Below, piece by piece: positions 1-64,000 of a DNA stretch of 64,000 nt. The notes below the pieces were generated by a model. The model did not search any database, had not been told where the DNA came from, and was given only the letters and a program-made list of their open reading frames with translations. The DNA is from Bacteroidota bacterium. Its GTDB lineage: Bacteria; Bacteroidota; Bacteroidia; NS11-12g; UBA9320. Every line of letters starts with the position of its first letter. Positions within the stretch are counted from its first letter, which is position 1. The translations under genes were made by a program, and so were the position numbers. The stretch covers positions 1 to 64,000 of the forward strand of contig JABIUV010000056.1 of assembly GCA_018700895.1 (NCBI GenBank), given 5' to 3'.

Positions 1-9
1 CCATTTTAA

Positions 10-309
10 GTGGGGGGGGGTAAGTTAATAGTTGCCTTGATATTTGTTACGGGGTTCTGCTTTTTCAAATATTACAAATACCTACCACGCCAATGGGATA
101 AGCATAGCAATTACTCTTTTATAGAATTCGTTGCTGCATCTAGGAAAAATAAAGTTGTTCTTGACTTAATTACTTATATTGGGTTAAGGAATCAGCCTCC
201 AGGATTTTGGAGCTATCTAGGTTTTGGGTTTTTGGTCTTTCTCGTTGGCCGTTTCCTCATTTTTTTGGTTTTTGGAAAAGAGAAAAGTGAGAAGCAATCT
301 ACCTCCTAG
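10..309 (+). CDS. small membrane protein, 5' end uncertain
   Basis: I do not recognise this 99-aa product. It has a hydrophobic segment near residues 6-20, a basic soluble middle (residues 23-65) and a second hydrophobic segment at about 68-89, followed by a charged tail, so a two-pass membrane protein is likely. The only start at the 5' edge is a GTG at 10, immediately after an in-frame TAA (7-9), and it is followed by a run of nine G (12-20) that gives an odd Met-Gly-Gly-Gly start. A TTG at 37 is an alternative start. The gene could also be the 3' part of a longer gene broken or switched at the G run, but the window begins too close to tell. Confidence 0.45.
   Translation: MGGGKLIVALIFVTGFCFFKYYKYLPRQWDKHSNYSFIEFVAASRKNKVVLDLITYIGLRNQPPGFWSYLGFGFLVFLVGRFLIFLVFGKEKSEKQSTS
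12..20. repeat. G9 homopolymer at the start of a membrane gene
   Basis: Nine consecutive G lie two bases into the first reading frame. A gain or loss of one base would change the frame joined to the downstream membrane segment. Frames 2 and 3 are open from the window edge into the tract. Confidence 0.6.
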
Positions 310-397
310 TCTACCCTCTATCGGGTTCTTTAATCAAGAGGTTTCAGAACTTAACACGTTTTAATCTGCCGACGCATTGCTAAGCTAATTCACTCCT

Positions 398-460
398 GCA
401 GGCGTGGACCTACAACGTTACGATACATTTCATTCATATTGCAAGCGTGAACCTACACCG
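398..460. repeat. short direct repeat downstream of miaB
   Basis: Two 20-bp near-identical copies (398-417 and 441-460) of the pattern GCARGCGTGRACCTACAMCG are 43 bp apart. The second overlaps the last codons of miaB. Function unknown. Confidence 0.4.
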
Positions 461-1841
461 ACACTCCAATCAAACTCGTCGTAGTGCTGCGTTCTATTTT
501 TACATTTACATAGTCGCCCATTTGGTGGTTACCTTTTGGGAAAATGACTTTAATATTCTGCTCATTGCGGCCCATCCACTCATCTTTATTCTTCTTGCTT
601 TGCATTTCTATCAGCACGCGATGCACTTCACCTTCCTGTGCTGCATTTAGGCGGCGAGATACTTCATGTTGTATTTCGATAACCTCTGTTAGTCTGCGTT
701 TTTTCACTTCTTCAGGGATATCATCTTCATACTTACGTGCTGCGAGCGTACCGGGTCTTTCGCTATAAAAATACATATAGCTAAACTCAAAATCACACTC
801 ACGCATTAGGCTCAACGTATCTTGATGATCTTCTTCCGTCTCAGAGCAGAATCCTGTAATGATATCACTACTTACGCCACACTCTGGCAAAATTTCTTTG
901 ATTCGATTGTACTTATTCACGTACCACTCTCGCGTATAGGTACGGTTCATCTTTTCGAGGATCCGAGTACTACCGCTTTGAGCGGGGAAATGAATATGCT
1001 TGGCAACATTTTCGTACTTTTTCATTACAAAAAGTACTTCATCGTGAATATCTTTAGGGTGTGAGGTAGAAAATCGTACTCGCAGGTTAGGATCTACTTG
1101 TGCCACCATCTCCAGCAGGTTGGCAAATGATACGCTGTTGGCTTGCTCCTCGGCAGTTAGTTTATCAAAATCTTTGCGGGCACCTCCGCCATACCACAGG
1201 TACGAGTCTACGTTTTGTCCTAGGAGTGTTACTTCTTTGTACCCCTTGTTCACCAAATCTTGAGCCTCAGCTACTATACTCTCTGGATTTCGGCTACGCT
1301 CTCTACCACGAGTGAACGGCACCACACAAAAGCTACACATATTATCGCAACCCCGAGTAATACTAATGAATGCCGTGACGCCATTGCTATTGAGTCGAGT
1401 AGGCTGTATCTCAGCATAGGTTTCCTCTAAACTAAGCATCACATTGATAGCCTTGTGGCCATCTTCCACCTCACGCAGCAAGATAGGCAATTCTTTATAC
1501 GCATCTGGCCCTGCTACTATGTCTACCAGCTTTTCCTCCTCTAGCAATTGCTTTTTAAGTCGCTCTGCCATGCAGCCCAATACGCCGATGGTGAGTTTTT
1601 TATTTTGCTTTTTGTTGTGTCGGAGGTGCTTGAGTCTGTGTCTTATCTTTTGCTCTGCATTATCACGTATAGAACAGGTATTGATGAAGATAATATCGGC
1701 CTCCATCTCATCATTAGTAGTCTCCACTCCTACCTCAGCCATTATAGATGCTACCACCTCACTATCTGCAAAGTTCATAGCACATCCGTAGCTTTCTATA
1801 TATAGTTTTCTACTCTTCGTATTTTCTTGTATTACTGCCAA
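453..1841 (-). CDS. miaB: tRNA-2-methylthio-N6-dimethylallyladenosine synthase
   Basis: Radical-SAM methylthiotransferase that converts i6A37 to ms2i6A37 in tRNAs reading U-starting codons. The N-terminal UPF0004 domain supplies three cluster cysteines: C20 (ESYGCAMN), C56 (INTCS) and C90 (LGCMAER). The radical-SAM CxxxCxxC motif (CDNMCSFC) lies near residues 165-172, and a TRAM-like C-terminal RNA-binding domain follows. The 462-aa length fits MiaB rather than RimO, as does the ESYGC-MNFADSE motif. The start is TTG at 1841: there is no ATG before the essential C20, and a TACCTTTG -7 box ends 7 nt upstream, so the mRNA is probably leaderless. The isopentenyl group it acts on comes from the mevalonate pathway encoded nearby. 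Confidence 0.96.
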
Positions 1842-1848
1842 AGCGGTG

Positions 1849-1856
1849 CAAAGGTA
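1849..1856 (-). promoter_or_regulatory. -7 box of miaB
   Basis: TACCTTTG on the minus strand matches the Bacteroidota -7 consensus TAnnTTTG. Only 7 nt separate it from the TTG start of miaB. No clear -33 TTTG was seen. Confidence 0.6.
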
Positions 1857-1930
1857 AGCATCGGTATATATTACTCAGTAATGATATATAAATAAGCCTA
1901 AAGAACGAAATTTGCAGCAAATAATAACCA

Positions 1931-2749
1931 ATGAAAAAACAATTCAACCTATTTTTATTACTAGTACTAGGTGCTGGAATGATGACTATTCAAAGTTGCT
2001 CAGAAGACGAAGGAAATGACCCAGAACCGGAAGTAGAAGAACAAGTAATCACCTGTTTACCTACTACAGTAACTGAATCTGAAGAAGGGAATACCATTAC
2101 CATAAATTACGAATACGATGCAAATGATGTACTTGTAAAATCTACTAAGGAGGAAGATGGAGAGGCTCGCTTAAGTACTTATGAGTATGACGCTGACGGT
2201 ATGCTATCTAAAGTAATCACTGAAGATGAAACTGCTGAATTTCTGTATGCCGCAGGAAGCACTACTCCTGAGCGAATTAACATTAGCACGAATGGGCAAC
2301 CGTCAAGCTTTATCGTAATCTCTTCTTCGGCCGGCAACATTACTAAAATAGAGAACAGCTATTATGACAACGGGGAAGCTATTCTATCAGACGTAACTAA
2401 TTTTACATACGTAGACAACAAGCTTAATTCAAGTATATCAGAAAGTTACGACCCTACTACGGAGACATTCGTAACCGTAGCTCAAATTTCAGATATCACT
2501 TTCGACGGGAAGAAGAATCCTTTCAACAGCAACATAGCCTTCGCTTTTGATGGTGACATTGACCCATTAGCAATTACGCCTGAAAACATAGCTTCTGGCA
2601 ATATAGTGACAGTAGTAGGTACCGAAGAAGTTACACTTCCTTACACAGGCACATACACCTACAACGAAAATGATTACCCTATTACCTCTAGACAGTCATT
2701 AGCAAATTTCTTTAACACAGATTACACCTACGAGTATACATGTAAGTAG
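1931..2749 (+). CDS. lipoprotein, tandem paralogue 1
   Basis: A 272-aa secreted lipoprotein of unknown function. A signal peptide ends in a lipobox with Cys23 (IQSCSE), followed by an acidic linker (residues 25-37). The rest is rich in beta-hairpin-like repeats containing YEYDAND and YEYDADG, and the protein ends in a YTYEYTC-like strand. Such YD-type repeats resemble RHS/YD sequences but are too few to call that family. The gene at 2825 is a paralogue: both share a KKNP motif at about two thirds of the length and the YNENDYP motif near the C-terminus. The acidic linker after the lipid Cys may be a surface-export signal in this phylum, which is inference. Confidence 0.8.
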   Translation: MKKQFNLFLLLVLGAGMMTIQSCSEDEGNDPEPEVEEQVITCLPTTVTESEEGNTITINYEYDANDVLVKSTKEEDGEARLSTYEYDADGMLSKVITEDETAEFLYAAGSTTPERINISTNGQPSSFIVISSSAGNITKIENSYYDNGEAILSDVTNFTYVDNKLNSSISESYDPTTETFVTVAQISDITFDGKKNPFNSNIAFAFDGDIDPLAITPENIASGNIVTVVGTEEVTLPYTGTYTYNENDYPITSRQSLANFFNTDYTYEYTCK

Positions 2750-2772
2750 TAATAACAAACTCATTTAATATT

Positions 2773-2811
2773 AAAAGCTGTCTTGTTTGAACAAACGAGA
2801 CAGCTTTTTTT
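2773..2811 (+). terminator. hairpin terminator between lipoprotein paralogues
   Basis: An 11-bp perfect stem (2773-2783 with 2798-2808, AAAAGCTGTCT / AGACAGCTTTT) is followed by a T run. It lies between the stop of the first paralogue and the ATG at 2825, so it should terminate or attenuate transcription between them. Confidence 0.85.
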
Positions 2812-2824
2812 GTTTATTTGCGTT

Positions 2825-3616
2825 ATGAAAAAGAACATCTTTTTGAAAATCAACACTTTGACCCTCCTTATGGCCGTCCTAGCATTTGGAACTACTTCCT
2901 GTACCGAAGATGATACGAATGATCCAATAGTGGAAGAAGCAGTAAATTGTCAACTTCAAAGTATAAGTGAAATAAGCGATAATGAACCTTGGAATGCATC
3001 GTTCACCTATGATGCTAATGGAAATGTACTTACCAGAACTGATGATGACGGAACAGCAACATTCACCTATAGTGGAAACGAAATTAAGACTATAGAATTT
3101 GACGGGACACTAATAAGTGTAACCTATAACGGGGGCTCACTCCCTAGTAGATTAGAGGCAACTGAGGATGGTGAAACTTACTTTTTTGTTTTGGAGTCTA
3201 GCAACAATAAATTTACAAAAATGGAGACGCACTACTTATTGGGCTCTACGGATATTTTGTTAGACGTAACCAATATCACTTATACTGCTGACGAAAATGT
3301 GCAAGAAGTGACTAATGAGGAATTCGATTTAGAAACAAACTCTTTTACAGAATCTTATTCTATTAAAAACATCTCTACTGATGACAAAAAGAATCCATAT
3401 GCTACAAGTGCTGCCATAATGATTTACGAACTGTTGGATGGCAACGAAGCCAACCTAGGAGCCAATAATGTAGCTACTGCTACGTACACGTTTGGCGAAA
3501 CGACAACCAGTGTATCAAATACATACGAGTATAATGAAAATGATTATCCGACGAAACGCGTAGAAACAGGATTTTCATCACCAAGCACCTACAACTTCAC
3601 TTACAAGTGTAATTAA
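2825..3616 (+). CDS. lipoprotein, tandem paralogue 2
   Basis: A 263-aa lipoprotein paralogous to the preceding gene. The start is ATG 2825, because the longer frame would begin inside the terminator hairpin and lacks a signal peptide at its N-terminus. A Lys-rich signal peptide leads to a lipobox Cys near residue 26 (TTSCTED), then an acidic linker. The body has YDANGNV-type strands, a DDKKNPY motif, YNENDYP and a YNFTYKC-type end, all mirrored in the first paralogue. Function unknown. The hairpin between them suggests independent expression, or a reduced level relative to the first gene. Confidence 0.8.
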   Translation: MKKNIFLKINTLTLLMAVLAFGTTSCTEDDTNDPIVEEAVNCQLQSISEISDNEPWNASFTYDANGNVLTRTDDDGTATFTYSGNEIKTIEFDGTLISVTYNGGSLPSRLEATEDGETYFFVLESSNNKFTKMETHYLLGSTDILLDVTNITYTADENVQEVTNEEFDLETNSFTESYSIKNISTDDKKNPYATSAAIMIYELLDGNEANLGANNVATATYTFGETTTSVSNTYEYNENDYPTKRVETGFSSPSTYNFTYKCN

Positions 3617-3640
3617 GCTCCACGAGCCTACAAGAATTAT

Positions 3641-3670
3641 AAGCCCGAGCAGATTGTTCGGGCTTCTTTA
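3641..3670 (+). terminator. terminator after lipoprotein pair
   Basis: An 8-bp stem AAGCCCGA / TCGGGCTT (3641-3648 with 3658-3665) is followed by a T-rich stretch. Confidence 0.75.
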
Positions 3671-3677
3671 TTTCATT

Positions 3678-3685
3678 TAAATTTG
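3678..3685 (+). promoter_or_regulatory. -7 box of GSCFA gene
   Basis: TAAATTTG matches TAnnTTTG and ends 7 nt before the GTG start at 3693, predicting a leaderless or near-leaderless transcript. Confidence 0.55.
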
Positions 3686-3692
3686 TTCCTGC

Positions 3693-4619
3693 GTGAAACT
3701 AAAAATAGACTTTCCTATACCTCAGCATATTCTCAGAAATGAGTGGCCATCATTTTTCATGATGGGTTCTTGTTTTGCTCAATCGCAGGCTGATAGAATG
3801 CAATCACTCGGTTTCGATGTACACACCAACCCTTTTGGGATACTATATAATCCTATCAGCATAGAGCAAATAATTCAGCGTGCTGCAAATTTCGAATTGT
3901 ATACCGAATCAGATTTTGAAGCAAGAGATTCCTATTTCTCCTGGGAACATCACGGTGATTTTAAATATAACAATGCAGCGGAAGCAACAGAAGCAAGCAA
4001 CACAATTCTGAAACAGACCAAAGAGTACCTTCAAAACGCAGATACCATCATACTAACCTATGGCACCTCATTGGTATATACACATGGATTTACTACAGTA
4101 GGTAATTGCCACAAGGCACCTAACAAAGAATTCGGCCAACGACAACTCACTTTTGCCGAGGTAAAAGAAGCCATACAGCTTACTGTAGACAGATTATGGT
4201 ATCTAAATAATAATGCTGAAATTATTTTCACCGTAAGTCCTATTCGTCATTTGCGAAGCGGAGTAACGGAGAATAGCCGAAGCAAAGCTATCTTACTATC
4301 CGCCATACACGAGGTACTAGCTGAGAATAAAAACACCTCCTATTTCCCCTCATACGAAATTTTCGTAGACGAACTACGCGACTATAGATTTGCTAGGGAG
4401 GATATGACGCACCCTACCGAACAAGCACAAGATTATATTTGGCAACGATTTAGTGACACTTATCTCTCATCAGAAACCCAAGATATAATACGTGATGTAA
4501 TAAAGTTTAATCAATTTGCCAGTCACCGACCTACACACACACCCGAACTGCATCAGCAGCAAGTCATCGAAAAACGAACTCAGCTTATAACAACCTACCC
4601 ATTTTTGCACATACCATGA
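3693..4619 (+). CDS. GSCFA-family SGNH-like hydrolase
   Basis: A 308-aa protein with the family-defining MGSCFAQ motif near residues 24-30, NPFGILYNP, GTSLVYTH, VGNCHKAP, a SPIRHLR block and a C-terminal MTHPTEQ block. This layout matches GSCFA proteins. They are GDSL/SGNH-like: the Ser of GSC and the His of THP are the likely catalytic pair. Substrate unknown; no signal peptide, so probably cytoplasmic. The start is GTG 3693, with the motif block right after it and a -7 box just upstream. The last four bases overlap the start of the RmlD-like gene (ATGA), so the two are translationally coupled. Confidence 0.88.
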   Translation: MKLKIDFPIPQHILRNEWPSFFMMGSCFAQSQADRMQSLGFDVHTNPFGILYNPISIEQIIQRAANFELYTESDFEARDSYFSWEHHGDFKYNNAAEATEASNTILKQTKEYLQNADTIILTYGTSLVYTHGFTTVGNCHKAPNKEFGQRQLTFAEVKEAIQLTVDRLWYLNNNAEIIFTVSPIRHLRSGVTENSRSKAILLSAIHEVLAENKNTSYFPSYEIFVDELRDYRFAREDMTHPTEQAQDYIWQRFSDTYLSSETQDIIRDVIKFNQFASHRPTHTPELHQQQVIEKRTQLITTYPFLHIP

Positions 4620-5515
4620 AAAAAGTACTTATCACAGGGAGCAACGGACTCTTAGGTCAAAAACTAATAGAACTGTACCTCAAAGCAGAAGATATCTCGC
4701 TCATAGCAACTGCAAGAGGAGCCAATAGATACCCCCTCAAGGATGGATATATTTACGCAGAAATGGACGTAACTGATGCCAAAAATGTGATGGATGTGGT
4801 GACCTTACATCAGCCCGACACCATTATCCATACGGCAGCTATGACCAATGTAGATACGTGCGAAGCTGACAAAGCAGGTGCAGAACGTCTAAATGTGGAT
4901 GCGGTGGAGTATATGGTAGAAGCAGCCAATGCTGTGAATGCACACCTAATACATTTGAGTACCGATTTCATATTTGACGGGGAGGCAGGGCCATATACCG
5001 AAGAGGCCGCGGCAGATCCCGTAAGCTACTACGGTGAAACTAAGCTCGCTGCCGAGAATATGGTAAAAAATCAATGTAACAAATGGAGTATCGCTCGTAC
5101 GATATTGGTGTATGGATTGGTGCACGATATGAGCCGGAGCAACATTGTACTTTGGGCAAAAGGAGCTTTGGAAAAAGGACAACCCATTAATGTGGTAAAC
5201 GATCAAGTAAGAAGCCCAACACTGGCAGAGGACTTAGCCATAGGATGCCAACTCATAGAGCAACAAGAGGCGGAGGGTGTATTTAATATCAGCGGCAAAG
5301 ACCAAATGAGCATTGTAGAAATAGTAGAACGTGTGGCAGACTATTTTAAATTAGACAAGTCTATCATTACCCAGGTAAGCAGCGAAACGCTGAATCAAGC
5401 TGCCAAAAGACCACCGATTACGGGTTTTGACTTAACTAAGAGTAGAGAGGTATTGGGCTATAATCCGAGAAGTTTTGAAGAAGGAATAGCGGTGCTCATG
5501 GAGCAAATGAAATAA
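4616..5515 (+). CDS. RmlD-like NAD(P)-dependent sugar reductase
   Basis: A 299-aa extended short-chain dehydrogenase. It shows the Rossmann motif GSNGLLGQ at residues 8-15, an IIHTAAMTNVD block, the LSTDFIFDG strand, the YxxxK pair (YYGETK) and a SPTLAEDLA substrate-domain segment. These fit the RmlD/dTDP-4-dehydrorhamnose reductase family. The other dTDP-rhamnose genes (rmlABC) are absent, so the real substrate may be a different nucleotide sugar or small metabolite. It overlaps the GSCFA gene by 4 bp and is probably co-transcribed with it. Confidence 0.85.
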   Translation: MKKVLITGSNGLLGQKLIELYLKAEDISLIATARGANRYPLKDGYIYAEMDVTDAKNVMDVVTLHQPDTIIHTAAMTNVDTCEADKAGAERLNVDAVEYMVEAANAVNAHLIHLSTDFIFDGEAGPYTEEAAADPVSYYGETKLAAENMVKNQCNKWSIARTILVYGLVHDMSRSNIVLWAKGALEKGQPINVVNDQVRSPTLAEDLAIGCQLIEQQEAEGVFNISGKDQMSIVEIVERVADYFKLDKSIITQVSSETLNQAAKRPPITGFDLTKSREVLGYNPRSFEEGIAVLMEQMK

Positions 5516-5571
5516 TATCAAACAGAACAGCAGAATTCATAACGCTCCTAATTCTATTTGGAACGAAGATG

Positions 5572-5598
5572 ACACGGATTCGGCTGATTATCGCGGAT
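5572..5598 (+). repeat. interspersed repeat copy A
   Basis: A 27-bp copy that begins ACACGGATT and contains CTGATTATC. Related copies lie at 20061-20087 (inverted) and 22432-22453 (partial). It sits in the 150-bp gap between convergent genes; nothing else was recognised in that gap. Confidence 0.55.
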
Positions 5599-5665
5599 GG
5601 GCATTTTCGACGAGATTATTCGTGGAACTAAATATGGACATTGAATACAACTAAACGAAGCCCTG

Positions 5666-6535
5666 CTACAACCACGCTATCCCAATGATAAACAGCAACA
5701 TGGCCAACTGCAAGATGCGATGAATGGGCTTAGTGTTATGCTCTATGAGTACAAGCATTATCGTTTTGAGTATTGCAATGGCTCCCAATATGTAAAACAA
5801 CTCAGGCTTAGTATGCACCCACAGGAATACCGCATCTACAATGATACTCGATATCAAGATAACCTGAAAAATACGCTTACTCGTTTCCTGTCCGGCCTTG
5901 GTGGCTATACTCTCGTAGCCGTGCACCACGTCACCTTTTAACCAAATGATTCCTTTGTATATCTCTCGTGCAAAAAGCACAAAAAACAAGTTCATTCCAT
6001 ACAAAAAGAAAGACAGGCTTAACGAGCGAAAGTATATCGTAAGACTAAAAAAGACCAATACCGTAAGGAAACTGGCCGTCAACTCTCTGATGAGCACCAT
6101 CTTACTGAGCTTATGCGAGTAAAACCACAGTAATCCTGCGTAACCTAAGAAGAAGATAAATATTCTCCAACTGGCAAATAAGGCAATACTGAGACCGATA
6201 AAATTGAGTAACAGATAAAAATTGAGCTTAAAACCACGGCTTACCAGATTCTGAAATCGTGTGCGATACGGACGGTTGATGAGGTCTTTTTCTACATCAT
6301 AAAAATTATTGATGATATATCCACCTGCTAAAATAAATGCTGTACTTGCGATGATCAGGTGCACCTTGACCTCGGCTAGGGAATGCCATATATCTTCTTT
6401 AACATTAAAGGCAAATAAAAATGCAATGTACTGAGCCCCTGCAGTGAAGAGTACATTTTTCCATCTTACAGATGAAAGTAAGGCAATAAGCTTTAAGTAT
6501 ACTGAATCGCGTTTTTGGAATCTCTTCGCGTTCAA
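5666..6535 (-). CDS. UbiA-family prenyltransferase
   Basis: A 289-aa polytopic membrane protein with about eight hydrophobic segments. The first Asp-rich motif is NNFYDVEKD (residues ~76-84) and the second is the GDVVHGYES block near residue 200. Both are UbiA-superfamily prenyl-diphosphate/Mg2+ binding sites. Bacteroidota members like this are often annotated as geranylgeranylglycerol-phosphate geranylgeranyltransferase-like; the true acceptor is not clear from sequence. It follows mevalonate kinase by only 10 nt, which ties it to isoprenoid use. The start is TTG 6535 because no ATG or GTG exists before the conserved N-terminal region. Confidence 0.85.
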   Translation of the reverse strand: MNAKRFQKRDSVYLKLIALLSSVRWKNVLFTAGAQYIAFLFAFNVKEDIWHSLAEVKVHLIIASTAFILAGGYIINNFYDVEKDLINRPYRTRFQNLVSRGFKLNFYLLLNFIGLSIALFASWRIFIFFLGYAGLLWFYSHKLSKMVLIRELTASFLTVLVFFSLTIYFRSLSLSFFLYGMNLFFVLFAREIYKGIIWLKGDVVHGYESIATKAGQETSKRIFQVILISSIIVDAVFLWVHTKPELFYILGAIAILKTIMLVLIEHNTKPIHRILQLAMLLFIIGIAWL

Positions 6536-6545
6536 TAGATTGTAA

Positions 6546-7475
6546 TTAGATGCGTTGTACGAGTTCTAGTTCGTAGCCCTTGAGCTGCTCTTGGGCATTG
6601 GCATAGTCGCGTGTAAAGCCGAGTATATAACCACCGCCACCGCTACCACATAGTTTGAGGTAGTAATCACCCGTTTCTATTCCTTGCTTCCACACATCTT
6701 TGAAACCTTCCGGTATCATTGGACTAAAATTTTGGAGTAGCAAAGCCGACAGGTGCTTTAGGTTGCCAAATAGCGGATTAAAATCTCCTTTGAGGAAAGA
6801 CTTAATACACTCATCGTTGTATTTTTTGAGCTCAGTTTTCATCATCTTACGGAAACCTTGCTCTTTCATTTTTTCCATAAAAATCTGCACCATCGGCTGG
6901 GTTTCTCCGGGAGTCTGTGTATTGAGTAAGAAGATAGCTCCTTTACTCTCAGCTGTTTCTTGTGGGAGACCTACCGTGTCTAGCTCTTCTTTTGACTTAA
7001 TCACTACAGGAAGATTGAGGTAACAAATCAATGGGTCTAGTCCGGAGCTTTTGCCGTGGAAATGAGATTCCATCTGCCCAAAAATGGCTTTCAACTTCGA
7101 CAACTCTCCTTTATTGATGTTTTCGGAATCTATCTTATCTACCGCATATTTATCATAAATAGCTGCTACTAGTGCACCGCTACTCCCCACGCCAAATCCC
7201 TGAGGAATAGACGAATCGAAGGCGATACCCGATTGGATGTCTTTTTTGAATGCTGCTAAATCTAGCTTAGCAACAGCCTCTCCACTTACTTCTAAATATG
7301 AAAGGTAGGTGAAGTATGTACGCAAATGCTCATTAGAATCAGAGTACTTATCCTCGGCAAAGTGAAACTTGCCCTTGTAAAAATTATACGGAATAGATAG
7401 CCCCATAGCATCTTGGATAATGCCATACTCTCCGAATAGAAGTATCTTACTGTAGAAAAGTGATTCTCTTATCAT
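6546..7475 (-). CDS. mevalonate kinase (GHMP family)
   Basis: Phosphorylates mevalonate to 5-phosphomevalonate. The 309-aa protein starts SLFYSKILLFGEYG, matching GHMP motif 1. Motif 2 is PQGFGVGSSGALVAA (near residue 105) and motif 3 is KLCGSGGGGYILG near the C-terminus. The start is ATG 7475; the longer frame (to 7526) runs through a TACCTTCG -7 box at 7493-7500 and adds a non-conserved leader. It lies in a minus-strand run: mvaD, a 179-aa membrane protein, this gene, then a UbiA prenyltransferase. Mevalonate kinase is favoured over phosphomevalonate kinase by the FGEYG N-terminus and by its similarity to Bacteroidota mevalonate kinases. Confidence 0.9.
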   Translation of the reverse strand: MIRESLFYSKILLFGEYGIIQDAMGLSIPYNFYKGKFHFAEDKYSDSNEHLRTYFTYLSYLEVSGEAVAKLDLAAFKKDIQSGIAFDSSIPQGFGVGSSGALVAAIYDKYAVDKIDSENINKGELSKLKAIFGQMESHFHGKSSGLDPLICYLNLPVVIKSKEELDTVGLPQETAESKGAIFLLNTQTPGETQPMVQIFMEKMKEQGFRKMMKTELKKYNDECIKSFLKGDFNPLFGNLKHLSALLLQNFSPMIPEGFKDVWKQGIETGDYYLKLCGSGGGGYILGFTRDYANAQEQLKGYELELVQRI

Positions 7476-7492
7476 TGGTATTAATGGTAGTA

Positions 7493-7500
7493 CGAAGGTA
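7493..7500 (-). promoter_or_regulatory. -7 box of mevalonate kinase
   Basis: TACCTTCG on the minus strand, a TAnnTTCG variant, lies 17 nt before ATG 7475. It suggests a promoter internal to the mvaD-mvk-ubiA operon. Confidence 0.45.
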
Positions 7501-7623
7501 ACAAATTTTGTATTTGTATTCTTCAAGATATAAACGGTGCTAGTAGGTGTTTGGTTTTGGTGGTAGTGAATTAGTGGGTTGGGGGATTAGGTGATTTGTT
7601 AATTCTTCAGTGATGCTACGGAT

Positions 7624-8163
7624 CTAGTCTTTTGTTAAAAAATAAAATTCTCTTTCTAAATCGTATTTTAACTTACCTAAACTTCTTCTCATTAGCAAAT
7701 AAGGGATTCCCATCATAAAAGTACCGTGAATTAACAGAAAAGGAATAAAAATAAATTTAGATGCACCTCCATCAGCCTCACCTGAAAGGAGAACACCTAT
7801 GAGAAACATACCATAAAACATTATTAAGAACACATAAAAAAGAATGAACATTCTCGGGAAACCATCAATCTTAGTCTTAATAGAAAGAGACATTTCTCTT
7901 TCTGTCCATTTACCTTTTGCCACTGCAAAAGGTAAATTCATATCAAAAAACTTTTTTCTTTTCTTTATTTTAAATCCAGACTGTATGACTGAACCAATAT
8001 ACTCTTTCTTGCTAGAAGAAAAAGCACCAAAACTATCAGAAAACAAACCTAAATCACTTGGCTTAACCTTATCTTCAAGCCGACTAATAAAGTCGGCTTT
8101 CTGAATATTCAGCTCTATCTCAAATTCATCAACTAGCTTAAGTTTTTTTAATAATCTTTCCAT
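7624..8163 (-). CDS. two-pass membrane protein inside mevalonate operon
   Basis: I do not recognise this 179-aa protein. Residues 1-100 are soluble, very basic and rich in Lys/Phe. Two strong membrane helices follow (about 105-130 and 136-158), with a short charged C-terminus, so the N-terminal domain probably faces the cytoplasm. The gene starts 13 nt after mvaD stops and lies ahead of mevalonate kinase in the same orientation, so it is likely in the operon. Its codon use looks more AT-rich than its neighbours, which suggests recent acquisition or low constraint. Confidence 0.7.
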   Translation of the reverse strand: MERLLKKLKLVDEFEIELNIQKADFISRLEDKVKPSDLGLFSDSFGAFSSSKKEYIGSVIQSGFKIKKRKKFFDMNLPFAVAKGKWTEREMSLSIKTKIDGFPRMFILFYVFLIMFYGMFLIGVLLSGEADGGASKFIFIPFLLIHGTFMMGIPYLLMRRSLGKLKYDLEREFYFLTKD

Positions 8164-8176
8164 ATTTATATCAAGA

Positions 8177-9208
8177 CTAAATCACCTTCTCCGCTCCTGC
8201 TCCCACTTCATCGTGAATATACGCTCCGTTTTCGCAGTATTGGGCGAGTTCTTCTTCTATAAAAGCTTGGGCTGCAGCTTTGTCGGCTTGTGGATAGAGA
8301 AAATGCACGTTGGCCCCTGCGTCTAGCGTGAAACACCATTTTACTCCGTCTTTTTCTCTTTTGGCCCAGATAGCTTCTAGCACTTGTAGCGTCTCTGGTT
8401 TCATGAGTATGAAATACGGATTACTGCTCATCATTAGGCTGTGCAGTGTGAGTGCTTCGCTCTCTACCAAGGTGATAAACGCGTCTAAATCTCCTGATTT
8501 TAAGATAGCGTTGAGCTTGGTCATATTATCCTGTGCCTGTGTGAAGCGTGCTGGAGCATACGGATTATCGTCTATGAGTCCGTGGCCCACGGTGCTGCTT
8601 ACGGTCTTTTGGCCTTTGTGTACGAGGAGTATCGTGTCACAATAGTCTTTGAATACATCTGCCACGTCTGAATACGGAATAGCAAAATTGTCGCTACTTC
8701 CTGCAAAATCGGGATGCTCTCCCCACTCACCCATAGGGCCGTATATAGATCTACTGGCACTACCGCTGCCCAGTCTTGCCAGTTCGGAGGCAGTTTCTTT
8801 GAATTTATCTTCTGTAAGTAACCCTTTTTCCATAGCTATATCACAGATGCACAATGCCAATGCACTCATACCACTCGCACTGCTGGCTATGCCGCTGCTG
8901 TGCGGAAAACTATTGCTCGTATTTATCGTATACTTCCCTCTGAGTACAAATGGGAATACCCCCGATATACGTTTTAGAAACTGCTCAATCTTGGGCACAA
9001 AGCTGGGTTCATTTTCTCCCTCTAGGAGTACGCTTATCTCGAGCGACTCCTGTTCTTCGTAGGTCAACTGAGTGCTTGTGGCACAATTATTTAAAGTAAA
9101 ACTAATGCTCGCGTTGCTGGGTATCTGAGTGGCATTCGGCTTTTTGCCCCAATATTTTACAAGTGCTATGTTACTCGGACTTTTCCAAGCGGTAGTATAC
9201 GTACTCAT
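8177..9208 (-). CDS. mvaD: diphosphomevalonate decarboxylase
   Basis: Catalyses ATP-dependent decarboxylation of diphosphomevalonate to isopentenyl diphosphate. The 343-aa protein starts MSTYTTAWKSPSNIALVKYWGK, whose SNIALVKYWGK block is diagnostic. SSASGMSALA (GHMP motif 2), SRSIYGPMGEW and the TLDAGANVH block near the C-terminus follow. The catalytic Asp is in the TLDAGAN segment. The start is ATG 9208; the longer frame would overlap a strong promoter (TACCTTTG 9225-9232, TTTG 9251-9254). It is the first gene of the minus-strand isoprenoid operon. Confidence 0.95.
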   Translation of the reverse strand: MSTYTTAWKSPSNIALVKYWGKKPNATQIPSNASISFTLNNCATSTQLTYEEQESLEISVLLEGENEPSFVPKIEQFLKRISGVFPFVLRGKYTINTSNSFPHSSGIASSASGMSALALCICDIAMEKGLLTEDKFKETASELARLGSGSASRSIYGPMGEWGEHPDFAGSSDNFAIPYSDVADVFKDYCDTILLVHKGQKTVSSTVGHGLIDDNPYAPARFTQAQDNMTKLNAILKSGDLDAFITLVESEALTLHSLMMSSNPYFILMKPETLQVLEAIWAKREKDGVKWCFTLDAGANVHFLYPQADKAAAQAFIEEELAQYCENGAYIHDEVGAGAEKVI

Positions 9209-9224
9209 CTGTTTATAGAATGAA

Positions 9225-9254
9225 CAAAGGTAAACCCTGATTGGATTATACAAA
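9225..9254 (-). promoter_or_regulatory. promoter of mvaD operon
   Basis: Full Bacteroidota promoter on the minus strand: -33 TTTG (9251-9254), 18-nt spacer, -7 TACCTTTG (9225-9232). The ATG is 16 nt downstream, so the leader is about 10-12 nt. The rest of the 217-bp gap to gatB holds only the gatB -7 box. Confidence 0.75.
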
Positions 9255-9405
9255 GTCGACGTACCTGTTCACTTCATATTTGTACGCAACCATTGCTGCT
9301 CATAACCGCTCGCTTTTCCATAAAATGTAACTCTAGCCAAACACTCCGTAAGCCTTTTACTTTTTGAATACGCCACAAGAGTGTTCATGCTATAGCACTA
9401 AACCT

Positions 9406-9413
9406 TATTTTTG
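9406..9413 (+). promoter_or_regulatory. -7 box of gatB
   Basis: TATTTTTG fits TAnnTTTG and lies 12 nt before ATG 9426, so the leader would be very short. Confidence 0.5.
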
Positions 9414-9425
9414 CCCTAATTCTAC

Positions 9426-10877
9426 ATGCTAAAAAACGACAAATACGAAGCCGTAATTGGTTTAGAAATACACGCACAGCTCAACACCAAGTCTAAAGCA
9501 TTTTGTGCTGACGAAGTAGCTTTTGGTGCTGCGGCTAATACACTAGTGAGCCCGATCAGCTTGGGTCACCCGGGCACACTGCCCATGCACAACCGCGAGG
9601 CTGTAAATATGGCTATTATGCTAGGACTTGCCTGCGATTGTGATATAAGAGAGTACAATACCTACGACCGTAAAAATTATTTCTACGCTGATTTGCCCAA
9701 GGGGTACCAAATCACACAGATGGATACTCCCATTTGTAATAATGGAGCTGTAGAAATCACCTTACCCGACGGCACGACAAAGAGCATAAACCTCACGCGT
9801 ATTCATATGGAAGAGGATACGGGCAAAGGGTTGCACGACTTAGATATAGAAAATACGCTAATGGATTACAATAGAGCAGGCACTCCATTAGTAGAGATTG
9901 TGACAGAACCTGATTTCAGAAGTGGTGACGAAGCGTATGCCTTTTTATCGGAGATACGCCGACTCGTACGCTACTTGGACGTATGTGATGGCAATATGGA
10001 AGAAGGAAGCTTAAGATGTGATGCCAACGTATCTATTCGACCACTCGGAGCCCAAAAATTTGGCGTGAAAGTGGAAGTTAAGAATATGAACTCCATGTCT
10101 AACGTAAAAAAAGCCATCGAACACGAATTTGATCGTCAATGCAAGATGGCCGATAATGGCGAGGAAATATTTTCGGAGACGAGAAGTTTTGATGCGATGA
10201 AAGGGACCACCTTTAGTATGCGAAGCAAAGAAGATGCAAATGATTACCGTTTCTTTCCTGAGCCAGACTTACCCCCACTTATCGTAAGTGAAAAATGGAT
10301 TGCTGAGGTACGCCAAAGAATGCCGGCCTTGCCTAAGGAACTTTTTCAAAAATTTACCACTGAGCTTAATCTAAATAACTATGACGCAGGTATGCTCACG
10401 GAGAGCAAAGAAGTGGCCAGTTACTTTTTGCGTGTATGTGACAAAACCAGTAATTACAAAGCTGCAGCGAACTGGGTAATGGGAGCTATAAAAAGCTGGG
10501 TAAACAGCAATGCGAGCAGTATAGAGCGTTTTCCACTTTCTCCTGCAACTATTGCCGACATCATTGCGTCTATAGACGAAGGAATTATCAACTTTAGTGT
10601 TGCTGAGCAAAAACTATTCCCGGCCTTGCTAAAGGAATCTACCAAAAAAGCAAAGGATCTGATAGCTGAACTCAACCTAGCACAAACGGGAGATGACGAT
10701 ACCTTACAACAATTAATAGATGAAGTATTAGCAGAAAATGCGGCTAAAGTAGCCGAGTACAAGTCAGGAAAAACAGGCTTACTCGGTATGTTTATGGGTC
10801 AAATAATGAAAAAGAGCGGAGGAAAAGCCGACCCCAAGAAAACGAACCAACTGCTTGCCAAAGCACTAAACAGCTAA
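9426..10877 (+). CDS. gatB: Asp/Glu-tRNA amidotransferase subunit B
   Basis: Subunit B of GatCAB, which amidates Glu-tRNAGln and Asp-tRNAAsn. The N-terminal kinase-like domain begins with VIGLEIHAQLNT and contains RKNYFYADLPKGYQI and HMEEDTGK. The DYNRAGTPLVEIVTEP and RCDANVSIR blocks are classic GatB. The C-terminal half has the helical YqeY-type domain with a KSGKTGLLGMFMGQ segment, used for tRNA binding. The 483-aa length is typical. gatA and gatC are not in the window, so the complex is encoded at separate sites, as is common. Confidence 0.97.
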   Translation: MLKNDKYEAVIGLEIHAQLNTKSKAFCADEVAFGAAANTLVSPISLGHPGTLPMHNREAVNMAIMLGLACDCDIREYNTYDRKNYFYADLPKGYQITQMDTPICNNGAVEITLPDGTTKSINLTRIHMEEDTGKGLHDLDIENTLMDYNRAGTPLVEIVTEPDFRSGDEAYAFLSEIRRLVRYLDVCDGNMEEGSLRCDANVSIRPLGAQKFGVKVEVKNMNSMSNVKKAIEHEFDRQCKMADNGEEIFSETRSFDAMKGTTFSMRSKEDANDYRFFPEPDLPPLIVSEKWIAEVRQRMPALPKELFQKFTTELNLNNYDAGMLTESKEVASYFLRVCDKTSNYKAAANWVMGAIKSWVNSNASSIERFPLSPATIADIIASIDEGIINFSVAEQKLFPALLKESTKKAKDLIAELNLAQTGDDDTLQQLIDEVLAENAAKVAEYKSGKTGLLGMFMGQIMKKSGGKADPKKTNQLLAKALNS

Positions 10878-10935
10878 TACACAACATTAGAAAATGCGGT
10901 ATGGTGCTTGTACTACACCTAGATATACCATCAAG

Positions 10936-12078
10936 ATGAAAAAGATGAAAGTGAAAAATATACTTATAGTAGCAACATTGATACTCAGCTCTATAGGCTG
11001 CGTAAACGCAAATAACAACAGCAATACAGCCAAAGGATATACGGTAAATGCGACAACAGATGCCGCTGAGAATAAACTCGTAATACTGAGTAAAATTACA
11101 GACAAACAACTGGTGATACTAGACAGTACGTACGTTGCCAAAGGGTCATTCTCATTTAAGGGAGAAACCGCAGACGAAAGCGAACTTCATTTCATCACCT
11201 TCAGCACCACACAGCCTCCAGGAATACCTATTATCCTAGAGAATGGAGCCAAGTTAGACTTAAACATCACAGGAACAGGCACATACAACGTCACTATGAG
11301 CGGCGGGAAATACACTCCCGAAATGCTCAAACTATACAACGTCTACACGGGCTACGAAAAGGAAATGGCGAAGTTTAATGCGGAAATAGCAGCACTAGAC
11401 CCTAGCTCTGTGACAGAAGAAGTAAGACGTAACACCAACGTAAGATATACTACGCTCATACAGCAACGAAGCAAAAATATAGAAGACTTTATCCGCAACG
11501 AAAAAGCGACACCTGCCACCTATTTTGCCGTAAAATATCTGTTCAACAAACCAGAGCCAAGACTCATAATGCTCGCAAGCAAAAAAATGGGTGCAGAATT
11601 ACCCGACTCCAAGTATACCAAAAGCATGCAAGCTACGGCTAAACAACTTGGCCCATTGGTAGAAGGTGCTATGGCTCCTGACATTAAGCTCAAAACACCT
11701 GCAGGAGACTCGTTAGCTCTATCATCGCTAAGAGGTAAGGTAGTCCTTATCGATTTTTGGGCAAGCTGGTGCGGCCCGTGCAGACGTGAAAATCCCAATG
11801 TAAAAAAAATCTACGAGAAGTATAAAGACCAAGGATTTGAAATATACGGTGTATCGCTGGATAATAATGCCTCACGATGGAACGATGCCATAGCCAAAGA
11901 TGGCCTAACTTGGAAACACGTAAGTGATCTTGCCGGTTGGCAATCAAGTGCCGCGAAGCTCTACGGTGTACGCAGCATTCCTGCTACTTTCTTGCTAGAC
12001 AAAGAAGGTCGGATTTACAAATCAGGTTTTAGAAGCCACGAGCTAGAAGGGCTATTACAACAGCTACTTACAGAATAA
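10936..12078 (+). CDS. TlpA/ResA-like thioredoxin lipoprotein with DUF4369-like domain
   Basis: A periplasmic membrane-anchored thiol oxidoreductase of 380 aa. A signal peptide ends at the lipobox LSSIGC. An N-terminal DUF4369-like beta domain (about residues 25-120) and a helical linker precede a thioredoxin fold with the active site WCGPC (around residue 280) in FWASWCGPCRRE. The cis-Pro region is RSIPATFL. The start is ATG 10936, placing the signal peptide correctly; the longer frame adds a non-signal leader. The likely role is disulfide reduction in the envelope, for example cytochrome c maturation or repair, but the partner is unknown. The next gene begins 14 nt downstream. Confidence 0.87.
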   Translation: MKKMKVKNILIVATLILSSIGCVNANNNSNTAKGYTVNATTDAAENKLVILSKITDKQLVILDSTYVAKGSFSFKGETADESELHFITFSTTQPPGIPIILENGAKLDLNITGTGTYNVTMSGGKYTPEMLKLYNVYTGYEKEMAKFNAEIAALDPSSVTEEVRRNTNVRYTTLIQQRSKNIEDFIRNEKATPATYFAVKYLFNKPEPRLIMLASKKMGAELPDSKYTKSMQATAKQLGPLVEGAMAPDIKLKTPAGDSLALSSLRGKVVLIDFWASWCGPCRRENPNVKKIYEKYKDQGFEIYGVSLDNNASRWNDAIAKDGLTWKHVSDLAGWQSSAAKLYGVRSIPATFLLDKEGRIYKSGFRSHELEGLLQQLLTE

Positions 12079-12092
12079 ATAAGTAGTTCATT

Positions 12093-12560
12093 ATGTATAA
12101 ATACCTGTTTATTTTCTTCGGTATTTTCACCGTGGCTTGCACTTCAGAAAATTCGCAAAAAGAAGCAGCCTCAAAACCTCTAACCGCTGAAGAAGCAGCC
12201 TTATACCAATCGTGGCGTACCGGACAGTTTTATTATAACGTAAAGCCATTTGGCCTGTTTTTGGTAAACCGATACGATACACTACAAGAAGAATTTATAC
12301 GTGACAACGGGATGCTCACCGAGTTTGATATTACATGGATGAACGATAGTACTTATACTCTTAGTTTTCATCAAGTAACGTCTAACCCTGCCGAGATAGC
12401 CCTACCCGAGGGAATAGACACCCTCGTAAGAACCTGCACCATGACCCAAGTAAGCGATACGGTGTATGTAGAAAAAGCGTACAGCAATATGAGCGATTCG
12501 TACATCTACACCCAATACCGACGACCTAAATCAGCAGATACCACATCCACCTCGCTATAG
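12093..12560 (+). CDS. hypothetical lipoprotein
   Basis: A 155-aa lipoprotein: the signal peptide ends at FTVACTSE (Cys16), then a low-complexity Lys/Ala linker. A compact beta domain carries FIRDNGMLTEFDITWMNDST and YEIxY-like strands, resembling small Bacteroidota lipoproteins that contain RTGxFxY and WxNDCxYxL motifs. I cannot name the family. It lies 14 nt after the TlpA-like gene and is probably co-transcribed with it. Confidence 0.72.
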   Translation: MYKYLFIFFGIFTVACTSENSQKEAASKPLTAEEAALYQSWRTGQFYYNVKPFGLFLVNRYDTLQEEFIRDNGMLTEFDITWMNDSTYTLSFHQVTSNPAEIALPEGIDTLVRTCTMTQVSDTVYVEKAYSNMSDSYIYTQYRRPKSADTTSTSL

Positions 12561-12574
12561 AAATAATATTCTGT

Positions 12575-12582
12575 TAACTTTG
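12575..12582 (+). promoter_or_regulatory. -7 box of response regulator
   Basis: TAACTTTG matches TAnnTTTG, 46 nt before ATG 12629, so this two-component operon should have its own leader. Confidence 0.6.
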
Positions 12583-12628
12583 GCATAAAGTTTTAGTGGT
12601 TTGTAAGGAGCACTATTGTATAGAAATT

Positions 12629-13300
12629 ATGGCAAAAAAGATACTCATAGTAGATGACGAGCAAGATATCGTAGAGCTCGTAAAGTATAATTTGGAAAAA
12701 GAAGGTTACAAATGCTACACCGCCAATGATGGACAAGCAGCCGTAGCTAAAGCCATTGATAAACAGCCAGACCTCATCCTACTTGACATTATGATGCCCA
12801 TAATGGATGGTATAGAAGCGTGCAGACAAATACGCCAAGAATCTAGTCTCAAAGACGTGTATATCGCTTTTCTGACCGCACGAGGTGAGGAATATTCTGA
12901 AATAGCCGGTTTTGATGTAGGGGCAGACGATTATATCACCAAGCCTATTAAACCAAGAGTACTAGCCAGTAGAATAAAAGCACTGCTCAAGCGTAAGAAA
13001 GAAAACATAGAAATAGATGAACTGGTAGTAGGTGATATCACCATAGACCGCAGCACATTTGATGTAAAACTCCGAGGGGAACAGCTCATATTACCCAAAA
13101 AGGAATTTGAATTACTTTATCTGCTGGCAAGTAAACCGGGACAGGTATTTACCCGTGAGAAAATACTCAATAAGGTATGGGGTTATGACGTAGATGTAGT
13201 AGACAGAACTATCGATGTACATATTCGTAAAATACGAGAAAAAATAGGCGATAATCGCATCAAAACAGTAAAAGGAGTAGGATATAAATTCGTACAGTGA
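12629..13300 (+). CDS. OmpR/PhoB-family response regulator
   Basis: A 223-aa transcription regulator. The receiver domain (KKILIVDDEQD) has the phospho-acceptor Asp53 (LLDIMMP), the T of FLTAR and the K of YITKPIKP. A winged-helix Trans_reg_C domain (about residues 128-223) ends with VVDRTIDVHIRKIREKIG and GVGYKFV. The start is ATG 12629; the longer frame adds 11 non-conserved residues. The last 4 bp overlap the histidine kinase (GTGA), so the two are coupled. The pair resembles PhoB/PhoR by architecture, but no phosphate genes flank it, so the stimulus is unknown. Confidence 0.93.
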   Translation: MAKKILIVDDEQDIVELVKYNLEKEGYKCYTANDGQAAVAKAIDKQPDLILLDIMMPIMDGIEACRQIRQESSLKDVYIAFLTARGEEYSEIAGFDVGADDYITKPIKPRVLASRIKALLKRKKENIEIDELVVGDITIDRSTFDVKLRGEQLILPKKEFELLYLLASKPGQVFTREKILNKVWGYDVDVVDRTIDVHIRKIREKIGDNRIKTVKGVGYKFVQ

Positions 13301-14331
13301 AAAAAAACACCAGTCCACGTTCTGTTGCATTTATTGCAGGGCTGCTTGCTGCAGTACTCTCTACCCTTATCATAGCCATTGCCAGTCGTGATATACTTAT
13401 TTCTGTTATCAATTTTGCAGTGGTCCTTGGCATTTGCTATTTGGTATTCAATTACCTACTGCAAGAGTTTGTGTATAATAAGATAAAACTCATTTACAAA
13501 AGCATTTATCGATTCAAAACGCACAACCCTAAAGAGCTAAAGGCATTAGACAAAAACATAAACGACCCTATAGAAACCGTAAGTAAAGAAGTACTTGCGT
13601 GGATGCTTGAAAACAGTAAAGAAATAGACCAACTGCAAAAGCAAGAGAATTTCAGGCGTGAGTTTTTAGGCAATGTAAGCCACGAGCTAAAAACACCCAT
13701 ACAAAGCATACAAGGCTATATTCACACCTTGCTAGACGGGGCATTGGAAGACAAAAAGGTTAACCGATTATTTCTCACCAAGGCAAGCAAAAGTACCGAA
13801 CGTTTGATTGAACTTGTAGATGAACTCACGAGTATCAGTGAACTAGAAGGTGATAAGTCTCCTCTTGACATCGAACTATTTGACTTAGTAAAACTAACCG
13901 AGGAGGTACTTGAAATGGTAGAAAATCTGGCCAAGGATAAAAATGTCGCTATACATTTCAAAAAACAAAACGCCAAAATAGTTATCGTAGAAGCCGACAA
14001 ATCCAAGATTAGGCAGGTATTGGTAAACCTCGTGGTAAATGCCATTAAATATGGCAAATCAGGCGGACAAATACTCATAGGCTACTACGATATGGATAAG
14101 AATATCCTTACTGAAATATCCGATGATGGCGAGGGGATAGCCGAAGAGCATCTGCCGCGACTCTTTGAACGATTTTACCGAACAGATAGTGGCCGTAGTC
14201 GCGACCAAGGAGGCAGTGGCTTGGGGCTAGCTATTGTAAAGCATATCATTGAAGCTCATAAGCAAACCATTAATGTACGCAGCACCTTGGGTGTGGGTAG
14301 CACCTTTGGTTTCACCCTCAAAAAAGGATAA
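13297..14331 (+). CDS. PhoR-like sensor histidine kinase
   Basis: A 344-aa inner-membrane sensor. Two adjacent membrane helices (residues ~8-29 and 32-52) leave almost no periplasmic domain, so the signal is probably sensed in the membrane or by a partner. The dimerisation/phosphoacceptor box is NVSHELKTPIQS with His129. The HATPase_c domain has the N box (NLVVNAIKYGK), G1 (SDDGEGI), F (LFERFYR) and G2 (GGSGLGLAIV). The start is GTG 13297, overlapping the regulator. The short extracytoplasmic loop is as in Bacteroidota PhoR-type kinases. Confidence 0.92.
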   Translation: MKKNTSPRSVAFIAGLLAAVLSTLIIAIASRDILISVINFAVVLGICYLVFNYLLQEFVYNKIKLIYKSIYRFKTHNPKELKALDKNINDPIETVSKEVLAWMLENSKEIDQLQKQENFRREFLGNVSHELKTPIQSIQGYIHTLLDGALEDKKVNRLFLTKASKSTERLIELVDELTSISELEGDKSPLDIELFDLVKLTEEVLEMVENLAKDKNVAIHFKKQNAKIVIVEADKSKIRQVLVNLVVNAIKYGKSGGQILIGYYDMDKNILTEISDDGEGIAEEHLPRLFERFYRTDSGRSRDQGGSGLGLAIVKHIIEAHKQTINVRSTLGVGSTFGFTLKKG

Positions 14332-14393
14332 CCCCAATATCCACCGCCTATAATTTGGTGCTTCTCGCTTTTGTTGCTTGCTTTGCGATAGCC

Positions 14394-15209
14394 ATGCATA
14401 TCACCGGAAATTTACGCAAAATGAGCACCGAATTGGTGTCTAATGTTCCTCAATATACACTCAAAATGAAGGATATTCTCGACCCATTAGATTCTATAGA
14501 TATGAATTCATTAATTGGGAGACCCATCAAAATAGAGTACGAAGGATACTTTAACTCAGTAATTTCGGGACAAAAGATGAATAAAGCCTTTGGCGAAGGA
14601 ATGACCTACCAAGAATTTATGGAAAGTCCACAAGCCAGCCCAAGTATAATGCGACCAGAACTCAGTGAGATCCACAACGGGATTGCACTGCGTGATTATG
14701 AGTGGGAAGTAAAACATCACTTGCAGCCCCACGTGGTATACATATCGCTCACCAGTAACTACAAAGTAGGTGTAACCCGAGACACCAATATGCCGTACCG
14801 ATGGATAGACCAAGGTGCTACGCAGGCGATAGTACTGGCCGAAGTGCCGTACCGCCAGCTGGCAGGACTCATAGAAGTAGCCCTAAAAGAACACATCAGC
14901 GACAAAACAGCGTGGCAACGCATGCTAAAAGGTGTGGTAGAAGACGAACGTGATATTGTAAACGTACGTGATGAAATGGCCTCACTCCTACCTGCAGAAT
15001 ATGCCACATATCTCAACACCGGAACAGACATTACTCACATAGCATACCCTGTACTGCAACACCCCGAAAAGATAAAAAGCCTAAAACTAGAAAAGGTAAA
15101 AGTAATAGAAGACACCCTAGTAGGCATCAAAGGACAATACCTTATTTTCGAAAATGGGGTAACCAACATTCGTAGCCAAGCAGGTGCGAGAGTGACGATA
15201 GAGGTGTAA
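14394..15209 (+). CDS. DUF2797 protein
   Basis: A 271-aa conserved protein of unknown function. It starts HITGNLRKMSTEL, the usual DUF2797 N-terminus, and contains the diagnostic YKVGVTRDTNMPYRWIDQGA block (about residues 122-141), a segment like GIY-YIG-type nucleic-acid proteins. The start is ATG 14394; the longer frame uses TTG and adds a hydrophobic leader with no match to the family. No signal peptide, so cytoplasmic. It may share a transcript with the membrane gene that begins 3 nt after its stop. Confidence 0.85.
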   Translation: MHITGNLRKMSTELVSNVPQYTLKMKDILDPLDSIDMNSLIGRPIKIEYEGYFNSVISGQKMNKAFGEGMTYQEFMESPQASPSIMRPELSEIHNGIALRDYEWEVKHHLQPHVVYISLTSNYKVGVTRDTNMPYRWIDQGATQAIVLAEVPYRQLAGLIEVALKEHISDKTAWQRMLKGVVEDERDIVNVRDEMASLLPAEYATYLNTGTDITHIAYPVLQHPEKIKSLKLEKVKVIEDTLVGIKGQYLIFENGVTNIRSQAGARVTIEV

Positions 15210-15212
15210 AGT

Positions 15213-15763
15213 ATGAGTCTTGAGGAATTACTTTACGAATTAATTCGATACTCTACACAAGGCTATGTAGTTTTATCAATAATACTATTTTCAGCGTCTA
15301 TTACTACTTGGAAATATCATATTCTAAGTCGGAAAATGCTTAGAAATCTAGGACTGCCTCTTAGTTTTGGGTTGATGTTAAACAGCCTAACTGATATAGA
15401 TTGGAGGGTCGATTTGCATTCAGATTACAACCAATATGCTTATCTCATAGGGCTTTTGGCGAGACAGCTTGGGTTTGGTGGCTATCCGCTATAGTTGGGC
15501 TGCTTGCTATTGTGCTTAATCTATACAAGAAGTATAGTGCCCAGCTAGGGGAGGTCGTCCTTTCTATTGCGGCCGTTTTGTATTATCAGTTTGAATTCTG
15601 GATGAATAAAGAAATCTTTAATACTTCGGAGTTAATATCATTGAGTTGGACGCCTGCCGAAGTTCCTTCGTACAATTGGCTTTACCACTACTCAATCCAA
15701 TCAGCCATTTGTCTATTCATAATAAGTATTCCGATGCTTTGGAGGTTTATACGTATAAAGTGA
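15213..15763 (+). pseudogene. frameshifted four-helix membrane protein
   Basis: Two overlapping frames together encode one protein of about 184 aa. Frame A (15213-15494) starts well and gives a membrane helix near residues 18-35, then runs into a stop. Frame B carries the C-terminal part, including TAWVWWLSAIVGLL, through a stop at 15761-15763. The switch is near 15450-15452: adding one G to the GGG run joins the frames as YLIGAFGETAWVWW with intact helices. The reconstructed stop overlaps the ATG of the next gene (TGATG), which supports a real ancestral frame. It is either an inactivating deletion or a base-call error. Family not recognised; the DNA is AT-rich. Confidence 0.7.
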
Positions 15764-16218
15764 TGAAGATTTTACTAATTTTATTAGCTTTTATTTTGAG
15801 CATTTCGTGCGTTCCCAGGAAAAAGGACAAGGTAAATCCTCCTATTAAAACAATCCATCTAACGATTGAACTGATAATAGGTTGCACGGAATTTGAGTAT
15901 TCTAATATTGTAGCTAGAAGCCAAAATGGGAAGTTTATTGTATCTCACTTCAATGATTCATTGAGGTTAGTAAACCGATATAAAGTTGATAGTGTGTCAT
16001 TTATTAATGCTATTGATAGCTTCGAGTTAGAAAGCAATGTACACAATGGCTGCGGTGGTTACGTAGGGGGTATGGGTTACTCTATTGATAAAAGCGTAAA
16101 TAACGAATCAGTCTCCAATTTTGGTTTTTGTATTTGGGGTAATAGCGATGAATGGAACGGATTCGAGTACTTCTATAGTTTGTATGATAGAATTGAGATT
16201 GACGATGAAAAGCATTAA
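15763..16218 (+). CDS. small lipoprotein, accessory region
   Basis: A 151-aa lipoprotein. The start is ATG 15763, overlapping the stop of the upstream frameshifted gene. The signal peptide KILLILLAFILSISC puts Cys16 at the lipobox. The mature part has further Cys residues (in IIGCTEFEY, HNGCGGYVGG and GFCIWG) and is rich in Asn, Ser and aromatic residues. Family not recognised. It overlaps the next gene's start (16205) by 14 bp, so this cluster of three genes appears translationally coupled. Confidence 0.72.
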   Translation: MKILLILLAFILSISCVPRKKDKVNPPIKTIHLTIELIIGCTEFEYSNIVARSQNGKFIVSHFNDSLRLVNRYKVDSVSFINAIDSFELESNVHNGCGGYVGGMGYSIDKSVNNESVSNFGFCIWGNSDEWNGFEYFYSLYDRIEIDDEKH

Positions 16219-16897
16219 AATAGTATTTGTAGCTCTTATGTTCGGATGTCAGCCCACCGGAAATTGTGATTTGAAAGAGATTTTATTTCCTAAACTGCCT
16301 ACTCACGGTTGGATAGTCCCTTTAGAACATTTGTGGGAACATTCTGACTCAATACAAGATGTAATTTGTGTAGGAAATAGCGATTGGCTTTATCTAAAAA
16401 TCAGTAATTACTACTTACAATACGAATTAGCAGATTTGAGGAATAACTGTGAAGGTCAGCCACCATTTTGCTACCCTTTGAGAAGAAGAGATCGTTTTGA
16501 AGTTCTCGTTAACAGTCAGAATGCTATACTAGTAGAAGGTAAGATAGCTATGCTAACAGATATAGATTCACTTTTTCAAGTTGTCTATATAAATCCAGCC
16601 CAGAATAAAAACTTTGTAACTAAACCTAGTAGCAGTGCAATTACTCTAAAATGGGATGTACGTGCCTCCAAGGATACGGTAAAAATGGTAATTAGGGAAT
16701 TAATGTTAGGCTATGAGAATAGTCTCGCTTCACTTTACAAAACAAGTACTAAACAAGAGACGTGTGATTCTATTAGTTCAAATTACGAAAAGATTAAAGA
16801 TGACTATCCTTTTAATCTACAACTTCATTTTGGCAGAGAATTTACATTGGGAGGCAGAGTGCCTCCGCCTCCACCACCGCCTCCGATTAAGAATTGA
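16205..16897 (+). CDS. lipoprotein with ExbD-like periplasmic domain and polyproline tail
   Basis: A 230-aa lipoprotein. The start is ATG 16205 (lipobox VALMFGC, Cys15); the longer frame adds 28 residues without a signal. Residues 98-206 (starting FEVLVNSQNAILVEGK, ending near DDYPFNLQLH) look like the periplasmic domain of Bacteroidota ExbD. Shared features are VLVNSxN-LLVEG, an NP bend, an AxxL strand, a long helix with REL--GYENS and a final YP strand. Unlike ExbD there is no N-terminal membrane helix with the functional Asp. The C-terminus is a run of eight prolines (220-227). If correct, this is an ExbD-derived, lipid-anchored protein; function unknown. I inferred the resemblance by eye. 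Confidence 0.7.
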   Translation: MKSIKIVFVALMFGCQPTGNCDLKEILFPKLPTHGWIVPLEHLWEHSDSIQDVICVGNSDWLYLKISNYYLQYELADLRNNCEGQPPFCYPLRRRDRFEVLVNSQNAILVEGKIAMLTDIDSLFQVVYINPAQNKNFVTKPSSSAITLKWDVRASKDTVKMVIRELMLGYENSLASLYKTSTKQETCDSISSNYEKIKDDYPFNLQLHFGREFTLGGRVPPPPPPPPIKN

Positions 16898-16956
16898 TTG
16901 TTTAATTACGGTCTGAACTTGTATTTTTTTTTCGAATACGCTACTAGTGCCCGTCC

Positions 16957-17283
16957 CTAATCTACTTCAGATTCTGCACCAATGTCGTCCAGTGCAAGTT
17001 CTGGATCTACATACTCGCTAGCCCATTTCTTTTTGAGGTATTGATAGTATAAAACAGTCACCAGAATGCCCACTGGCCAAGCCATGAGGTTTATGAGGGT
17101 ATCATTCACCTCATCTATATTGATATCCATCATAAGACATCCTACTCCTATAATTATACCTCCTAAAAAATTTCCGGCTAGGTATATGATCACTCCTACC
17201 AGTACAGCTGGCCAAGATTTTTCTCTATTAAACTGTTTTGATAGGTCGTTGATGTATTTCCAGATAAAGTAAATTAATATCAT
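16957..17283 (-). CDS. small two-helix membrane protein
   Basis: A 108-aa membrane protein with two hydrophobic helices (around 27-49 and 66-86) and an acidic C-terminal tail (DPELALDDIGAESEVD). The start is ATG 17283; the longer frame (to 17412) runs through a -7 box and the mevalonate fni promoter region. Family not recognised. It is divergent to fni, separated by 170 bp. Confidence 0.65.
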   Translation of the reverse strand: MILIYFIWKYINDLSKQFNREKSWPAVLVGVIIYLAGNFLGGIIIGVGCLMMDINIDEVNDTLINLMAWPVGILVTVLYYQYLKKKWASEYVDPELALDDIGAESEVD

Positions 17284-17298
17284 AGTATTATTTTGTGA

Positions 17299-17306
17299 CG
17301 AAAGTA
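17299..17306 (-). promoter_or_regulatory. -7 box of small membrane gene
   Basis: TACTTTCG on the minus strand, a TAnnTTCG form also found before the transaldolase-like gene. It lies 15 nt upstream of ATG 17283. Confidence 0.45.
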
Positions 17307-17453
17307 CGTGAAAGTCGGAATAAACACAATTTGCTTCTGGGGAAGGCATACTGTAGGAACACGTCTCTAAGGCAAGTCCCTTTATATCGAGGTTTTTCAG
17401 AACCAATTTCACCTACCAACCGTTAAACAACCAAGTATATTATTTTCGCACCT

Positions 17454-18458
17454 TTGGGACACACACAAACATCCGACCGCAAAAAGGACCACATCGAACT
17501 CGCTTTTGAGTCGGTGGTTGCCGATCAAGACGAACGCTTTTACTACGAGCCCCTTTTCAGCGGGCATCCACAAGGTGGCTTAACTCCTGTGCAATTTGCA
17601 GGCAAAGCAATGAAAGCACCCCTTTGGGTAAGCAGTATGACAGGCGGCACAAAGGAAGCTGGCATTATCAATAAAAATCTCGCCAAAGCCTGCGGACAAT
17701 TTGGACTAGGGATGGGATTAGGGAGTTGCCGTATCATTCTAAAAGACGATGAGTACTTGCCTGATTTTCAGCTCCGCAAAGAGATGGGCAACTATCCGCT
17801 GTATGCCAACTTAGGGGTAGCACAGTTAGAAGAACTTTTTGACGAAGGTCAAGAAAAACTGATAGGCGAACTGGTAAAACGTACCGAAGCCGACGGACTC
17901 ATCATTCACGTAAATCCACTCCAAGAGTGGCTGCAGCCTGAAGGTGATGTATTCAAGCAATCGCCATTAGAAATCATAAAAAGAACACTTGACTTAGATC
18001 TAAAAATCATCGTAAAAGAAGTAGGTCAGGGATTTGGGCCAGAGAGTTTAAAAGCATTGATGCAGTTGCCATTGGCAGCTATAGATTTTGGTGCACACGG
18101 CGGAACTAATTTCAGCAAACTAGAAATGCATCGCAGTGATACTATGCGTCACGAGGCTTATGATAAGGTAGCCTCTTGGGGACACAGTGCAGAGCAAATG
18201 GTCGGATTTTACAATTGTCTAAAGGAAGAACTAGGCGACCAAAATCAGAACGCAGACATACTCATAAGCGGTGGCGTACGCGACTTTATGGACGGATATT
18301 ATCATACCGAGCGAATCAATGCTAATGCTATTTACGGACAAGCATCTGCTTTCCTCAAACACGCACGAGGCAGCTATGCAGAGTTGGAGGAGTATGTGGA
18401 GTTGCAGGTAAAAGGACTTCAATTGGCACAAACATTTTTAACGCTTAAAGAAAAATAG
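17454..18458 (+). CDS. fni: isopentenyl-diphosphate delta-isomerase type 2
   Basis: FMN/NADPH-dependent isomerase interconverting IPP and DMAPP. The 334-aa TIM-barrel has the N-terminal signature DRKKDHIELA, LWVSSMTGGTKEAG, GMGLGSCR, the IIHVNPLQEWLQPEGD active-site block, KEVGQGFG and the C-terminal GGVRDFMDG FMN-binding segment. The type 2 family is distinct from the Nudix type 1 enzyme. No ATG or GTG exists before the conserved DRKKDH; the only usable start is TTG 17454. Candidate -7 boxes TATTTTCG (17441-17448) and CACCTTTG (17449-17456) are so close that the mRNA must be leaderless or begin inside the N-terminus. Confidence 0.95.
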   Translation: MGHTQTSDRKKDHIELAFESVVADQDERFYYEPLFSGHPQGGLTPVQFAGKAMKAPLWVSSMTGGTKEAGIINKNLAKACGQFGLGMGLGSCRIILKDDEYLPDFQLRKEMGNYPLYANLGVAQLEELFDEGQEKLIGELVKRTEADGLIIHVNPLQEWLQPEGDVFKQSPLEIIKRTLDLDLKIIVKEVGQGFGPESLKALMQLPLAAIDFGAHGGTNFSKLEMHRSDTMRHEAYDKVASWGHSAEQMVGFYNCLKEELGDQNQNADILISGGVRDFMDGYYHTERINANAIYGQASAFLKHARGSYAELEEYVELQVKGLQLAQTFLTLKEK

Positions 18459-18646
18459 ATATAAGATGTAGGACGTAAGATTTAAGATGATTTTTACTTT
18501 TGTAAACAGTTATAAATCGTAAATCATACATCCTAAATCCGCGAAGCAAAAGAACCATTATAGGAATTAAGACATAAGATTTAATACGATGTATCTTGCA
18601 GTAAGTCATAAATCGTATATCTTACATCCTAATTCCGCGAAGCAAT
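18459..18646. repeat. tandem imperfect palindromic elements before mvaA
   Basis: Two related units (about 18460-18550 and 18563-18646) fill the gap between fni and mvaA. Each has left and right arms that are imperfect inverted repeats, with GATTTA and TAAATC cores, and each ends with CATCCTAAWTCCGCGAAGCAA. The second unit's end abuts the mvaA ATG (18647). They resemble REP- or MITE-like elements; no transposase is present. Confidence 0.7.
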
Positions 18647-19966
18647 ATGATAAAAGGATTCAGCAAACTAACCAAAGCCGCCAAAATAGAATGGCTCATA
18701 GCAAACTACTTCAATGGAGAAGGAGCAGCACGCGAAACACTCGAAAACTACTGGCACTCAGATGCTAAGTTGCAGAAACTTCACGATGAGTTTATAGAAA
18801 ACACGATTACTAATTTCTATATGCCGATGGGCGTAGCCCCAAATTTCCTGATCAATGGGAAAGAGTATGCCGTACCTATGGTGACAGAGGAAAGTTCTGT
18901 AGTAGCGGCAGCGGCCAAATCTGCCAGTTTTTGGGCGAGTAAAGGCGGTTTTAAAGCTACGGTAAAAAGTACCACCAAAGTTGGTCACGTTCACTTTATG
19001 TGGAAGGGTGAAGAGAAACAAGCTCTTGCTGATTTTGTGCAGAGCATCAACGACAAGTTCTACACCGAAACCGAAGGAATTACCAAAAACATGCGAAAGC
19101 GTGGCGGTGGTATCCTCAGCATAGACCTCGTAGATAAATGTGAAGATGTGCCCCACTACTATCAGCTGCACGCAGAGTTCGAAACGTGCGATAGTATGGG
19201 TGCCAATTTCATCAATTCATGTTTAGAAAAATTTGCAGATGTACTCAAGGCAGAAATTGCAAATTCGGCACTCAACCCAAATGAGGTAGAAGTCGTGATG
19301 TGCATCTTGAGCAACTACACGCCCGACTGTTTGGTACGCGTAGAGGTAAGTTGCCCCATAGAACAAATGGTGGAAGGTACAGATATGTCGCCACAGGCAT
19401 TTGCAGAGCGATTTACTACAGCAGTACGTATAGCCGAAACGCAGCCATACCGAGCCGTAACCCATAACAAAGGGATAATGAACGGTATCGATTCTGTAAT
19501 ACTAGCCACGGGAAATGATTTTAGAGCTATAGAAGCAGGAGCACATGCGTATGCGAGTAAGGACGGACAGTACACCAGTCTTACCCACGCAGATATGAGC
19601 GACGGACAGTTTAAATTTTGGATAGAAGTACCACTCGCACTAGGTACAGTAGGCGGTATCACGGGCTTGCACCCTATGGTAAAGTTTGCTCACCAGCTCA
19701 TGGGCAACCCCAATGCGGCAGAACTCATGATGATAAGTGCAGCAGTAGGCTTAGCACAAAACTTCTCTGCATTACGTAGTCTTACCACCACGGGAATACA
19801 ACAAGGCCATATGAAAATGCACCTGCTCAATATCCTAAATCAACTAGAAGCAACGGAGGAGGAAAAGAAAACTATTGTACAACACTTCATCAAAAACACA
19901 CCACACCACGCTGAGGTAGTAGAAGCCTTTAAGAAAGTGCGAGGCGGGGAGGTGCTGGGAGGTTAA
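18647..19966 (+). CDS. mvaA: class II hydroxymethylglutaryl-CoA reductase
   Basis: Reduces HMG-CoA to mevalonate, the committed step of the pathway. The 439-aa protein has the class II (bacterial) signature, starting KGFSKLTKAAKIEWL, then PMGVAPNFLINGKEYAVPMV, EESSVVAAA with the catalytic Glu, and GTVGGITGLHPM. Class II enzymes can use NADH or NADPH and often run degradatively, but the pathway genes nearby make a biosynthetic role here likely. The start is ATG 18647. It follows fni in the same direction and precedes two lipoproteins and the GYDIA kinase. Confidence 0.95.
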   Translation: MIKGFSKLTKAAKIEWLIANYFNGEGAARETLENYWHSDAKLQKLHDEFIENTITNFYMPMGVAPNFLINGKEYAVPMVTEESSVVAAAAKSASFWASKGGFKATVKSTTKVGHVHFMWKGEEKQALADFVQSINDKFYTETEGITKNMRKRGGGILSIDLVDKCEDVPHYYQLHAEFETCDSMGANFINSCLEKFADVLKAEIANSALNPNEVEVVMCILSNYTPDCLVRVEVSCPIEQMVEGTDMSPQAFAERFTTAVRIAETQPYRAVTHNKGIMNGIDSVILATGNDFRAIEAGAHAYASKDGQYTSLTHADMSDGQFKFWIEVPLALGTVGGITGLHPMVKFAHQLMGNPNAAELMMISAAVGLAQNFSALRSLTTTGIQQGHMKMHLLNILNQLEATEEEKKTIVQHFIKNTPHHAEVVEAFKKVRGGEVLGG

Positions 19967-20060
19967 GATTAAGTCAATATTTAAGTTTTAATAACAAGTC
20001 TACTTAAGCATCAAGTCTATTATTTGCATTGGCAGATTCTCTTTGTTTTGGGAGTTTAAA

Positions 20061-20087
20061 ATCTGTGATAATCAGTTAAATCCGTGT
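20061..20087 (-). repeat. interspersed repeat copy B (inverted)
   Basis: The reverse complement is a 27-bp match, with 5 mismatches, to 5572-5598 (shares ACACGGATT and CTGATTATC). It lies in the 210-bp gap after mvaA and is followed by a TCCCGA/TCGGGA hairpin (about 20088-20106) and ATCTGCGTGCTAA at 20111-20123. Confidence 0.55.
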
Positions 20088-20110
20088 TCCCGACAAACTC
20101 GGGACAGGCT

Positions 20111-20123
20111 ATCTGCGTGCTAA
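20111..20123 (+). repeat. 13-bp repeat, left arm of inverted pair
   Basis: ATCTGCGTGCTAA here is an exact inverted match to 22413-22425. The pair flanks the two lipoproteins and the GYDIA kinase (20177-22298). Confidence 0.55.
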
Positions 20124-20176
20124 TTTTTCTCTTACAGTTATCATTCTTCATTTTATTTCTGCATATTTGAAAGGAT

Positions 20177-20758
20177 GTGAAACGAAACATACTTTTACTA
20201 TTTGGATTGATAGGTCTAGTGCTTCTAGAATGGGGGTGTGTCCCTTCGTGTGACGATGCTGATGAATATGATGTTAAACTAAATGAGATACTTTCTAGTG
20301 CTGGTTACATTGATAGTATCGAAGGTGGATTTGTTACAGCTGGCTTAAGAGATACGATATTGTCTAGGCAGTTTAGAATATCTATAGGGTTTAAATCTGT
20401 TTTGGCTCGCCTATATCAAGGCAGTTCTATGCTTTATGCAAATGATTGTGGTGCTGGACCTGTTTATAGAACTTACATTGATTCCGTTAAAATTTTTGAA
20501 GTTCTTGAAGAACAGTTGGTAGATGTTAGTTCTTCATTTGGTTTTGAAAACAAAAACAATGAAAAAGTAGAATGGAGTGAGACAACTCTCTTCATCTCTG
20601 AAATAAATGAAGCGATGGAATTTGGTCTTAATTATGGGCAGTTGTGCCTGTCATTACCCGTCTCAATGGCTGCAAGTAGACAATACTGCATAAAGATTTT
20701 CGACACAGAAGGCAATATCTTCGAAAGTACCACAGACCCCATCATTATCACACCCTAA
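20177..20758 (+). CDS. lipoprotein, paralogous signal region
   Basis: A 193-aa lipoprotein: the signal peptide NILLLFGLIGLVLLEWGC places Cys21 as the lipobox Cys, and a second motif CVPSC follows. The mature part is acidic with Cys at NDCGAG, LCLSL and QYCIKI. Function unknown. The start is GTG 20177, with an AAAGGA motif just upstream. The first 39 bases are almost identical to those of the next gene, while the mature domains differ, which suggests gene conversion or duplication of the leader. Both proteins end in a ...IITP / ...IIP strand. Confidence 0.75.
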   Translation: MKRNILLLFGLIGLVLLEWGCVPSCDDADEYDVKLNEILSSAGYIDSIEGGFVTAGLRDTILSRQFRISIGFKSVLARLYQGSSMLYANDCGAGPVYRTYIDSVKIFEVLEEQLVDVSSSFGFENKNNEKVEWSETTLFISEINEAMEFGLNYGQLCLSLPVSMAASRQYCIKIFDTEGNIFESTTDPIIITP

Positions 20759-20787
20759 TTAACCATTTAACAAATCAACGAATCTAA

Positions 20788-21318
20788 ATGAAACGAAACA
20801 TACTTTTACTTTTTGGATTGATAGGACTTGTGGCCTTAGAATATGGATGCAAGGAAGAACCTATATCCTGCGGAGGCTCTAGCGAGATGCGGGTTACGGG
20901 CATTCAGGAGTTACAATACTTTTCACTAGACTCCAATAATCAGCTTTCCGCCTTGGACCAAGATGAGGCTCCCTATGATAAAATAGTATACCGCGTGGTG
21001 ATGGACTGGGAAAGAATTGCAAGCATACACTACAACAACTACGCTGCATACGCATCCATAGCACCCTACACCTATTGGAAACCGAAAGAAATCATCATTT
21101 TAGATAACGAAGTAGATGTAACAGACCAGTTTAGTATACTCGGATATTCACGTATATCAGATTTTATTGACGACAGCCCATTTCAAGGTGGTCAGTACTT
21201 ACACTTTACGATGCTCCAAGCTCCAGAAGATTCTGCTGAAAAGACCTATAAGTTCACCATCGTAGAAAGTGACACGACCTATAGTATTCTGAGTAAACCT
21301 CTAAGCATAATACCATAA
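20788..21318 (+). CDS. lipoprotein, paralogue of the preceding gene
   Basis: A 176-aa lipoprotein: MKRNILLLFGLIGLVALEYGC with Cys21 as the lipobox Cys. The mature domain is different in sequence from the upstream protein but shares the near-identical signal region and a similar C-terminal SKPLSIIP strand. It is rich in aromatic residues and Tyr/Asn (around NNYAAYASIAPYTY). Function unknown. It lies 29 nt after the previous gene and 47 nt before the GYDIA kinase, so all three may be co-transcribed. Confidence 0.75.
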   Translation: MKRNILLLFGLIGLVALEYGCKEEPISCGGSSEMRVTGIQELQYFSLDSNNQLSALDQDEAPYDKIVYRVVMDWERIASIHYNNYAAYASIAPYTYWKPKEIIILDNEVDVTDQFSILGYSRISDFIDDSPFQGGQYLHFTMLQAPEDSAEKTYKFTIVESDTTYSILSKPLSIIP

Positions 21319-21353
21319 TGCGAATTAACTATTCAACTATTTAACCAATCAAC

Positions 21354-21361
21354 TAAGTTTG
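21354..21361 (+). promoter_or_regulatory. -7 box of GYDIA kinase
   Basis: TAAGTTTG matches TAnnTTTG and ends only 4 nt before GTG 21366, which strongly predicts a leaderless transcript. Confidence 0.55.
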
Positions 21362-21365
21362 CGGG

Positions 21366-22298
21366 GTGCAATCCTTCTTTTCACACGGCAAATTATTAAT
21401 CACTGGCGAATATGTGGTACTAGATGGAGCATTATCTCTTGCTATTCCTACCAAGTACGGTCAGCGTATGGAGGTGGAATTTCGCGAAAGCGATAGCGAT
21501 AACACACTCACGTGGTACAGTATAGATAGTGACGGCGAGACGTGGTACCGCGAGGAATTTCTAATAAAAGAATCAGGAACTGAGCTACCTCGAAGTGTTG
21601 GGCTACACCCTACGGAGCTTTGCAATATCAATACAGTAAGCGATGCCTTGGTCAATATACTGAATAAAGCTTGTGAGGGCAATCCGTGGTTCTTGGAGGG
21701 TGGTAGTTACACCGTGCGTACCTACTTAGACTTTCCCAATAACTGGGGGCTAGGCAGCAGCAGTACACTCATTTGCAATATCGCCAAGTGGGCACAAGTA
21801 GATGCTTTTGAGCTCTCCGAAGCGAGCTTTGGTGGTAGTGGATACGATATTGCTGTGGGTATGATGGGTGGTGATATTCTGTACCGAAGTTCGGAGATGT
21901 GGGAAGGATATGTGTATCAGCCCGCGTTTAGAAATCAATTATATTTCGTGCATCTTAATCAAAAGCAAAATAGTAGAGAAGGAATAGCAACCTATCGAAG
22001 CAAGCCTAAGGATAATAAGGCAATAGCACGTATATCTGAACTTACAGAGGAACTCATCCAATGTAATGATTTTGGTGTTTTTCAACGGCTAGTTAGTGAG
22101 CACGAAACTATTATCGCTTCTATGATTGATATGCCCACTGTGAAAGAAAAGCATTTCCCAGATTATCCATTTGCTATCAAGAGCCTAGGTGCGTGGGGCG
22201 GAGATTTTATACTCGCTTGTGGTGACGAATCTACACCGCAATATTTTAAAGACAAGGGGTTTAAAACCGTGCTGTCTTACAATGATTTGATAAAGTAA
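21366..22298 (+). CDS. GYDIA-family GHMP kinase, probable phosphomevalonate kinase
   Basis: A 310-aa GHMP kinase. Motif 1 is FFSHGKLLITGEYVVLDGA (residues 4-22), motif 2 is NNWGLGSSSTLI, and motif 3 is LGAWGGDFILACG. The family name comes from the GSGYDIAVGM block, which is present. Mevalonate kinase and diphosphomevalonate decarboxylase are accounted for elsewhere in the window, and no classical phosphomevalonate kinase is visible, so this gene is a good candidate for that step. That assignment is inference from context. The start is GTG 21366 with a -7 box 4 nt upstream. It lies downstream of fni, mvaA and two lipoproteins. Confidence 0.85.
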   Translation: MQSFFSHGKLLITGEYVVLDGALSLAIPTKYGQRMEVEFRESDSDNTLTWYSIDSDGETWYREEFLIKESGTELPRSVGLHPTELCNINTVSDALVNILNKACEGNPWFLEGGSYTVRTYLDFPNNWGLGSSSTLICNIAKWAQVDAFELSEASFGGSGYDIAVGMMGGDILYRSSEMWEGYVYQPAFRNQLYFVHLNQKQNSREGIATYRSKPKDNKAIARISELTEELIQCNDFGVFQRLVSEHETIIASMIDMPTVKEKHFPDYPFAIKSLGAWGGDFILACGDESTPQYFKDKGFKTVLSYNDLIK

Positions 22299-22412
22299 CT
22301 ACACGTTTTGCTTTGCTAAATTTCAAATCAGATTTACGATTTTATTCAGTCAGATCGGCTAACTATTCTAACACAAGTAAAGTCCCGATACTTAGGGAAA
22401 ATTGAGTACACC

Positions 22413-22453
22413 TTAGCACGCAGATTAGGCAGATTTGGCTGATTTACGTGGAT
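22413..22453. repeat. interspersed repeat copy C and inverted 13-mer
   Basis: TTAGCACGCAGAT (22413-22425) is the exact reverse complement of 20111-20123. It is followed by a 22-bp stretch (22432-22453) matching 5577-5598 with 4 mismatches. It lies in the 212-bp gap between the convergent GYDIA and alaS genes. Confidence 0.55.
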
Positions 22454-22510
22454 CTATTTTTCAAGAGAACTATCGTGCTAATTTACATTCACAAAGACGC
22501 ATTCACGTTT

Positions 22511-25132
22511 TTAAGCTGACACAAATGCCTCTGCGAGTTCTTTTACCTTAGGCAATCCGCTTACGTCCGATCCTCCAGCTTGTGCAAAGAATGGCTGACC
22601 TCCGCCGCCACCTCTTACTTCTTTAGCCCATTCGCGTATGAGTTGCCCAGCATTCCACCCTTTTTCTTTTACCAGCGAGTCGCTTATCATTATGCTGATG
22701 CTTGGTTTCCCATCTATGTCGGCTAGCAACACGCAGAACAAGTTATCCAACTCTTCTTTGAACTGAAAACACAAATCCTTGGCTTGTGCTGCATTACTTA
22801 CCTTGATAATAGAAACGATAGAATTCACCCCTTTTACTTCGTTAACGCTTGCTTTGAGCGATTCTTTAAGCGTAGCTAATTGCTCCTGCTCAAATGTCTC
22901 CAGTTTTGCCGCGGTTTCGGCATTTTCTTTTTGCAACGCTTGCAATGCTTTGAGTATGTCTTGCGGATTTCCGAGCTCCGCTCCTATCTGCTCCAGCAGA
23001 CTCATTTTATCTTTCACATAGGCATCCGCCTTAGCTCCAGTGATGGCCTCTATGCGTCGTACTCCTGCAGCTACTGCTCCTTCGTGTACTATTTTTATAC
23101 TTCCTATTTGTGCTGTATTACTTACATGTGTTCCACCGCACAATTCTACCGAAAAGTCCTTGTCGAACGTGATAACACGCACAGTATCACCGTATTTCTC
23201 GCCAAATAGAGCCATTGCTCCTTTGCTTACCGCCTCATCAAATGGCACATTTCTCGCTTCGTCCAGGGCTATCGCTTCGCGTATTTTCGCGTTAACACGA
23301 GCTTCTATTTCTTCTAACTCAGCACGTTCCACTTTCTGAAAATGAGAAAAATCAAATCGGAGGTGTTTCTCATTTACCAACGAGCCTTTTTGAGCTACAT
23401 GGTCGCCCAATACTTCTCTGAGTGCCGCTTGCAATAGGTGCGTAGCACTGTGATTTAAGGTAGTAGCAGTTCGCTTATCTAGGTTCACCCTCGCGTGAAA
23501 CACCTGCTCCAAATCACTCGGCAGTTTATCAGCCAAATGAACGATGAGTTGATTCTCTTTTACCGTATCGGTAATGCCAATTTTTTCATCATTATTTTTC
23601 CCAATCAGTACTCCCTTATCTCCTACTTGTCCGCCACTTTCGGCATAAAATGGGGTAATATTAAAAACAAGGTGATATTGCTTTTTACCCTTAGCTTCTA
23701 CTTCTCGGTAGCGTGTGATTTTTATATCTGTTTCGGTGTAGTCGTAACCTACAAATTCTTCTCGCTCATCCTCTGTCACTACCACCCAGTCACCCGACTC
23801 TTTTTTGGCATCGGCTCTACTGCGGTCTTTCTGTTTTTGCAGTTCAGCCTTGAAACCATCGAAGTCTACTTCTAGCCTTTTTTCTCTGGCTAATAATTGG
23901 GTCAAATCTATCGGGAAACCAAAAGTGTCATACAGTTCAAAGGCATCTTTCCCTGAAATATTTTGTGTTCCATTTTTAGAAAAATCATCAAACAATTTCA
24001 GTCCTTTATTCAATGTTCGCAAGAACGACTTCTCCTCTTGCTCCACCACTTTCTTTACAAAATCACCCTGTTGCTCTAACCCTGTAAATACATCCTTGAA
24101 CTTAGCTACAAAGCCCGGCACTAGTTGCGTTAAGAATGGCTGCTCTAAGCCCAAGAAACTATATCCATACCTTACTGCTCTACGCAAGATGCGTCGTATC
24201 ACATATCCTGCTCCTCCATTGTCAGGCAATTGGCCATCTGCTATTGCAAAGCATACCGCCCTAAGGTGATCGGCAATTACTCTGAATGCTATGTCTGTTT
24301 GTTCATCAGCACCATATTTCTTACCACTAATGTTTTCCAATTCGTGAATGGAATCCATAAATAAATCGGAGTCATAGTTGGACTGCATACCGTTTAGTGC
24401 ACGTACCAATCGCTCAAAACCCATACCTGTATCTACGTGCTGATTAGGAAGCGGATGTAAGCCGCCGTCAGCTTTGCGATTATACATCATAAACACCAGG
24501 TTCCATATCTCTATCACCTGCTCGTGGTCAGCATTTACAAGGCTTGCACCGTCTACTTTGGCTCGCTCCTCGTCGGTTCTCAAATCCACGTGAATCTCCG
24601 AGCAAGGGCCACACGGCCCTACGTCTCCCATCTCCCAAAAATTATCTTTCTTATTTCCAAGGATGATTCGGTCTTCTGACACGTGATTAAGCCACAACTC
24701 CTTAGCCTCGGTATCCAAGCCCAGATTATCGGATTTATCTCCCTCAAATACAGACACGTAAAGTCTATCCTTGTCTAACCTATACACCTCCGTAAGCAGT
24801 TCCCACGCCCAGTTGATGGCTTCTTTTTTGAAATAATCACCAAACGACCAATTGCCGAGCATCTCAAACATAGTGTGATGATAGGTGTCCACTCCCACTT
24901 CTTCCAAGTCATTGTGCTTTCCGCTTACACGGAGACACTTCTGAGTATCCACCACACGAGTAGCTTTAGATTCTTTGTTTCCCAAAAACACATCTTTGAA
25001 CTGATTCATCCCTGCGTTGGTAAACATGAGCGTAGGGTCATCCTTTACCACAATGGGAGCAGAATCTACTATTTTATGTCCTTTATTTTGGAAAAAATCT
25101 AAAAACTGTTGTCTTATCTCTGCTGCAGTCAT
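22511..25132 (-). CDS. alaS: alanyl-tRNA synthetase
   Basis: Charges tRNAAla. At 873 aa it is the usual length. The class II core starts with TAAEIRQQFLDFF, contains HNDLEEVGVDTYHHTMFEMLGNW and the YVIRRILRRAVRYG block. The editing domain carries the HxxxH motif (HSATHLLQ) and CGGTHV. The C-Ala/DHHA1 domain ends in GGGGGQPFFAQAGG. The start is ATG 25132. It is divergent from the M23 peptidase gene; the 74-bp gap holds the promoters for both. Confidence 0.97.
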   Translation of the reverse strand: MTAAEIRQQFLDFFQNKGHKIVDSAPIVVKDDPTLMFTNAGMNQFKDVFLGNKESKATRVVDTQKCLRVSGKHNDLEEVGVDTYHHTMFEMLGNWSFGDYFKKEAINWAWELLTEVYRLDKDRLYVSVFEGDKSDNLGLDTEAKELWLNHVSEDRIILGNKKDNFWEMGDVGPCGPCSEIHVDLRTDEERAKVDGASLVNADHEQVIEIWNLVFMMYNRKADGGLHPLPNQHVDTGMGFERLVRALNGMQSNYDSDLFMDSIHELENISGKKYGADEQTDIAFRVIADHLRAVCFAIADGQLPDNGGAGYVIRRILRRAVRYGYSFLGLEQPFLTQLVPGFVAKFKDVFTGLEQQGDFVKKVVEQEEKSFLRTLNKGLKLFDDFSKNGTQNISGKDAFELYDTFGFPIDLTQLLAREKRLEVDFDGFKAELQKQKDRSRADAKKESGDWVVVTEDEREEFVGYDYTETDIKITRYREVEAKGKKQYHLVFNITPFYAESGGQVGDKGVLIGKNNDEKIGITDTVKENQLIVHLADKLPSDLEQVFHARVNLDKRTATTLNHSATHLLQAALREVLGDHVAQKGSLVNEKHLRFDFSHFQKVERAELEEIEARVNAKIREAIALDEARNVPFDEAVSKGAMALFGEKYGDTVRVITFDKDFSVELCGGTHVSNTAQIGSIKIVHEGAVAAGVRRIEAITGAKADAYVKDKMSLLEQIGAELGNPQDILKALQALQKENAETAAKLETFEQEQLATLKESLKASVNEVKGVNSIVSIIKVSNAAQAKDLCFQFKEELDNLFCVLLADIDGKPSISIMISDSLVKEKGWNAGQLIREWAKEVRGGGGGQPFFAQAGGSDVSGLPKVKELAEAFVSA

Positions 25133-25163
25133 TGTTTCGTCTATTTGCTATTTATATCTGTTG

Positions 25164-25181
25164 CAAATTAATTTATATTCG
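25164..25181. promoter_or_regulatory. divergent -7 boxes, alaS / M23 peptidase
   Basis: TATATTCG (25174-25181, plus) lies 25 nt before ATG 25207. TTAATTTG on the minus strand (25164-25171) lies 31 nt before alaS. Both are imperfect TAnnTTTG-type boxes. Confidence 0.4.
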
Positions 25182-25206
25182 CAACAAGATAAAGTGCGAA
25201 AATACA

Positions 25207-26169
25207 ATGAGTAAAGCGAAATTTAGATTTAATACTGAAACTCTTGAGTATGAAAAAGTATCTCAAAACCATTGGGGTATTATCGCTAAGATTATTGGCT
25301 TTTTATGCTTAGGAGGCATTATCGCAGCAGTGAGTTACGCCATAGCTCTGGAAGGCAATAACACGCAGGACTTAAAATATCAACTCTCCGAACAAGAAGT
25401 ACAAGTAGAATTGCTCAAAAACAAAGCTTTAGCAATGCAAGAGCAACTTGACGAGCTTGCCAAAATGGACGACGATGTGTATCGTGAAATCTTTGGTGCC
25501 GATCCGATCAGTGATGATTTGCGTAAAGCAGGTACGGGCGGAGTAGATAAGTATACCGCACTGGAGCAATTAAAAAACGGAAAAGATTTATCTGAACTTC
25601 ACTCTAAGCTAGATAATATGGGTGCACAATACAAAGTGCAAGAAGACTCGTATAACAAGCTCATCAAAATGGCTAAGAATAAGAGCAAGATGCTTGCTTC
25701 CATTCCTGCTATACAGCCTATTCCTAACAAAAACTTAAGACGTATTGCCTCAGGATTTGGATACCGATTAGACCCGATATACAAAACACGCAAAATGCAT
25801 AAGGGCCTTGATTTTTCTGCTCCTACAGGCACCAAGGTATACGCCACCGGTGATGCTGTGGTAAAAAGAGTAAAAAACAGAAGATGGGGTTACGGCAAGC
25901 ACATTGTATTAGATCACGGCTACGGATATGCTACGCTATATGGTCACCTCAGCAGAACAAATGTTCGTGTAGGACAAAAAGTAAAACGTGGTCAACTCAT
26001 AGGACTAGTAGGAAGTACTGGTAAATCTACAGGACCACACCTACACTATGAGGTACACAAAAACGGAAGTGCTGTGAATCCCGTTGGCTATTTCTACAAC
26101 GATTTGACAAGCGACCAGTACGAAGAAATCTTAAAACTATCGTCTAATCCAAATCAGTCGTTCGACTAA
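25207..26169 (+). CDS. membrane-anchored M23 peptidase
   Basis: A 320-aa cell-wall endopeptidase. The start is ATG 25207; the longer frame runs into the alaS promoter. A short cytoplasmic segment, one membrane helix (about residues 26-46) and a coiled-coil-like stretch (50-150) precede a LytM/M23 domain with the zinc ligands HKGLDFSAP and HLHYE (GPHLHYEVH), plus GYGYATLYGHLS. This is the typical architecture of Bacteroidota M23 endopeptidases that cleave peptidoglycan crosslinks. It starts a five-gene operon, ending 5 nt before a MerR-type regulator. Confidence 0.9.
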   Translation: MSKAKFRFNTETLEYEKVSQNHWGIIAKIIGFLCLGGIIAAVSYAIALEGNNTQDLKYQLSEQEVQVELLKNKALAMQEQLDELAKMDDDVYREIFGADPISDDLRKAGTGGVDKYTALEQLKNGKDLSELHSKLDNMGAQYKVQEDSYNKLIKMAKNKSKMLASIPAIQPIPNKNLRRIASGFGYRLDPIYKTRKMHKGLDFSAPTGTKVYATGDAVVKRVKNRRWGYGKHIVLDHGYGYATLYGHLSRTNVRVGQKVKRGQLIGLVGSTGKSTGPHLHYEVHKNGSAVNPVGYFYNDLTSDQYEEILKLSSNPNQSFD

Positions 26170-26174
26170 TCGCA

Positions 26175-26501
26175 ATGGCACTCAAAGAAGGTAAGCTATA
26201 CTATAGCATATCTGAAGTTGCTAGCCACTTTGACGTAGCACCGTCTTTGTTACGCTACTGGGAAACAGAGTTCAAAACCCTAAAACCCAAGAGAAACGCA
26301 AGAGGTAAACGGTTTTACACACCGGTAGATATAGAAATCTTACAGCACATATACCTACTTGTAAAAGAAAAAGGCTATACGATACAAGGAGCACGCGAAA
26401 AACTAAAGACAAACAAAAGAAAGGTAAGTGCTGACGTACAGGTCATTAGCAAGCTAGAGAACATGAAAACCTTTTTACAAAAACTTAGAGCTGAATTATA
26501 A
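26175..26501 (+). CDS. MerR-family transcriptional regulator
   Basis: A 108-aa DNA-binding protein. The MerR winged-helix starts with YYSISEVASHFDVAPSLLRY and the WETEF turn, followed by a VDIEILQHIYLLVKEKGYTIQGAR dimer helix. The short C-terminus lacks the metal-binding Cys of mercury or copper regulators. It lies 5 nt after the M23 gene and 19 nt before the outer-membrane protein, so it probably regulates the envelope operon. Confidence 0.9.
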   Translation: MALKEGKLYYSISEVASHFDVAPSLLRYWETEFKTLKPKRNARGKRFYTPVDIEILQHIYLLVKEKGYTIQGAREKLKTNKRKVSADVQVISKLENMKTFLQKLRAEL

Positions 26502-26520
26502 TTGCAACCAAAGGAGTACT

Positions 26521-27321
26521 GTGCGTAAACTAATTTTCATACTTTTCTATGCTACCGTTCACACGGCACACGCCATTCTTCCACCTCCCAATAATGCCGT
26601 CTCCTTATCACTAGGTGGAGCTTCTGCTACGTATACCAATGCCTTTGCAATAGAAAATAACGTAGCTGCACTTGCCAAAACCAACGGTGAGTTATCACTC
26701 AACGCGAGTAATAGATTTGGCCTATCTGAGTATTCTCAATTGATGCTTGCTGGCAATTTCAAATCAAAAGTTGCGAGTATTGGCTTCGCCTACCGAGTTA
26801 CTCCGTTCTCCGCTCTTACCGAGCACAAAGCACAATTAGGCATAGCCAAAGAACTAGGCGAAAAAGTAGCAGCAGGCGTAGCAATAAATTACCATTACTT
26901 CGCTTCACCTAATGCATATTATCAAAACCATTCGGTCCTCACATTCAATGCGGGGATATACTATGCTGTCAATGACAAACTTAATGCGGGTTTCTCTATT
27001 TTCAATCCCAACAGAAGCACATTGACATCTACTCCAGAAGAGCACTTAGCAGCTAATTTTCGTATTGGCTTAGATTATGCGTTGAGCGACAATTTAAAAC
27101 TATACAGCGACTTAGTGCAAGCTAGTGAGCAGCAACCCGATTTTAATGCCGGCATGGAACTTACCAAAGAGCATTATCATATTAGAGGTGGTTTCGGACT
27201 CAATCAACTGGTGGCCGTAGGTTTCGGGTGGCAAACCCAAAAACTAACGCTTGATGTAACTGCCGCATATCATAATCAACTGGGTTTTTCGCCATCGCTC
27301 AATGTAAGTCATGCGTTTTAG
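26521..27321 (+). CDS. outer-membrane beta-barrel protein, PorV/PorQ-like
   Basis: A 266-aa protein whose signal peptide ends near Ala17 (HTAHA). The mature sequence begins ILPPPNNAVSLSLGGAS and continues in alternating hydrophobic/polar strands with frequent aromatic ends, consistent with an 8-14-strand barrel. It ends in SHAF. Similar barrels include PorV/PorQ proteins of the type IX secretion system, but the similarity is only in general architecture. The start is GTG 26521. The last 11 bases overlap the next gene. Confidence 0.75.
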   Translation: MRKLIFILFYATVHTAHAILPPPNNAVSLSLGGASATYTNAFAIENNVAALAKTNGELSLNASNRFGLSEYSQLMLAGNFKSKVASIGFAYRVTPFSALTEHKAQLGIAKELGEKVAAGVAINYHYFASPNAYYQNHSVLTFNAGIYYAVNDKLNAGFSIFNPNRSTLTSTPEEHLAANFRIGLDYALSDNLKLYSDLVQASEQQPDFNAGMELTKEHYHIRGGFGLNQLVAVGFGWQTQKLTLDVTAAYHNQLGFSPSLNVSHAF

Positions 27322-29401
27322 GATTGCATTTCTTTTTACGATTATTACATCTTGGTTATTTGCCCAAACGGATAATGCCATTGTAAATGAGTACATAGAA
27401 CGCTATATCGAAAACACCACTGATGAGGTCGACATTCAGCAATTTGCCAGTGAGCTTCTCTACTTTTTCGAAAATCCACTGGATCTAAACAAGGCAGATG
27501 CCACGCAGTTATTTGCTGTCCCTTTCCTTACCAGTTTCCAAGCATTAAAAATCATAGAGCATCGCAAAAAATTTGGCAATTTTATAAGCCCATACGAGTT
27601 GCAAGTACTTCCCTCTTTTGACCCCTACACCATTGGCACGATACGACCATTTGTGACTATCACGAGCAATGTACTGAGTCAGTATAGTGCCAAACGCTTG
27701 TGGAAAGAAGGAAGGCATCAATTCCTAAGCTTAGCAGAAATTAACACGCCCAAAAACAAAGGATTTAGCACACGGGACACCATTACTACTTCGGATGTCA
27801 ATCACTATAAGGGGTCTCGAGTATACAGTAATCTGCGTTATCGATTTGACTACAAACGATTCCTTTCCTTTGGGGTGAATATGGAAAAAGATGCAGGTGA
27901 ACAATTTTTTAAGGGTTCTAATCCGAATGGGTACGATTACACCTCGTTTTATTTTGCAGCACGAGATGTAGGCAGAATCAAGGCCCTTAACCTTGGTGAT
28001 TTTCAAGCTAACTTTGGTCAAGGTCTTACATTGAGTACGGGTTTAGCCTTTGGCAAATCGAGTATCATCACCAATTCAAAACGTAACTTCAATGGATTTG
28101 GAGCATACCGAAGTCTCCGTGAGAACGCTTATCTCTGCGGTGGAGCTGTAGCACTTACGCTTGGCAAATTTGAAACAGGCGTATTTGCATCCTTCAAAAA
28201 AGTAGACGGGAATGAAATATCTACGAGTGATACTTCAGAGGGCGTAAACAATGAGCCTGAATTTGTGACCAGCATACAAGAAGACGGAGGTTTTCACAGA
28301 ACTGCTAGCGAAATAGAAGACAAGGATGCTGTTTCTGATTTTCAAACGGGAATATATGCCGAGTACAAAGGCTCTCGTGGACGAATAGGCACCATTAATT
28401 ATATACGTAAGCTAGGCTCTGCATTATCTCCTAATGAGCAGCCCTATAATCAATTCAATTTCAGAGGAGACCAATATTACAAAAACGGCTTGTACTATGA
28501 TTACGTATTTCGCAATGTGAACCTATACGGTGAGATAAGCCATAGCTCACACAAGAATACCATTGGCCAAGTACATGGTGCACTGCTTAGTCTACATAAA
28601 GCACTAGATGTGAGTCTTGTGTACCGTGATTACGACAAAGCATTTATCACGCTACAGTCCAATGGATTTGGCGAAAATAGTAACGCGGCAAACGAGCGAG
28701 GTTTATACACCGGTTTTCAAACTCGAATCAACAAGCAATGGAGTATCTTGGGATATTATGATATGTTTACCTTGCCGTGGTTAGGTTTTCAGAGCGATGC
28801 CCCTACGAGTGGGAACGATTTCTGGATAGAAGCACAGTACATACCCAACAAGCAGTTTAGGGCGTATTACCGTTTCAGAACCGAAACCAAACAGGTAGAC
28901 CAGTCTGGTAATCCAATCAAAAATATAACTTCACAAACCCTCTCTCGACACCGCATACAAAGTGACTTTACAGTATCTAAAGGGGTACAGCTACGCAACC
29001 GTATAGAGTGGAGTATTTACCAACAAGGTAGTGACGAATCTTTTGGAAGTTTGATATATCAGGACATCATTTACAAACCCTTTGGCAAAAACTTACAGCT
29101 AAGCGGACGAGCAGCTTATAGTCTGATAGAGCAATTTGAAAATAGAATTTACAGTTTTGAGCAAACTCCCTTGTACGACTATCCACTTTTCACCCATAGC
29201 TTTACCGGATTACGATTTTATGCTTTGGCCCGCTACAAGGCTTCGAGTAATTTGGATATTTGGTTCAGATATGCACATAGTAGACACGATACTCCAATAA
29301 CTTCTCTGACCAACGATTATACAATAGGCTCAGGTTTAGAAGAAATAGCGGGGAACCAAAAACAAACATTCACCTTACAAGTTAGGTACTTAATAAAATG
29401 A
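27311..29401 (+). CDS. helix-hairpin-helix outer-membrane barrel protein
   Basis: A 696-aa protein combining a signal peptide (to about residue 19), an N-terminal helix-hairpin-helix domain (residues ~56-110, NKADATQLFAVP, EHRKKFGNFISPYELQVLP) and a long beta-barrel-like region to the C-terminus (RYLIK). HhH/ComEA folds normally bind DNA non-specifically; fused to a barrel, the domain would face the periplasm or the cell surface. The combination occurs in Bacteroidota proteins of unknown function. It sits in the M23-MerR-OMP-HhH-pdxJ operon and overlaps the previous gene by 11 bp and pdxJ by 4 bp. A DNA-uptake or anchoring role is possible but unproven. Confidence 0.85.
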   Translation: MRFRIAFLFTIITSWLFAQTDNAIVNEYIERYIENTTDEVDIQQFASELLYFFENPLDLNKADATQLFAVPFLTSFQALKIIEHRKKFGNFISPYELQVLPSFDPYTIGTIRPFVTITSNVLSQYSAKRLWKEGRHQFLSLAEINTPKNKGFSTRDTITTSDVNHYKGSRVYSNLRYRFDYKRFLSFGVNMEKDAGEQFFKGSNPNGYDYTSFYFAARDVGRIKALNLGDFQANFGQGLTLSTGLAFGKSSIITNSKRNFNGFGAYRSLRENAYLCGGAVALTLGKFETGVFASFKKVDGNEISTSDTSEGVNNEPEFVTSIQEDGGFHRTASEIEDKDAVSDFQTGIYAEYKGSRGRIGTINYIRKLGSALSPNEQPYNQFNFRGDQYYKNGLYYDYVFRNVNLYGEISHSSHKNTIGQVHGALLSLHKALDVSLVYRDYDKAFITLQSNGFGENSNAANERGLYTGFQTRINKQWSILGYYDMFTLPWLGFQSDAPTSGNDFWIEAQYIPNKQFRAYYRFRTETKQVDQSGNPIKNITSQTLSRHRIQSDFTVSKGVQLRNRIEWSIYQQGSDESFGSLIYQDIIYKPFGKNLQLSGRAAYSLIEQFENRIYSFEQTPLYDYPLFTHSFTGLRFYALARYKASSNLDIWFRYAHSRHDTPITSLTNDYTIGSGLEEIAGNQKQTFTLQVRYLIK

Positions 29402-30120
29402 CGAAACTTAGCGTAAACATCAATAAAATTGCCACACTCAGAAATGCCCGAGGAGGCTACACTCCTAGCGTACTGCAAGCTGCCAAAGACATCGAAAACT
29501 TTGGGGCAGAAGGCATCACAGTGCACCCAAGGCCTGATGAAAGACATATTACGAGAGCAGACGCCTATGGCCTAAAAGATGTAGTGACAACGGAATACAA
29601 CATTGAGGGAAACCCCACGGATGATTTTATACAAATGGTGTTGGAAATCAAACCCACACAAGTTACCCTAGTTCCCGATGGGCCAGACGCTATTACCAGT
29701 AATGCGGGATGGGATTGCATTAACCAAAAGGACTACCTGTCGCCTATCATATCACAGTTTAAGAATGCCGGTATTCGTGTATCCGTGTTTTTGGATCCTG
29801 TAGTGGAGCAAGTAGATGCCGCTTTAGCGTGTGGTACAGACCGCATAGAATTGTATACCGAGGCTTACGCTAGTGAGTATGCCCATAATCGTGAAGATGC
29901 CATTGCACCCTATAAAGCAACTGCAAAGCGTGCTATTGATTTGGGTCTAAGCGTTAATGCTGGTCACGACCTGAGTTTGGAAAACTTATCTTATTTTGTT
30001 TCTGAGATTCCAGAAATACTTGAGGTATCTATAGGTCACGCACTTATATCGGATGCGTTATACTATGGGCTGAATAATGTGATCGGTATGTATAAAAGTA
30101 AACTGAGAATTGAAGGCTAA
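29398..30120 (+). CDS. pdxJ: pyridoxine 5'-phosphate synthase
   Basis: Condenses 3-amino-2-oxopropyl phosphate with deoxyxylulose 5-phosphate. The 240-aa TIM barrel has the N-terminal TKLSVNINKIATLRNARGG, ITVHPRPDERHI, the QVTLVPDGP block, RVSVFLDP and AGHDLSLEN; length and motifs fit PdxJ. The start is ATG 29398 (ATGA overlap with the HhH gene), so it is translationally coupled to the outer-membrane operon, an unusual place for a vitamin B6 gene. The deoxyxylulose phosphate must come from a dedicated Dxs, since isoprenoids here use the mevalonate route. A hairpin (30144-30164) follows, without a clear T run. Confidence 0.95.
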   Translation: MTKLSVNINKIATLRNARGGYTPSVLQAAKDIENFGAEGITVHPRPDERHITRADAYGLKDVVTTEYNIEGNPTDDFIQMVLEIKPTQVTLVPDGPDAITSNAGWDCINQKDYLSPIISQFKNAGIRVSVFLDPVVEQVDAALACGTDRIELYTEAYASEYAHNREDAIAPYKATAKRAIDLGLSVNAGHDLSLENLSYFVSEIPEILEVSIGHALISDALYYGLNNVIGMYKSKLRIEG

Positions 30121-30143
30121 ACATTTTTCATAATTCAGAAACA

Positions 30144-30164
30144 TTCCCGTTGAAATCACGGGAA
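30144..30164 (+). terminator. weak hairpin after pdxJ
   Basis: A 7-bp stem TTCCCGT / ACGGGAA with a 7-nt loop, 24 nt after the pdxJ stop. No T run follows, so termination is uncertain. Confidence 0.4.
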
Positions 30165-30169
30165 GTGTC

Positions 30170-30265
30170 TCACCTATCTTTTAGCTGTTGCAAAACCTCA
30201 GTGAGCGTAACATTCATGGTGGCAAATAAATCAAGTAGTTTGGCTGCACGCCATTTTTGGACAGA
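30170..30265 (-). pseudogene. possible coding remnant
   Basis: In the 344-bp gap before atpD, the minus strand reads as a short open segment of 31 codons plus stop with protein-like composition (KLLDLFATMNVTLTEVLQ) ending in TGA. An in-frame TAG precedes it and there is no plausible start upstream. It may be the C-terminal remnant of a lost gene. Apart from this, the pdxJ hairpin and the atpD promoter I see nothing in the gap. Confidence 0.25.
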
Positions 30266-30404
30266 CTATGTCATAAGCTAAATTTGGAAAATTTAAGCTC
30301 CCGATTTAGACTACTCAAAATCTGAGGCAAAATAGTGTGCCGTCGCTTAGCAAGACCTACCTCCAACAATGCTCCAGAAAAATATAAAAAAGCCTTATTT
30401 ATAA

Positions 30405-31972
<1,568 letters not shown>

Positions 31973-31973
<1 letters not shown>

Positions 31974-32203
31974 TGATAGTAGAAGTAATCACACCAGATA
32001 AGGTGCTATTCTCTGGCGAGGCGGTTTCGGTGAAACTGCCCGGTAGTGGAGGCTCCTTTGAAGCATTGGCGAACCATGCCCCACTCATATCCAGCTTGGA
32101 TAAGGGTACAGTGGTGGTGCGTACCGATTCTGGCGAAGAAACTTTTGATATCTCCGGTGGAATAGTTGAAGTATTAAACAACAAAGTAGTCGTACTGGCA
32201 TAA
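31973..32203 (+). CDS. atpC: F1 ATP synthase subunit epsilon
   Basis: Central-stalk regulatory subunit. The 76-aa protein corresponds to the N-terminal beta-sandwich (VEVITPDKVLFSGEAVSVKL, then LANHAPLISSL) and lacks the C-terminal inhibitory helices, as in many Bacteroidota. The start ATG overlaps the atpD stop. A strong terminator follows at 32227. Confidence 0.93.
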
Positions 32204-32226
32204 GCAAGAATAGACCACTTTCTATA

Positions 32227-32262
32227 AAAAAGGGCGTCGAAAGTGATTTCGACGCCCTTTTT
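32227..32262. terminator. bidirectional terminator, atpC / GT2
   Basis: A 16-bp perfect stem (32227-32242 with 32247-32262, core GGGCGTCGAAA) with loop GTGA and A/T runs on both sides. It can stop transcription from atpC and from the convergent glycosyltransferase. Confidence 0.92.
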
Positions 32263-32284
32263 GTATTTATTGAGAAGTAGAATG

Positions 32285-33016
32285 CTACTTTTGACCCTTG
32301 TTTGGCTTTATCTTTTTAAATCGCAAACTAATAACTCCCCAGAGTGCTTCGCGTATTATTCCTCCACTCATTTTACTTTCGCCTGCAGTTCGGTCCGTAA
32401 ATATGATAGGCACTTCCTTTATCTTAAATCCCAGCTTATACGCCGTATACTTCATCTCTATCTGAAACGCATAACCGCGGAACTTTATCTTATCTAAGTT
32501 TATCGTGTTTAGCAAGGCTCGACTATATCCTACAAATCCAGCAGTAGCATCAGCTAACATCATACGCGTAAAAAAACGAACATACGCGGATGCAAAATAA
32601 CTCATGAGCACCCTACCCATAGGCCAGTTTACCACATTCACTACATTACCTATATAGCGAGAACCTACCACAAGGTCGCAATTTTTTAGCTGCAACTCGT
32701 GGAGTAACCGTGGTAAGTCTTCTGGATTATGCGAAAAATCACAATCCATCTCGAAGATGTAATCATACCCTTGAGCCAAGCACCATTTAAAGCCTGCTAT
32801 GTACGCAGACCCCAATCCATTTTTCTCACCATTTTCCAAAAGGTGTATTTGAGTGGCATCTCGTTGTGCTTTCTTTACCAAATCGGCCGTACCGTCTGGC
32901 GAGTTATCATCTACTACCAGTATATCAAAAGCAGTGTCGAGACTAAGCACTTTGGCAAGCATCGACACAATGTTCTCTTTCTCATTATAGGTAGGTATTA
33001 TTACTATAGGGTTCAT
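32285..33016 (-). CDS. DPM1-like polyprenyl-phosphate glycosyltransferase (GT2)
   Basis: A 243-aa family-2 glycosyltransferase like dolichyl/polyprenyl-phosphate mannosyltransferase. The N-terminal PIVIIPTYNEKENIVSML, VVDDNSPDGTAD and FEMDCDFSHNPEDL carry the nucleotide-sugar and metal (DxD-type) motifs. GSRYI and KFRGYAFQIEMKY complete the core. There is no C-terminal membrane domain, unlike archaeal long forms. It transfers a sugar from a nucleotide donor to a lipid phosphate; the acceptor is unknown, but the mevalonate products give the polyprenyl chain. The start is ATG 33016, after an adjacent TTG. The next gene upstream is transaldolase-like. Confidence 0.9.
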   Translation of the reverse strand: MNPIVIIPTYNEKENIVSMLAKVLSLDTAFDILVVDDNSPDGTADLVKKAQRDATQIHLLENGEKNGLGSAYIAGFKWCLAQGYDYIFEMDCDFSHNPEDLPRLLHELQLKNCDLVVGSRYIGNVVNVVNWPMGRVLMSYFASAYVRFFTRMMLADATAGFVGYSRALLNTINLDKIKFRGYAFQIEMKYTAYKLGFKIKEVPIIFTDRTAGESKMSGGIIREALWGVISLRFKKIKPNKGQK

Positions 33017-33053
33017 CAAAACAAATAGACTATCTCAGTATCAATAAAGTTGT

Positions 33054-33710
33054 CTAGCTATTGGCCTTTTTGTGGTCTGCCAAAAACTTAGCCAGACCAA
33101 TATCTGTAAGTGGATGCTTGAGTAATCCTAAAATGGAACTCAAGGGACACGTTACTACATCAGCACCAGCCTCTGCCGCACGCACTATGTGTAAAGGATT
33201 GCGAATAGACGCTGCTAGTATCTCAGTTTGAAAACCCTGTATGGTATAAATATCTGCTATTTGAGCAATGAGGTCTACCCCATCCCAGTTCATATCATCT
33301 ACTCTACCTATAAACGGCGAAAGATAGGTAGCACCCGCCTTAGCAGCAAGAATAGCCTGACCTGCCGAGAAGACCAACGTGCAGTTTGTGCGAATATCGT
33401 GGTCTGTAAACCAGCGAATAGCCTTCACCCCATCTTTGGTCATAGGCACTTTTACGACAATATTTTCGTGTAAATCAGCAAGAGCCTTCCCTTCCTTTAT
33501 CATCTCATCAAAATCGGTAGCGATAACCTCAGCACTTATATCGCCATCTACTATTTCGCATATCGCCTTGTAGTGGTTTCTCACATTGGCTTCTCCTGTG
33601 ATTCCTTCCTTTGCCATAAGCGAAGGATTGGTTGTCACTCCGTCTAATATACCCAAATCCTGGGCTTCTTTTATCTGATCTAAGTTTGCTGTGTCTACAA
33701 AGAATTTCAT
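33054..33710 (-). CDS. transaldolase / fructose-6-phosphate aldolase family protein
   Basis: A 218-aa TIM-barrel aldolase of the short transaldolase (TalC/FSA) class. The Schiff-base lysine is Lys87 (NIVVKVPMT), preceded by KFFVDTANLDQIKEA and GVTTNPSLMAKEG. The small size distinguishes it from the longer TalB family. The TNCTLVFSAGQA and SPFIGRVDD blocks are present. Whether it acts as transaldolase or as fructose-6-phosphate aldolase cannot be decided here. A -7 box TACTTTCG is 25 nt upstream. It ends 37 nt before the glycosyltransferase start. Confidence 0.9.
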   Translation of the reverse strand: MKFFVDTANLDQIKEAQDLGILDGVTTNPSLMAKEGITGEANVRNHYKAICEIVDGDISAEVIATDFDEMIKEGKALADLHENIVVKVPMTKDGVKAIRWFTDHDIRTNCTLVFSAGQAILAAKAGATYLSPFIGRVDDMNWDGVDLIAQIADIYTIQGFQTEILAASIRNPLHIVRAAEAGADVVTCPLSSILGLLKHPLTDIGLAKFLADHKKANS

Positions 33711-33735
33711 GATATTATAACTACTGATTGTGTTA

Positions 33736-33743
33736 CGAAAGTA
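33736..33743 (-). promoter_or_regulatory. -7 box of transaldolase-like gene
   Basis: TACTTTCG on the minus strand, preceded by a TTG about 16 nt upstream (-33 position), 25 nt before ATG 33710. Confidence 0.5.
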
Positions 33744-33899
33744 CGTGTAAAATTCTTTCCAATGAGATTTCGAAAACTTATACCTAAGCCAAATAGACTA
33801 ACGGCTTAATTTTTCAAGTGAAACACACTCCATCTTGTGGGCGGTACAATCGCTTCAAACAAGTACAACTGCTGGAAATTAGGATGAAAAACAGGGGAT

Positions 33900-33990
33900 A
33901 AAAAAAGGCTGACATCATACCGCTACAACCTTCTACCCTTGCTGCATTCCTGCCCTGGGGGAGTTCAAAGGGAGCTGGTTATGTCAGCCG
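33900..33990 (-). ncRNA. ffs: small bacterial SRP RNA (4.5S)
   Basis: The minus-strand transcript starts GGCTGACAT and ends ATGTCAGCC, forming the closing helix (33907-33915 with 33981-33989). The apical domain contains the SRP RNA core GGCAGGAATGCAGCAAG (minus strand near 33938-33956) that binds Ffh. A T run follows the 3' end (33900-33906 as A on the plus strand), acting as terminator. The TACATTTG -7 box is at 33995-34002. About 90 nt long, it lacks the Alu domain, as in most Gram-negative bacteria. Confidence 0.92.
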
Positions 33991-33994
33991 GGTG

Positions 33995-34002
33995 CAAATG
34001 TA
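33995..34002 (-). promoter_or_regulatory. -7 box of SRP RNA
   Basis: TACATTTG, exact TAnnTTTG, followed 5 nt later by the first base of the closing helix. A TTG at the -33 position lies about 19 nt upstream. This gives the transcription start for the RNA. Confidence 0.7.
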
Positions 34003-34224
34003 AGCACACATTTATGCTAAACAATTTCTTTTGAAAAAGAACTGATAAAAGTTTGTGATTTCTGTCATTGTGGTTGCCACAAAAACAGCACATCTTACAC
34101 CTATAGCTTCTGTTTTAGCTTTCAATGGAGCAACGTCTAAATTATATTAATTTCAAATCATTAAAATGTATAGATTTTAGTACCTCACGAGCACGGTCAC
34201 GACTCATTCATCTAAAAAAATCAT

Positions 34225-34232
34225 TAGGTTTG
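34225..34232 (+). promoter_or_regulatory. -7 box of carboxylase beta gene
   Basis: TAGGTTTG matches TAnnTTTG and lies 11 nt before ATG 34244. Confidence 0.5.
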
Positions 34233-34243
34233 ATGCAACCATT

Positions 34244-35878
34244 ATGAGCCCGCAAGAACTTGAATTCAACAAAAATGAAGATCACAACAAATTAGCTTGG
34301 GGTAAATACCACAAACTGGCCCAAACAATACACCTGGGAGGCGGTAAAAAATCTTTAGACAAGCAGCACGCTAAAGGTAAACTTACCGCTCGCGAAAGGA
34401 TTGACTATCTAAAGGATGACCAAGCTGATTTTTTAGAAATAGGGACTTTTGCAGGTTATGAAATGTACAAAGAACATGGCGGATGTCCAGCAGCAGGAGT
34501 AGTTGGGGGAATTACCACCGTGAGTGGAAGAAAATGCCTCGTAGTTGCCAATGATGCGACGGTAAAAGCAGGGGCCTGGTTCCCCATAACAGGCAAAAAA
34601 AATCTAAGATTTCAAGAAATCGCGTTAGAGAACAGACTACCCATCATATACTTGGTAGATAGTGCAGGCGTATTTCTCCCTATGCAAGATGAGATATTTG
34701 CCGACAAGGAACACTTCGGACGTATATTCAGAAACAATGCGGTGCTAAGCAGCAAAGGCATACCGCAAATAGCTGCAGTAATGGGCAGCTGTGTAGCAGG
34801 TGGTGCTTATCTTCCTATTATGAGTGACGAGGCTCTCATTGTAGACAAAACAGGAAGTATCTTTTTGGCGGGCAGTTATCTAGTTAAAGCGGCCATTGGC
34901 GAAACAATAGATAATGAAACCTTGGGCGGTTCGGTTTCTCAAACCGACCTATCAGGCGTAATAGATGATCGATTCCCTGACGACAAATCGTGCCTTGATC
35001 GCATCAAATTTTTGATGGACAAAATCGGAGATGCGGAAAAGGCGGGCTTCAGTAGAACATCGTCTGCCCTACCAAATCATCCTCTGAAAGATGTTTTTGG
35101 CGTATTGCCCCGAGAACGCTCTAAGCCTTACGAAAGTGTGGAGCTTATAAAACGATTGGTAGATCATTCAGAATTTGAACAATACAAAGAAAACTATGGC
35201 AAAACAATTCTGTGCGGTTACGCTCGTATTGATGGCTGGGCGGTAGGCATAGTTGCCAATAATAGAGAACTCGTAAAGAGCAAAAAAGGTGAAATGCAGT
35301 TTGGTGGAGTGATATACTCCGATAGTGCAGATAAAGCTGCTCGATTCATTATGAATTGTAATCAAAAAAAAATTCCTCTTGTATTTTTGCAAGACGTGAC
35401 TGGATTTATGGTCGGTAGCAGAAGTGAACACGGTGGCATCATAAAAGACGGTGCTAAAATGGTAAATGCCATGGCCAATAGTACGGTGCCCAAATTCACT
35501 ATCGTATTAGGCAATAGTTATGGAGCAGGCAATTATGCCATGTGTGGCAAGGCGTATGACCCGAGACTCATTGTAGCATGGCCAAGTGCCAAAATTGCTG
35601 TTATGGGTGGAGAACAAGCCGCCAAAGTTTTGCTCCAAATAGAAAAAGCATCTTTAGCCAAAAAAGGAGAGGAAATAACCGCAGAAAAAGAAAAAGAGCT
35701 ATTGAATAAGATCATAGACCGATACAATAAACAAACCACCCCAGAATATGCTGCGTCTAGGCTCTGGATAGACGAGATAATAAACCCTGCTGATACCCGA
35801 AAATGGATAAGTGCAGGAATAGAAATAGCCAATAATGCACCAATAGAACGATACAATGTAGGTGCAATACAAACCTAA
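34244..35878 (+). CDS. acyl-CoA carboxylase beta subunit (methylcrotonyl/propionyl type)
   Basis: Carboxyltransferase subunit of a biotin-dependent acyl-CoA carboxylase, 544 aa. It begins with a helical segment, then AKGKLTARERIDYL, GVVGGITTVSGRKCLVVAND, YLVDSAGVFLPMQDE, GSCVAGGAYLPIMSDEA and the C-terminal GNSYGAGNYAMCGKAYDPR oxyanion block. Length and motifs fit methylcrotonyl-CoA carboxylase beta better than propionyl. The biotin-carrying alpha subunit is not in the window. It precedes the subtilase by 19 nt. Confidence 0.92.
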   Translation: MSPQELEFNKNEDHNKLAWGKYHKLAQTIHLGGGKKSLDKQHAKGKLTARERIDYLKDDQADFLEIGTFAGYEMYKEHGGCPAAGVVGGITTVSGRKCLVVANDATVKAGAWFPITGKKNLRFQEIALENRLPIIYLVDSAGVFLPMQDEIFADKEHFGRIFRNNAVLSSKGIPQIAAVMGSCVAGGAYLPIMSDEALIVDKTGSIFLAGSYLVKAAIGETIDNETLGGSVSQTDLSGVIDDRFPDDKSCLDRIKFLMDKIGDAEKAGFSRTSSALPNHPLKDVFGVLPRERSKPYESVELIKRLVDHSEFEQYKENYGKTILCGYARIDGWAVGIVANNRELVKSKKGEMQFGGVIYSDSADKAARFIMNCNQKKIPLVFLQDVTGFMVGSRSEHGGIIKDGAKMVNAMANSTVPKFTIVLGNSYGAGNYAMCGKAYDPRLIVAWPSAKIAVMGGEQAAKVLLQIEKASLAKKGEEITAEKEKELLNKIIDRYNKQTTPEYAASRLWIDEIINPADTRKWISAGIEIANNAPIERYNVGAIQT

Positions 35879-35897
35879 GTTGAATACAATAACAATC

Positions 35898-37454
35898 ATG
35901 ACAAAAAACATCTTCATCACTGCCTTAGCATTCTTTGCTATCACTGCAAATGCTCAAAGCCCAAGCGATAAACTTTGGCACCTCCAGCCATATAGCAAAA
36001 CGGGTAACTCCGGCATAGGATTGGAAGAAGCCAAAGAACTCGTAAAAGGTAAAACTCCTGAAACGGTGATAGTAGCCATAGCAGATGCAGGAGTAGATAT
36101 AGAACATCCTGACCTCAAAACTATGCTATGGACTAACAAGGACGAAATTCCTGATAATGGCATAGATGATGACAATAACGGATACATTGACGATGTGTAC
36201 GGTTGGAATTTTTGTGGTGAAACGACATTCGACAATATGGAGCTTACTAGAGAGTATGCTCGCCTCAATGCTAAATATGAACTTCAAATAAGGCATCTAA
36301 CCAATGTTGCGGAGTACAATCGATACCTAGAGCTAAAAGAAAAGTACCACAAAGAGCACGAAGAGGCCAAACAAACGTTCGGAATATTAGAGCTAATAAT
36401 GGGCGGAATGGAAGCCCTAGAAGAAAATCACGGCGAGGAGATGACCATAGAAGAAGTACAGAATCATCCCCCCCGCAATAAGAAAGAACAAATAGCAAAG
36501 AATATTTTGCTCGCAAACGCCAAGCGATCTAAAGATCCTTTCGATTTCAAAGCACTAAAAGATGAAATGCAAGAAGGCTACGACCATTATGACTTCATGT
36601 ATAATTACGCCTACAATGCCAATTTTGATCCTCGCGAAAAAAAAGTAGGCGATGATTATGCTAACGCCACAGAAACCGGCTATGGTAATAACAAGGTTTA
36701 CTATGGGGAGCGTTTTTCGAATCACGGAACACACGTAGCTGGCATAGTAGCTGCTGATGCTAGCAATGATTTTGGTGCTGAGGGTATATGCCAAAGCTGT
36801 GAAATAATGAGTATACGCAATGTACCCGAAGGTGATGAACGTGACAAAGATGTAGCCAATGCCATACGTTATGCCGCAGATAATGGTGCTAAGATTGTAA
36901 ATATGAGCTTCGGTAAGGGCTACGCATATAGGCCAGAAGTAGTACAAGATGCTATACGCTATGCTGAGAGTAAAGGAGTACTATTGATACATGCTGCGGG
37001 TAACTCAGGCCAAAACAATGATGAGTCTGACAATTTCCCCAACGATAATAACGATGCTTATAACAATTGGATAGAAGTAGGAGCAAGCAACTGGGAAGAA
37101 AAGCCAGCTGCTTTAGCCGTTTTTAGCAATTACGGAAAACAAGAAGTCGACCTTTTTGCACCAGGAGTAGCTATTTATAGCACCACTCCAGAAGGACAAT
37201 ACGAAGCTTTTGACGGAACGAGTATGGCTAGTCCGGTCGTAGCAGGAGTAGCAGCTTTTGTATGGAGCTACTACCCCACTCTTACCGCTGCTCAGCTCAA
37301 AGAAATACTTGTAAATAGTGCCATACCCATAAAAGGAAGAAACCGTATTCCGGGTTCACGCAGAAAAAAAGGAGTAAAAAAACTCTCAAAAACTGGCGGT
37401 GAGGTTAATCTTCCTGCGGCACTTATTTTAGCAGAGCTAATGCTCAACAAGTAA
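35898..37454 (+). CDS. secreted S8 subtilisin-like peptidase
   Basis: A 518-aa serine protease. The start is ATG 35898 with a Sec signal peptide ending near TANA-QS (residue 19); the longer frame adds 12 residues without a signal. Catalytic residues are Asp63 (AIADAGVD), His276 (NHGTHVAG) and Ser442 (GTSMASP). The large insert between Asp and His (residues 100-270), with helical charged stretches, is typical of Bacteroidota subtilases. No C-terminal secretion domain was seen, so it is likely periplasmic or surface-exposed. It lies 19 nt after the carboxylase and 4 nt before the amidohydrolase. Confidence 0.92.
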   Translation: MTKNIFITALAFFAITANAQSPSDKLWHLQPYSKTGNSGIGLEEAKELVKGKTPETVIVAIADAGVDIEHPDLKTMLWTNKDEIPDNGIDDDNNGYIDDVYGWNFCGETTFDNMELTREYARLNAKYELQIRHLTNVAEYNRYLELKEKYHKEHEEAKQTFGILELIMGGMEALEENHGEEMTIEEVQNHPPRNKKEQIAKNILLANAKRSKDPFDFKALKDEMQEGYDHYDFMYNYAYNANFDPREKKVGDDYANATETGYGNNKVYYGERFSNHGTHVAGIVAADASNDFGAEGICQSCEIMSIRNVPEGDERDKDVANAIRYAADNGAKIVNMSFGKGYAYRPEVVQDAIRYAESKGVLLIHAAGNSGQNNDESDNFPNDNNDAYNNWIEVGASNWEEKPAALAVFSNYGKQEVDLFAPGVAIYSTTPEGQYEAFDGTSMASPVVAGVAAFVWSYYPTLTAAQLKEILVNSAIPIKGRNRIPGSRRKKGVKKLSKTGGEVNLPAALILAELMLNK

Positions 37455-37458
37455 GATT

Positions 37459-39063
37459 GTGATCAAACAAGTTTTACTTGCCGTTGCATTGCTGGGTCTC
37501 ATAGCTTGTGGGCAACCGAAAACACAAGTAGACTACATCATATCCGCACAACGTATATACGTCTGCAATGAGGCTTTTGATGTAGCTGAAGCGATGGCAG
37601 TGCAAGGAGATACCATAGTAAACTACGGAACGCTTAGCGATATAGAATCAAAATATGAAGGTAAGCGTATCGCCCACCACGGATACATCTACCCCGGTTT
37701 TATAGACGCTCACTCCCATTTTTATGGATACGGTAAAACGCTTACTAAGGTAGACTTACGAGGCACATACAGCCTCGAAAATGTGGTAGATGAGGTGGTA
37801 AAATTTGCTCAAACAAATAAAAACTACTGGGTGACCGGAAGAGGTTGGGACCAAACCGATTGGGTACAACAAGGTTCTGTAAGTAATACGAGGTTAAACA
37901 TTTTCTTACCCAATACTCCGGTATTCATAAAGCGGATAGACGGTCATGCTGGCCTAGCCAATGCCAAAGCTCTTGAACTAGCAGGTATAACGCCAAGCAC
38001 CAAAGTACAAGGCGGAACGATAGAAACTAAAAACGGCGTACTCACTGGAGTACTTACCGACAATGCGATGGCACTGATAGACGACATCATCCCTGAGCCC
38101 TCACGAGCGAGCCAGATAGAAGCCTTATTGCAAGCCGATAAAAACTGCCTCGCAGCAGGACTAACAACTGTTTCTGATGCGGGACTTGACTTAAATACTA
38201 TTTTACTGATAGACAGCCTACAGAAAACAGGAGCCCTGAGCATACGCGTATATGCTATGGCAAATCCTAATAAAGAAAATTTTTCATACTTCGAAAAAAA
38301 TGGGGCCATATCTACTGATAAATTGCAGGTCTCCTCTTTTAAAATATATGCTGACGGAGCATTGGGCAGTCGCGGGGCTAAAATGAAACAGGCCTACTGT
38401 GACCACCCAAATCATACAGGTGTATGGGTTACTAAACCCGAGCAGATAGACGCACTGTGTGAACGCATCTTTGCTATGGATTTTCAAGCCAATACCCACT
38501 GTATAGGCGATAGTGCTAATAGACTAACCTTAGATACTTACGCCAAATACCTCAAAGGCAAAAACGACAAACGCTGGCGAATAGAACACGCTCAAGTGGT
38601 TACCCCTGCTGACAGAGCATTATTTACACAATATAACATCCTACCAAGTGTACAACCTACCCACGCCACCAGCGATATGAACTGGGCCGCAGATAGACTA
38701 TGTAATACCCGAATGGATGGTGCGTATGCATACAAAAGTTTACTTGCCTTGAACGGCTATTTACCATTGGGAACTGACTTCCCCGTAGAGGAGATTTACC
38801 CCTTACACACGTTTCACGCAGCGGTATATAGACAAGACTTGAATATGAAACCCCTTGGTGGATTTATGCCCAAGGAGGCACTGTCTACCCAACAGGCACT
38901 TATGGGAATGACCCTTTGGGCGGCCAAAGCCAATCGTATGGAGGACAAAGTGGGGAGTTTAGAATCTGGCAAACTGGCTGACTATGTCGTGCTGGATACA
39001 GACATTGTATATGAGAAATATATGCTCAAGACTAAAGTATTAACCACTGCTTTGGCAGAGTAG
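37459..39063 (+). CDS. amidohydrolase lipoprotein (YtcJ-like)
   Basis: A 534-aa secreted metal-dependent hydrolase. A signal peptide with lipobox LIACGQ (Cys17) anchors it to a membrane. The metal-site motif HSHFYGYG is followed by the GRGWDQTDW and GHAGLANAKAL blocks, RIEHAQV and LGTDFPVE, typical of YtcJ/amidohydrolase 3. The natural substrate is not known. The start is GTG 37459, 4 nt after the protease stop, so both envelope hydrolases are probably co-expressed. Confidence 0.9.
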   Translation: MIKQVLLAVALLGLIACGQPKTQVDYIISAQRIYVCNEAFDVAEAMAVQGDTIVNYGTLSDIESKYEGKRIAHHGYIYPGFIDAHSHFYGYGKTLTKVDLRGTYSLENVVDEVVKFAQTNKNYWVTGRGWDQTDWVQQGSVSNTRLNIFLPNTPVFIKRIDGHAGLANAKALELAGITPSTKVQGGTIETKNGVLTGVLTDNAMALIDDIIPEPSRASQIEALLQADKNCLAAGLTTVSDAGLDLNTILLIDSLQKTGALSIRVYAMANPNKENFSYFEKNGAISTDKLQVSSFKIYADGALGSRGAKMKQAYCDHPNHTGVWVTKPEQIDALCERIFAMDFQANTHCIGDSANRLTLDTYAKYLKGKNDKRWRIEHAQVVTPADRALFTQYNILPSVQPTHATSDMNWAADRLCNTRMDGAYAYKSLLALNGYLPLGTDFPVEEIYPLHTFHAAVYRQDLNMKPLGGFMPKEALSTQQALMGMTLWAAKANRMEDKVGSLESGKLADYVVLDTDIVYEKYMLKTKVLTTALAE

Positions 39064-39066
39064 CCA

Positions 39067-39747
39067 TTACTCTAATTTCTTGATGCCCTCTATTTGCCAC
39101 TGATGCATGCGAGACATTTCGTTTAATAATAATTGAGCTTGCTCTGAAGCTACTTGGGGTAACTCACTGTCCAATGCCACTTGGCGTATAGTCTCAGTAC
39201 ATTGCTTTTGTATTGCGTTAAAATCATCGTTATTGAACTTATTAAAGATGCCATTTTCGAGGTTGTAATACTTAATATCTGGACTCAAACTAAGGATGTG
39301 AGGTTCTGGAGCTTGAAGTAAAACTATTTTGCCATTAGCTTCATCTATGTCCCACTTCATCTTACTAAAGTCGTAACCCATCTGTACGTGGGCTTTTACG
39401 ATCACAAGAGCTTTCTTAGTGCTTGGTAAAATGCTCAATCGCTGTTTGGTATCTGCAAAATCTACAATCTCCGTAAATTGCCCTTCTGCAGTTACTACTT
39501 TAAAAACACGCTTGAGTGCTTCTACCACTACTACGCTATTGATCTCGGTAACGCTTTTTGAACGTGGTACATTGACCCGATATTTGAACCAAAGCAACAA
39601 ACTAGCTAGAATGAGAATTCCCAATCCTGCTACTAAAAATAAGACACCTACTAAAGAGCTATTGCCCAGGGTGCTATAAATAAAAATGGACGATAACAGG
39701 GCTAAAATCCCTCCTATCGTCCATAATATTTTTTTCAGTTTCCCCAT
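39067..39747 (-). CDS. DUF4230 membrane protein
   Basis: A 226-aa protein with two N-terminal membrane helices (residues ~8-27 and 33-55) and a DUF4230 domain (about 70-220) with EINSVVVVEALKRVFKVVTAE and the LPSTKKALVIVKAHVQMGYD segment. Function unknown. It begins 15 nt downstream of the gltA stop, in the same direction, so it may share its transcript. It converges with the amidohydrolase, stop codons 3 nt apart. Confidence 0.82.
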   Translation of the reverse strand: MGKLKKILWTIGGILALLSSIFIYSTLGNSSLVGVLFLVAGLGILILASLLLWFKYRVNVPRSKSVTEINSVVVVEALKRVFKVVTAEGQFTEIVDFADTKQRLSILPSTKKALVIVKAHVQMGYDFSKMKWDIDEANGKIVLLQAPEPHILSLSPDIKYYNLENGIFNKFNNDDFNAIQKQCTETIRQVALDSELPQVASEQAQLLLNEMSRMHQWQIEGIKKLE

Positions 39748-39762
39748 GTTGGGTAAAAAAGT

Positions 39763-41052
39763 TTACCCTCTTTTATCCATAGGCACGAAGTCTCTGCTTA
39801 CTGGGCCTGTGTATATTTGGCGTGGTCGGCCAATAGGATGTTTGTCTTCCATCATTTCTTTCCACTGTGCTATCCATCCTGGTAAGCGGCCTAATGCAAA
39901 TAGTACTGTGAACATTTCTACCGGGAATCCCATTGCTCTGTATATGATTCCTGAGTAGAAATCTACGTTAGGGAATAACTTACGCTCTACAAAATAAGGA
40001 TCACTGAGTGCCGCTTGCTCTAGTTTCTTAGCTATTTCAAGTGTCGGGTCATTTACTCCTAATTTCTCTAATACCTCATCTGCTGATTTTTTGATAATCT
40101 TGGCACGTGGGTCAAAGTTTTTGTAAACTCTGTGTCCGAAGCCCATAAGTCTGAATGGATCATTCCTATCCTTAGCCTTATCAATATATTTTTGAGCATC
40201 GCCACCATCTGCTTGTATTGCTTCTAGCATTTCTATCACTTTTTGGTTTGCACCACCGTGAAGCGGACCCCAAAGTGCAGCAACACCGGCCGATACACTT
40301 GCATAAAGATTGGCATGACTACTACCTACTAAACGTACTGTAGAAGCTGAGCAATTCTGCTCGTGATCAGCGTGTAGTATCATTAACTTATTCATAGCTC
40401 TTACGAGTACAGGATCTAGGTCGTAATCCTCAGTTACGTGCTTGAATGTCATATTCAAGTAGTTCTCTACGTACGTAAGGTTATTTTGCGGATAAATGAG
40501 TGGATGACCGATTCTGTTTTTGGAAATCATTGCACAGATAGTAGGCATCTTGGCCAGTAATCGTGTGATAGTTCTCATACGTGCCTCTTCTCCTGCATTG
40601 GGATCTAGGCTCTCTGGATAAAAAGAAGAAAGCGAAGAAATCATCGCTATCAACTGACCCATTGGATGACTGCCCGTAGGCCAAGCATCAAATATATTTT
40701 GGATATCACCGTTTACTAGCGTATGTCTTCTTATCTCATTATCCCACGTAGCATACTCCTCTTTGGTAGGTAACTCTCCGTGTATGAGTAGGTAAGCTAC
40801 TTCTAAGAATTCCGCTTTATCTGCCAATTCTTCTATAGAATATCCTCTATGACGAAGGATACCTTGCTCACCGTCTAGGTAAGTAATACCTGAGGTAGTT
40901 GCACCTGTATTTTTATACCCAAAATCAAGGGTAACAGCACCCGTAGAACCACGTAGTTTACTAATATCTATACCTACTTCGCTTTCAGTACCTACCACTA
41001 GAGGAAGTTCGGTTTCTTGGCCCTGAATATTAATTTTTGCTGTTTCTAACAT
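39763..41052 (-). CDS. gltA: citrate synthase
   Basis: Condenses acetyl-CoA and oxaloacetate. The 429-aa type II enzyme has LDFGYKNTGATTSGITYLDG, GILRHRGYSIEELA, the HADHEQNCSAST active-site block, HGGANQKVIEML, FGHRVYKNFDPR and KLFPNVDFYSG with the catalytic Asp. The start is ATG 41052 (LETAKINIQG); the longer frame to 41115 contains the -7 box TAAATTTG, so it is not coding. Confidence 0.97.
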   Translation of the reverse strand: MLETAKINIQGQETELPLVVGTESEVGIDISKLRGSTGAVTLDFGYKNTGATTSGITYLDGEQGILRHRGYSIEELADKAEFLEVAYLLIHGELPTKEEYATWDNEIRRHTLVNGDIQNIFDAWPTGSHPMGQLIAMISSLSSFYPESLDPNAGEEARMRTITRLLAKMPTICAMISKNRIGHPLIYPQNNLTYVENYLNMTFKHVTEDYDLDPVLVRAMNKLMILHADHEQNCSASTVRLVGSSHANLYASVSAGVAALWGPLHGGANQKVIEMLEAIQADGGDAQKYIDKAKDRNDPFRLMGFGHRVYKNFDPRAKIIKKSADEVLEKLGVNDPTLEIAKKLEQAALSDPYFVERKLFPNVDFYSGIIYRAMGFPVEMFTVLFALGRLPGWIAQWKEMMEDKHPIGRPRQIYTGPVSRDFVPMDKRG

Positions 41053-41094
41053 TGGTTTATTCCTGTTTGTTTCCTGATAAATGGATGATTGTTG

Positions 41095-41124
41095 CAAATT
41101 TATCGCTTTTGCCACACTATCAAA
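41095..41124 (-). promoter_or_regulatory. promoter of gltA
   Basis: Minus strand: TTTG (41121-41124), 18-nt spacer, TAAATTTG (41095-41102). This is the same spacing as the mvaD promoter. The ATG is 42 nt downstream. Confidence 0.7.
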
Positions 41125-41292
41125 GGATAAACAATGCTTTAATTGCCTTATTAGAATAATTTCTCAGAAAAAAAATAAAACTCTCAGTCTAAACCGCATA
41201 ATCAAGTCGCCTAATTACTTTTTTACCTCAAAAAAAAGCAGTGTATGTGAAAATTTATGTTGATTTGTCTCTCCTTACAAAAAAGAATAAAC

Positions 41293-41955
41293 ATGTCTGA
41301 AGATATAGTAAACATCATAGGAGGGTTAAATAATAAAGCCGCATTAAAACAACACGTGTATCGTAATACGCTTACCGTTTTTGAGCAATTGAAAAAATGT
41401 GCAACTGAAATAGCAGAGCATCTAACACCTCAGGTGGTGGAACAGGATGAATCATTAGAGGTAGAACTCGTAGAAGTAAGTGATTTTGAATTTCATCTCA
41501 AATTCAGTGGTGATACCATATCATTCATTATGCATACCAATGTATTTAGTTTTCCGCCTGAGCACGAAATAAGCAAAAGCCCTTACGTACTAGAGGCTCC
41601 CACTCGCGGCTATTGTGGTATGATACAAGCTTACAATTTCCTTTCAGACTCACTCAAGTATCAACGCCTTGCAGATGTAGGTTATCTCCTTGCACGATTA
41701 TTTATCAATGCTGAAGGACATTTTTATGTGGATGGACAACGCCAGTTGGATTTTCTCTACAAAGACTTTACCACGCAAGAAATAGAAACCGAGGCAATCG
41801 TAAAGATTATAGAACAAACCATGCTTTACGCATTAGACTTTGACTTATATGTGCCGCCTATGGAAGCCATGAGCGAAATCACGCTGCAGCAGAAAAAAGT
41901 ATTCAATAACCCCAGTGGACTAGCTACAGGCAAGCGATTGGGTTTCAAGAGCTAA
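41293..41955 (+). CDS. conserved Bacteroidota protein of unknown function
   Basis: A 220-aa protein. It starts SEDIVNIIGGLNNKAALKQ and contains FIMHTNVFSFPPEH and YCGMIQAYNFLSDSLKYQR, followed by GYLLARLFINAEGHFYVDGQRQLDFLY, a sequence I recognise as a recurrent Bacteroidota hypothetical without a name. No signal peptide or membrane segment. The start is ATG 41293; the longer frame is not conserved. Confidence 0.8.
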   Translation: MSEDIVNIIGGLNNKAALKQHVYRNTLTVFEQLKKCATEIAEHLTPQVVEQDESLEVELVEVSDFEFHLKFSGDTISFIMHTNVFSFPPEHEISKSPYVLEAPTRGYCGMIQAYNFLSDSLKYQRLADVGYLLARLFINAEGHFYVDGQRQLDFLYKDFTTQEIETEAIVKIIEQTMLYALDFDLYVPPMEAMSEITLQQKKVFNNPSGLATGKRLGFKS

Positions 41956-42000
41956 TTGTTTGTATTTTTCGAGTCGGCTCAGTATTTAGACTCAGCTTCT

Positions 42001-42008
42001 TATATTCG
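42001..42008 (+). promoter_or_regulatory. -7 box of small membrane gene
   Basis: TATATTCG ends only 3 nt before ATG 42012, so transcription should begin at or near the start codon. Confidence 0.5.
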
Positions 42009-42011
42009 ATT

Positions 42012-42409
42012 ATGGAAAACGAATTTATAGAGGTAATGCGGTTAAAAACCAACGCTCAATTATTTCTAATACTAAGAAATAATAAAGACTATAATCTGCT
42101 GGCGATAGAGGCCGTAAAAATCATTATTAATGAGCGAAATCTATCCGACTATGAACTTCAACAAGAACAAGATCACATTGATGATTTAGGACAGGTAAAG
42201 GAACTCAAAGCTCAAGAAACACTCGAGTCTCATAGGAAAGTACTCAATTTATCTATCCTCTATCTGGGCTGATACAACTCGTTAGTTTCGACACAGCAGA
42301 TGGATATGAACGCAAAGTGAAGGAGGCTAATACGTGGGCCAAAAGAGGGTGCTTATTTTATATCGGTATATTTATACTACTTATGCTCCTTACAGCTATA
42401 GTATCTTAG
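42012..42409 (+). pseudogene. frameshifted small membrane protein
   Basis: Frame A (42012-42272) gives 86 residues of a soluble alpha-helical protein and then an early stop. Frame B continues from about 42245 with IQLVSFDTADGYERKVKEAN and a C-terminal membrane helix (FYIGIFILLMLLTAIV) to a TAG at 42407-42409. Adding one T to the TTT at 42248-42250 joins them to a protein of about 132 aa. The reconstructed stop overlaps the convergent small-protein gene by 4 bp, which supports the ancestral frame. It could be a real inactivation or a homopolymer base-call error. Family not recognised. Confidence 0.7.
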
Positions 42410-42690
42410 GTATTCGTTTCCATCCATTCTATCCCGTTGGCGGTGGCTTTAAACGAGCTTTCTCTCATCTTGTCACTATCATACACCCAAGTAAGACTCA
42501 CAGCTTCATTGGCCGCTACTAGCAGTTTGAAGTGTATCAAATTTTTAATCGCATCAGCAATGATACCTTCCTTCTCCTCGGTTGTGCATTCGCAAATTAT
42601 GGACTCAAAGCTTTCAGCAAATATGCATAATCTCAGCACTTCAGCTTCCAATTCTGGCAGTTCTATTAACGCTGTTTTCGTTCTTTCCAT
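42406..42690 (-). CDS. small winged-helix-like protein
   Basis: A 94-aa soluble protein, start ATG 42690. It is helical, with LIELPELEAEVLRLCIFAESF and NLIHFKLLVAANEAVSL, and ends in SSFKATANGIEWMETN, an arrangement that resembles small winged-helix proteins. Its start overlaps the end of the glycosyltransferase gene by 25 bp and its stop overlaps the convergent frameshifted gene by 4 bp. Confidence 0.65.
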   Translation of the reverse strand: MERTKTALIELPELEAEVLRLCIFAESFESIICECTTEEKEGIIADAIKNLIHFKLLVAANEAVSLTWVYDSDKMRESSFKATANGIEWMETNT

Positions 42691-43763
42691 TGATATTTTA
42701 ATACTTGAGATAAAGGAGGTATGAGAGCCATATAAAGTATGTGAAACGGCTGACCCAACAGAATGTTTGTAAACCAAAAAGAGATATCAAAAAAGTCTAC
42801 AAACTTGCTATAGAATCGGTCTTCGGCAAGTACTTTTAGTATCACCAAAAAGGCTGCAGCGGTGCAACCTATGGCAGAGAAAGACAGTAAGGAAGTCAAG
42901 ATAAGTACATTATACAGCCACACTGCTATAAGTATCCACCGATTGGTGGCAATATCGTACTCCCCATTTTTGCTCGCCCATCGCAATCGCTGATTCCAAA
43001 ACGCACGAAAACTCGATGGTCCATCCGTAGTAACAATGGCTAATTTGTTCTTTACAAAGGCAATACCTCCAGGATGAGCATGATAAGCACTCTGCAATAA
43101 AAATATATCATCTCCGCTCGCTGCAGATTCATTCAAATCGACATTAGCAATGAGTGGTCTGCGGTACGCTAAGTTGGCAGCATTGCATATCATAGGCATT
43201 CTCCACCTTATATGTGCAGCACCTATAGCAATGAGTCCTGCGAAATCGAGAGAGACTATATGTTGCCAAAAATTAGAAGCTGGACTAAATTTCACTGGAC
43301 CACAGGCTAAGGAGATCCTATCTTCCTGAAACGGATTTAGCATTGCCAAGAGCCAAGTAGAAGACAATCTACAATCTGCGTCTGTTTGTATGATAATATC
43401 TCCTGTACACACCTCCCAACCGCATTTGATTGCTGCTTTTTTGCCTACACCGGTGTTAAGTACGCATTCTACATCTAATTTCCCTTGATAGCTTGTTACT
43501 ATCTCGGCTCCTCTGTCGGTGGAGTGGTCGTTTACGAATACCACTTGTACGTCACTATTTCCTATTTCTAAATTTTCTAAATCACGTATCAAATGATGAA
43601 CGTTGCCTTCCTCATTTCTAAATGGGATGAGAATACTCACTAGGTATTTCCCTTCGGACAGGGCTTCCGTGTCTGAAATATCCGACCATAATATGGCATA
43701 CTTGCTGAGTAATGATACGTAACCTACTCCCGCTAACAATATGACGAATATATATACAATCAT
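42666..43763 (-). CDS. family 2 glycosyltransferase
   Basis: A 365-aa processive-type glycosyltransferase. The GT-A domain begins with VSILIPFRNEEGNVHH, contains VVFVNDHSTD and the DADC motif in IIIQTDADCRL, and the QxxRW-type motif QRLRWASKNGEY. N-terminal and C-terminal hydrophobic segments anchor it to the membrane. Its N-terminal ATG overlaps the stop of the flippase-like gene by 4 bp. Its likely product is a lipid-linked or membrane-exported glycan; the acceptor is unknown. Confidence 0.87.
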   Translation of the reverse strand: MIVYIFVILLAGVGYVSLLSKYAILWSDISDTEALSEGKYLVSILIPFRNEEGNVHHLIRDLENLEIGNSDVQVVFVNDHSTDRGAEIVTSYQGKLDVECVLNTGVGKKAAIKCGWEVCTGDIIIQTDADCRLSSTWLLAMLNPFQEDRISLACGPVKFSPASNFWQHIVSLDFAGLIAIGAAHIRWRMPMICNAANLAYRRPLIANVDLNESAASGDDIFLLQSAYHAHPGGIAFVKNKLAIVTTDGPSSFRAFWNQRLRWASKNGEYDIATNRWILIAVWLYNVLILTSLLSFSAIGCTAAAFLVILKVLAEDRFYSKFVDFFDISFWFTNILLGQPFHILYMALIPPLSQVLKYQWKERKQR

Positions 43764-44722
43764 CGTTGCCTGATGGTACTAATCAACAAATAAATGGTCC
43801 CTAATAGTCCTGGCAATATAAGATTGATAAACCACAAGCAGGTTACTGCCTGCACCATAGCATAATCCATAAGATACGCTCCAAAAAGCAATTGAGATAC
43901 TGCGACTCTCACGCCTACATCAGAAACCGCAGGCACCGGCACCAAACTCTGCATAAGATAAGCAATAGGAACAAAAAGCAATGCACTCATAGGCATAGCA
44001 AAGTCCGAAAACAACTGCAAAAAGAGATAGAACTGAAGAGTGAATGCAACATATCGAATAAATGCAAGCAGTACCACTTTGCTGTACAAGGTGCTATCGT
44101 ATTTTTTTATTAGGTTTAGAGTCTTGGCAATTTTGCGTGGTAACAGCTGCAATACCCAAGGCAGTATACGTTTTATATTTAGTACAAAGAGTACAATAAC
44201 CACAGACGAAATTAGCACATACACCAACTTAGATGTATCTGCTAAGTCTCCACCGAAATCGGTAAAAAGCACCGCAATGCCAATACACGATAAGCCCAAG
44301 CTGTAAGTCATTAGCACTTGTGCAATATTGCCACCTACGGTAGCTATCACTACTTTTAGCGGATGTAGTTTTTTGAGTAATAGCCCACGACCAATATACT
44401 CTCCCGTGCGAGCAGGGGTGAAATTACTAATAGCCATTCCACCTAGTATAGTCAAAAATGCTCTGAGATTAGATAATTTCACTTCTCCAGCTATCAACAA
44501 CTTAAATTTTTGGGCTTCAGAATTCCAGTTGACTAGTGCTAACAAGACAATAGCAACAAAAAGTAGAATATTTTCGCTGAGGTGTAGAGATACATCCCTC
44601 AGCAGGTTTCCTTCTAAGCCCTGAATTTGCCGTACAAAAAAGTACACCGACAAGGCACTGAATACCCACTTTAGCAACGGGTTTAGGCGTTTATATCCTT
44701 TAAGTTGGTCTGTTTTACTCAC
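43760..44722 (-). CDS. lysylphosphatidylglycerol-synthase-like (UPF0104) membrane protein
   Basis: A 320-aa polytopic membrane protein with about eight helices. The motif TPARTGEYIGRGLLL matches the UPF0104/LPG_synthase_TM (flippase-like) family. It lacks the soluble aminoacyl-transferase domain of MprF, so it probably moves a lipid rather than aminoacylating it. It is the first gene of an operon with the glycosyltransferase and a small protein. The start is GTG 44722; ruvC is divergent at 44758, so the shared promoter region is only 35 bp. Confidence 0.85.
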   Translation of the reverse strand: MSKTDQLKGYKRLNPLLKWVFSALSVYFFVRQIQGLEGNLLRDVSLHLSENILLFVAIVLLALVNWNSEAQKFKLLIAGEVKLSNLRAFLTILGGMAISNFTPARTGEYIGRGLLLKKLHPLKVVIATVGGNIAQVLMTYSLGLSCIGIAVLFTDFGGDLADTSKLVYVLISSVVIVLFVLNIKRILPWVLQLLPRKIAKTLNLIKKYDSTLYSKVVLLAFIRYVAFTLQFYLFLQLFSDFAMPMSALLFVPIAYLMQSLVPVPAVSDVGVRVAVSQLLFGAYLMDYAMVQAVTCLWFINLILPGLLGTIYLLISTIRQR

Positions 44723-44741
44723 GTGTGCAAATGATATACTG

Positions 44742-44749
44742 TACCTTTG
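44742..44749 (+). promoter_or_regulatory. -7 box of ruvC
   Basis: TACCTTTG, exact TAnnTTTG, ends 8 nt before GTG 44758. An imperfect box on the minus strand at 44728-44735 could serve the divergent membrane gene. Confidence 0.55.
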
Positions 44750-44757
44750 TGCTAAGC

Positions 44758-45327
44758 GTGGCGAAAGATAACAATTACGACAAGATAATACTGGGTATAG
44801 ACCCCGGCACCAATATAGCTGGCTATGGCGTGATAGGTATTAGTAAAGACAACATGAAACTTATCAGCATGGGTATTTTTGATATGCGTAAAGAGAAGAA
44901 TCACGCGATGAAGTTGCAAAGCATCTTTGAGCAATGCACCAGGCTCATAGACACCTACCTGCCCGACGAGGTGGCACTTGAGGCTCCATTTATGGGTAAG
45001 AATCCTCAGAGTATGTTGAAACTAGGTAGGGCTCAAGGCGTAAGTATGGCCGCCGCATTGAATCGTAAGCTTCCTGTTTTTGAATATGCTCCTAAGCGAG
45101 TGAAGCAGAGTGTAACTGGGCGTGGTACCGCTACCAAAGAACAAGTAGCGAGTATGGTTATGGCTCTACTCAAACTCAAAACACAACATAGTAAACTAGA
45201 TGCAAGTGATGCTGTTGCTGTGGCTATATGCCACCATTTTATGTATAAACCAGGAATGGAACAATCCACTGAGCACTATGGGGGGTGGGGTAGTTTTATT
45301 TCTAAAAACCCCGATAAACTTAAATAA
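44758..45327 (+). CDS. ruvC: Holliday junction resolvase RuvC
   Basis: Endonuclease that resolves Holliday junctions with RuvAB. The 189-aa protein has catalytic Asp15 (LGIDPGTN), Glu in ALEAPFMG and the two Asp residues in KLDASDAVAVAICH. The start is GTG 44758, placing a VAKDNNYDKIILG N-terminus like those of Bacteroidota RuvC; earlier ATGs would begin upstream of the -7 box. It ends 2 nt from the convergent HIT gene. Confidence 0.96.
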   Translation: MAKDNNYDKIILGIDPGTNIAGYGVIGISKDNMKLISMGIFDMRKEKNHAMKLQSIFEQCTRLIDTYLPDEVALEAPFMGKNPQSMLKLGRAQGVSMAAALNRKLPVFEYAPKRVKQSVTGRGTATKEQVASMVMALLKLKTQHSKLDASDAVAVAICHHFMYKPGMEQSTEHYGGWGSFISKNPDKLK

Positions 45328-45329
45328 GG

Positions 45330-45725
45330 CTACAGCTTAACTTTAGCAGCAATTTGTGCTGCGATCTCTTTCATTCGTTCTTCTGCCACTCTTATTTTGG
45401 GGCTTGCAAAATTGATGTCTGCTACCGAATTGATGGGAACTAAGTGTATGTGTGTGTGCGGAACTTCTAAGCCAATTACGGCCACTCCTATTCGTTCACA
45501 CGGAATTACTTGTTCTATGGCCTTGGCTACTTTTTTAGCAAATACATTCAATCGAGCTAAGGTGTCATCATCTAAATCATAGATGTAATCTAACGCCTGC
45601 TTAGGTATTACCAATGTATGTCCTTCTTTGAGCGGAAATACGTCTAAAAAAGCTAGGAAATCGTCAGTCTCTGCTACCTTGTAACTGGGTATCTCACCTG
45701 CTACTATTTTTTCGAAAATGGTCAC
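45330..45725 (-). CDS. HIT-family nucleotide hydrolase
   Basis: A 131-aa nucleotide-binding protein of the Hint branch of the histidine-triad superfamily. The catalytic motif is HTHIHLVP. The N-terminal TIFEKIVAGEIPSYKV and LVIPKQ segments are as expected. It probably hydrolyses aminoacyl- or purine-nucleoside phosphoramidates. The start is GTG 45725, overlapping the greA stop by 4 bp (GTGA), so it is translationally coupled to greA. Confidence 0.93.
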   Translation of the reverse strand: MTIFEKIVAGEIPSYKVAETDDFLAFLDVFPLKEGHTLVIPKQALDYIYDLDDDTLARLNVFAKKVAKAIEQVIPCERIGVAVIGLEVPHTHIHLVPINSVADINFASPKIRVAEERMKEIAAQIAAKVKL

Positions 45726-46195
45726 GGAAGACTTACTTCTAATATTTCGAACTGAATGGTCCCAGCCGGAACCTGAATTTCTGCTATTTCACCTATTTTC
45801 TTACCCATTAGGCCCTCTCCGATGGGTGACTTTACGGATATCTTACCTTCACGCAAGTTTGCCTCGCTCTCCCCTACGATATAGTAAATAACTTCTTTAT
45901 TGAATTTTTTATTAAGCAGCCTAACCTTCGTCTGAATGTTCACCTTACTCAAGTCTAGATCTGCTGGATTGATCACGCGAGAAGTCGCAAGGGTATTCTT
46001 GAGTTTTGAGATTTTCATCTCGAGCAGTCCTTGTGCTTCTTTGGCTGCATCATACTCCGCATTTTCAGACAAATCTCCTTTGTCTCTAGCGTCTGCTATT
46101 TGGCCACTTATTCGTTTTCGCTCCACTTTTTCTAGGTGTGCTATTTGCTCTTTTAGTGAGTCAAAACCTTCTTGAGATACGTAGTTTATTGACAT
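45722..46195 (-). CDS. greA: transcript cleavage factor GreA
   Basis: Stimulates RNA polymerase to cleave backtracked transcripts. The 157-aa protein has the N-terminal coiled coil (QEGFDSLKEQIAHLEKVER, DARDKGDLSENAEYDAAKE with the catalytic acidic tip) and the C-terminal FKBP-like domain (SPIGEGLMGKKIGE). The start is ATG 46195. A -7 box (46254-46261) and a 10-bp inverted repeat (46221-46253) lie in its leader. Confidence 0.96.
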   Translation of the reverse strand: MSINYVSQEGFDSLKEQIAHLEKVERKRISGQIADARDKGDLSENAEYDAAKEAQGLLEMKISKLKNTLATSRVINPADLDLSKVNIQTKVRLLNKKFNKEVIYYIVGESEANLREGKISVKSPIGEGLMGKKIGEIAEIQVPAGTIQFEILEVSLP

Positions 46196-46220
46196 AATTT
46201 TTAAATGTATATAAAAACAA

Positions 46221-46253
46221 CAATGTTGCACCTCTATGAGAAATGCAACATTG
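46221..46253 (-). promoter_or_regulatory. perfect inverted repeat at greA transcription start
   Basis: CAATGTTGCA (46221-46230) and TGCAACATTG (46244-46253) are perfect complements, separated by 13 nt. They sit immediately downstream of the -7 box and upstream of greA. The structure may be an operator, or a 5' mRNA hairpin that starts at the transcription start. Confidence 0.75.
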
Positions 46254-46261
46254 CAAAGTTA
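46254..46261 (-). promoter_or_regulatory. -7 box of greA
   Basis: TAACTTTG on the minus strand matches TAnnTTTG and directly touches the inverted repeat. Confidence 0.6.
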
Positions 46262-46286
46262 ATTTTTCTTTATGGAAAACCGTAGG

Positions 46287-47363
46287 TTACTCTCCTATGT
46301 TTAGTCTCACACCAAAAGTATGTGACCCACCAAAAGGATTAGAGTGGCGGTATGAATAGTCTAAACCGAATGTAGTTTCAGAATCTTTTCTTACGGGTAC
46401 TTCAAATGTAAATCCGCCCATAATTCCTGTAAATGCATTGGTACGTGTGGCATACTCCAAAATACCGTCTTCGTAGGCATAAGCAGCACGTAACTGGAAC
46501 ATTTCCTTGTAACTATACTCGGTACCCAATGTAAATTGGTTGGCAGAGAAAGCGTTATTGGTAAATGTGAATGCTGGTGTCAATCGGTGAAAATAGGTTT
46601 CGCTATTTTTATCCATTCTCAAGTCGTATGAAGCACTAATATTCAAAAGAGTTGGCAGATTAAACTTGGCTGCTCTTTGATTGATTGTGTAATCTACTTC
46701 ATTATCAGGATTCTCGTACTTCGCCGATAGACCATCACCCGCATAGCGTGCATCAGGGCCTATGTTCTTAAGTGATATACCAAATTTGATATCATCCTTC
46801 TTTAGCTTTTCATCTTTTTTAAAGGTTGATATATATTGAATACCTGCATCAATAGCAACTCCTTGTGCCTTTACGTTAGTAATAGACTCAGAGAATACTT
46901 TGAATCCTATACCACCAGATATTTCTTGCGTAAAACGCTTGGAATACCCTGCAGTAATATTCGTAAAACGCGGTTTATAAGTACCAATACCTCCATCTGG
47001 CTGTTCTACCGTGGTGATAGGGATATCGCCCATGTCGTAGCTCATTACGCTAACACCCAAAGCTCCTCCGCCTACATTTTGCGAAAAACCAAAGGTGTTG
47101 ATACTGATATCACTCCCCATAAGCCACGCCGTGCGTGAGAATATGATTTCTGTATTGTCTGTATAGGCTAATCCTCCTAAGTTATTATACAACGACTCCA
47201 GGCCTTGGCTACTACTCACTGCTGCCCATCCCCAGCCAGAGCTCCTGCCCCATCCGTTTATGTTCAGTTGCGTAGCTCCCGCTTGGCCTATTCTATCTGG
47301 GTTACCAGCGAACACTGAGCTAGCTGCCGATAGTATAATCGATAATATGATTATTTTTTTCAT
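46287..47363 (-). CDS. PorV/PorQ-family outer-membrane protein
   Basis: A 358-aa outer-membrane beta-barrel. The signal peptide ends near residue 19 (SSVFAG). The N-terminal NPDRIGQAGATQLNINGWGRSS and SLYNNLGGLAYTDN blocks match the PorV/PorQ (UPF0164) family, which in type IX secretion receives exported cargo. It is 33 nt downstream of the 1298-aa secreted protein and in the same direction, so the two are probably co-expressed. Confidence 0.85.
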   Translation of the reverse strand: MKKIIILSIILSAASSVFAGNPDRIGQAGATQLNINGWGRSSGWGWAAVSSSQGLESLYNNLGGLAYTDNTEIIFSRTAWLMGSDISINTFGFSQNVGGGALGVSVMSYDMGDIPITTVEQPDGGIGTYKPRFTNITAGYSKRFTQEISGGIGFKVFSESITNVKAQGVAIDAGIQYISTFKKDEKLKKDDIKFGISLKNIGPDARYAGDGLSAKYENPDNEVDYTINQRAAKFNLPTLLNISASYDLRMDKNSETYFHRLTPAFTFTNNAFSANQFTLGTEYSYKEMFQLRAAYAYEDGILEYATRTNAFTGIMGGFTFEVPVRKDSETTFGLDYSYRHSNPFGGSHTFGVRLNIGE

Positions 47364-47396
47364 TACTTTCTTTCTTTTAATTATTGATAAATACTA

Positions 47397-50300
47397 CTAG
47401 AATGAATCTAGGTCAAGCTCTCTCATTACTCCCATCCACTTAAGTATCTTCTCGCCTAACTCGCCAGCGTCTATATGTATGATATACATCCCACTTGCTA
47501 CCGGCACGCCAGCATTGTTTTTCAGGTTCCAATCTACGTAAGTAGTTTCATCATCTTTATCTATTCTTCTCACCAATGATCCATCTAGTGTATAAATAGA
47601 TATCTGTACCTTCTCTGGTAAGTTGGTAAACTTCACACGATTATCAATCGGGCTACCCTCATATCCTGAGTATGCATAGTATGGATTAGGAACGATATTA
47701 GCCGTTTCTAGAGCTGCTATACCGTTATCAACACTGATATCATTATAGATATCCTCTGTTCCAAACTTATACTTTGGTAATCCTGCATTTTCTATAGCTG
47801 CAGTTTTACCGTAAGGCTTATCTACGCGTAGTCTAATTCTCATTTCATTAGGTGGTACAGGTATTCCATCTTCATTCTCCTTCATTATTTTACCCAAAGC
47901 CATATACGATGGTATAACCCAATCACAGTTTTGGTATACATAAGTCATCAACTGTATTTTTTGAGAATTTGAAGTAATAGGTGTTATAGAGCTAAATATC
48001 TCCTGGTAGTTTCTTCCCTCTACCGTAGTATTTCCACCGTCAGCTGCTCCAGGGAATGTTCCTCCGTATATCGGCCCCTTAGGATGTCTAGACGCTGCCA
48101 AGCCAGTATGAGAACCCATCACGTAGATGAAGTGTCTACCTCCAAATTGAGCATAGTTTCCAGAAATAAACCCAGCGTTATCCGTCGGATTCCATTTCAT
48201 ATCTCTACCGTTTTCTCCTCGCTGACGAGAATCTTCACCTACGATGATATTCAATCGCTCACCCGTATTTACATCAATAGCATACCCAGGGAATATGGTC
48301 ATTCCTCTCGGTAGGGTTCGCCCTTTATATGTAAGTGTTCCTGATCTCATTTGGAATTTCTCTACTCCATCTTCGTTCAATGCAGGATCTTCACCCATTT
48401 CTATCATCACACACTCAGACCATTTAGTCTCATCTGGTGTAATTACAAGGTCTACATTGCTCAAGTTTTCTAATCCAAGACCTTGCATTGCAGAGAATCC
48501 GTAAGTAAATGGTTGTACAAACTCATAAGGTCTCTCAGCTGCATTATCAGACTGACTCGATGTATTCGAGACCAATCTGTTAGGTGCTATTCTTCCATCC
48601 CATATTTTTTCGTAAACTCCGTTTCTATCCAATGCCCCTTGACTAGAGGAATGATCGTGCCAAGACGGATCATTAAATCCAGTAGACTGCCCTTGTGGTC
48701 CAGAACGAATCCAATCAAACACCCCAAATTGGGTTGCAGTAGAAGCATCTACATCCGTAACAGCTGTTAGCCATTCATTACTAGCGTCAGAAAAATCAAC
48801 TGACCAGTTTATAAATCCATTATCATCTATTTCCTGAGAATTAGTTCCAGGAGCGGCTACTTGCTCTATGGTAACTGCTAATCCCCAATCTTGGATAGCC
48901 TTACCTGTGGTAGACTCCAATATCACTTGCTCGTTGCTATAATTAATCGAAGTATCGGCAAATACGGTATCATTTGCTGTAGTACCATCGCCTAGTTTCA
49001 CAAGTACCCAAGTGGTGCCATCTGCAGCTAAACTATCGTCATCGCTACCTTCTGAACCGGTCGCCTTTGGTATCATACTGAGTTCAAACTGTCCAAGAGG
49101 CACTTTCAATGGATCAACCACAGAAACATTCACTGGACCCATACCATTTTCGTATATAAGCTTACTAGCTTTATTGTTAGCCAATATATCAGCAACTACT
49201 TCTTCTTTAAGTTCCAGCTCATTATTACCGTTACCTTTACCTTCTATCACCTCTAGTTCCGGCCCATCACCATAGAAAGATGGTACTCCTGACCCACTAA
49301 ATTTAGGCTCCAAATTATGAGGCACTGCAGAGAACTTCTGAACCTTACGTCCCTCAAGATACAAGTCTCTTGCCGCATCAGCAGCTGCATACGAAAGAAC
49401 AATGTAATCATAGGTCTTAAAGTTCACTAATGTTTTATCCGAACCTGTAGCAAATTGATCTTCTGTAATTTTTACGGTATGTCGTAACCCTTTGTTTTCT
49501 GCTCTTACACGTAATTTCAATACATCTTCGTCTACATCTACATCGTATTCTTCTTCGAAAAGATCTACCAATTCATCATTGTAATCACATTGGAACACTT
49601 CACGTGCTAATGATTGATCATCTAAATCAGATAAACTTACAGATGCGTTCTTCAATTGGTATACTCTGTACCCTTGGAATTGGTAGCTAATCGCTTGTCC
49701 TGCATCATTAAAAATAGAATCGCTATACAACTCAACTCTTTCGTTATCTGTATCACCAAAAGACAATACAATCTGACGATCTTGCTCGTGTACTTCTACC
49801 TCTGGGGCATCTGGACCATCTATGAGGTCAAAACAAGAATTAAATAAGTCTTGAGCTTTTCTACTTGCTTGTTTTAAAAGTCTGAGTGAGCCATCAGCAC
49901 CACCAAAATTGGTACGTGCCCAAACTACTCCTACCGTAAGACGCTGTACTGCTCCTGGCTCCAATACAAAAGGACCAGATGACTGAATAAATCTTCTATC
50001 TGCGGGAGAGTTTCCTGCCTCTTTCTCATTCCAGTTTTTACCAGGATGATTGGGATCGGTATCAAATGGGAACATATAGTCTGCCTTTGTACCATCCGTA
50101 CCTGTGATACCATCACCGCCAAACTGAATTTCAGTTCCTGTTCTCCATTTTCCACTTAAATAATTATAAAAATCAGTTGCAATAAATGGATTTCCATTTA
50201 TCGAATTGGCATTGTTATTATAATAAACAAACTTAGACATACCAAGCTCTTGCTGGGTACCATCATCCAAAGTAATAGTAGGACCTTCAAAGAAATCTAC

Positions 50301-51293
50301 CCCTACTGAAGGAGGATTCAGACCGTATCCTAAAATACCTTCGTCATTGTCATCACCATTATAGCAAAAACCTAATGATAGACCAACATCACAACCTACG
50401 TAATCGTCTGAGTAGTTACCCAAATCAGCATCTACCCACTGACCAAAGTAGGTGTTTTCCAAGTTATTGAATCCTCTGTTGATTAGACGCGTGGTGTAAA
50501 ACGTCATATCATTGATCTCATCATTGGTAGAGAAGGCGAATGCGGTGGTTTGCATTTCTATACCAATAGCTTCACCTTGTGTTTCTGAGTGTATATTTCC
50601 TTTATCATTGTATATCCACCATAGCATTTGGTCTGGTTGATCTTCAGGAGCATTGGTTTGCACTACCCCTTTACATTCATTTTGTAAGATAGGGTAATCA
50701 CCTACTTGCGGGTTATAAGTACCATCACCATCCACATCTTTGAACGGTGCGTAATCCCCCGGCCATTCAGCTATTGATTGATCTACATTACCTGTGAAAT
50801 TATTTACATGATCAATAATGGTTTCACCATTCACCTTGTAAATATCATCCCATTTACTACATTCAGATTTGCTCGTATTAGCAGTAGCTGGATCTAACGG
50901 CCCTGGCCAGAAATCTGAACCACGCTGACGATACGTCATTGCGGCTAATTTTAGCGTTCCGTTATCTTCTCCACCTATCCATATCGCACCTGAAAACAAA
51001 CTGTGCTTTCTTACTTCATTGGTTTCCGAAGGCAGTTTTGGTATCTCATATTTGGCATTATTCAGATCCCACCACATATCTCCACCATTGAGTATTTTGG
51101 TTCGTACGTTGTTAATATCCAAATCTGCACTTTGAGTCGCAGGATCACAATCCGAGCCAAATTTCATTTTGGTAGTTAGCTGCCCATCTCTTATGGTACG
51201 GCGTTCCTCCGTATCTACGTTTTCTTTCGCTACTACCGCCACTGTGCCAAAGAGCACTGCCAATAGCATTATTTTTCTCATTTCTCTTTTCAT
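47397..51293 (-). CDS. large secreted protein, probable type IX secretion cargo
   Basis: A 1298-aa exported protein with a signal peptide ending near residue 22 (VAVVAK). The N-terminus has a conserved block DINNVRTKILNGGDMWWDLN, followed by GAIWIGGEDNG. The middle is beta-rich with Asp-rich turns. The C-terminal 70 residues (KVQISIYTLDGSLVRRID, GMYIIHIDAGELGEK) resemble the FlgD-like/type A sorting domain that directs T9SS export. Function unknown. It lies between a TonB-dependent receptor and a PorV-like protein; the receptor ends 45 nt upstream. The module is a candidate surface nutrient-binding or secretion system. Confidence 0.85.
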   Translation of the reverse strand: MKREMRKIMLLAVLFGTVAVVAKENVDTEERRTIRDGQLTTKMKFGSDCDPATQSADLDINNVRTKILNGGDMWWDLNNAKYEIPKLPSETNEVRKHSLFSGAIWIGGEDNGTLKLAAMTYRQRGSDFWPGPLDPATANTSKSECSKWDDIYKVNGETIIDHVNNFTGNVDQSIAEWPGDYAPFKDVDGDGTYNPQVGDYPILQNECKGVVQTNAPEDQPDQMLWWIYNDKGNIHSETQGEAIGIEMQTTAFAFSTNDEINDMTFYTTRLINRGFNNLENTYFGQWVDADLGNYSDDYVGCDVGLSLGFCYNGDDNDEGILGYGLNPPSVGVDFFEGPTITLDDGTQQELGMSKFVYYNNNANSINGNPFIATDFYNYLSGKWRTGTEIQFGGDGITGTDGTKADYMFPFDTDPNHPGKNWNEKEAGNSPADRRFIQSSGPFVLEPGAVQRLTVGVVWARTNFGGADGSLRLLKQASRKAQDLFNSCFDLIDGPDAPEVEVHEQDRQIVLSFGDTDNERVELYSDSIFNDAGQAISYQFQGYRVYQLKNASVSLSDLDDQSLAREVFQCDYNDELVDLFEEEYDVDVDEDVLKLRVRAENKGLRHTVKITEDQFATGSDKTLVNFKTYDYIVLSYAAADAARDLYLEGRKVQKFSAVPHNLEPKFSGSGVPSFYGDGPELEVIEGKGNGNNELELKEEVVADILANNKASKLIYENGMGPVNVSVVDPLKVPLGQFELSMIPKATGSEGSDDDSLAADGTTWVLVKLGDGTTANDTVFADTSINYSNEQVILESTTGKAIQDWGLAVTIEQVAAPGTNSQEIDDNGFINWSVDFSDASNEWLTAVTDVDASTATQFGVFDWIRSGPQGQSTGFNDPSWHDHSSSQGALDRNGVYEKIWDGRIAPNRLVSNTSSQSDNAAERPYEFVQPFTYGFSAMQGLGLENLSNVDLVITPDETKWSECVMIEMGEDPALNEDGVEKFQMRSGTLTYKGRTLPRGMTIFPGYAIDVNTGERLNIIVGEDSRQRGENGRDMKWNPTDNAGFISGNYAQFGGRHFIYVMGSHTGLAASRHPKGPIYGGTFPGAADGGNTTVEGRNYQEIFSSITPITSNSQKIQLMTYVYQNCDWVIPSYMALGKIMKENEDGIPVPPNEMRIRLRVDKPYGKTAAIENAGLPKYKFGTEDIYNDISVDNGIAALETANIVPNPYYAYSGYEGSPIDNRVKFTNLPEKVQISIYTLDGSLVRRIDKDDETTYVDWNLKNNAGVPVASGMYIIHIDAGELGEKILKWMGVMRELDLDSF

Positions 51294-51338
51294 ATCTTCT
51301 ATTCCTTTATACCGCGTTATTCTTCTTATCTGTTTATC

Positions 51339-54300
51339 TTAGAAATATACTCTTACTCCTAAACGTGTTAATCTAGGAATGCTATAAAAGTATGGGCTTT
51401 CTACCTTAGCATTATATAATGCAATGTATGACTGCGTATTAACCTCATTATTTGCTTCTTGTATACCTTGTGGTGAGCTCAACCATCCGTCATCATTAGA
51501 CAAACGTGAGTATCCGTATACACGTTGTATATTCTGGGTATTAAACAAGTTCTGCACCCATAAAAATGCCTGCAACTGCAAACTTTGACGTCTGTAATCA
51601 TCCTTTGGATTTTTCTTTTTGATACTAAAGTTCTTATTGAAGTTAGCATCTACTTTAAACTGCCAAGGCAATCGAGAACCGAATGGGTTACCGTCTAACT
51701 GTTGTCTAGTTGCTGTTCCAATAGAAGCACTTGCTACAGGGTTAATATACGCACTGTAAGGCTCTCCAGATGTGGTAGATACTATAAAATTAGCACCTGC
51801 ATTAGCTAACACCTTTTTGTCAAATAATATCGGCCCAGTATAATCATTACCACCTTTGAATCTATAATCAAGTATGGCTGATATTTGGTGACGTATATCA
51901 CGCTCCGTAGGGTATAACGACCTCAAGTTAGGCAAACCAGCTTGTATAAGTGCCGATGCAGAATTAATATTAGATCCTGTACCGTCAGCAAATAGTAATG
52001 AATAATTAAGAGTAAGCGACGTTCTGCCAGCACCTCTTAATTCATACTCAGCTCTGAAATTCTTCACTGTTTCAAAATCTAAATTTTGGTAACTACTATA
52101 TGATATAGGCCAAGCTTGATTAATTTGAACAAGAGCATAATCTCCTCTTGTCTCTCTATATGCTGCAATAAGGCTTAATGCCGAATTCTTACTCAATGTT
52201 TGCTTGAAACCAAGCTCGTAACTTGTAGTAACACGAGGTTGCAAGTTTGCATTAGGTAGAACCCCACCCTGATTGGCTTCTAGGTAAGCATATCTATTCA
52301 CTGGGGCGAAAATGGCTCCATTTTGTGGACGTTGTGCGAGCTTATCATAGTTAGCAAAGAACTGTGCTTCTGAGTTGATAGGGAATGAGAACCATACACG
52401 TGGCAATACATTGATCACCGGCTCATAATCCTGAAATGCTTCCTCATCAAACTCACCATCCGTATTCAGTAAAAATGGTTGTATTCTACCATTACGTGTA
52501 GACTGGGTTATTAGCTCCGGATTGGCCAATTCTGAACCATCACTGCCGTACCACGTATTACCGTTTCTATATCCTACGATTTCCGAAGGATCTTCCATAT
52601 CGTCTACGTATACTACGTAATCATCTCCTATATTAGACGGAATACTATAATCTACCAACAAGTTTCCTCCTGTACCATTAGGGTCCAAGCTTGCAATTTC
52701 GCCAGCTGAACGTGTAGAATATAACGAGTATTGGTCTTTAAGTCCGCGTTGGTCAGCATCATAACGCTCTACACGTAGACCTAATCTAAGAACTAAGTCC
52801 TTGAACTGAAACTTATCCTGCAGCCACAACGCACTGTATACTGGCGTGAATGAACCAATTGGCTTTTCTAAATCGTCATTGATAAAAGACAAGAAGGAAG
52901 GTTTACTTCGATCTCGATTACCTAAGTAATCATACCCAAAATAACCAATAACCGAATTACCATTATTCCAAAGATCACCTGCACTAAACATATCTAAGCT
53001 AAAGGTGCTAGGGTCTAAACTATTTACATCTATAAATGAAGTTTCGGTAATTAGATTACCACTTGCATCTCTGTAGCCCTGATCCATCAGCTTTGTTCTA
53101 AGTCGTTGGTCAAAAACTTTTTGTTGGTCTTCGTCAATTCTAATATTGTAACCTACAGTATCTGTAAATGTACCAAACTCATCATACGAGTGAATACCAC
53201 CGATGATATAACCATTCTCATCTACTTGATCCAATGCTGAAATATGCACATTAGCCAATTGAGGCATGAGTGTCCATAGATTAGATGCCCCTATACTCCA
53301 ACTACTAAATAACGTTTGCTCCCAGTACATACCAAATTGTAAATCGTGCGTATTTTCTAAGTTTAAGATGGCTTCACCTTGTGCGAATACAGCCATACGC
53401 TCATTTTGAGATTTGGAATAACCAGTAGCTCCAGACCCTGGATTACTCCAGAGCGAGTACGTAAGGTTAGGAGCAAATCCGTTTAATAGACCTAAGTTTT
53501 GTTGAACTTGTGCACTATTAAAAACAGGTATGCCCGCTGACTCGTAGTAATCAAATATGCTTTGTGTATAACTGGCACGTTGTGGGTTTTTATCACTTGC
53601 TTCAAACTCCAAACCTCTATTACCGTATCCCGCAAGATTGAAATACCCTTGACGCGTTACTGTATCACCATTTTGATCAATGTGCTGTACCGCATCATTT
53701 TCGTAATTATATATAGCTTGCCTATCCGAAGTAAACTTACCTATATAGCCGTAGTCAAACAAATTTTCACCGTGTAACGGGTTTACATTTTCGTTCCAGT
53801 TACTCTGATAATCCAAACGCACGTTATAAAACGCATCTGAGAAGAGTGCTTTCTTCTTCTCTTTATCCGATTCAGAAGTACTACCTAGTCTCTGAGTAAA
53901 CTTCACATAAGTTCTCAGAGTTTGGCTAGTAGAATTAGAATACTCTCTAAAGTTCATTAAACTTTGGGTATAGTTCCAGTTGTTACCTTGATTTTGGTTA
54001 AATGACCCAAACAATGTGATGGTAGAATTTTTATTTGGCTGAAACTCCAACTTACCTTGCACATTGCCAAAGTAACGAGCTACATTTTTACGTGCTTGTG
54101 TAACTTCTAAATCATCAGCATCGAGCAATAAAGAGCGGTATACAAAGCCCGGACCGTTTGGATTTTCGATGATTGGATTTTGTTCTAAGTCATCTAACAC
54201 ATCTTCTTTCAAAGAGTAAAAACCGCCATAACCTGGACTTGCATCATCGGCATAATTTAAGTTGGCCACCAATTGGTATCCTAAAGCCACATATTCCTTG

Positions 54301-55103
54301 GCTCCTCCTCCTTTGTTTTTAACCCATAAAGGGCCAACCGAAGAAAATTCAACTTGGTTATAATTATACGAATCAAATGGCGATGAAGAAATCATCTCAA
54401 AACTTCGTGACTTAGAACGCGAAGGTCCTTTGGTAGTGATACTAATCGCACCACCAGTAAAATCACCAAACTGAGCTGGAACACCAGATTGTATGATATC
54501 TATCTGACCTTGAGCCGACTGAGGAACACTGCCGCTTCCTAATACACGAACACCATCCACGAAGTAAGCCGTAGCGTCTGTTCTACTTCCTAAGAAGGAA
54601 ATACCACCGTTGCTTCCTTGATTTGCCCCAGATGTTGTACCCGCAATAGCATTCAAGTTACGCGTAGGTAGTTTGGCAATATCTTTACTGCTTAATGTTT
54701 TAGAGTTTTTATCTTTCTCAATAAGTGGCTTACCCGCTCTTACCACTACTGGCCCAAGCTGCTCACTATTCTCAGATGATTTTTGAGAAATCTCGATATT
54801 GAGGTACTTGGTACTGTTAGCACTCACCTCTACTCCTGTTACTTTCTTTTCAGAATAATCAACATAAGTCACTGTAACGCTATACGTTCCTGGGTCTAGT
54901 GCATTGATGACATATTTACCATTCTCATCTGTATACGCTCCTCCTTTTCTGATTCCATCTTTTTGGATCATTAGGGTTGCGTATGCGATTGGAGCCTTTG
55001 TTTTCGCATCAGATACCTTACCCTGCAATTTTCCAAAATTGGACTGGGCATAGGCGGCTGAGGCCAACATACAAGCTACTAAAACTGTAAGTGTTTTCTT
55101 CAT
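51339..55103 (-). CDS. TonB-dependent receptor with carboxypeptidase-like domain
   Basis: A 1254-aa outer-membrane receptor. A signal peptide (to residue ~19, AYAQS) is followed by a carboxypeptidase-D-regulatory-like domain (residues 23-110, KLQGKVSDAKTKAPIAYATL), a plug domain (to about 240, GSVPQSAQGQIDIIQSGVPAQFGDFTGGAI) and a long beta-barrel to the C-terminal RVYF. Not a SusC-type partner pair, since no SusD follows; instead the 1298-aa secreted protein follows. Imported substrate unknown. It is a paralogue of the receptor at 56192. Confidence 0.9.
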   Translation of the reverse strand: MKKTLTVLVACMLASAAYAQSNFGKLQGKVSDAKTKAPIAYATLMIQKDGIRKGGAYTDENGKYVINALDPGTYSVTVTYVDYSEKKVTGVEVSANSTKYLNIEISQKSSENSEQLGPVVVRAGKPLIEKDKNSKTLSSKDIAKLPTRNLNAIAGTTSGANQGSNGGISFLGSRTDATAYFVDGVRVLGSGSVPQSAQGQIDIIQSGVPAQFGDFTGGAISITTKGPSRSKSRSFEMISSSPFDSYNYNQVEFSSVGPLWVKNKGGGAKEYVALGYQLVANLNYADDASPGYGGFYSLKEDVLDDLEQNPIIENPNGPGFVYRSLLLDADDLEVTQARKNVARYFGNVQGKLEFQPNKNSTITLFGSFNQNQGNNWNYTQSLMNFREYSNSTSQTLRTYVKFTQRLGSTSESDKEKKKALFSDAFYNVRLDYQSNWNENVNPLHGENLFDYGYIGKFTSDRQAIYNYENDAVQHIDQNGDTVTRQGYFNLAGYGNRGLEFEASDKNPQRASYTQSIFDYYESAGIPVFNSAQVQQNLGLLNGFAPNLTYSLWSNPGSGATGYSKSQNERMAVFAQGEAILNLENTHDLQFGMYWEQTLFSSWSIGASNLWTLMPQLANVHISALDQVDENGYIIGGIHSYDEFGTFTDTVGYNIRIDEDQQKVFDQRLRTKLMDQGYRDASGNLITETSFIDVNSLDPSTFSLDMFSAGDLWNNGNSVIGYFGYDYLGNRDRSKPSFLSFINDDLEKPIGSFTPVYSALWLQDKFQFKDLVLRLGLRVERYDADQRGLKDQYSLYSTRSAGEIASLDPNGTGGNLLVDYSIPSNIGDDYVVYVDDMEDPSEIVGYRNGNTWYGSDGSELANPELITQSTRNGRIQPFLLNTDGEFDEEAFQDYEPVINVLPRVWFSFPINSEAQFFANYDKLAQRPQNGAIFAPVNRYAYLEANQGGVLPNANLQPRVTTSYELGFKQTLSKNSALSLIAAYRETRGDYALVQINQAWPISYSSYQNLDFETVKNFRAEYELRGAGRTSLTLNYSLLFADGTGSNINSASALIQAGLPNLRSLYPTERDIRHQISAILDYRFKGGNDYTGPILFDKKVLANAGANFIVSTTSGEPYSAYINPVASASIGTATRQQLDGNPFGSRLPWQFKVDANFNKNFSIKKKNPKDDYRRQSLQLQAFLWVQNLFNTQNIQRVYGYSRLSNDDGWLSSPQGIQEANNEVNTQSYIALYNAKVESPYFYSIPRLTRLGVRVYF

Positions 55104-55205
55104 ATACTTTGCTTTTTACACGTTAATTCGTACTTCAATATTTGCTATAAAAATGCAATTATTCAAATTAATTTTACCTAAGGTTGAGTTTCGGTTCATA
55201 AATGG

Positions 55206-56144
55206 TCAGTTATCCATCCAACGCAAAAGTTTTTTGGCGATAACTTCTGCTAACTTTCTGTTTGAATCTTTTGTAATTCCTCCTACATGCGGAGTCAGTA
55301 TAACATTCTTATTTTCAGACAGATAAATCAACTCTTCTCTTTGCTTCGGCGTAAGTGTATCCATACGCTCATTGGGCAATACATCTATTGCAGCACCTCT
55401 TATTTTACCAGATTCTAAGCCGTTTATTAATTCCGAAATTTTTACCACCAATCCTCTCGCCAAATTGAGTATAAAAAAAGACTTATTCATACGCTGTATA
55501 AATAAGTGGTCTATTATCTCATACGACGAATCATTGAGCGAAACATGAAGCGTAATAATATCTGCTTCATTTTGGAGGTATTCCAAGGAAACTTCCTTTA
55601 CCCATTCATTGCCAAAATCACTTTTGTATTTGTCATACGCAAGTACTTTGCACCCAAAGGGACGAAGCAGCTCGGCTAATCGCGACCCTACGTGACCAAA
55701 GCCTATAATACCCACCACGAGGTTCTGGAGCTCTATTCCTTCATTGCTTTTCCTGTCCCAAATAAATTGCCTTACCTCGGCAGAAGCCCTGGGCACGTTG
55801 GAAAGTAAGCTCAACAGCATACCCAATGTTTGCTCCGCTACGGCATTTTTGTTTCCTTCGGGAGCATTATGGCACACTATGCCCTTGCTCTCGGCGTACT
55901 CCACGTCTATATTATCCATCCCAGAGCCTAGTCGCCCTACGAATTTTAAGTTAGGAGCCTTGTCTATCCACTCATTGGTGAGCTGCAGCTTGGTTCGCAT
56001 AAGCAATACCGTTACATCCTCAAGTGCCTCTGCCAGTGTATCCACTGTAATGTCTGGCCGATAGTCTACTTCATAATCTTTGAGTAGTTCTTGTAATACG
56101 GGATGTACTTGGTCTATAATTAAGATGCGGTGGTGAGTGGGCAT
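55206..56144 (-). CDS. D-2-hydroxyacid dehydrogenase (SerA-like)
   Basis: A 312-aa NAD-dependent D-2-hydroxyacid dehydrogenase. The substrate domain (HRILIIDQVHPVL, LRTKLQLT) precedes the NAD domain GIIGFGHVGSRLAELLRPFG (residues ~148-167). The catalytic Arg is in NLARGLV, the Glu near LPNERMD and the His in TPHVGG. The similarity is highest to phosphoglycerate dehydrogenase, but it lacks the C-terminal regulatory (ACT/ASB) domain of E. coli SerA. Related enzymes act on D-lactate, glyoxylate or hydroxypyruvate. It sits between the two receptor genes. Confidence 0.88.
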   Translation of the reverse strand: MPTHHRILIIDQVHPVLQELLKDYEVDYRPDITVDTLAEALEDVTVLLMRTKLQLTNEWIDKAPNLKFVGRLGSGMDNIDVEYAESKGIVCHNAPEGNKNAVAEQTLGMLLSLLSNVPRASAEVRQFIWDRKSNEGIELQNLVVGIIGFGHVGSRLAELLRPFGCKVLAYDKYKSDFGNEWVKEVSLEYLQNEADIITLHVSLNDSSYEIIDHLFIQRMNKSFFILNLARGLVVKISELINGLESGKIRGAAIDVLPNERMDTLTPKQREELIYLSENKNVILTPHVGGITKDSNRKLAEVIAKKLLRWMDN

Positions 56145-56191
56145 AACTATAATGCTGCAAATATCTTTTTTTGAGTCGTATCACGTAATTC

Positions 56192-59100
56192 TTAAAATCT
56201 TGTGCGAATAGATAATGTTATGGTTCTCGGACTGCCAAAGTTTTGTGGGTTATTCTGTTTGAGGCTATAATAGTTTGCAAACGCCGCCGCATTGAGTTCG
56301 TTACGCAATTGCTGCTGTCCTTGTGCAGATGCTAAGTATCCGTCATCATTTGCTTGGGATGAGAATGGATACACACTAAATACATTCTGAATATTTAGCA
56401 CATTCAGAGCATTCAGCTGAACAATTACAGCACGTTTCTTCACGATAAACGCTTTGCTTATGCTCGCATCTATGGTATAATTCCAAGGCATACGCGAACC
56501 AAAGGGGTTGCCCTTAATCTGACTTCGGTTGGCACTCCCCAGCGTAACCGCCTCTGGCAATGCTACAGCATAAGCAGTGTAAGGGGTGCCAGAGAGTGTA
56601 TTCGCAAAAATATTAGCTCTCATCCTCCGAAAGACTCCATTAGGCTTACGTGCAAAACTGTCCATCACCACACTTAAGTTGGCATTGAGCTTGTGACGTA
56701 TATCATATTCCAACGGGTACAAACTACGCAAGTTGGGTTGTCCTGATTGTATCAATGCGGATGCCGAGTTCACATTACTTCCCGTACCGTCGGCATACTG
56801 CAAGACATAATTGGTACGAATCGATACATTTTTGAGTTGCGTGCTAAAATCTAGATTGAATGACTTTACCGTCGAAAAATCAATATTATCATATGTAATA
56901 TAGCTACGCGGATAAGCCTGATCTGCATTTACCAAGTTAATGTCATCTCTTATCTCGGCATATCCTACCCTAAAGTTAAGTAATCCTCTCTCTCCCACAC
57001 GCTGCTTGAAACCTACTTGATAATCCGTACGTTTAGCAGGTTTTAACCCTGGATTGGGCAGTAAGGTGTTGCTTCCAATGGCCAGGTAGTAGTACGTATT
57101 AATAGGAGCAAAGGACTGTCCAAAATTGGGTCGTTGGGCAAATTTGTCGTAATAGGCATAAAACATTGCCGAACCATTGAGTGGAAATGATAATGACAGC
57201 CTTGGCAAAAGCAGTATTTGCGGGTCATAGTCCTCAAATGAGTTTTGGCTCAACTGCTGCGTACGCGGGTTTGCAAGCAACGGCTGGATCACTCCACTTG
57301 TAGCTGCTATTCGCAGCGACTCTCCACTTTGCAATTCCTTGCCCTCGGCATTGTACCACGCTCTACCCTCTCGGTAGCCCACTATCTTGCTTGGGTTGAG
57401 CATATCATCCACGTATACTACTGCATCCTTAGATATCACTTCAGGGTGTGTCACACTTTGTCCACCTAACACGGCAACCTCTCCTACCGTTTGAGTAGGG
57501 TACAATACAAATTGATCTTTGAGCACTTGCTGATTAGCATCAAATCGTTCCGCTCTCAGGCCTGCTCTTATTTTGATTTTCTTAATCACAAATTTGTCTT
57601 GCAACCAGACGGCACTGTAGTTGGGATTATAAGCACCTATCTCCCTTTTATCGCTATTGTTTAAAAAATCACCAATACTCTTATTCCCTCTTGATAATTC
57701 ACCTGTATAATCATATCCTGCGTATCCCACGTAACTATTCCCATTATTCCAAAGTTCATCGGCACTAAACATCGACAGACTAAGCAAACTTGGGTCTACA
57801 GCATTCACATCTATAAATTGTGCCCCACCGGTGGTGTGGCCATTCTGAGCATCTACCAGGCTCCTAAGATTTTGATCAAAGGTGGTTTGGCTGGCTGGGT
57901 TTACAGCATAGTTGTATCGCACGGTGTCTGTAAACATTCCCTCGCTGTCATAACTAAGTGTGGCTGATGTAGGGTCTAACTCGCCAAATTGCCTATTGAG
58001 CAATTGCGGCATGAGTTGCCATAAGCTATTGGCATTGAGCGAATAGTATGAGCGTCTCTGCTGCTCAAATAGAACGCCAAACTGAAAATCATGCTGCTCC
58101 TTCAAACTTCTTGTAGGATTTACCGAAAAGTTGAGCAAGGTGCTAATGGTTGTCTTTTGCCAATCTGATTTACTATAATTACTCAATACTGTACCAGGAG
58201 CGTACCACATACCATTTATGGAGGATGGATTTCTCCCGTTTAGTATGCCTTGTACTTGAGATAGCTCTCCAAGATTAGCTATGTCATTATTCTCCAATAC
58301 GTGATCTGTAAATGCTGCTCGTTGACCATTTGCGGCGTTGGCTGAAAACAGAACCGCTGTATCTTGATAACCAGCTAGACTGTAATAGCCTTGTATTACT
58401 TGCTCTTTACCGTGCTGATCTACAATGGTTTTGGCCTCATCTACAAAATCATAAACCTCCTGTCCGTGGGTAGTAAATTGCCCTACGTGTCCATAACCAA
58501 AAACATCATCTCCGTGTATAGGGTCTACTGTTTTGGTATTGAGTCGTTGGTAATCTGCGGTTACCGTATAGCTTATTTTACTCACCAAGCTACTGTCATA
58601 CACGTACTTGCCGTCGGAGCTATACGGACTTTTCAGTACGTGCTCTACTTGTGCATTGAGCTTAGTGGTGAGCGAGGTGTTGAGTGGGTTATGGGCAGCA
58701 TTAAGTAGACTATTGCTAAATGACCATTGGTTTCTTCTGCGATATTGTACCGTAGGCTCAATTCTAAATATAACATCGTCAGATGGTTTCCACTCTAATT
58801 TCAAACTCGTAAATGCTTCATTAGACGCTGCATTGGCTCGAGCGGAAATTTGCTCAAAATCCTCTACCAAAAACTGATTGGGCACACTAACCTCACCTAT
58901 ATCGCCTATAGAAACAAGTGGTTGCTCTAATATCTCGGCATACGTTTCAGGTTTAAGTTGGGACAAATCTACCGCCGCTGGCGAACGATCCTTTTGATAA
59001 TCGAGAAAGAAGCTATGTGAAATAGCTAAAGATGTTTTGCCATTTCTCTTTTGCAGTGGCTTGTACCAAAATGTCTCTACTGCGTTTTGATGGTAAGCAT

Positions 59101-59791
59101 TAAAAGGGCTACTACTGCGTATCATTATACGATTTTGAGCAGTGGTGTCTAAAATGGTTTTGGGTGTAAACTCAATTGCTGCCCCCAAAAAGTCCCCGTA
59201 CATAGCCGGTACACCAACGGTAAGCACTTTCACTTGGGCAAGGCCAAAAGTAATAGGTACTGTGGGACCAATCTGGTTAAGCCCATTTTTCAAAATAGCC
59301 AATTGCTCTGGTCTAGCTATTCCTGCTTGTATCTTTTCTCCGCGTTTTATCAATGCGGGGTCGTTAGTAGCTGCTATGAGCCCATTATTATACGGACCAG
59401 ACTCTATTTCTTCTACTACGGGCCTATCTTCATCTATTTTTACGTAGGTGATTTTTATTACATCCTTTACTTCTGTGTTCGTGCTGAGTATAACGGTCTT
59501 ATAAAGCGATTGGTCGGGTTGCAAGCTGATAGTCAGCTTAGCATCGGCAAACCCCAGGTAGGTGACGATTAATTCATACTTTCCGGAGGGTAATCCTGAG
59601 AATATAAAGCCCCCATCTGGAGCTACCACCCGAGCATTTACTCTTACGTTGTCTTTTTTTAGTTCTACGATTGCACCACTTAGGGGTGACTGACTCTGAT
59701 CTACCACTTCGCCACGTATGTCGGAACTCTGAGCAAGAGCATTGACCAGTAGTGCGAGTAATAAGGTAGTAATAATGTACTTTTTTAGCAT
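56192..59791 (-). CDS. TonB-dependent receptor, paralogue
   Basis: A 1199-aa outer-membrane receptor with a signal peptide (to ~residue 20, NALAQS), a carboxypeptidase-like domain (23-108, DIRGEVVDQSQSPLSGAIVE), a plug (VPAMYGDFLGAAIEF) and a barrel ending in IRTRF. It is clearly paralogous to the receptor at 51339: both share the DPIHG and NPLHG-type loop, a VYVDDM..PS.IVGYR.G..WY stretch and barrel blocks. No secreted partner gene adjoins this copy. Substrate unknown. Confidence 0.9.
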   Translation of the reverse strand: MLKKYIITTLLLALLVNALAQSSDIRGEVVDQSQSPLSGAIVELKKDNVRVNARVVAPDGGFIFSGLPSGKYELIVTYLGFADAKLTISLQPDQSLYKTVILSTNTEVKDVIKITYVKIDEDRPVVEEIESGPYNNGLIAATNDPALIKRGEKIQAGIARPEQLAILKNGLNQIGPTVPITFGLAQVKVLTVGVPAMYGDFLGAAIEFTPKTILDTTAQNRIMIRSSSPFNAYHQNAVETFWYKPLQKRNGKTSLAISHSFFLDYQKDRSPAAVDLSQLKPETYAEILEQPLVSIGDIGEVSVPNQFLVEDFEQISARANAASNEAFTSLKLEWKPSDDVIFRIEPTVQYRRRNQWSFSNSLLNAAHNPLNTSLTTKLNAQVEHVLKSPYSSDGKYVYDSSLVSKISYTVTADYQRLNTKTVDPIHGDDVFGYGHVGQFTTHGQEVYDFVDEAKTIVDQHGKEQVIQGYYSLAGYQDTAVLFSANAANGQRAAFTDHVLENNDIANLGELSQVQGILNGRNPSSINGMWYAPGTVLSNYSKSDWQKTTISTLLNFSVNPTRSLKEQHDFQFGVLFEQQRRSYYSLNANSLWQLMPQLLNRQFGELDPTSATLSYDSEGMFTDTVRYNYAVNPASQTTFDQNLRSLVDAQNGHTTGGAQFIDVNAVDPSLLSLSMFSADELWNNGNSYVGYAGYDYTGELSRGNKSIGDFLNNSDKREIGAYNPNYSAVWLQDKFVIKKIKIRAGLRAERFDANQQVLKDQFVLYPTQTVGEVAVLGGQSVTHPEVISKDAVVYVDDMLNPSKIVGYREGRAWYNAEGKELQSGESLRIAATSGVIQPLLANPRTQQLSQNSFEDYDPQILLLPRLSLSFPLNGSAMFYAYYDKFAQRPNFGQSFAPINTYYYLAIGSNTLLPNPGLKPAKRTDYQVGFKQRVGERGLLNFRVGYAEIRDDINLVNADQAYPRSYITYDNIDFSTVKSFNLDFSTQLKNVSIRTNYVLQYADGTGSNVNSASALIQSGQPNLRSLYPLEYDIRHKLNANLSVVMDSFARKPNGVFRRMRANIFANTLSGTPYTAYAVALPEAVTLGSANRSQIKGNPFGSRMPWNYTIDASISKAFIVKKRAVIVQLNALNVLNIQNVFSVYPFSSQANDDGYLASAQGQQQLRNELNAAAFANYYSLKQNNPQNFGSPRTITLSIRTRF

Positions 59792-59934
59792 AATTCTGAA
59801 TTTGATTTACGCTAAGTTCGAGTAACATAATGGATATCAACACGGCCTATTGACCAACGAGACTTTTGACAAAAGGAGAGTATTGTAATAATTGATAAGC
59901 GAGACGTGCTCCGCTTCTTGCTTGAGAGTTTCCG

Positions 59935-60747
59935 TTAGTGAATTAACGGTAAGGGCGTTCGCTGAAAAGCCACTTCTTTTTCTAAAAAGAACGCAGCACT
60001 ACGCACAAAGTCGTCTGTGACGTCGCTAAGATGGTATATATCCTGAGTAACACTACCTATTGACGTATTACGCAGTCCCAAAGCCATAAGTCTTTTCTCT
60101 GCATACTCGGCCACTATCTTGGGTGTATGAAGTACTTTCAACGAGTGCTGAAAATATGCTTCTATCTGCTTATACAGCATAGGATAGTGTGTACACGCAG
60201 GGATAATCAGTTTACACTTCTCAAAACCATCAAAATAGCGATCAAAAACGGGATACAGAATATTCTCGTCTACAAAGCCTTCTTCTATAAGTGGTACAAG
60301 CAATGGTGTTGCTCTGGCTACGATATCCAAAGAGTGGTTGCGAGCAGTTAGAGCATCATTAAACATTCCTGAACCTATCGTCTTACGAGTGCCTATTACG
60401 CCTATATGGGCATACTTGGTTTGAGTTGCAATGAGATCTACAATAGGGCTGATGACCTCTATAATATTTTCTTTGGGAAATGGGAGTTCGGGTATTTTAC
60501 TTATGACAGTAGCGGCACTGTTACAGGCTACTACCACCAGTTTGCATTGCTTCTCTTTGAGAAACATCATTATGGCCAAGACATAACTCTTCAGAGCCTC
60601 CTCGCTTTTATCGCCATAAGGCAAATGAGCAGTATCTCCATAATAGATGAACTGCTCATTTGGAAGTTTTTGCTGCAGGGCTTTTAGTACGGTAAGACCA
60701 CCGAGCCCTGAGTCAAATACGCCTATAGGTTGAGACGTGTTGATAAT
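59935..60747 (-). CDS. murI: glutamate racemase, non-canonical start
   Basis: Converts L- to D-glutamate for peptidoglycan. The N-terminal catalytic motif IGVFDSGLGG lies upstream of any ATG, and the two catalytic Cys motifs are VACNSAAT and PACTHYP. The frame is open only from just after a TAG near 60760, and in that stretch there is no ATG, GTG or TTG: near-cognate codons are ATT (60747-60745), ATC (60744-60742) and ACG. The ATT start gives 270 aa, the normal MurI size, whereas ATG 60624 would delete the catalytic Asp. Either an ATT/ATC start is used or an indel destroyed the start. It is 10 nt downstream of the second Skp gene. Confidence 0.85.
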   Translation of the reverse strand: MINTSQPIGVFDSGLGGLTVLKALQQKLPNEQFIYYGDTAHLPYGDKSEEALKSYVLAIMMFLKEKQCKLVVVACNSAATVISKIPELPFPKENIIEVISPIVDLIATQTKYAHIGVIGTRKTIGSGMFNDALTARNHSLDIVARATPLLVPLIEEGFVDENILYPVFDRYFDGFEKCKLIIPACTHYPMLYKQIEAYFQHSLKVLHTPKIVAEYAEKRLMALGLRNTSIGSVTQDIYHLSDVTDDFVRSAAFFLEKEVAFQRTPLPLIH

Positions 60748-60757
60748 CTTTTGGGTT

Positions 60758-61264
60758 TTAAAGGCCTAATTTAGCCTTTACAAGAGGCATGAGGTCAAAC
60801 TTAGCATCACTAAATATAATGCCGCTACCTTCGGTAGTGTCAATTACATAAGCATATCCGTTTGCTTTAGCCACGTCAGCTATAGTTGTTTTTACTCGCT
60901 CCAATAGTGGTGCCAATAATTCTTGTTGTTTTTTCTGAAGCACATCATTAGCAGTTTGTTGCAATTCTTGATATTGCTGCTGAAGATTCTGAACCTCTTG
61001 TTGCTTGATTTCTTTTACCGCAATACTTACGTTAGGATCATCTTTTATTGTCATAAAAGCCGTGTACTTAGCCTCTAGCTCGATTCCCTTCTCTTCTACA
61101 ATTCCTTTCCACGATTCTTGCTCTTTGGCTAACCTAGCAGAAATACTATCTGCCTCAGGCATTGATTCTATCAACTCACTGCTATTAATATGAGCTACTT
61201 TGGTTTGTGCTTGTGATACAATGGCTGCGCACAATATTGTTAAAATTATGAGTACTTTTTTCAT
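60758..61264 (-). CDS. OmpH/Skp-family periplasmic chaperone 2
   Basis: A 168-aa periplasmic chaperone for outer-membrane proteins. The signal peptide ends at SQAQ (residue ~19). The mature part is highly helical with Gln/Glu-rich stretches (LQQQYQELQQTAND), forming the tentacle of the Skp trimer. The C-terminus is GYAYVIDTTEGSGIIFSD. It is a paralogue of the gene at 61322. The murI frame begins 10 nt downstream of its stop. Confidence 0.92.
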   Translation of the reverse strand: MKKVLIILTILCAAIVSQAQTKVAHINSSELIESMPEADSISARLAKEQESWKGIVEEKGIELEAKYTAFMTIKDDPNVSIAVKEIKQQEVQNLQQQYQELQQTANDVLQKKQQELLAPLLERVKTTIADVAKANGYAYVIDTTEGSGIIFSDAKFDLMPLVKAKLGL

Positions 61265-61321
61265 TTTGGTTTAGTTTAATATATGTTGTTGTATTTTTAT
61301 TTTTAATAATTCTACTCGGTT

Positions 61322-61909
61322 TTATCTAGGTGGTAAGTCTTCATCGTCATACGAATCATTCGGCAAATTGTTACCATCGCCTTTGGTCACCACTACCCCT
61401 AGCTCCTCTAGCACTTCTCCACTTCTGTCATATTTTGGGTTAGACACTAGCATTAGCATATCGCCACTCTTGTCAAATATGAAGTCTAGGCCATTTACCT
61501 TAGCTACTTTATTGATAGCCTTATACACCTTGTCTTGTATCGGCTTTATGAGTTCTGCTCTTTTCTTGAACAAATCACCTTCGTATCCAAACTTTTGATT
61601 TTGGAACTCCTTGGCTAAACGCTCTTTTTCTATAATCTCATTTTCGCGTTTCACCTGCATATCCTTCGTAAGCAGAACTTTCTCTGCTTGATATTGCTTA
61701 TAAAGCTTATCTATCTCCTCAAACTTGGTATCTACTTCTTGTTGCCACTCTTTGCTCAACACGTCCAATTGTTTTTGTGCTGACTTATAGGAAGGCATCT
61801 GTGAAAGAATGTACTCGGAGTCTACATAGGCAAACTTCTGTGCAGAAACTATGTTCGAGGTGAACATTAGTATGGCAAACGCCATTGTTATTTTAACTAT
61901 TGATTTCAT
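61322..61909 (-). CDS. OmpH/Skp-family periplasmic chaperone 1
   Basis: A 195-aa chaperone: signal peptide to about residue 23 (NIVSAQ), then KFAYVDSEYILSQMPSYKSA typical of Skp, a long coiled-coil hairpin (residues 50-125) and GLDFIFDKSGDML. An acidic, disordered tail ends the protein (DSYDDEDLPPR). In Flavobacteria the usual order is bamA-skp-skp-murI; here bamA is replaced upstream by a lipoprotein gene in the same direction. Confidence 0.92.
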   Translation of the reverse strand: MKSIVKITMAFAILMFTSNIVSAQKFAYVDSEYILSQMPSYKSAQKQLDVLSKEWQQEVDTKFEEIDKLYKQYQAEKVLLTKDMQVKRENEIIEKERLAKEFQNQKFGYEGDLFKKRAELIKPIQDKVYKAINKVAKVNGLDFIFDKSGDMLMLVSNPKYDRSGEVLEELGVVVTKGDGNNLPNDSYDDEDLPPR

Positions 61910-62051
61910 ACTGATCTATTTTGTTCATTAATAGTCTTACACAAACCGTGCTTCATTCTGTAAAAAGTGCTACAAACATATAAAAAATCGGAGCTAAGGC
62001 TATTTTTAATGCTTTTTATGTTAGGTCGGCAACCGTACTAAATTAAATACA

Positions 62052-62591
62052 CTAGTGTGTTAACTGCAATACTTCTGTCGTTATTGTATTGCTAAGATTA
62101 AGATTACGGTCTATTAGTCGTATCTCAAAGTACACCTCAGCTGGCTTTTCGAATGCTGGATTTGCAGACAGGTTTACTACTATTTCTCCATTTATAGCTT
62201 TGTATTTTCCAGTTGGTGTAATAATAGGTATGCGTTCGTGTTCATTACCGTAGGGTTGGCCATTGTTAGATTTTAGCAACTCGGTGTAGCCTCCATTTTC
62301 ATCGGGAACCATATATGTAATGGGTAAATTGTGGGCATACGGACTACCTATGTTATAAGGAGCAAGGGTATCTGCATCGGTCAAGCCAATATCACCATCT
62401 CCATCTTGATACGAGATAGTGACTTGTATGATACTATCTTTTTGAGCAGCATTTTTTATTTGGGTAACACTAATCAAACTTATTTCGGGCACGACACTAT
62501 AATCTAGTGTTTCTGGCTTACACGAGCATAAAGCCAATATTAGACTTACGGTGATTACCTTTGCACTTTGTATGATTAGCCTGCCTAGCAT
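62052..62591 (-). CDS. lipoprotein, overlapping the divergent acyltransferase
   Basis: A 179-aa lipoprotein: the signal peptide LGRLIIQSAKVITVSLILALCSC gives Cys24 as the likely lipidation site. The mature part begins with a calcium-like DGDGDIGLTDADT motif (about residues 60-72) and ends in beta strands. The family was not recognised. The start is ATG 62591, overlapping 20 bp of the divergent acyltransferase CDS; the upstream ATG is less likely because it adds 10 residues without a signal. The TACCTTTG promoter of the neighbour lies inside this CDS. Confidence 0.75.
   Translation of the reverse strand: MLGRLIIQSAKVITVSLILALCSCKPETLDYSVVPEISLISVTQIKNAAQKDSIIQVTISYQDGDGDIGLTDADTLAPYNIGSPYAHNLPITYMVPDENGGYTELLKSNNGQPYGNEHERIPIITPTGKYKAINGEIVVNLSANPAFEKPAEVYFEIRLIDRNLNLSNTITTEVLQLTH
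62556..62563 (+). promoter_or_regulatory. -7 box of LuxE-like gene
   Basis: TACCTTTG, exact TAnnTTTG, 8 nt before ATG 62572; it lies within the coding sequence of the divergent lipoprotein. Confidence 0.6.
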
Positions 62592-63546
62592 AGAGTCTGT
62601 ATGGAATATTACTGAGAGCAACTTTAACGTATTGTGCCTTCAGATATTTCAATACCAAGCCAAAAATAATACGGTATTTGCTGAATACCTACAACTAATT
62701 GACAAAGACCCCAATTCTATTCATCATTACACCCAAATACCCTTCTTACCTATTTCGTTTTTCAAAACACACAAAGTGGTAAGTTCAGATTTTAGCCCGC
62801 ATAAGATTTTTGAGAGTAGCAGCACAACGGGGAGAGGGACATCTCAACATTGGGTGAAACAATTGGATGATTATCATACCAACTGCAGAAAGATCATATC
62901 ACAACGCTTGGGGAGCTTGAAAGAATACAATATTAGTGCACTCCTACCCAACTACCTAGAACGCGAAAATTCATCGCTGGTGAGTATGGTATCGCACCTT
63001 ATGAAACACAACGAACAAGCAGAACAATTTTATTTATATAATCATTCAGACTTATATGATAGGCTCAGTTCATCTTCTAAAAAACAACTTTTATTTGGAG
63101 TAAGTTTTGCCTTGCTTGATTTTGCAGAGCAGTATCACTTGGCCAGCGACAACCTTACGATAATAGAGACTGGTGGGATGAAGGGTCGTAAAAAAGAGCT
63201 AACCAAGGCAGAGGTATACCAGCAGTTAAAGTCAGCATTCCCTGAGGCCACCATTCGCTCGGAGTATGGGATGACCGAATTGCTAAGTCAGGCGTACAGT
63301 GATGAGAACGCCATTTACTCATGTCCACCCTGGATGAAGGTGCTCCCAAGAGCCGACAATGACCCATTGAGTAATAAGAGCAACGGTAAAACAGCAGCAC
63401 TTAACATCATAGATCTTGCTAATTTGCACTCGTGCAGCTTTATAGCAACGGATGACTTGGGTTCGGTATATGCCGACGGCACTTTTGAAGTAACAGGTAG
63501 ATTAGACCACAGCGACATACGAGGATGCAGCCTTATGGTCGTTTAA
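62572..63546 (+). CDS. LuxE/PaaK-family acyl-protein ligase-like protein
   Basis: A 324-aa ANL-superfamily adenylating enzyme related to long-chain-fatty-acid-luciferin component E (LuxE) and phenylacetate-CoA ligase. The nucleotide-binding loop is ESSSTTGRGTSQ (P-loop-like, near residues 82-93), followed by ETGGMKGRKKE, SEYGMTELLSQAYS and the TDDLG..GRLDHSDIRG C-terminal motif. The luciferase genes of the lux operon are absent. The likely role is activation of a fatty or aromatic acid for transfer. The start is ATG 62572 with a -7 box 8 nt upstream, so the mRNA is near leaderless. It is the first gene of a probable operon with the lipoprotein at 63575. Confidence 0.87.
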   Translation: MISLPSIESVWNITESNFNVLCLQIFQYQAKNNTVFAEYLQLIDKDPNSIHHYTQIPFLPISFFKTHKVVSSDFSPHKIFESSSTTGRGTSQHWVKQLDDYHTNCRKIISQRLGSLKEYNISALLPNYLERENSSLVSMVSHLMKHNEQAEQFYLYNHSDLYDRLSSSSKKQLLFGVSFALLDFAEQYHLASDNLTIIETGGMKGRKKELTKAEVYQQLKSAFPEATIRSEYGMTELLSQAYSDENAIYSCPPWMKVLPRADNDPLSNKSNGKTAALNIIDLANLHSCSFIATDDLGSVYADGTFEVTGRLDHSDIRGCSLMVV

Positions 63547-63560
63547 CCATTGCTTCAAGC

Positions 63561-63568
63561 TATATTTG
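63561..63568 (+). promoter_or_regulatory. -7 box of the last lipoprotein
   Basis: TATATTTG ends 6 nt before ATG 63575, predicting a leaderless transcript. Confidence 0.55.
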
Positions 63569-63574
63569 CTAGCA

Positions 63575-64000
63575 ATGAAAAAGTCTCTTTACCTTATTGC
63601 CTTGCTATTAGCAGCGTGTTCATCTGAGCAAGAAACATTTACCCATACGCTAAACCACCATACTGGACTAACAACTGGAACTATATTTTATATACAAGAA
63701 GCAACAGGAATAGGTGCAACGGGAGCCCTTGACCTGATGGAGGCATCTGAACCCATACTCATGATATCATTAGACTCTACATCCGTAAATCTAACAGAAG
63801 TAGAAACAGGCAACTATACCATTTCCTTGAAAAACGAAAGTGGTGTATCTTCATTCACCGAGATACCTGAAAAATATTTAAATATGAATGCCGGTGTGTA
63901 CTTTTCTCGCAAAGTGTACGAATCTAACTTCCCGCAAGAATGGGCTCCTATGAAAGGGACAGACTACACCACACTCTATATCAGTAGTGCACAAGACAAC
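63575..64000 (+). CDS. lipoprotein, partial at the window end
   Basis: An open frame of 142 codons runs to the window edge without a stop. The signal peptide KKSLYLIALLLAACSS gives the lipid Cys at residue 15. The mature part starts QETFTHTLNHHTG and is beta-rich. It is a new gene with its own -7 box 28 nt after the acyltransferase stop. Function unknown; the 3' end is outside the window. Confidence 0.75.
   Translation, partial: MKKSLYLIALLLAACSSEQETFTHTLNHHTGLTTGTIFYIQEATGIGATGALDLMEASEPILMISLDSTSVNLTEVETGNYTISLKNESGVSSFTEIPEKYLNMNAGVYFSRKVYESNFPQEWAPMKGTDYTTLYISSAQDN

Follow-up and report, generated by a model that had tools for sequence, protein, structure and literature searches.

Among the closest described counterparts of the kinase family examined here is the bacterial phosphomevalonate kinase (PMK) captured by the TIGR01220 model and represented by the structures 1k47/3gon (S. 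pneumoniae) and 3k17 (Listeria). Like this enzyme, the GYDIA family displays a GHMP fold, motifs of the GSxxD[IL]A and KxSG[AS]GGGD type and a place in the mevalonate (MVA) gene cluster, and the step that it is proposed to fill is the same. The two families differ in length (about 310 amino acids in GYDIA versus 335–365), share 17–18 % identity in structural alignment and diverge in a C-terminal motif, which reads GAWGGD in GYDIA but GAGGGD in bacterial PMK. TIGR01220 does not recognize GYDIA (no match at E <= 0.001; cut-off 165.7 bits). By both sequence profile and Foldseek, the best solved-structure match of GYDIA is the archaeal mevalonate kinase (MVK) 1kkh, in which, unlike in GYDIA, the GGD motif is missing (the aligned segment reads GAGGGGCVI), and the genome already has an MVK. 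The animal-type PMVK (PF04275), a member of a different, non-GHMP family, performs the same reaction as that proposed for GYDIA. A 2014 Elizabethkingia genome paper noted that Flavobacteriaceae hold all known MVA enzymes, with PMK seemingly missing, and suggested a non-orthologous GHMP kinase for the step, naming homoserine kinase and galactokinase and not GYDIA (PMC4026382). In NCBIfam the GYDIA family is NF040656 (GHMP_GYDIA), a hypothetical equivalog named after its motif without a stated function. We found no open-access paper naming the family as PMK; subscription journals or databases may hold one. From gene, fold, motifs, linkage, co-occurrence and missing alternatives, we consider it very probable that GYDIA is the PMK (EC 2.7.4.2) of the bacterium studied here and of MVA-only Bacteroidota.

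The window, by which we mean the whole analysed stretch of 64 000 nucleotides, belongs to contig 15 of a Bacteroidota genome of 2.42 Mb in 59 contigs that is listed as 100 % complete. The GYDIA gene occupies positions 21366–22298 of the forward strand and is an intact ORF of 310 amino acids with a GTG start; an in-frame stop codon lies just 5′ of this GTG, the open frame being 313 amino acids. The initial annotation had recognized GHMP motifs and a GSGYDIAVGM block (residues 157–166) in this protein, and these were confirmed by a match to NF040656 over the full length of the profile (positions 1–299 of 299; 364.1 bits, E 5e-109, cut-off 225), which makes it a member of that family. The general Pfam model GHMP_kinases_N nearly misses it, with a marginal 13.6 bits that falls below the cut-off. 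Membership of the GHMP superfamily is nevertheless supported by the fold model (pLDDT 91.3), by Z scores above 20 to many GHMP kinases and by three motifs. An alignment of 41 members showed that all kinase motifs are retained. The N-terminal GHMP motif FFSHGKLLITGEYVVLDGA, within residues 1–22 (21366–21431, forward strand), has invariant G8, K9, L10 and E15 and corresponds in position to PGKLxxxGEYAVL of PMKs. The putative ATP-binding glycine-rich loop WGLGSSSTL (residues 127–135; 21744–21770, forward strand) is near-invariant and is paired by hhalign with GLGSSAA of PMKs. The predicted catalytic loop GSGYDIAVG (residues 157–165; 21834–21860, forward strand) matches GSGxDIA of PMKs and has invariant G157, S158, G159, D161 and A163, of which D161 is proposed, by analogy, as the catalytic Asp. 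The C-terminal motif KSLGAWGGDF (residues 272–281; 22179–22208, forward strand) is invariant bar one position and matches KPSGAGGGD of PMKs, the MVK equivalent being CGSGGGG. Eighteen further members keep the GSG[YF]D and GAWGGD cores, some of them in the form KWLGAWGGD. No relative of GYDIA was found in viral contigs.

Five further genes of isoprenoid metabolism that the initial annotation had listed in the window were all recovered by profile matches. Two of them precede GYDIA on its own strand: a type 2 isopentenyl-diphosphate isomerase-like gene (IDI2; 17454–18458; TIGR02151, 197 bits, below cut-off), which stands in the same operon in three loci of relatives (L039–L041), and a class II HMG-CoA reductase (HMGR; 18647–19966; TIGR00532, 274 bits, above cut-off). 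On the opposite strand, about 8–12 kb further upstream, are a diphosphomevalonate decarboxylase-like gene (MDD; 8177–9253), with MDDs as its top PDB matches and 161 bits to TIGR01240 versus 83 to the phosphomevalonate decarboxylase model, an MVK-like gene (6546–7526; TIGR00549, 69 bits) and a UbiA-family prenyltransferase (5666–6535). The last of these follows MVK in loci L038, L041 and L118–L126 except L120, and is thus an operon member in relatives. What is one MVA operon in relatives forms two blocks in the window, IDI2-HMGR-GYDIA and MDD-MVK-UbiA, which are separated by other genes. HMGR and GYDIA, a pair in relatives, are here parted by two short ORFs (20177–20758 and 20788–21318) that had no match in Pfam; their first 20 residues are nearly identical (MKRNILLLFGLIGLV.LE.GC) and resemble a lipoprotein signal.

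Searches of the whole genome revealed the same gap in the pathway. The initial annotation had proposed looking in the rest of the genome for a canonical PMK and for HMG-CoA synthase (HMGS). Neither the bacterial (TIGR01220) nor the fungal/ERG8-type (TIGR01219) PMK model had a match at E <= 0.001, and isopentenyl phosphate kinase (IPK) gave nothing above cut-off, its best match being a 20-bit fragment; HMGS was present (C11:14900-15424, 81.7 bits). The genome therefore carries HMGS, HMGR, MVK, MDD and type 2 IPP isomerase, and had no match to DXR at E <= 0.001. With the MVA enzymes present and no match to DXR or to either of these PMK models, the simplest reading is that acetyl-CoA is turned into IPP by the classical MVA route, and that the single step without a gene is the one from 5-phosphomevalonate to 5-diphosphomevalonate. 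GYDIA had been described as the only other GHMP kinase, which holds for the window but not for the genome, where an HddA-like kinase is encoded at G000:C1:3925-4191. This protein was ruled out as PMK, as its sequence looks like that of an HddA-type sugar kinase and has GAGGGG where the GGD motif would stand.

We examined the distribution of four families across the same 277 Bacteroidota genomes. GYDIA was found above cut-off in 37, and MDD (E < 1e-40) in exactly 42, namely these 37 and five others (G066, G159, G227, G235 and G266). All five lack GYDIA above cut-off and carry PMK homologues beside HMGR and MDD, the best pieces scoring 90 to 140 bits against TIGR01220, below its cut-off, whilst a PMK homologue is absent from each of the 37 GYDIA genomes. 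HMGR was detected in 62 of the 277 genomes, including every GYDIA genome. DXR was found in none of the 37 and in all 30 of the other genomes tested, the five PMK genomes included. The latter thus have both MVA and MEP routes. Homologues of the window's MVK showed the reverse pattern (37/37 GYDIA genomes, 0/5 PMK genomes). In the five PMK genomes the HMGR matches lie in open frames of 755–779 amino acids that also match a GHMP profile, which suggests a putative HMGR–mevalonate kinase fusion in G266 and in the genomes of loci L034–L037 (G159, G235, G227 and G066). HMGS (PF01154) was detected in 19 of the 37 GYDIA genomes; the rest may carry a divergent synthase or another source of HMG-CoA. The animal-type PMK model PF04275 had no match in the 42 MDD genomes, with a search control likewise matching no genome. 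The association of GYDIA with MDD had p 6e-41 by Fisher's test (with kinship ignored), but as the 37 GYDIA genomes come from only four families, the independent evolutionary events behind it are few.

These data also bear on the idea that GYDIA has some other pathway-linked role, as a regulator or another small-molecule kinase, and that the step is covered by MVK or MDD or bypassed through phosphomevalonate decarboxylase and IPK. Chloroflexota MDDs reportedly also act as phosphomevalonate decarboxylases (PMC11052028), and the diphosphomevalonate decarboxylase 6n0x is among the top PDB matches of the window's MDD. However, IPK was above cut-off in none of the 42 MDD genomes, the window's MDD scores higher with the MDD model than with the phosphomevalonate decarboxylase model, the five MDD genomes without GYDIA have a PMK homologue instead, and GYDIA itself retains all its kinase motifs. 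We regard such a role as extremely unlikely.

The PMK assignment of GYDIA draws further on its gene neighbourhood. Scanning a single genome for each species returned at least 584 encoded relatives, from which 80 loci were kept, nearly all titled Bacteroidota or unclassified bacteria. In 76 of these 80 loci GYDIA is preceded by a co-directional HMGR, mostly less than 200 bases away. In loci L038–L041 and L110, HMGR, GYDIA, MDD and MVK form a compact co-directional operon (L039 ends inside MDD), in some cases with IDI2 ahead and UbiA behind. Of the nine loci sampled from family f50, six (L118, L119, L121, L122, L124 and L126) have the full IDI2-HMGR-GYDIA-MDD-MVK-UbiA arrangement. The other three hold most of it: MDD-MVK is some kb away in L120, L123 ends at a contig edge, and HMGR and IDI2 were not detected in L125. 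The contig bearing the L110 operon is titled as a Halobacteriovoraceae metagenome-assembled genome rather than Bacteroidota, indicative of a mislabelled bin or of transfer. Of the 37 genomes that carry GYDIA in the phylogenetic profile, 28 have HMGR no more than 2.5 kb away from it, and the other nine keep both genes but at separate places. No other single argument for the assignment is as strong as an operon that holds every enzyme from HMGR to IPP bar PMK, plus one unassigned kinase. Within the window's own taxonomic order, a GYDIA homologue was present in 64 of 65 genomes, nearly half of them below the NCBI cut-off. Many of those in family f50 (G310–G340) score 120–223 bits, short of the 225 that NF040656 requires, and the sampled ones stand in the same operon. 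The NF040656 model therefore misses many GYDIA homologues of this order.

Since both GYDIA and the 6546–7526 kinase are present in all 37 genomes, the phylogenetic profile cannot separate MVK from PMK, and the genomic pattern alone is blind to a swap of labels whereby GYDIA would be the MVK and the 6546–7526 protein the PMK. Such a swap would fit the top PDB match of GYDIA by both profile (1kkh, 3.6e-9) and Foldseek, which is an MVK, as well as the score of the 6546–7526 protein below the TIGR00549 cut-off. The motifs of both proteins oppose it. The 6546–7526 family carries HGKSSGLD (HGxSSGLD type) and CGSGGGG, as expected of MVK, and a PDB search with its profile returned nothing but a mevalonate kinase (2x7i). 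GYDIA has GGSGYDIA and GAWGGD in place of the MVK motifs HGxxSGxD and GxGGGG, and its GSGYDIA and KSLGAWGGD follow the PMK-type patterns GSxxD[IVL]A and K-x-x-G[AS]-x-GGD (GAxGGD and GSGxDxA at their core). The PMK motifs GSxxD[IL]A and KxSG[AS]GGGD were found in four Bacteroidota homologues and in the Listeria and S. pneumoniae proteins. From these motifs we infer which kinase is probably the MVK and which the PMK, and exchanged labels appear very unlikely. Profile comparisons with hhalign gave E-values of 8e-12 for PMKs, 2e-6 for the HddA-like kinase (P-loop region only), 5e-4 for MVK and 9e-3 for MDD, which serve as a guide only and are not strictly comparable, the PMK target being a four-member profile and the others single sequences. 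An HMM built for GYDIA scored three PMKs at 26–29 bits and the fourth at 20.3, HddA at 20.7, MVKs at 10–20 and MDDs below 9. The lone GYDIA sequence returned only weak sugar-kinase matches in the PDB (E 0.02), so that an alignment was needed.

An AlphaFold2 model generated from the 41 GYDIA members (pLDDT 91.3, pTM 0.89) was compared with solved structures. The top Foldseek match was MVK 1kkh, with Listeria 3k17 in seventh place. VIA-align placed 3k17 (Listeria Lin0012) first, with Z 25.3, rmsd 3.0 and 281 aligned residues, followed by 3gon, the S. pneumoniae PMK with phosphomevalonate and AMPPNP (Z 24.8, rmsd 2.8, 273 aligned); MVK 8tfo reached Z 24.7, such that the lead of the PMKs is within the tie margin. 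The predicted structure confirms that GYDIA would adopt a GHMP kinase fold, one compatible with PMK but not proof of it.

In sum, the reading of GYDIA as the kinase that fills the pathway hole, which the initial annotation had reached by inference, is supported as such, since operon structure and phylogenetic profile agree with the PMK-type motifs and with the finding that GYDIA and PMK homologues exclude one another. The substrate, reaction and per-residue roles that we infer for it are as follows. By analogy with known PMKs, MgATP would bind at the WGLGSSST loop, and D161 of GSGYDIA would act as the catalytic base or lie close to it. The gamma-phosphate would then be transferred to 5-phosphomevalonate, and the 5-diphosphomevalonate product would be handed to the MDD of the same pathway. 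More tentatively, and at somewhat less than even odds in our estimation, GYDIA may be a separate PMK lineage of the GHMP superfamily, of independent origin from the bacterial and fungal PMKs already known (non-orthologous displacement), that completes the MVA pathway across several Bacteroidota families; the alternative is a PMK that diverged fast. With at least 584 relatives encoded, GYDIA represents one specific, testable PMK candidate for hundreds of genomes. If the assignment is true, a family named only after its motif could be renamed by annotation pipelines, a new PMK would become available for isoprenoid engineering, and an essential pathway would be closed in a bacterial group that is both large and ecologically important.
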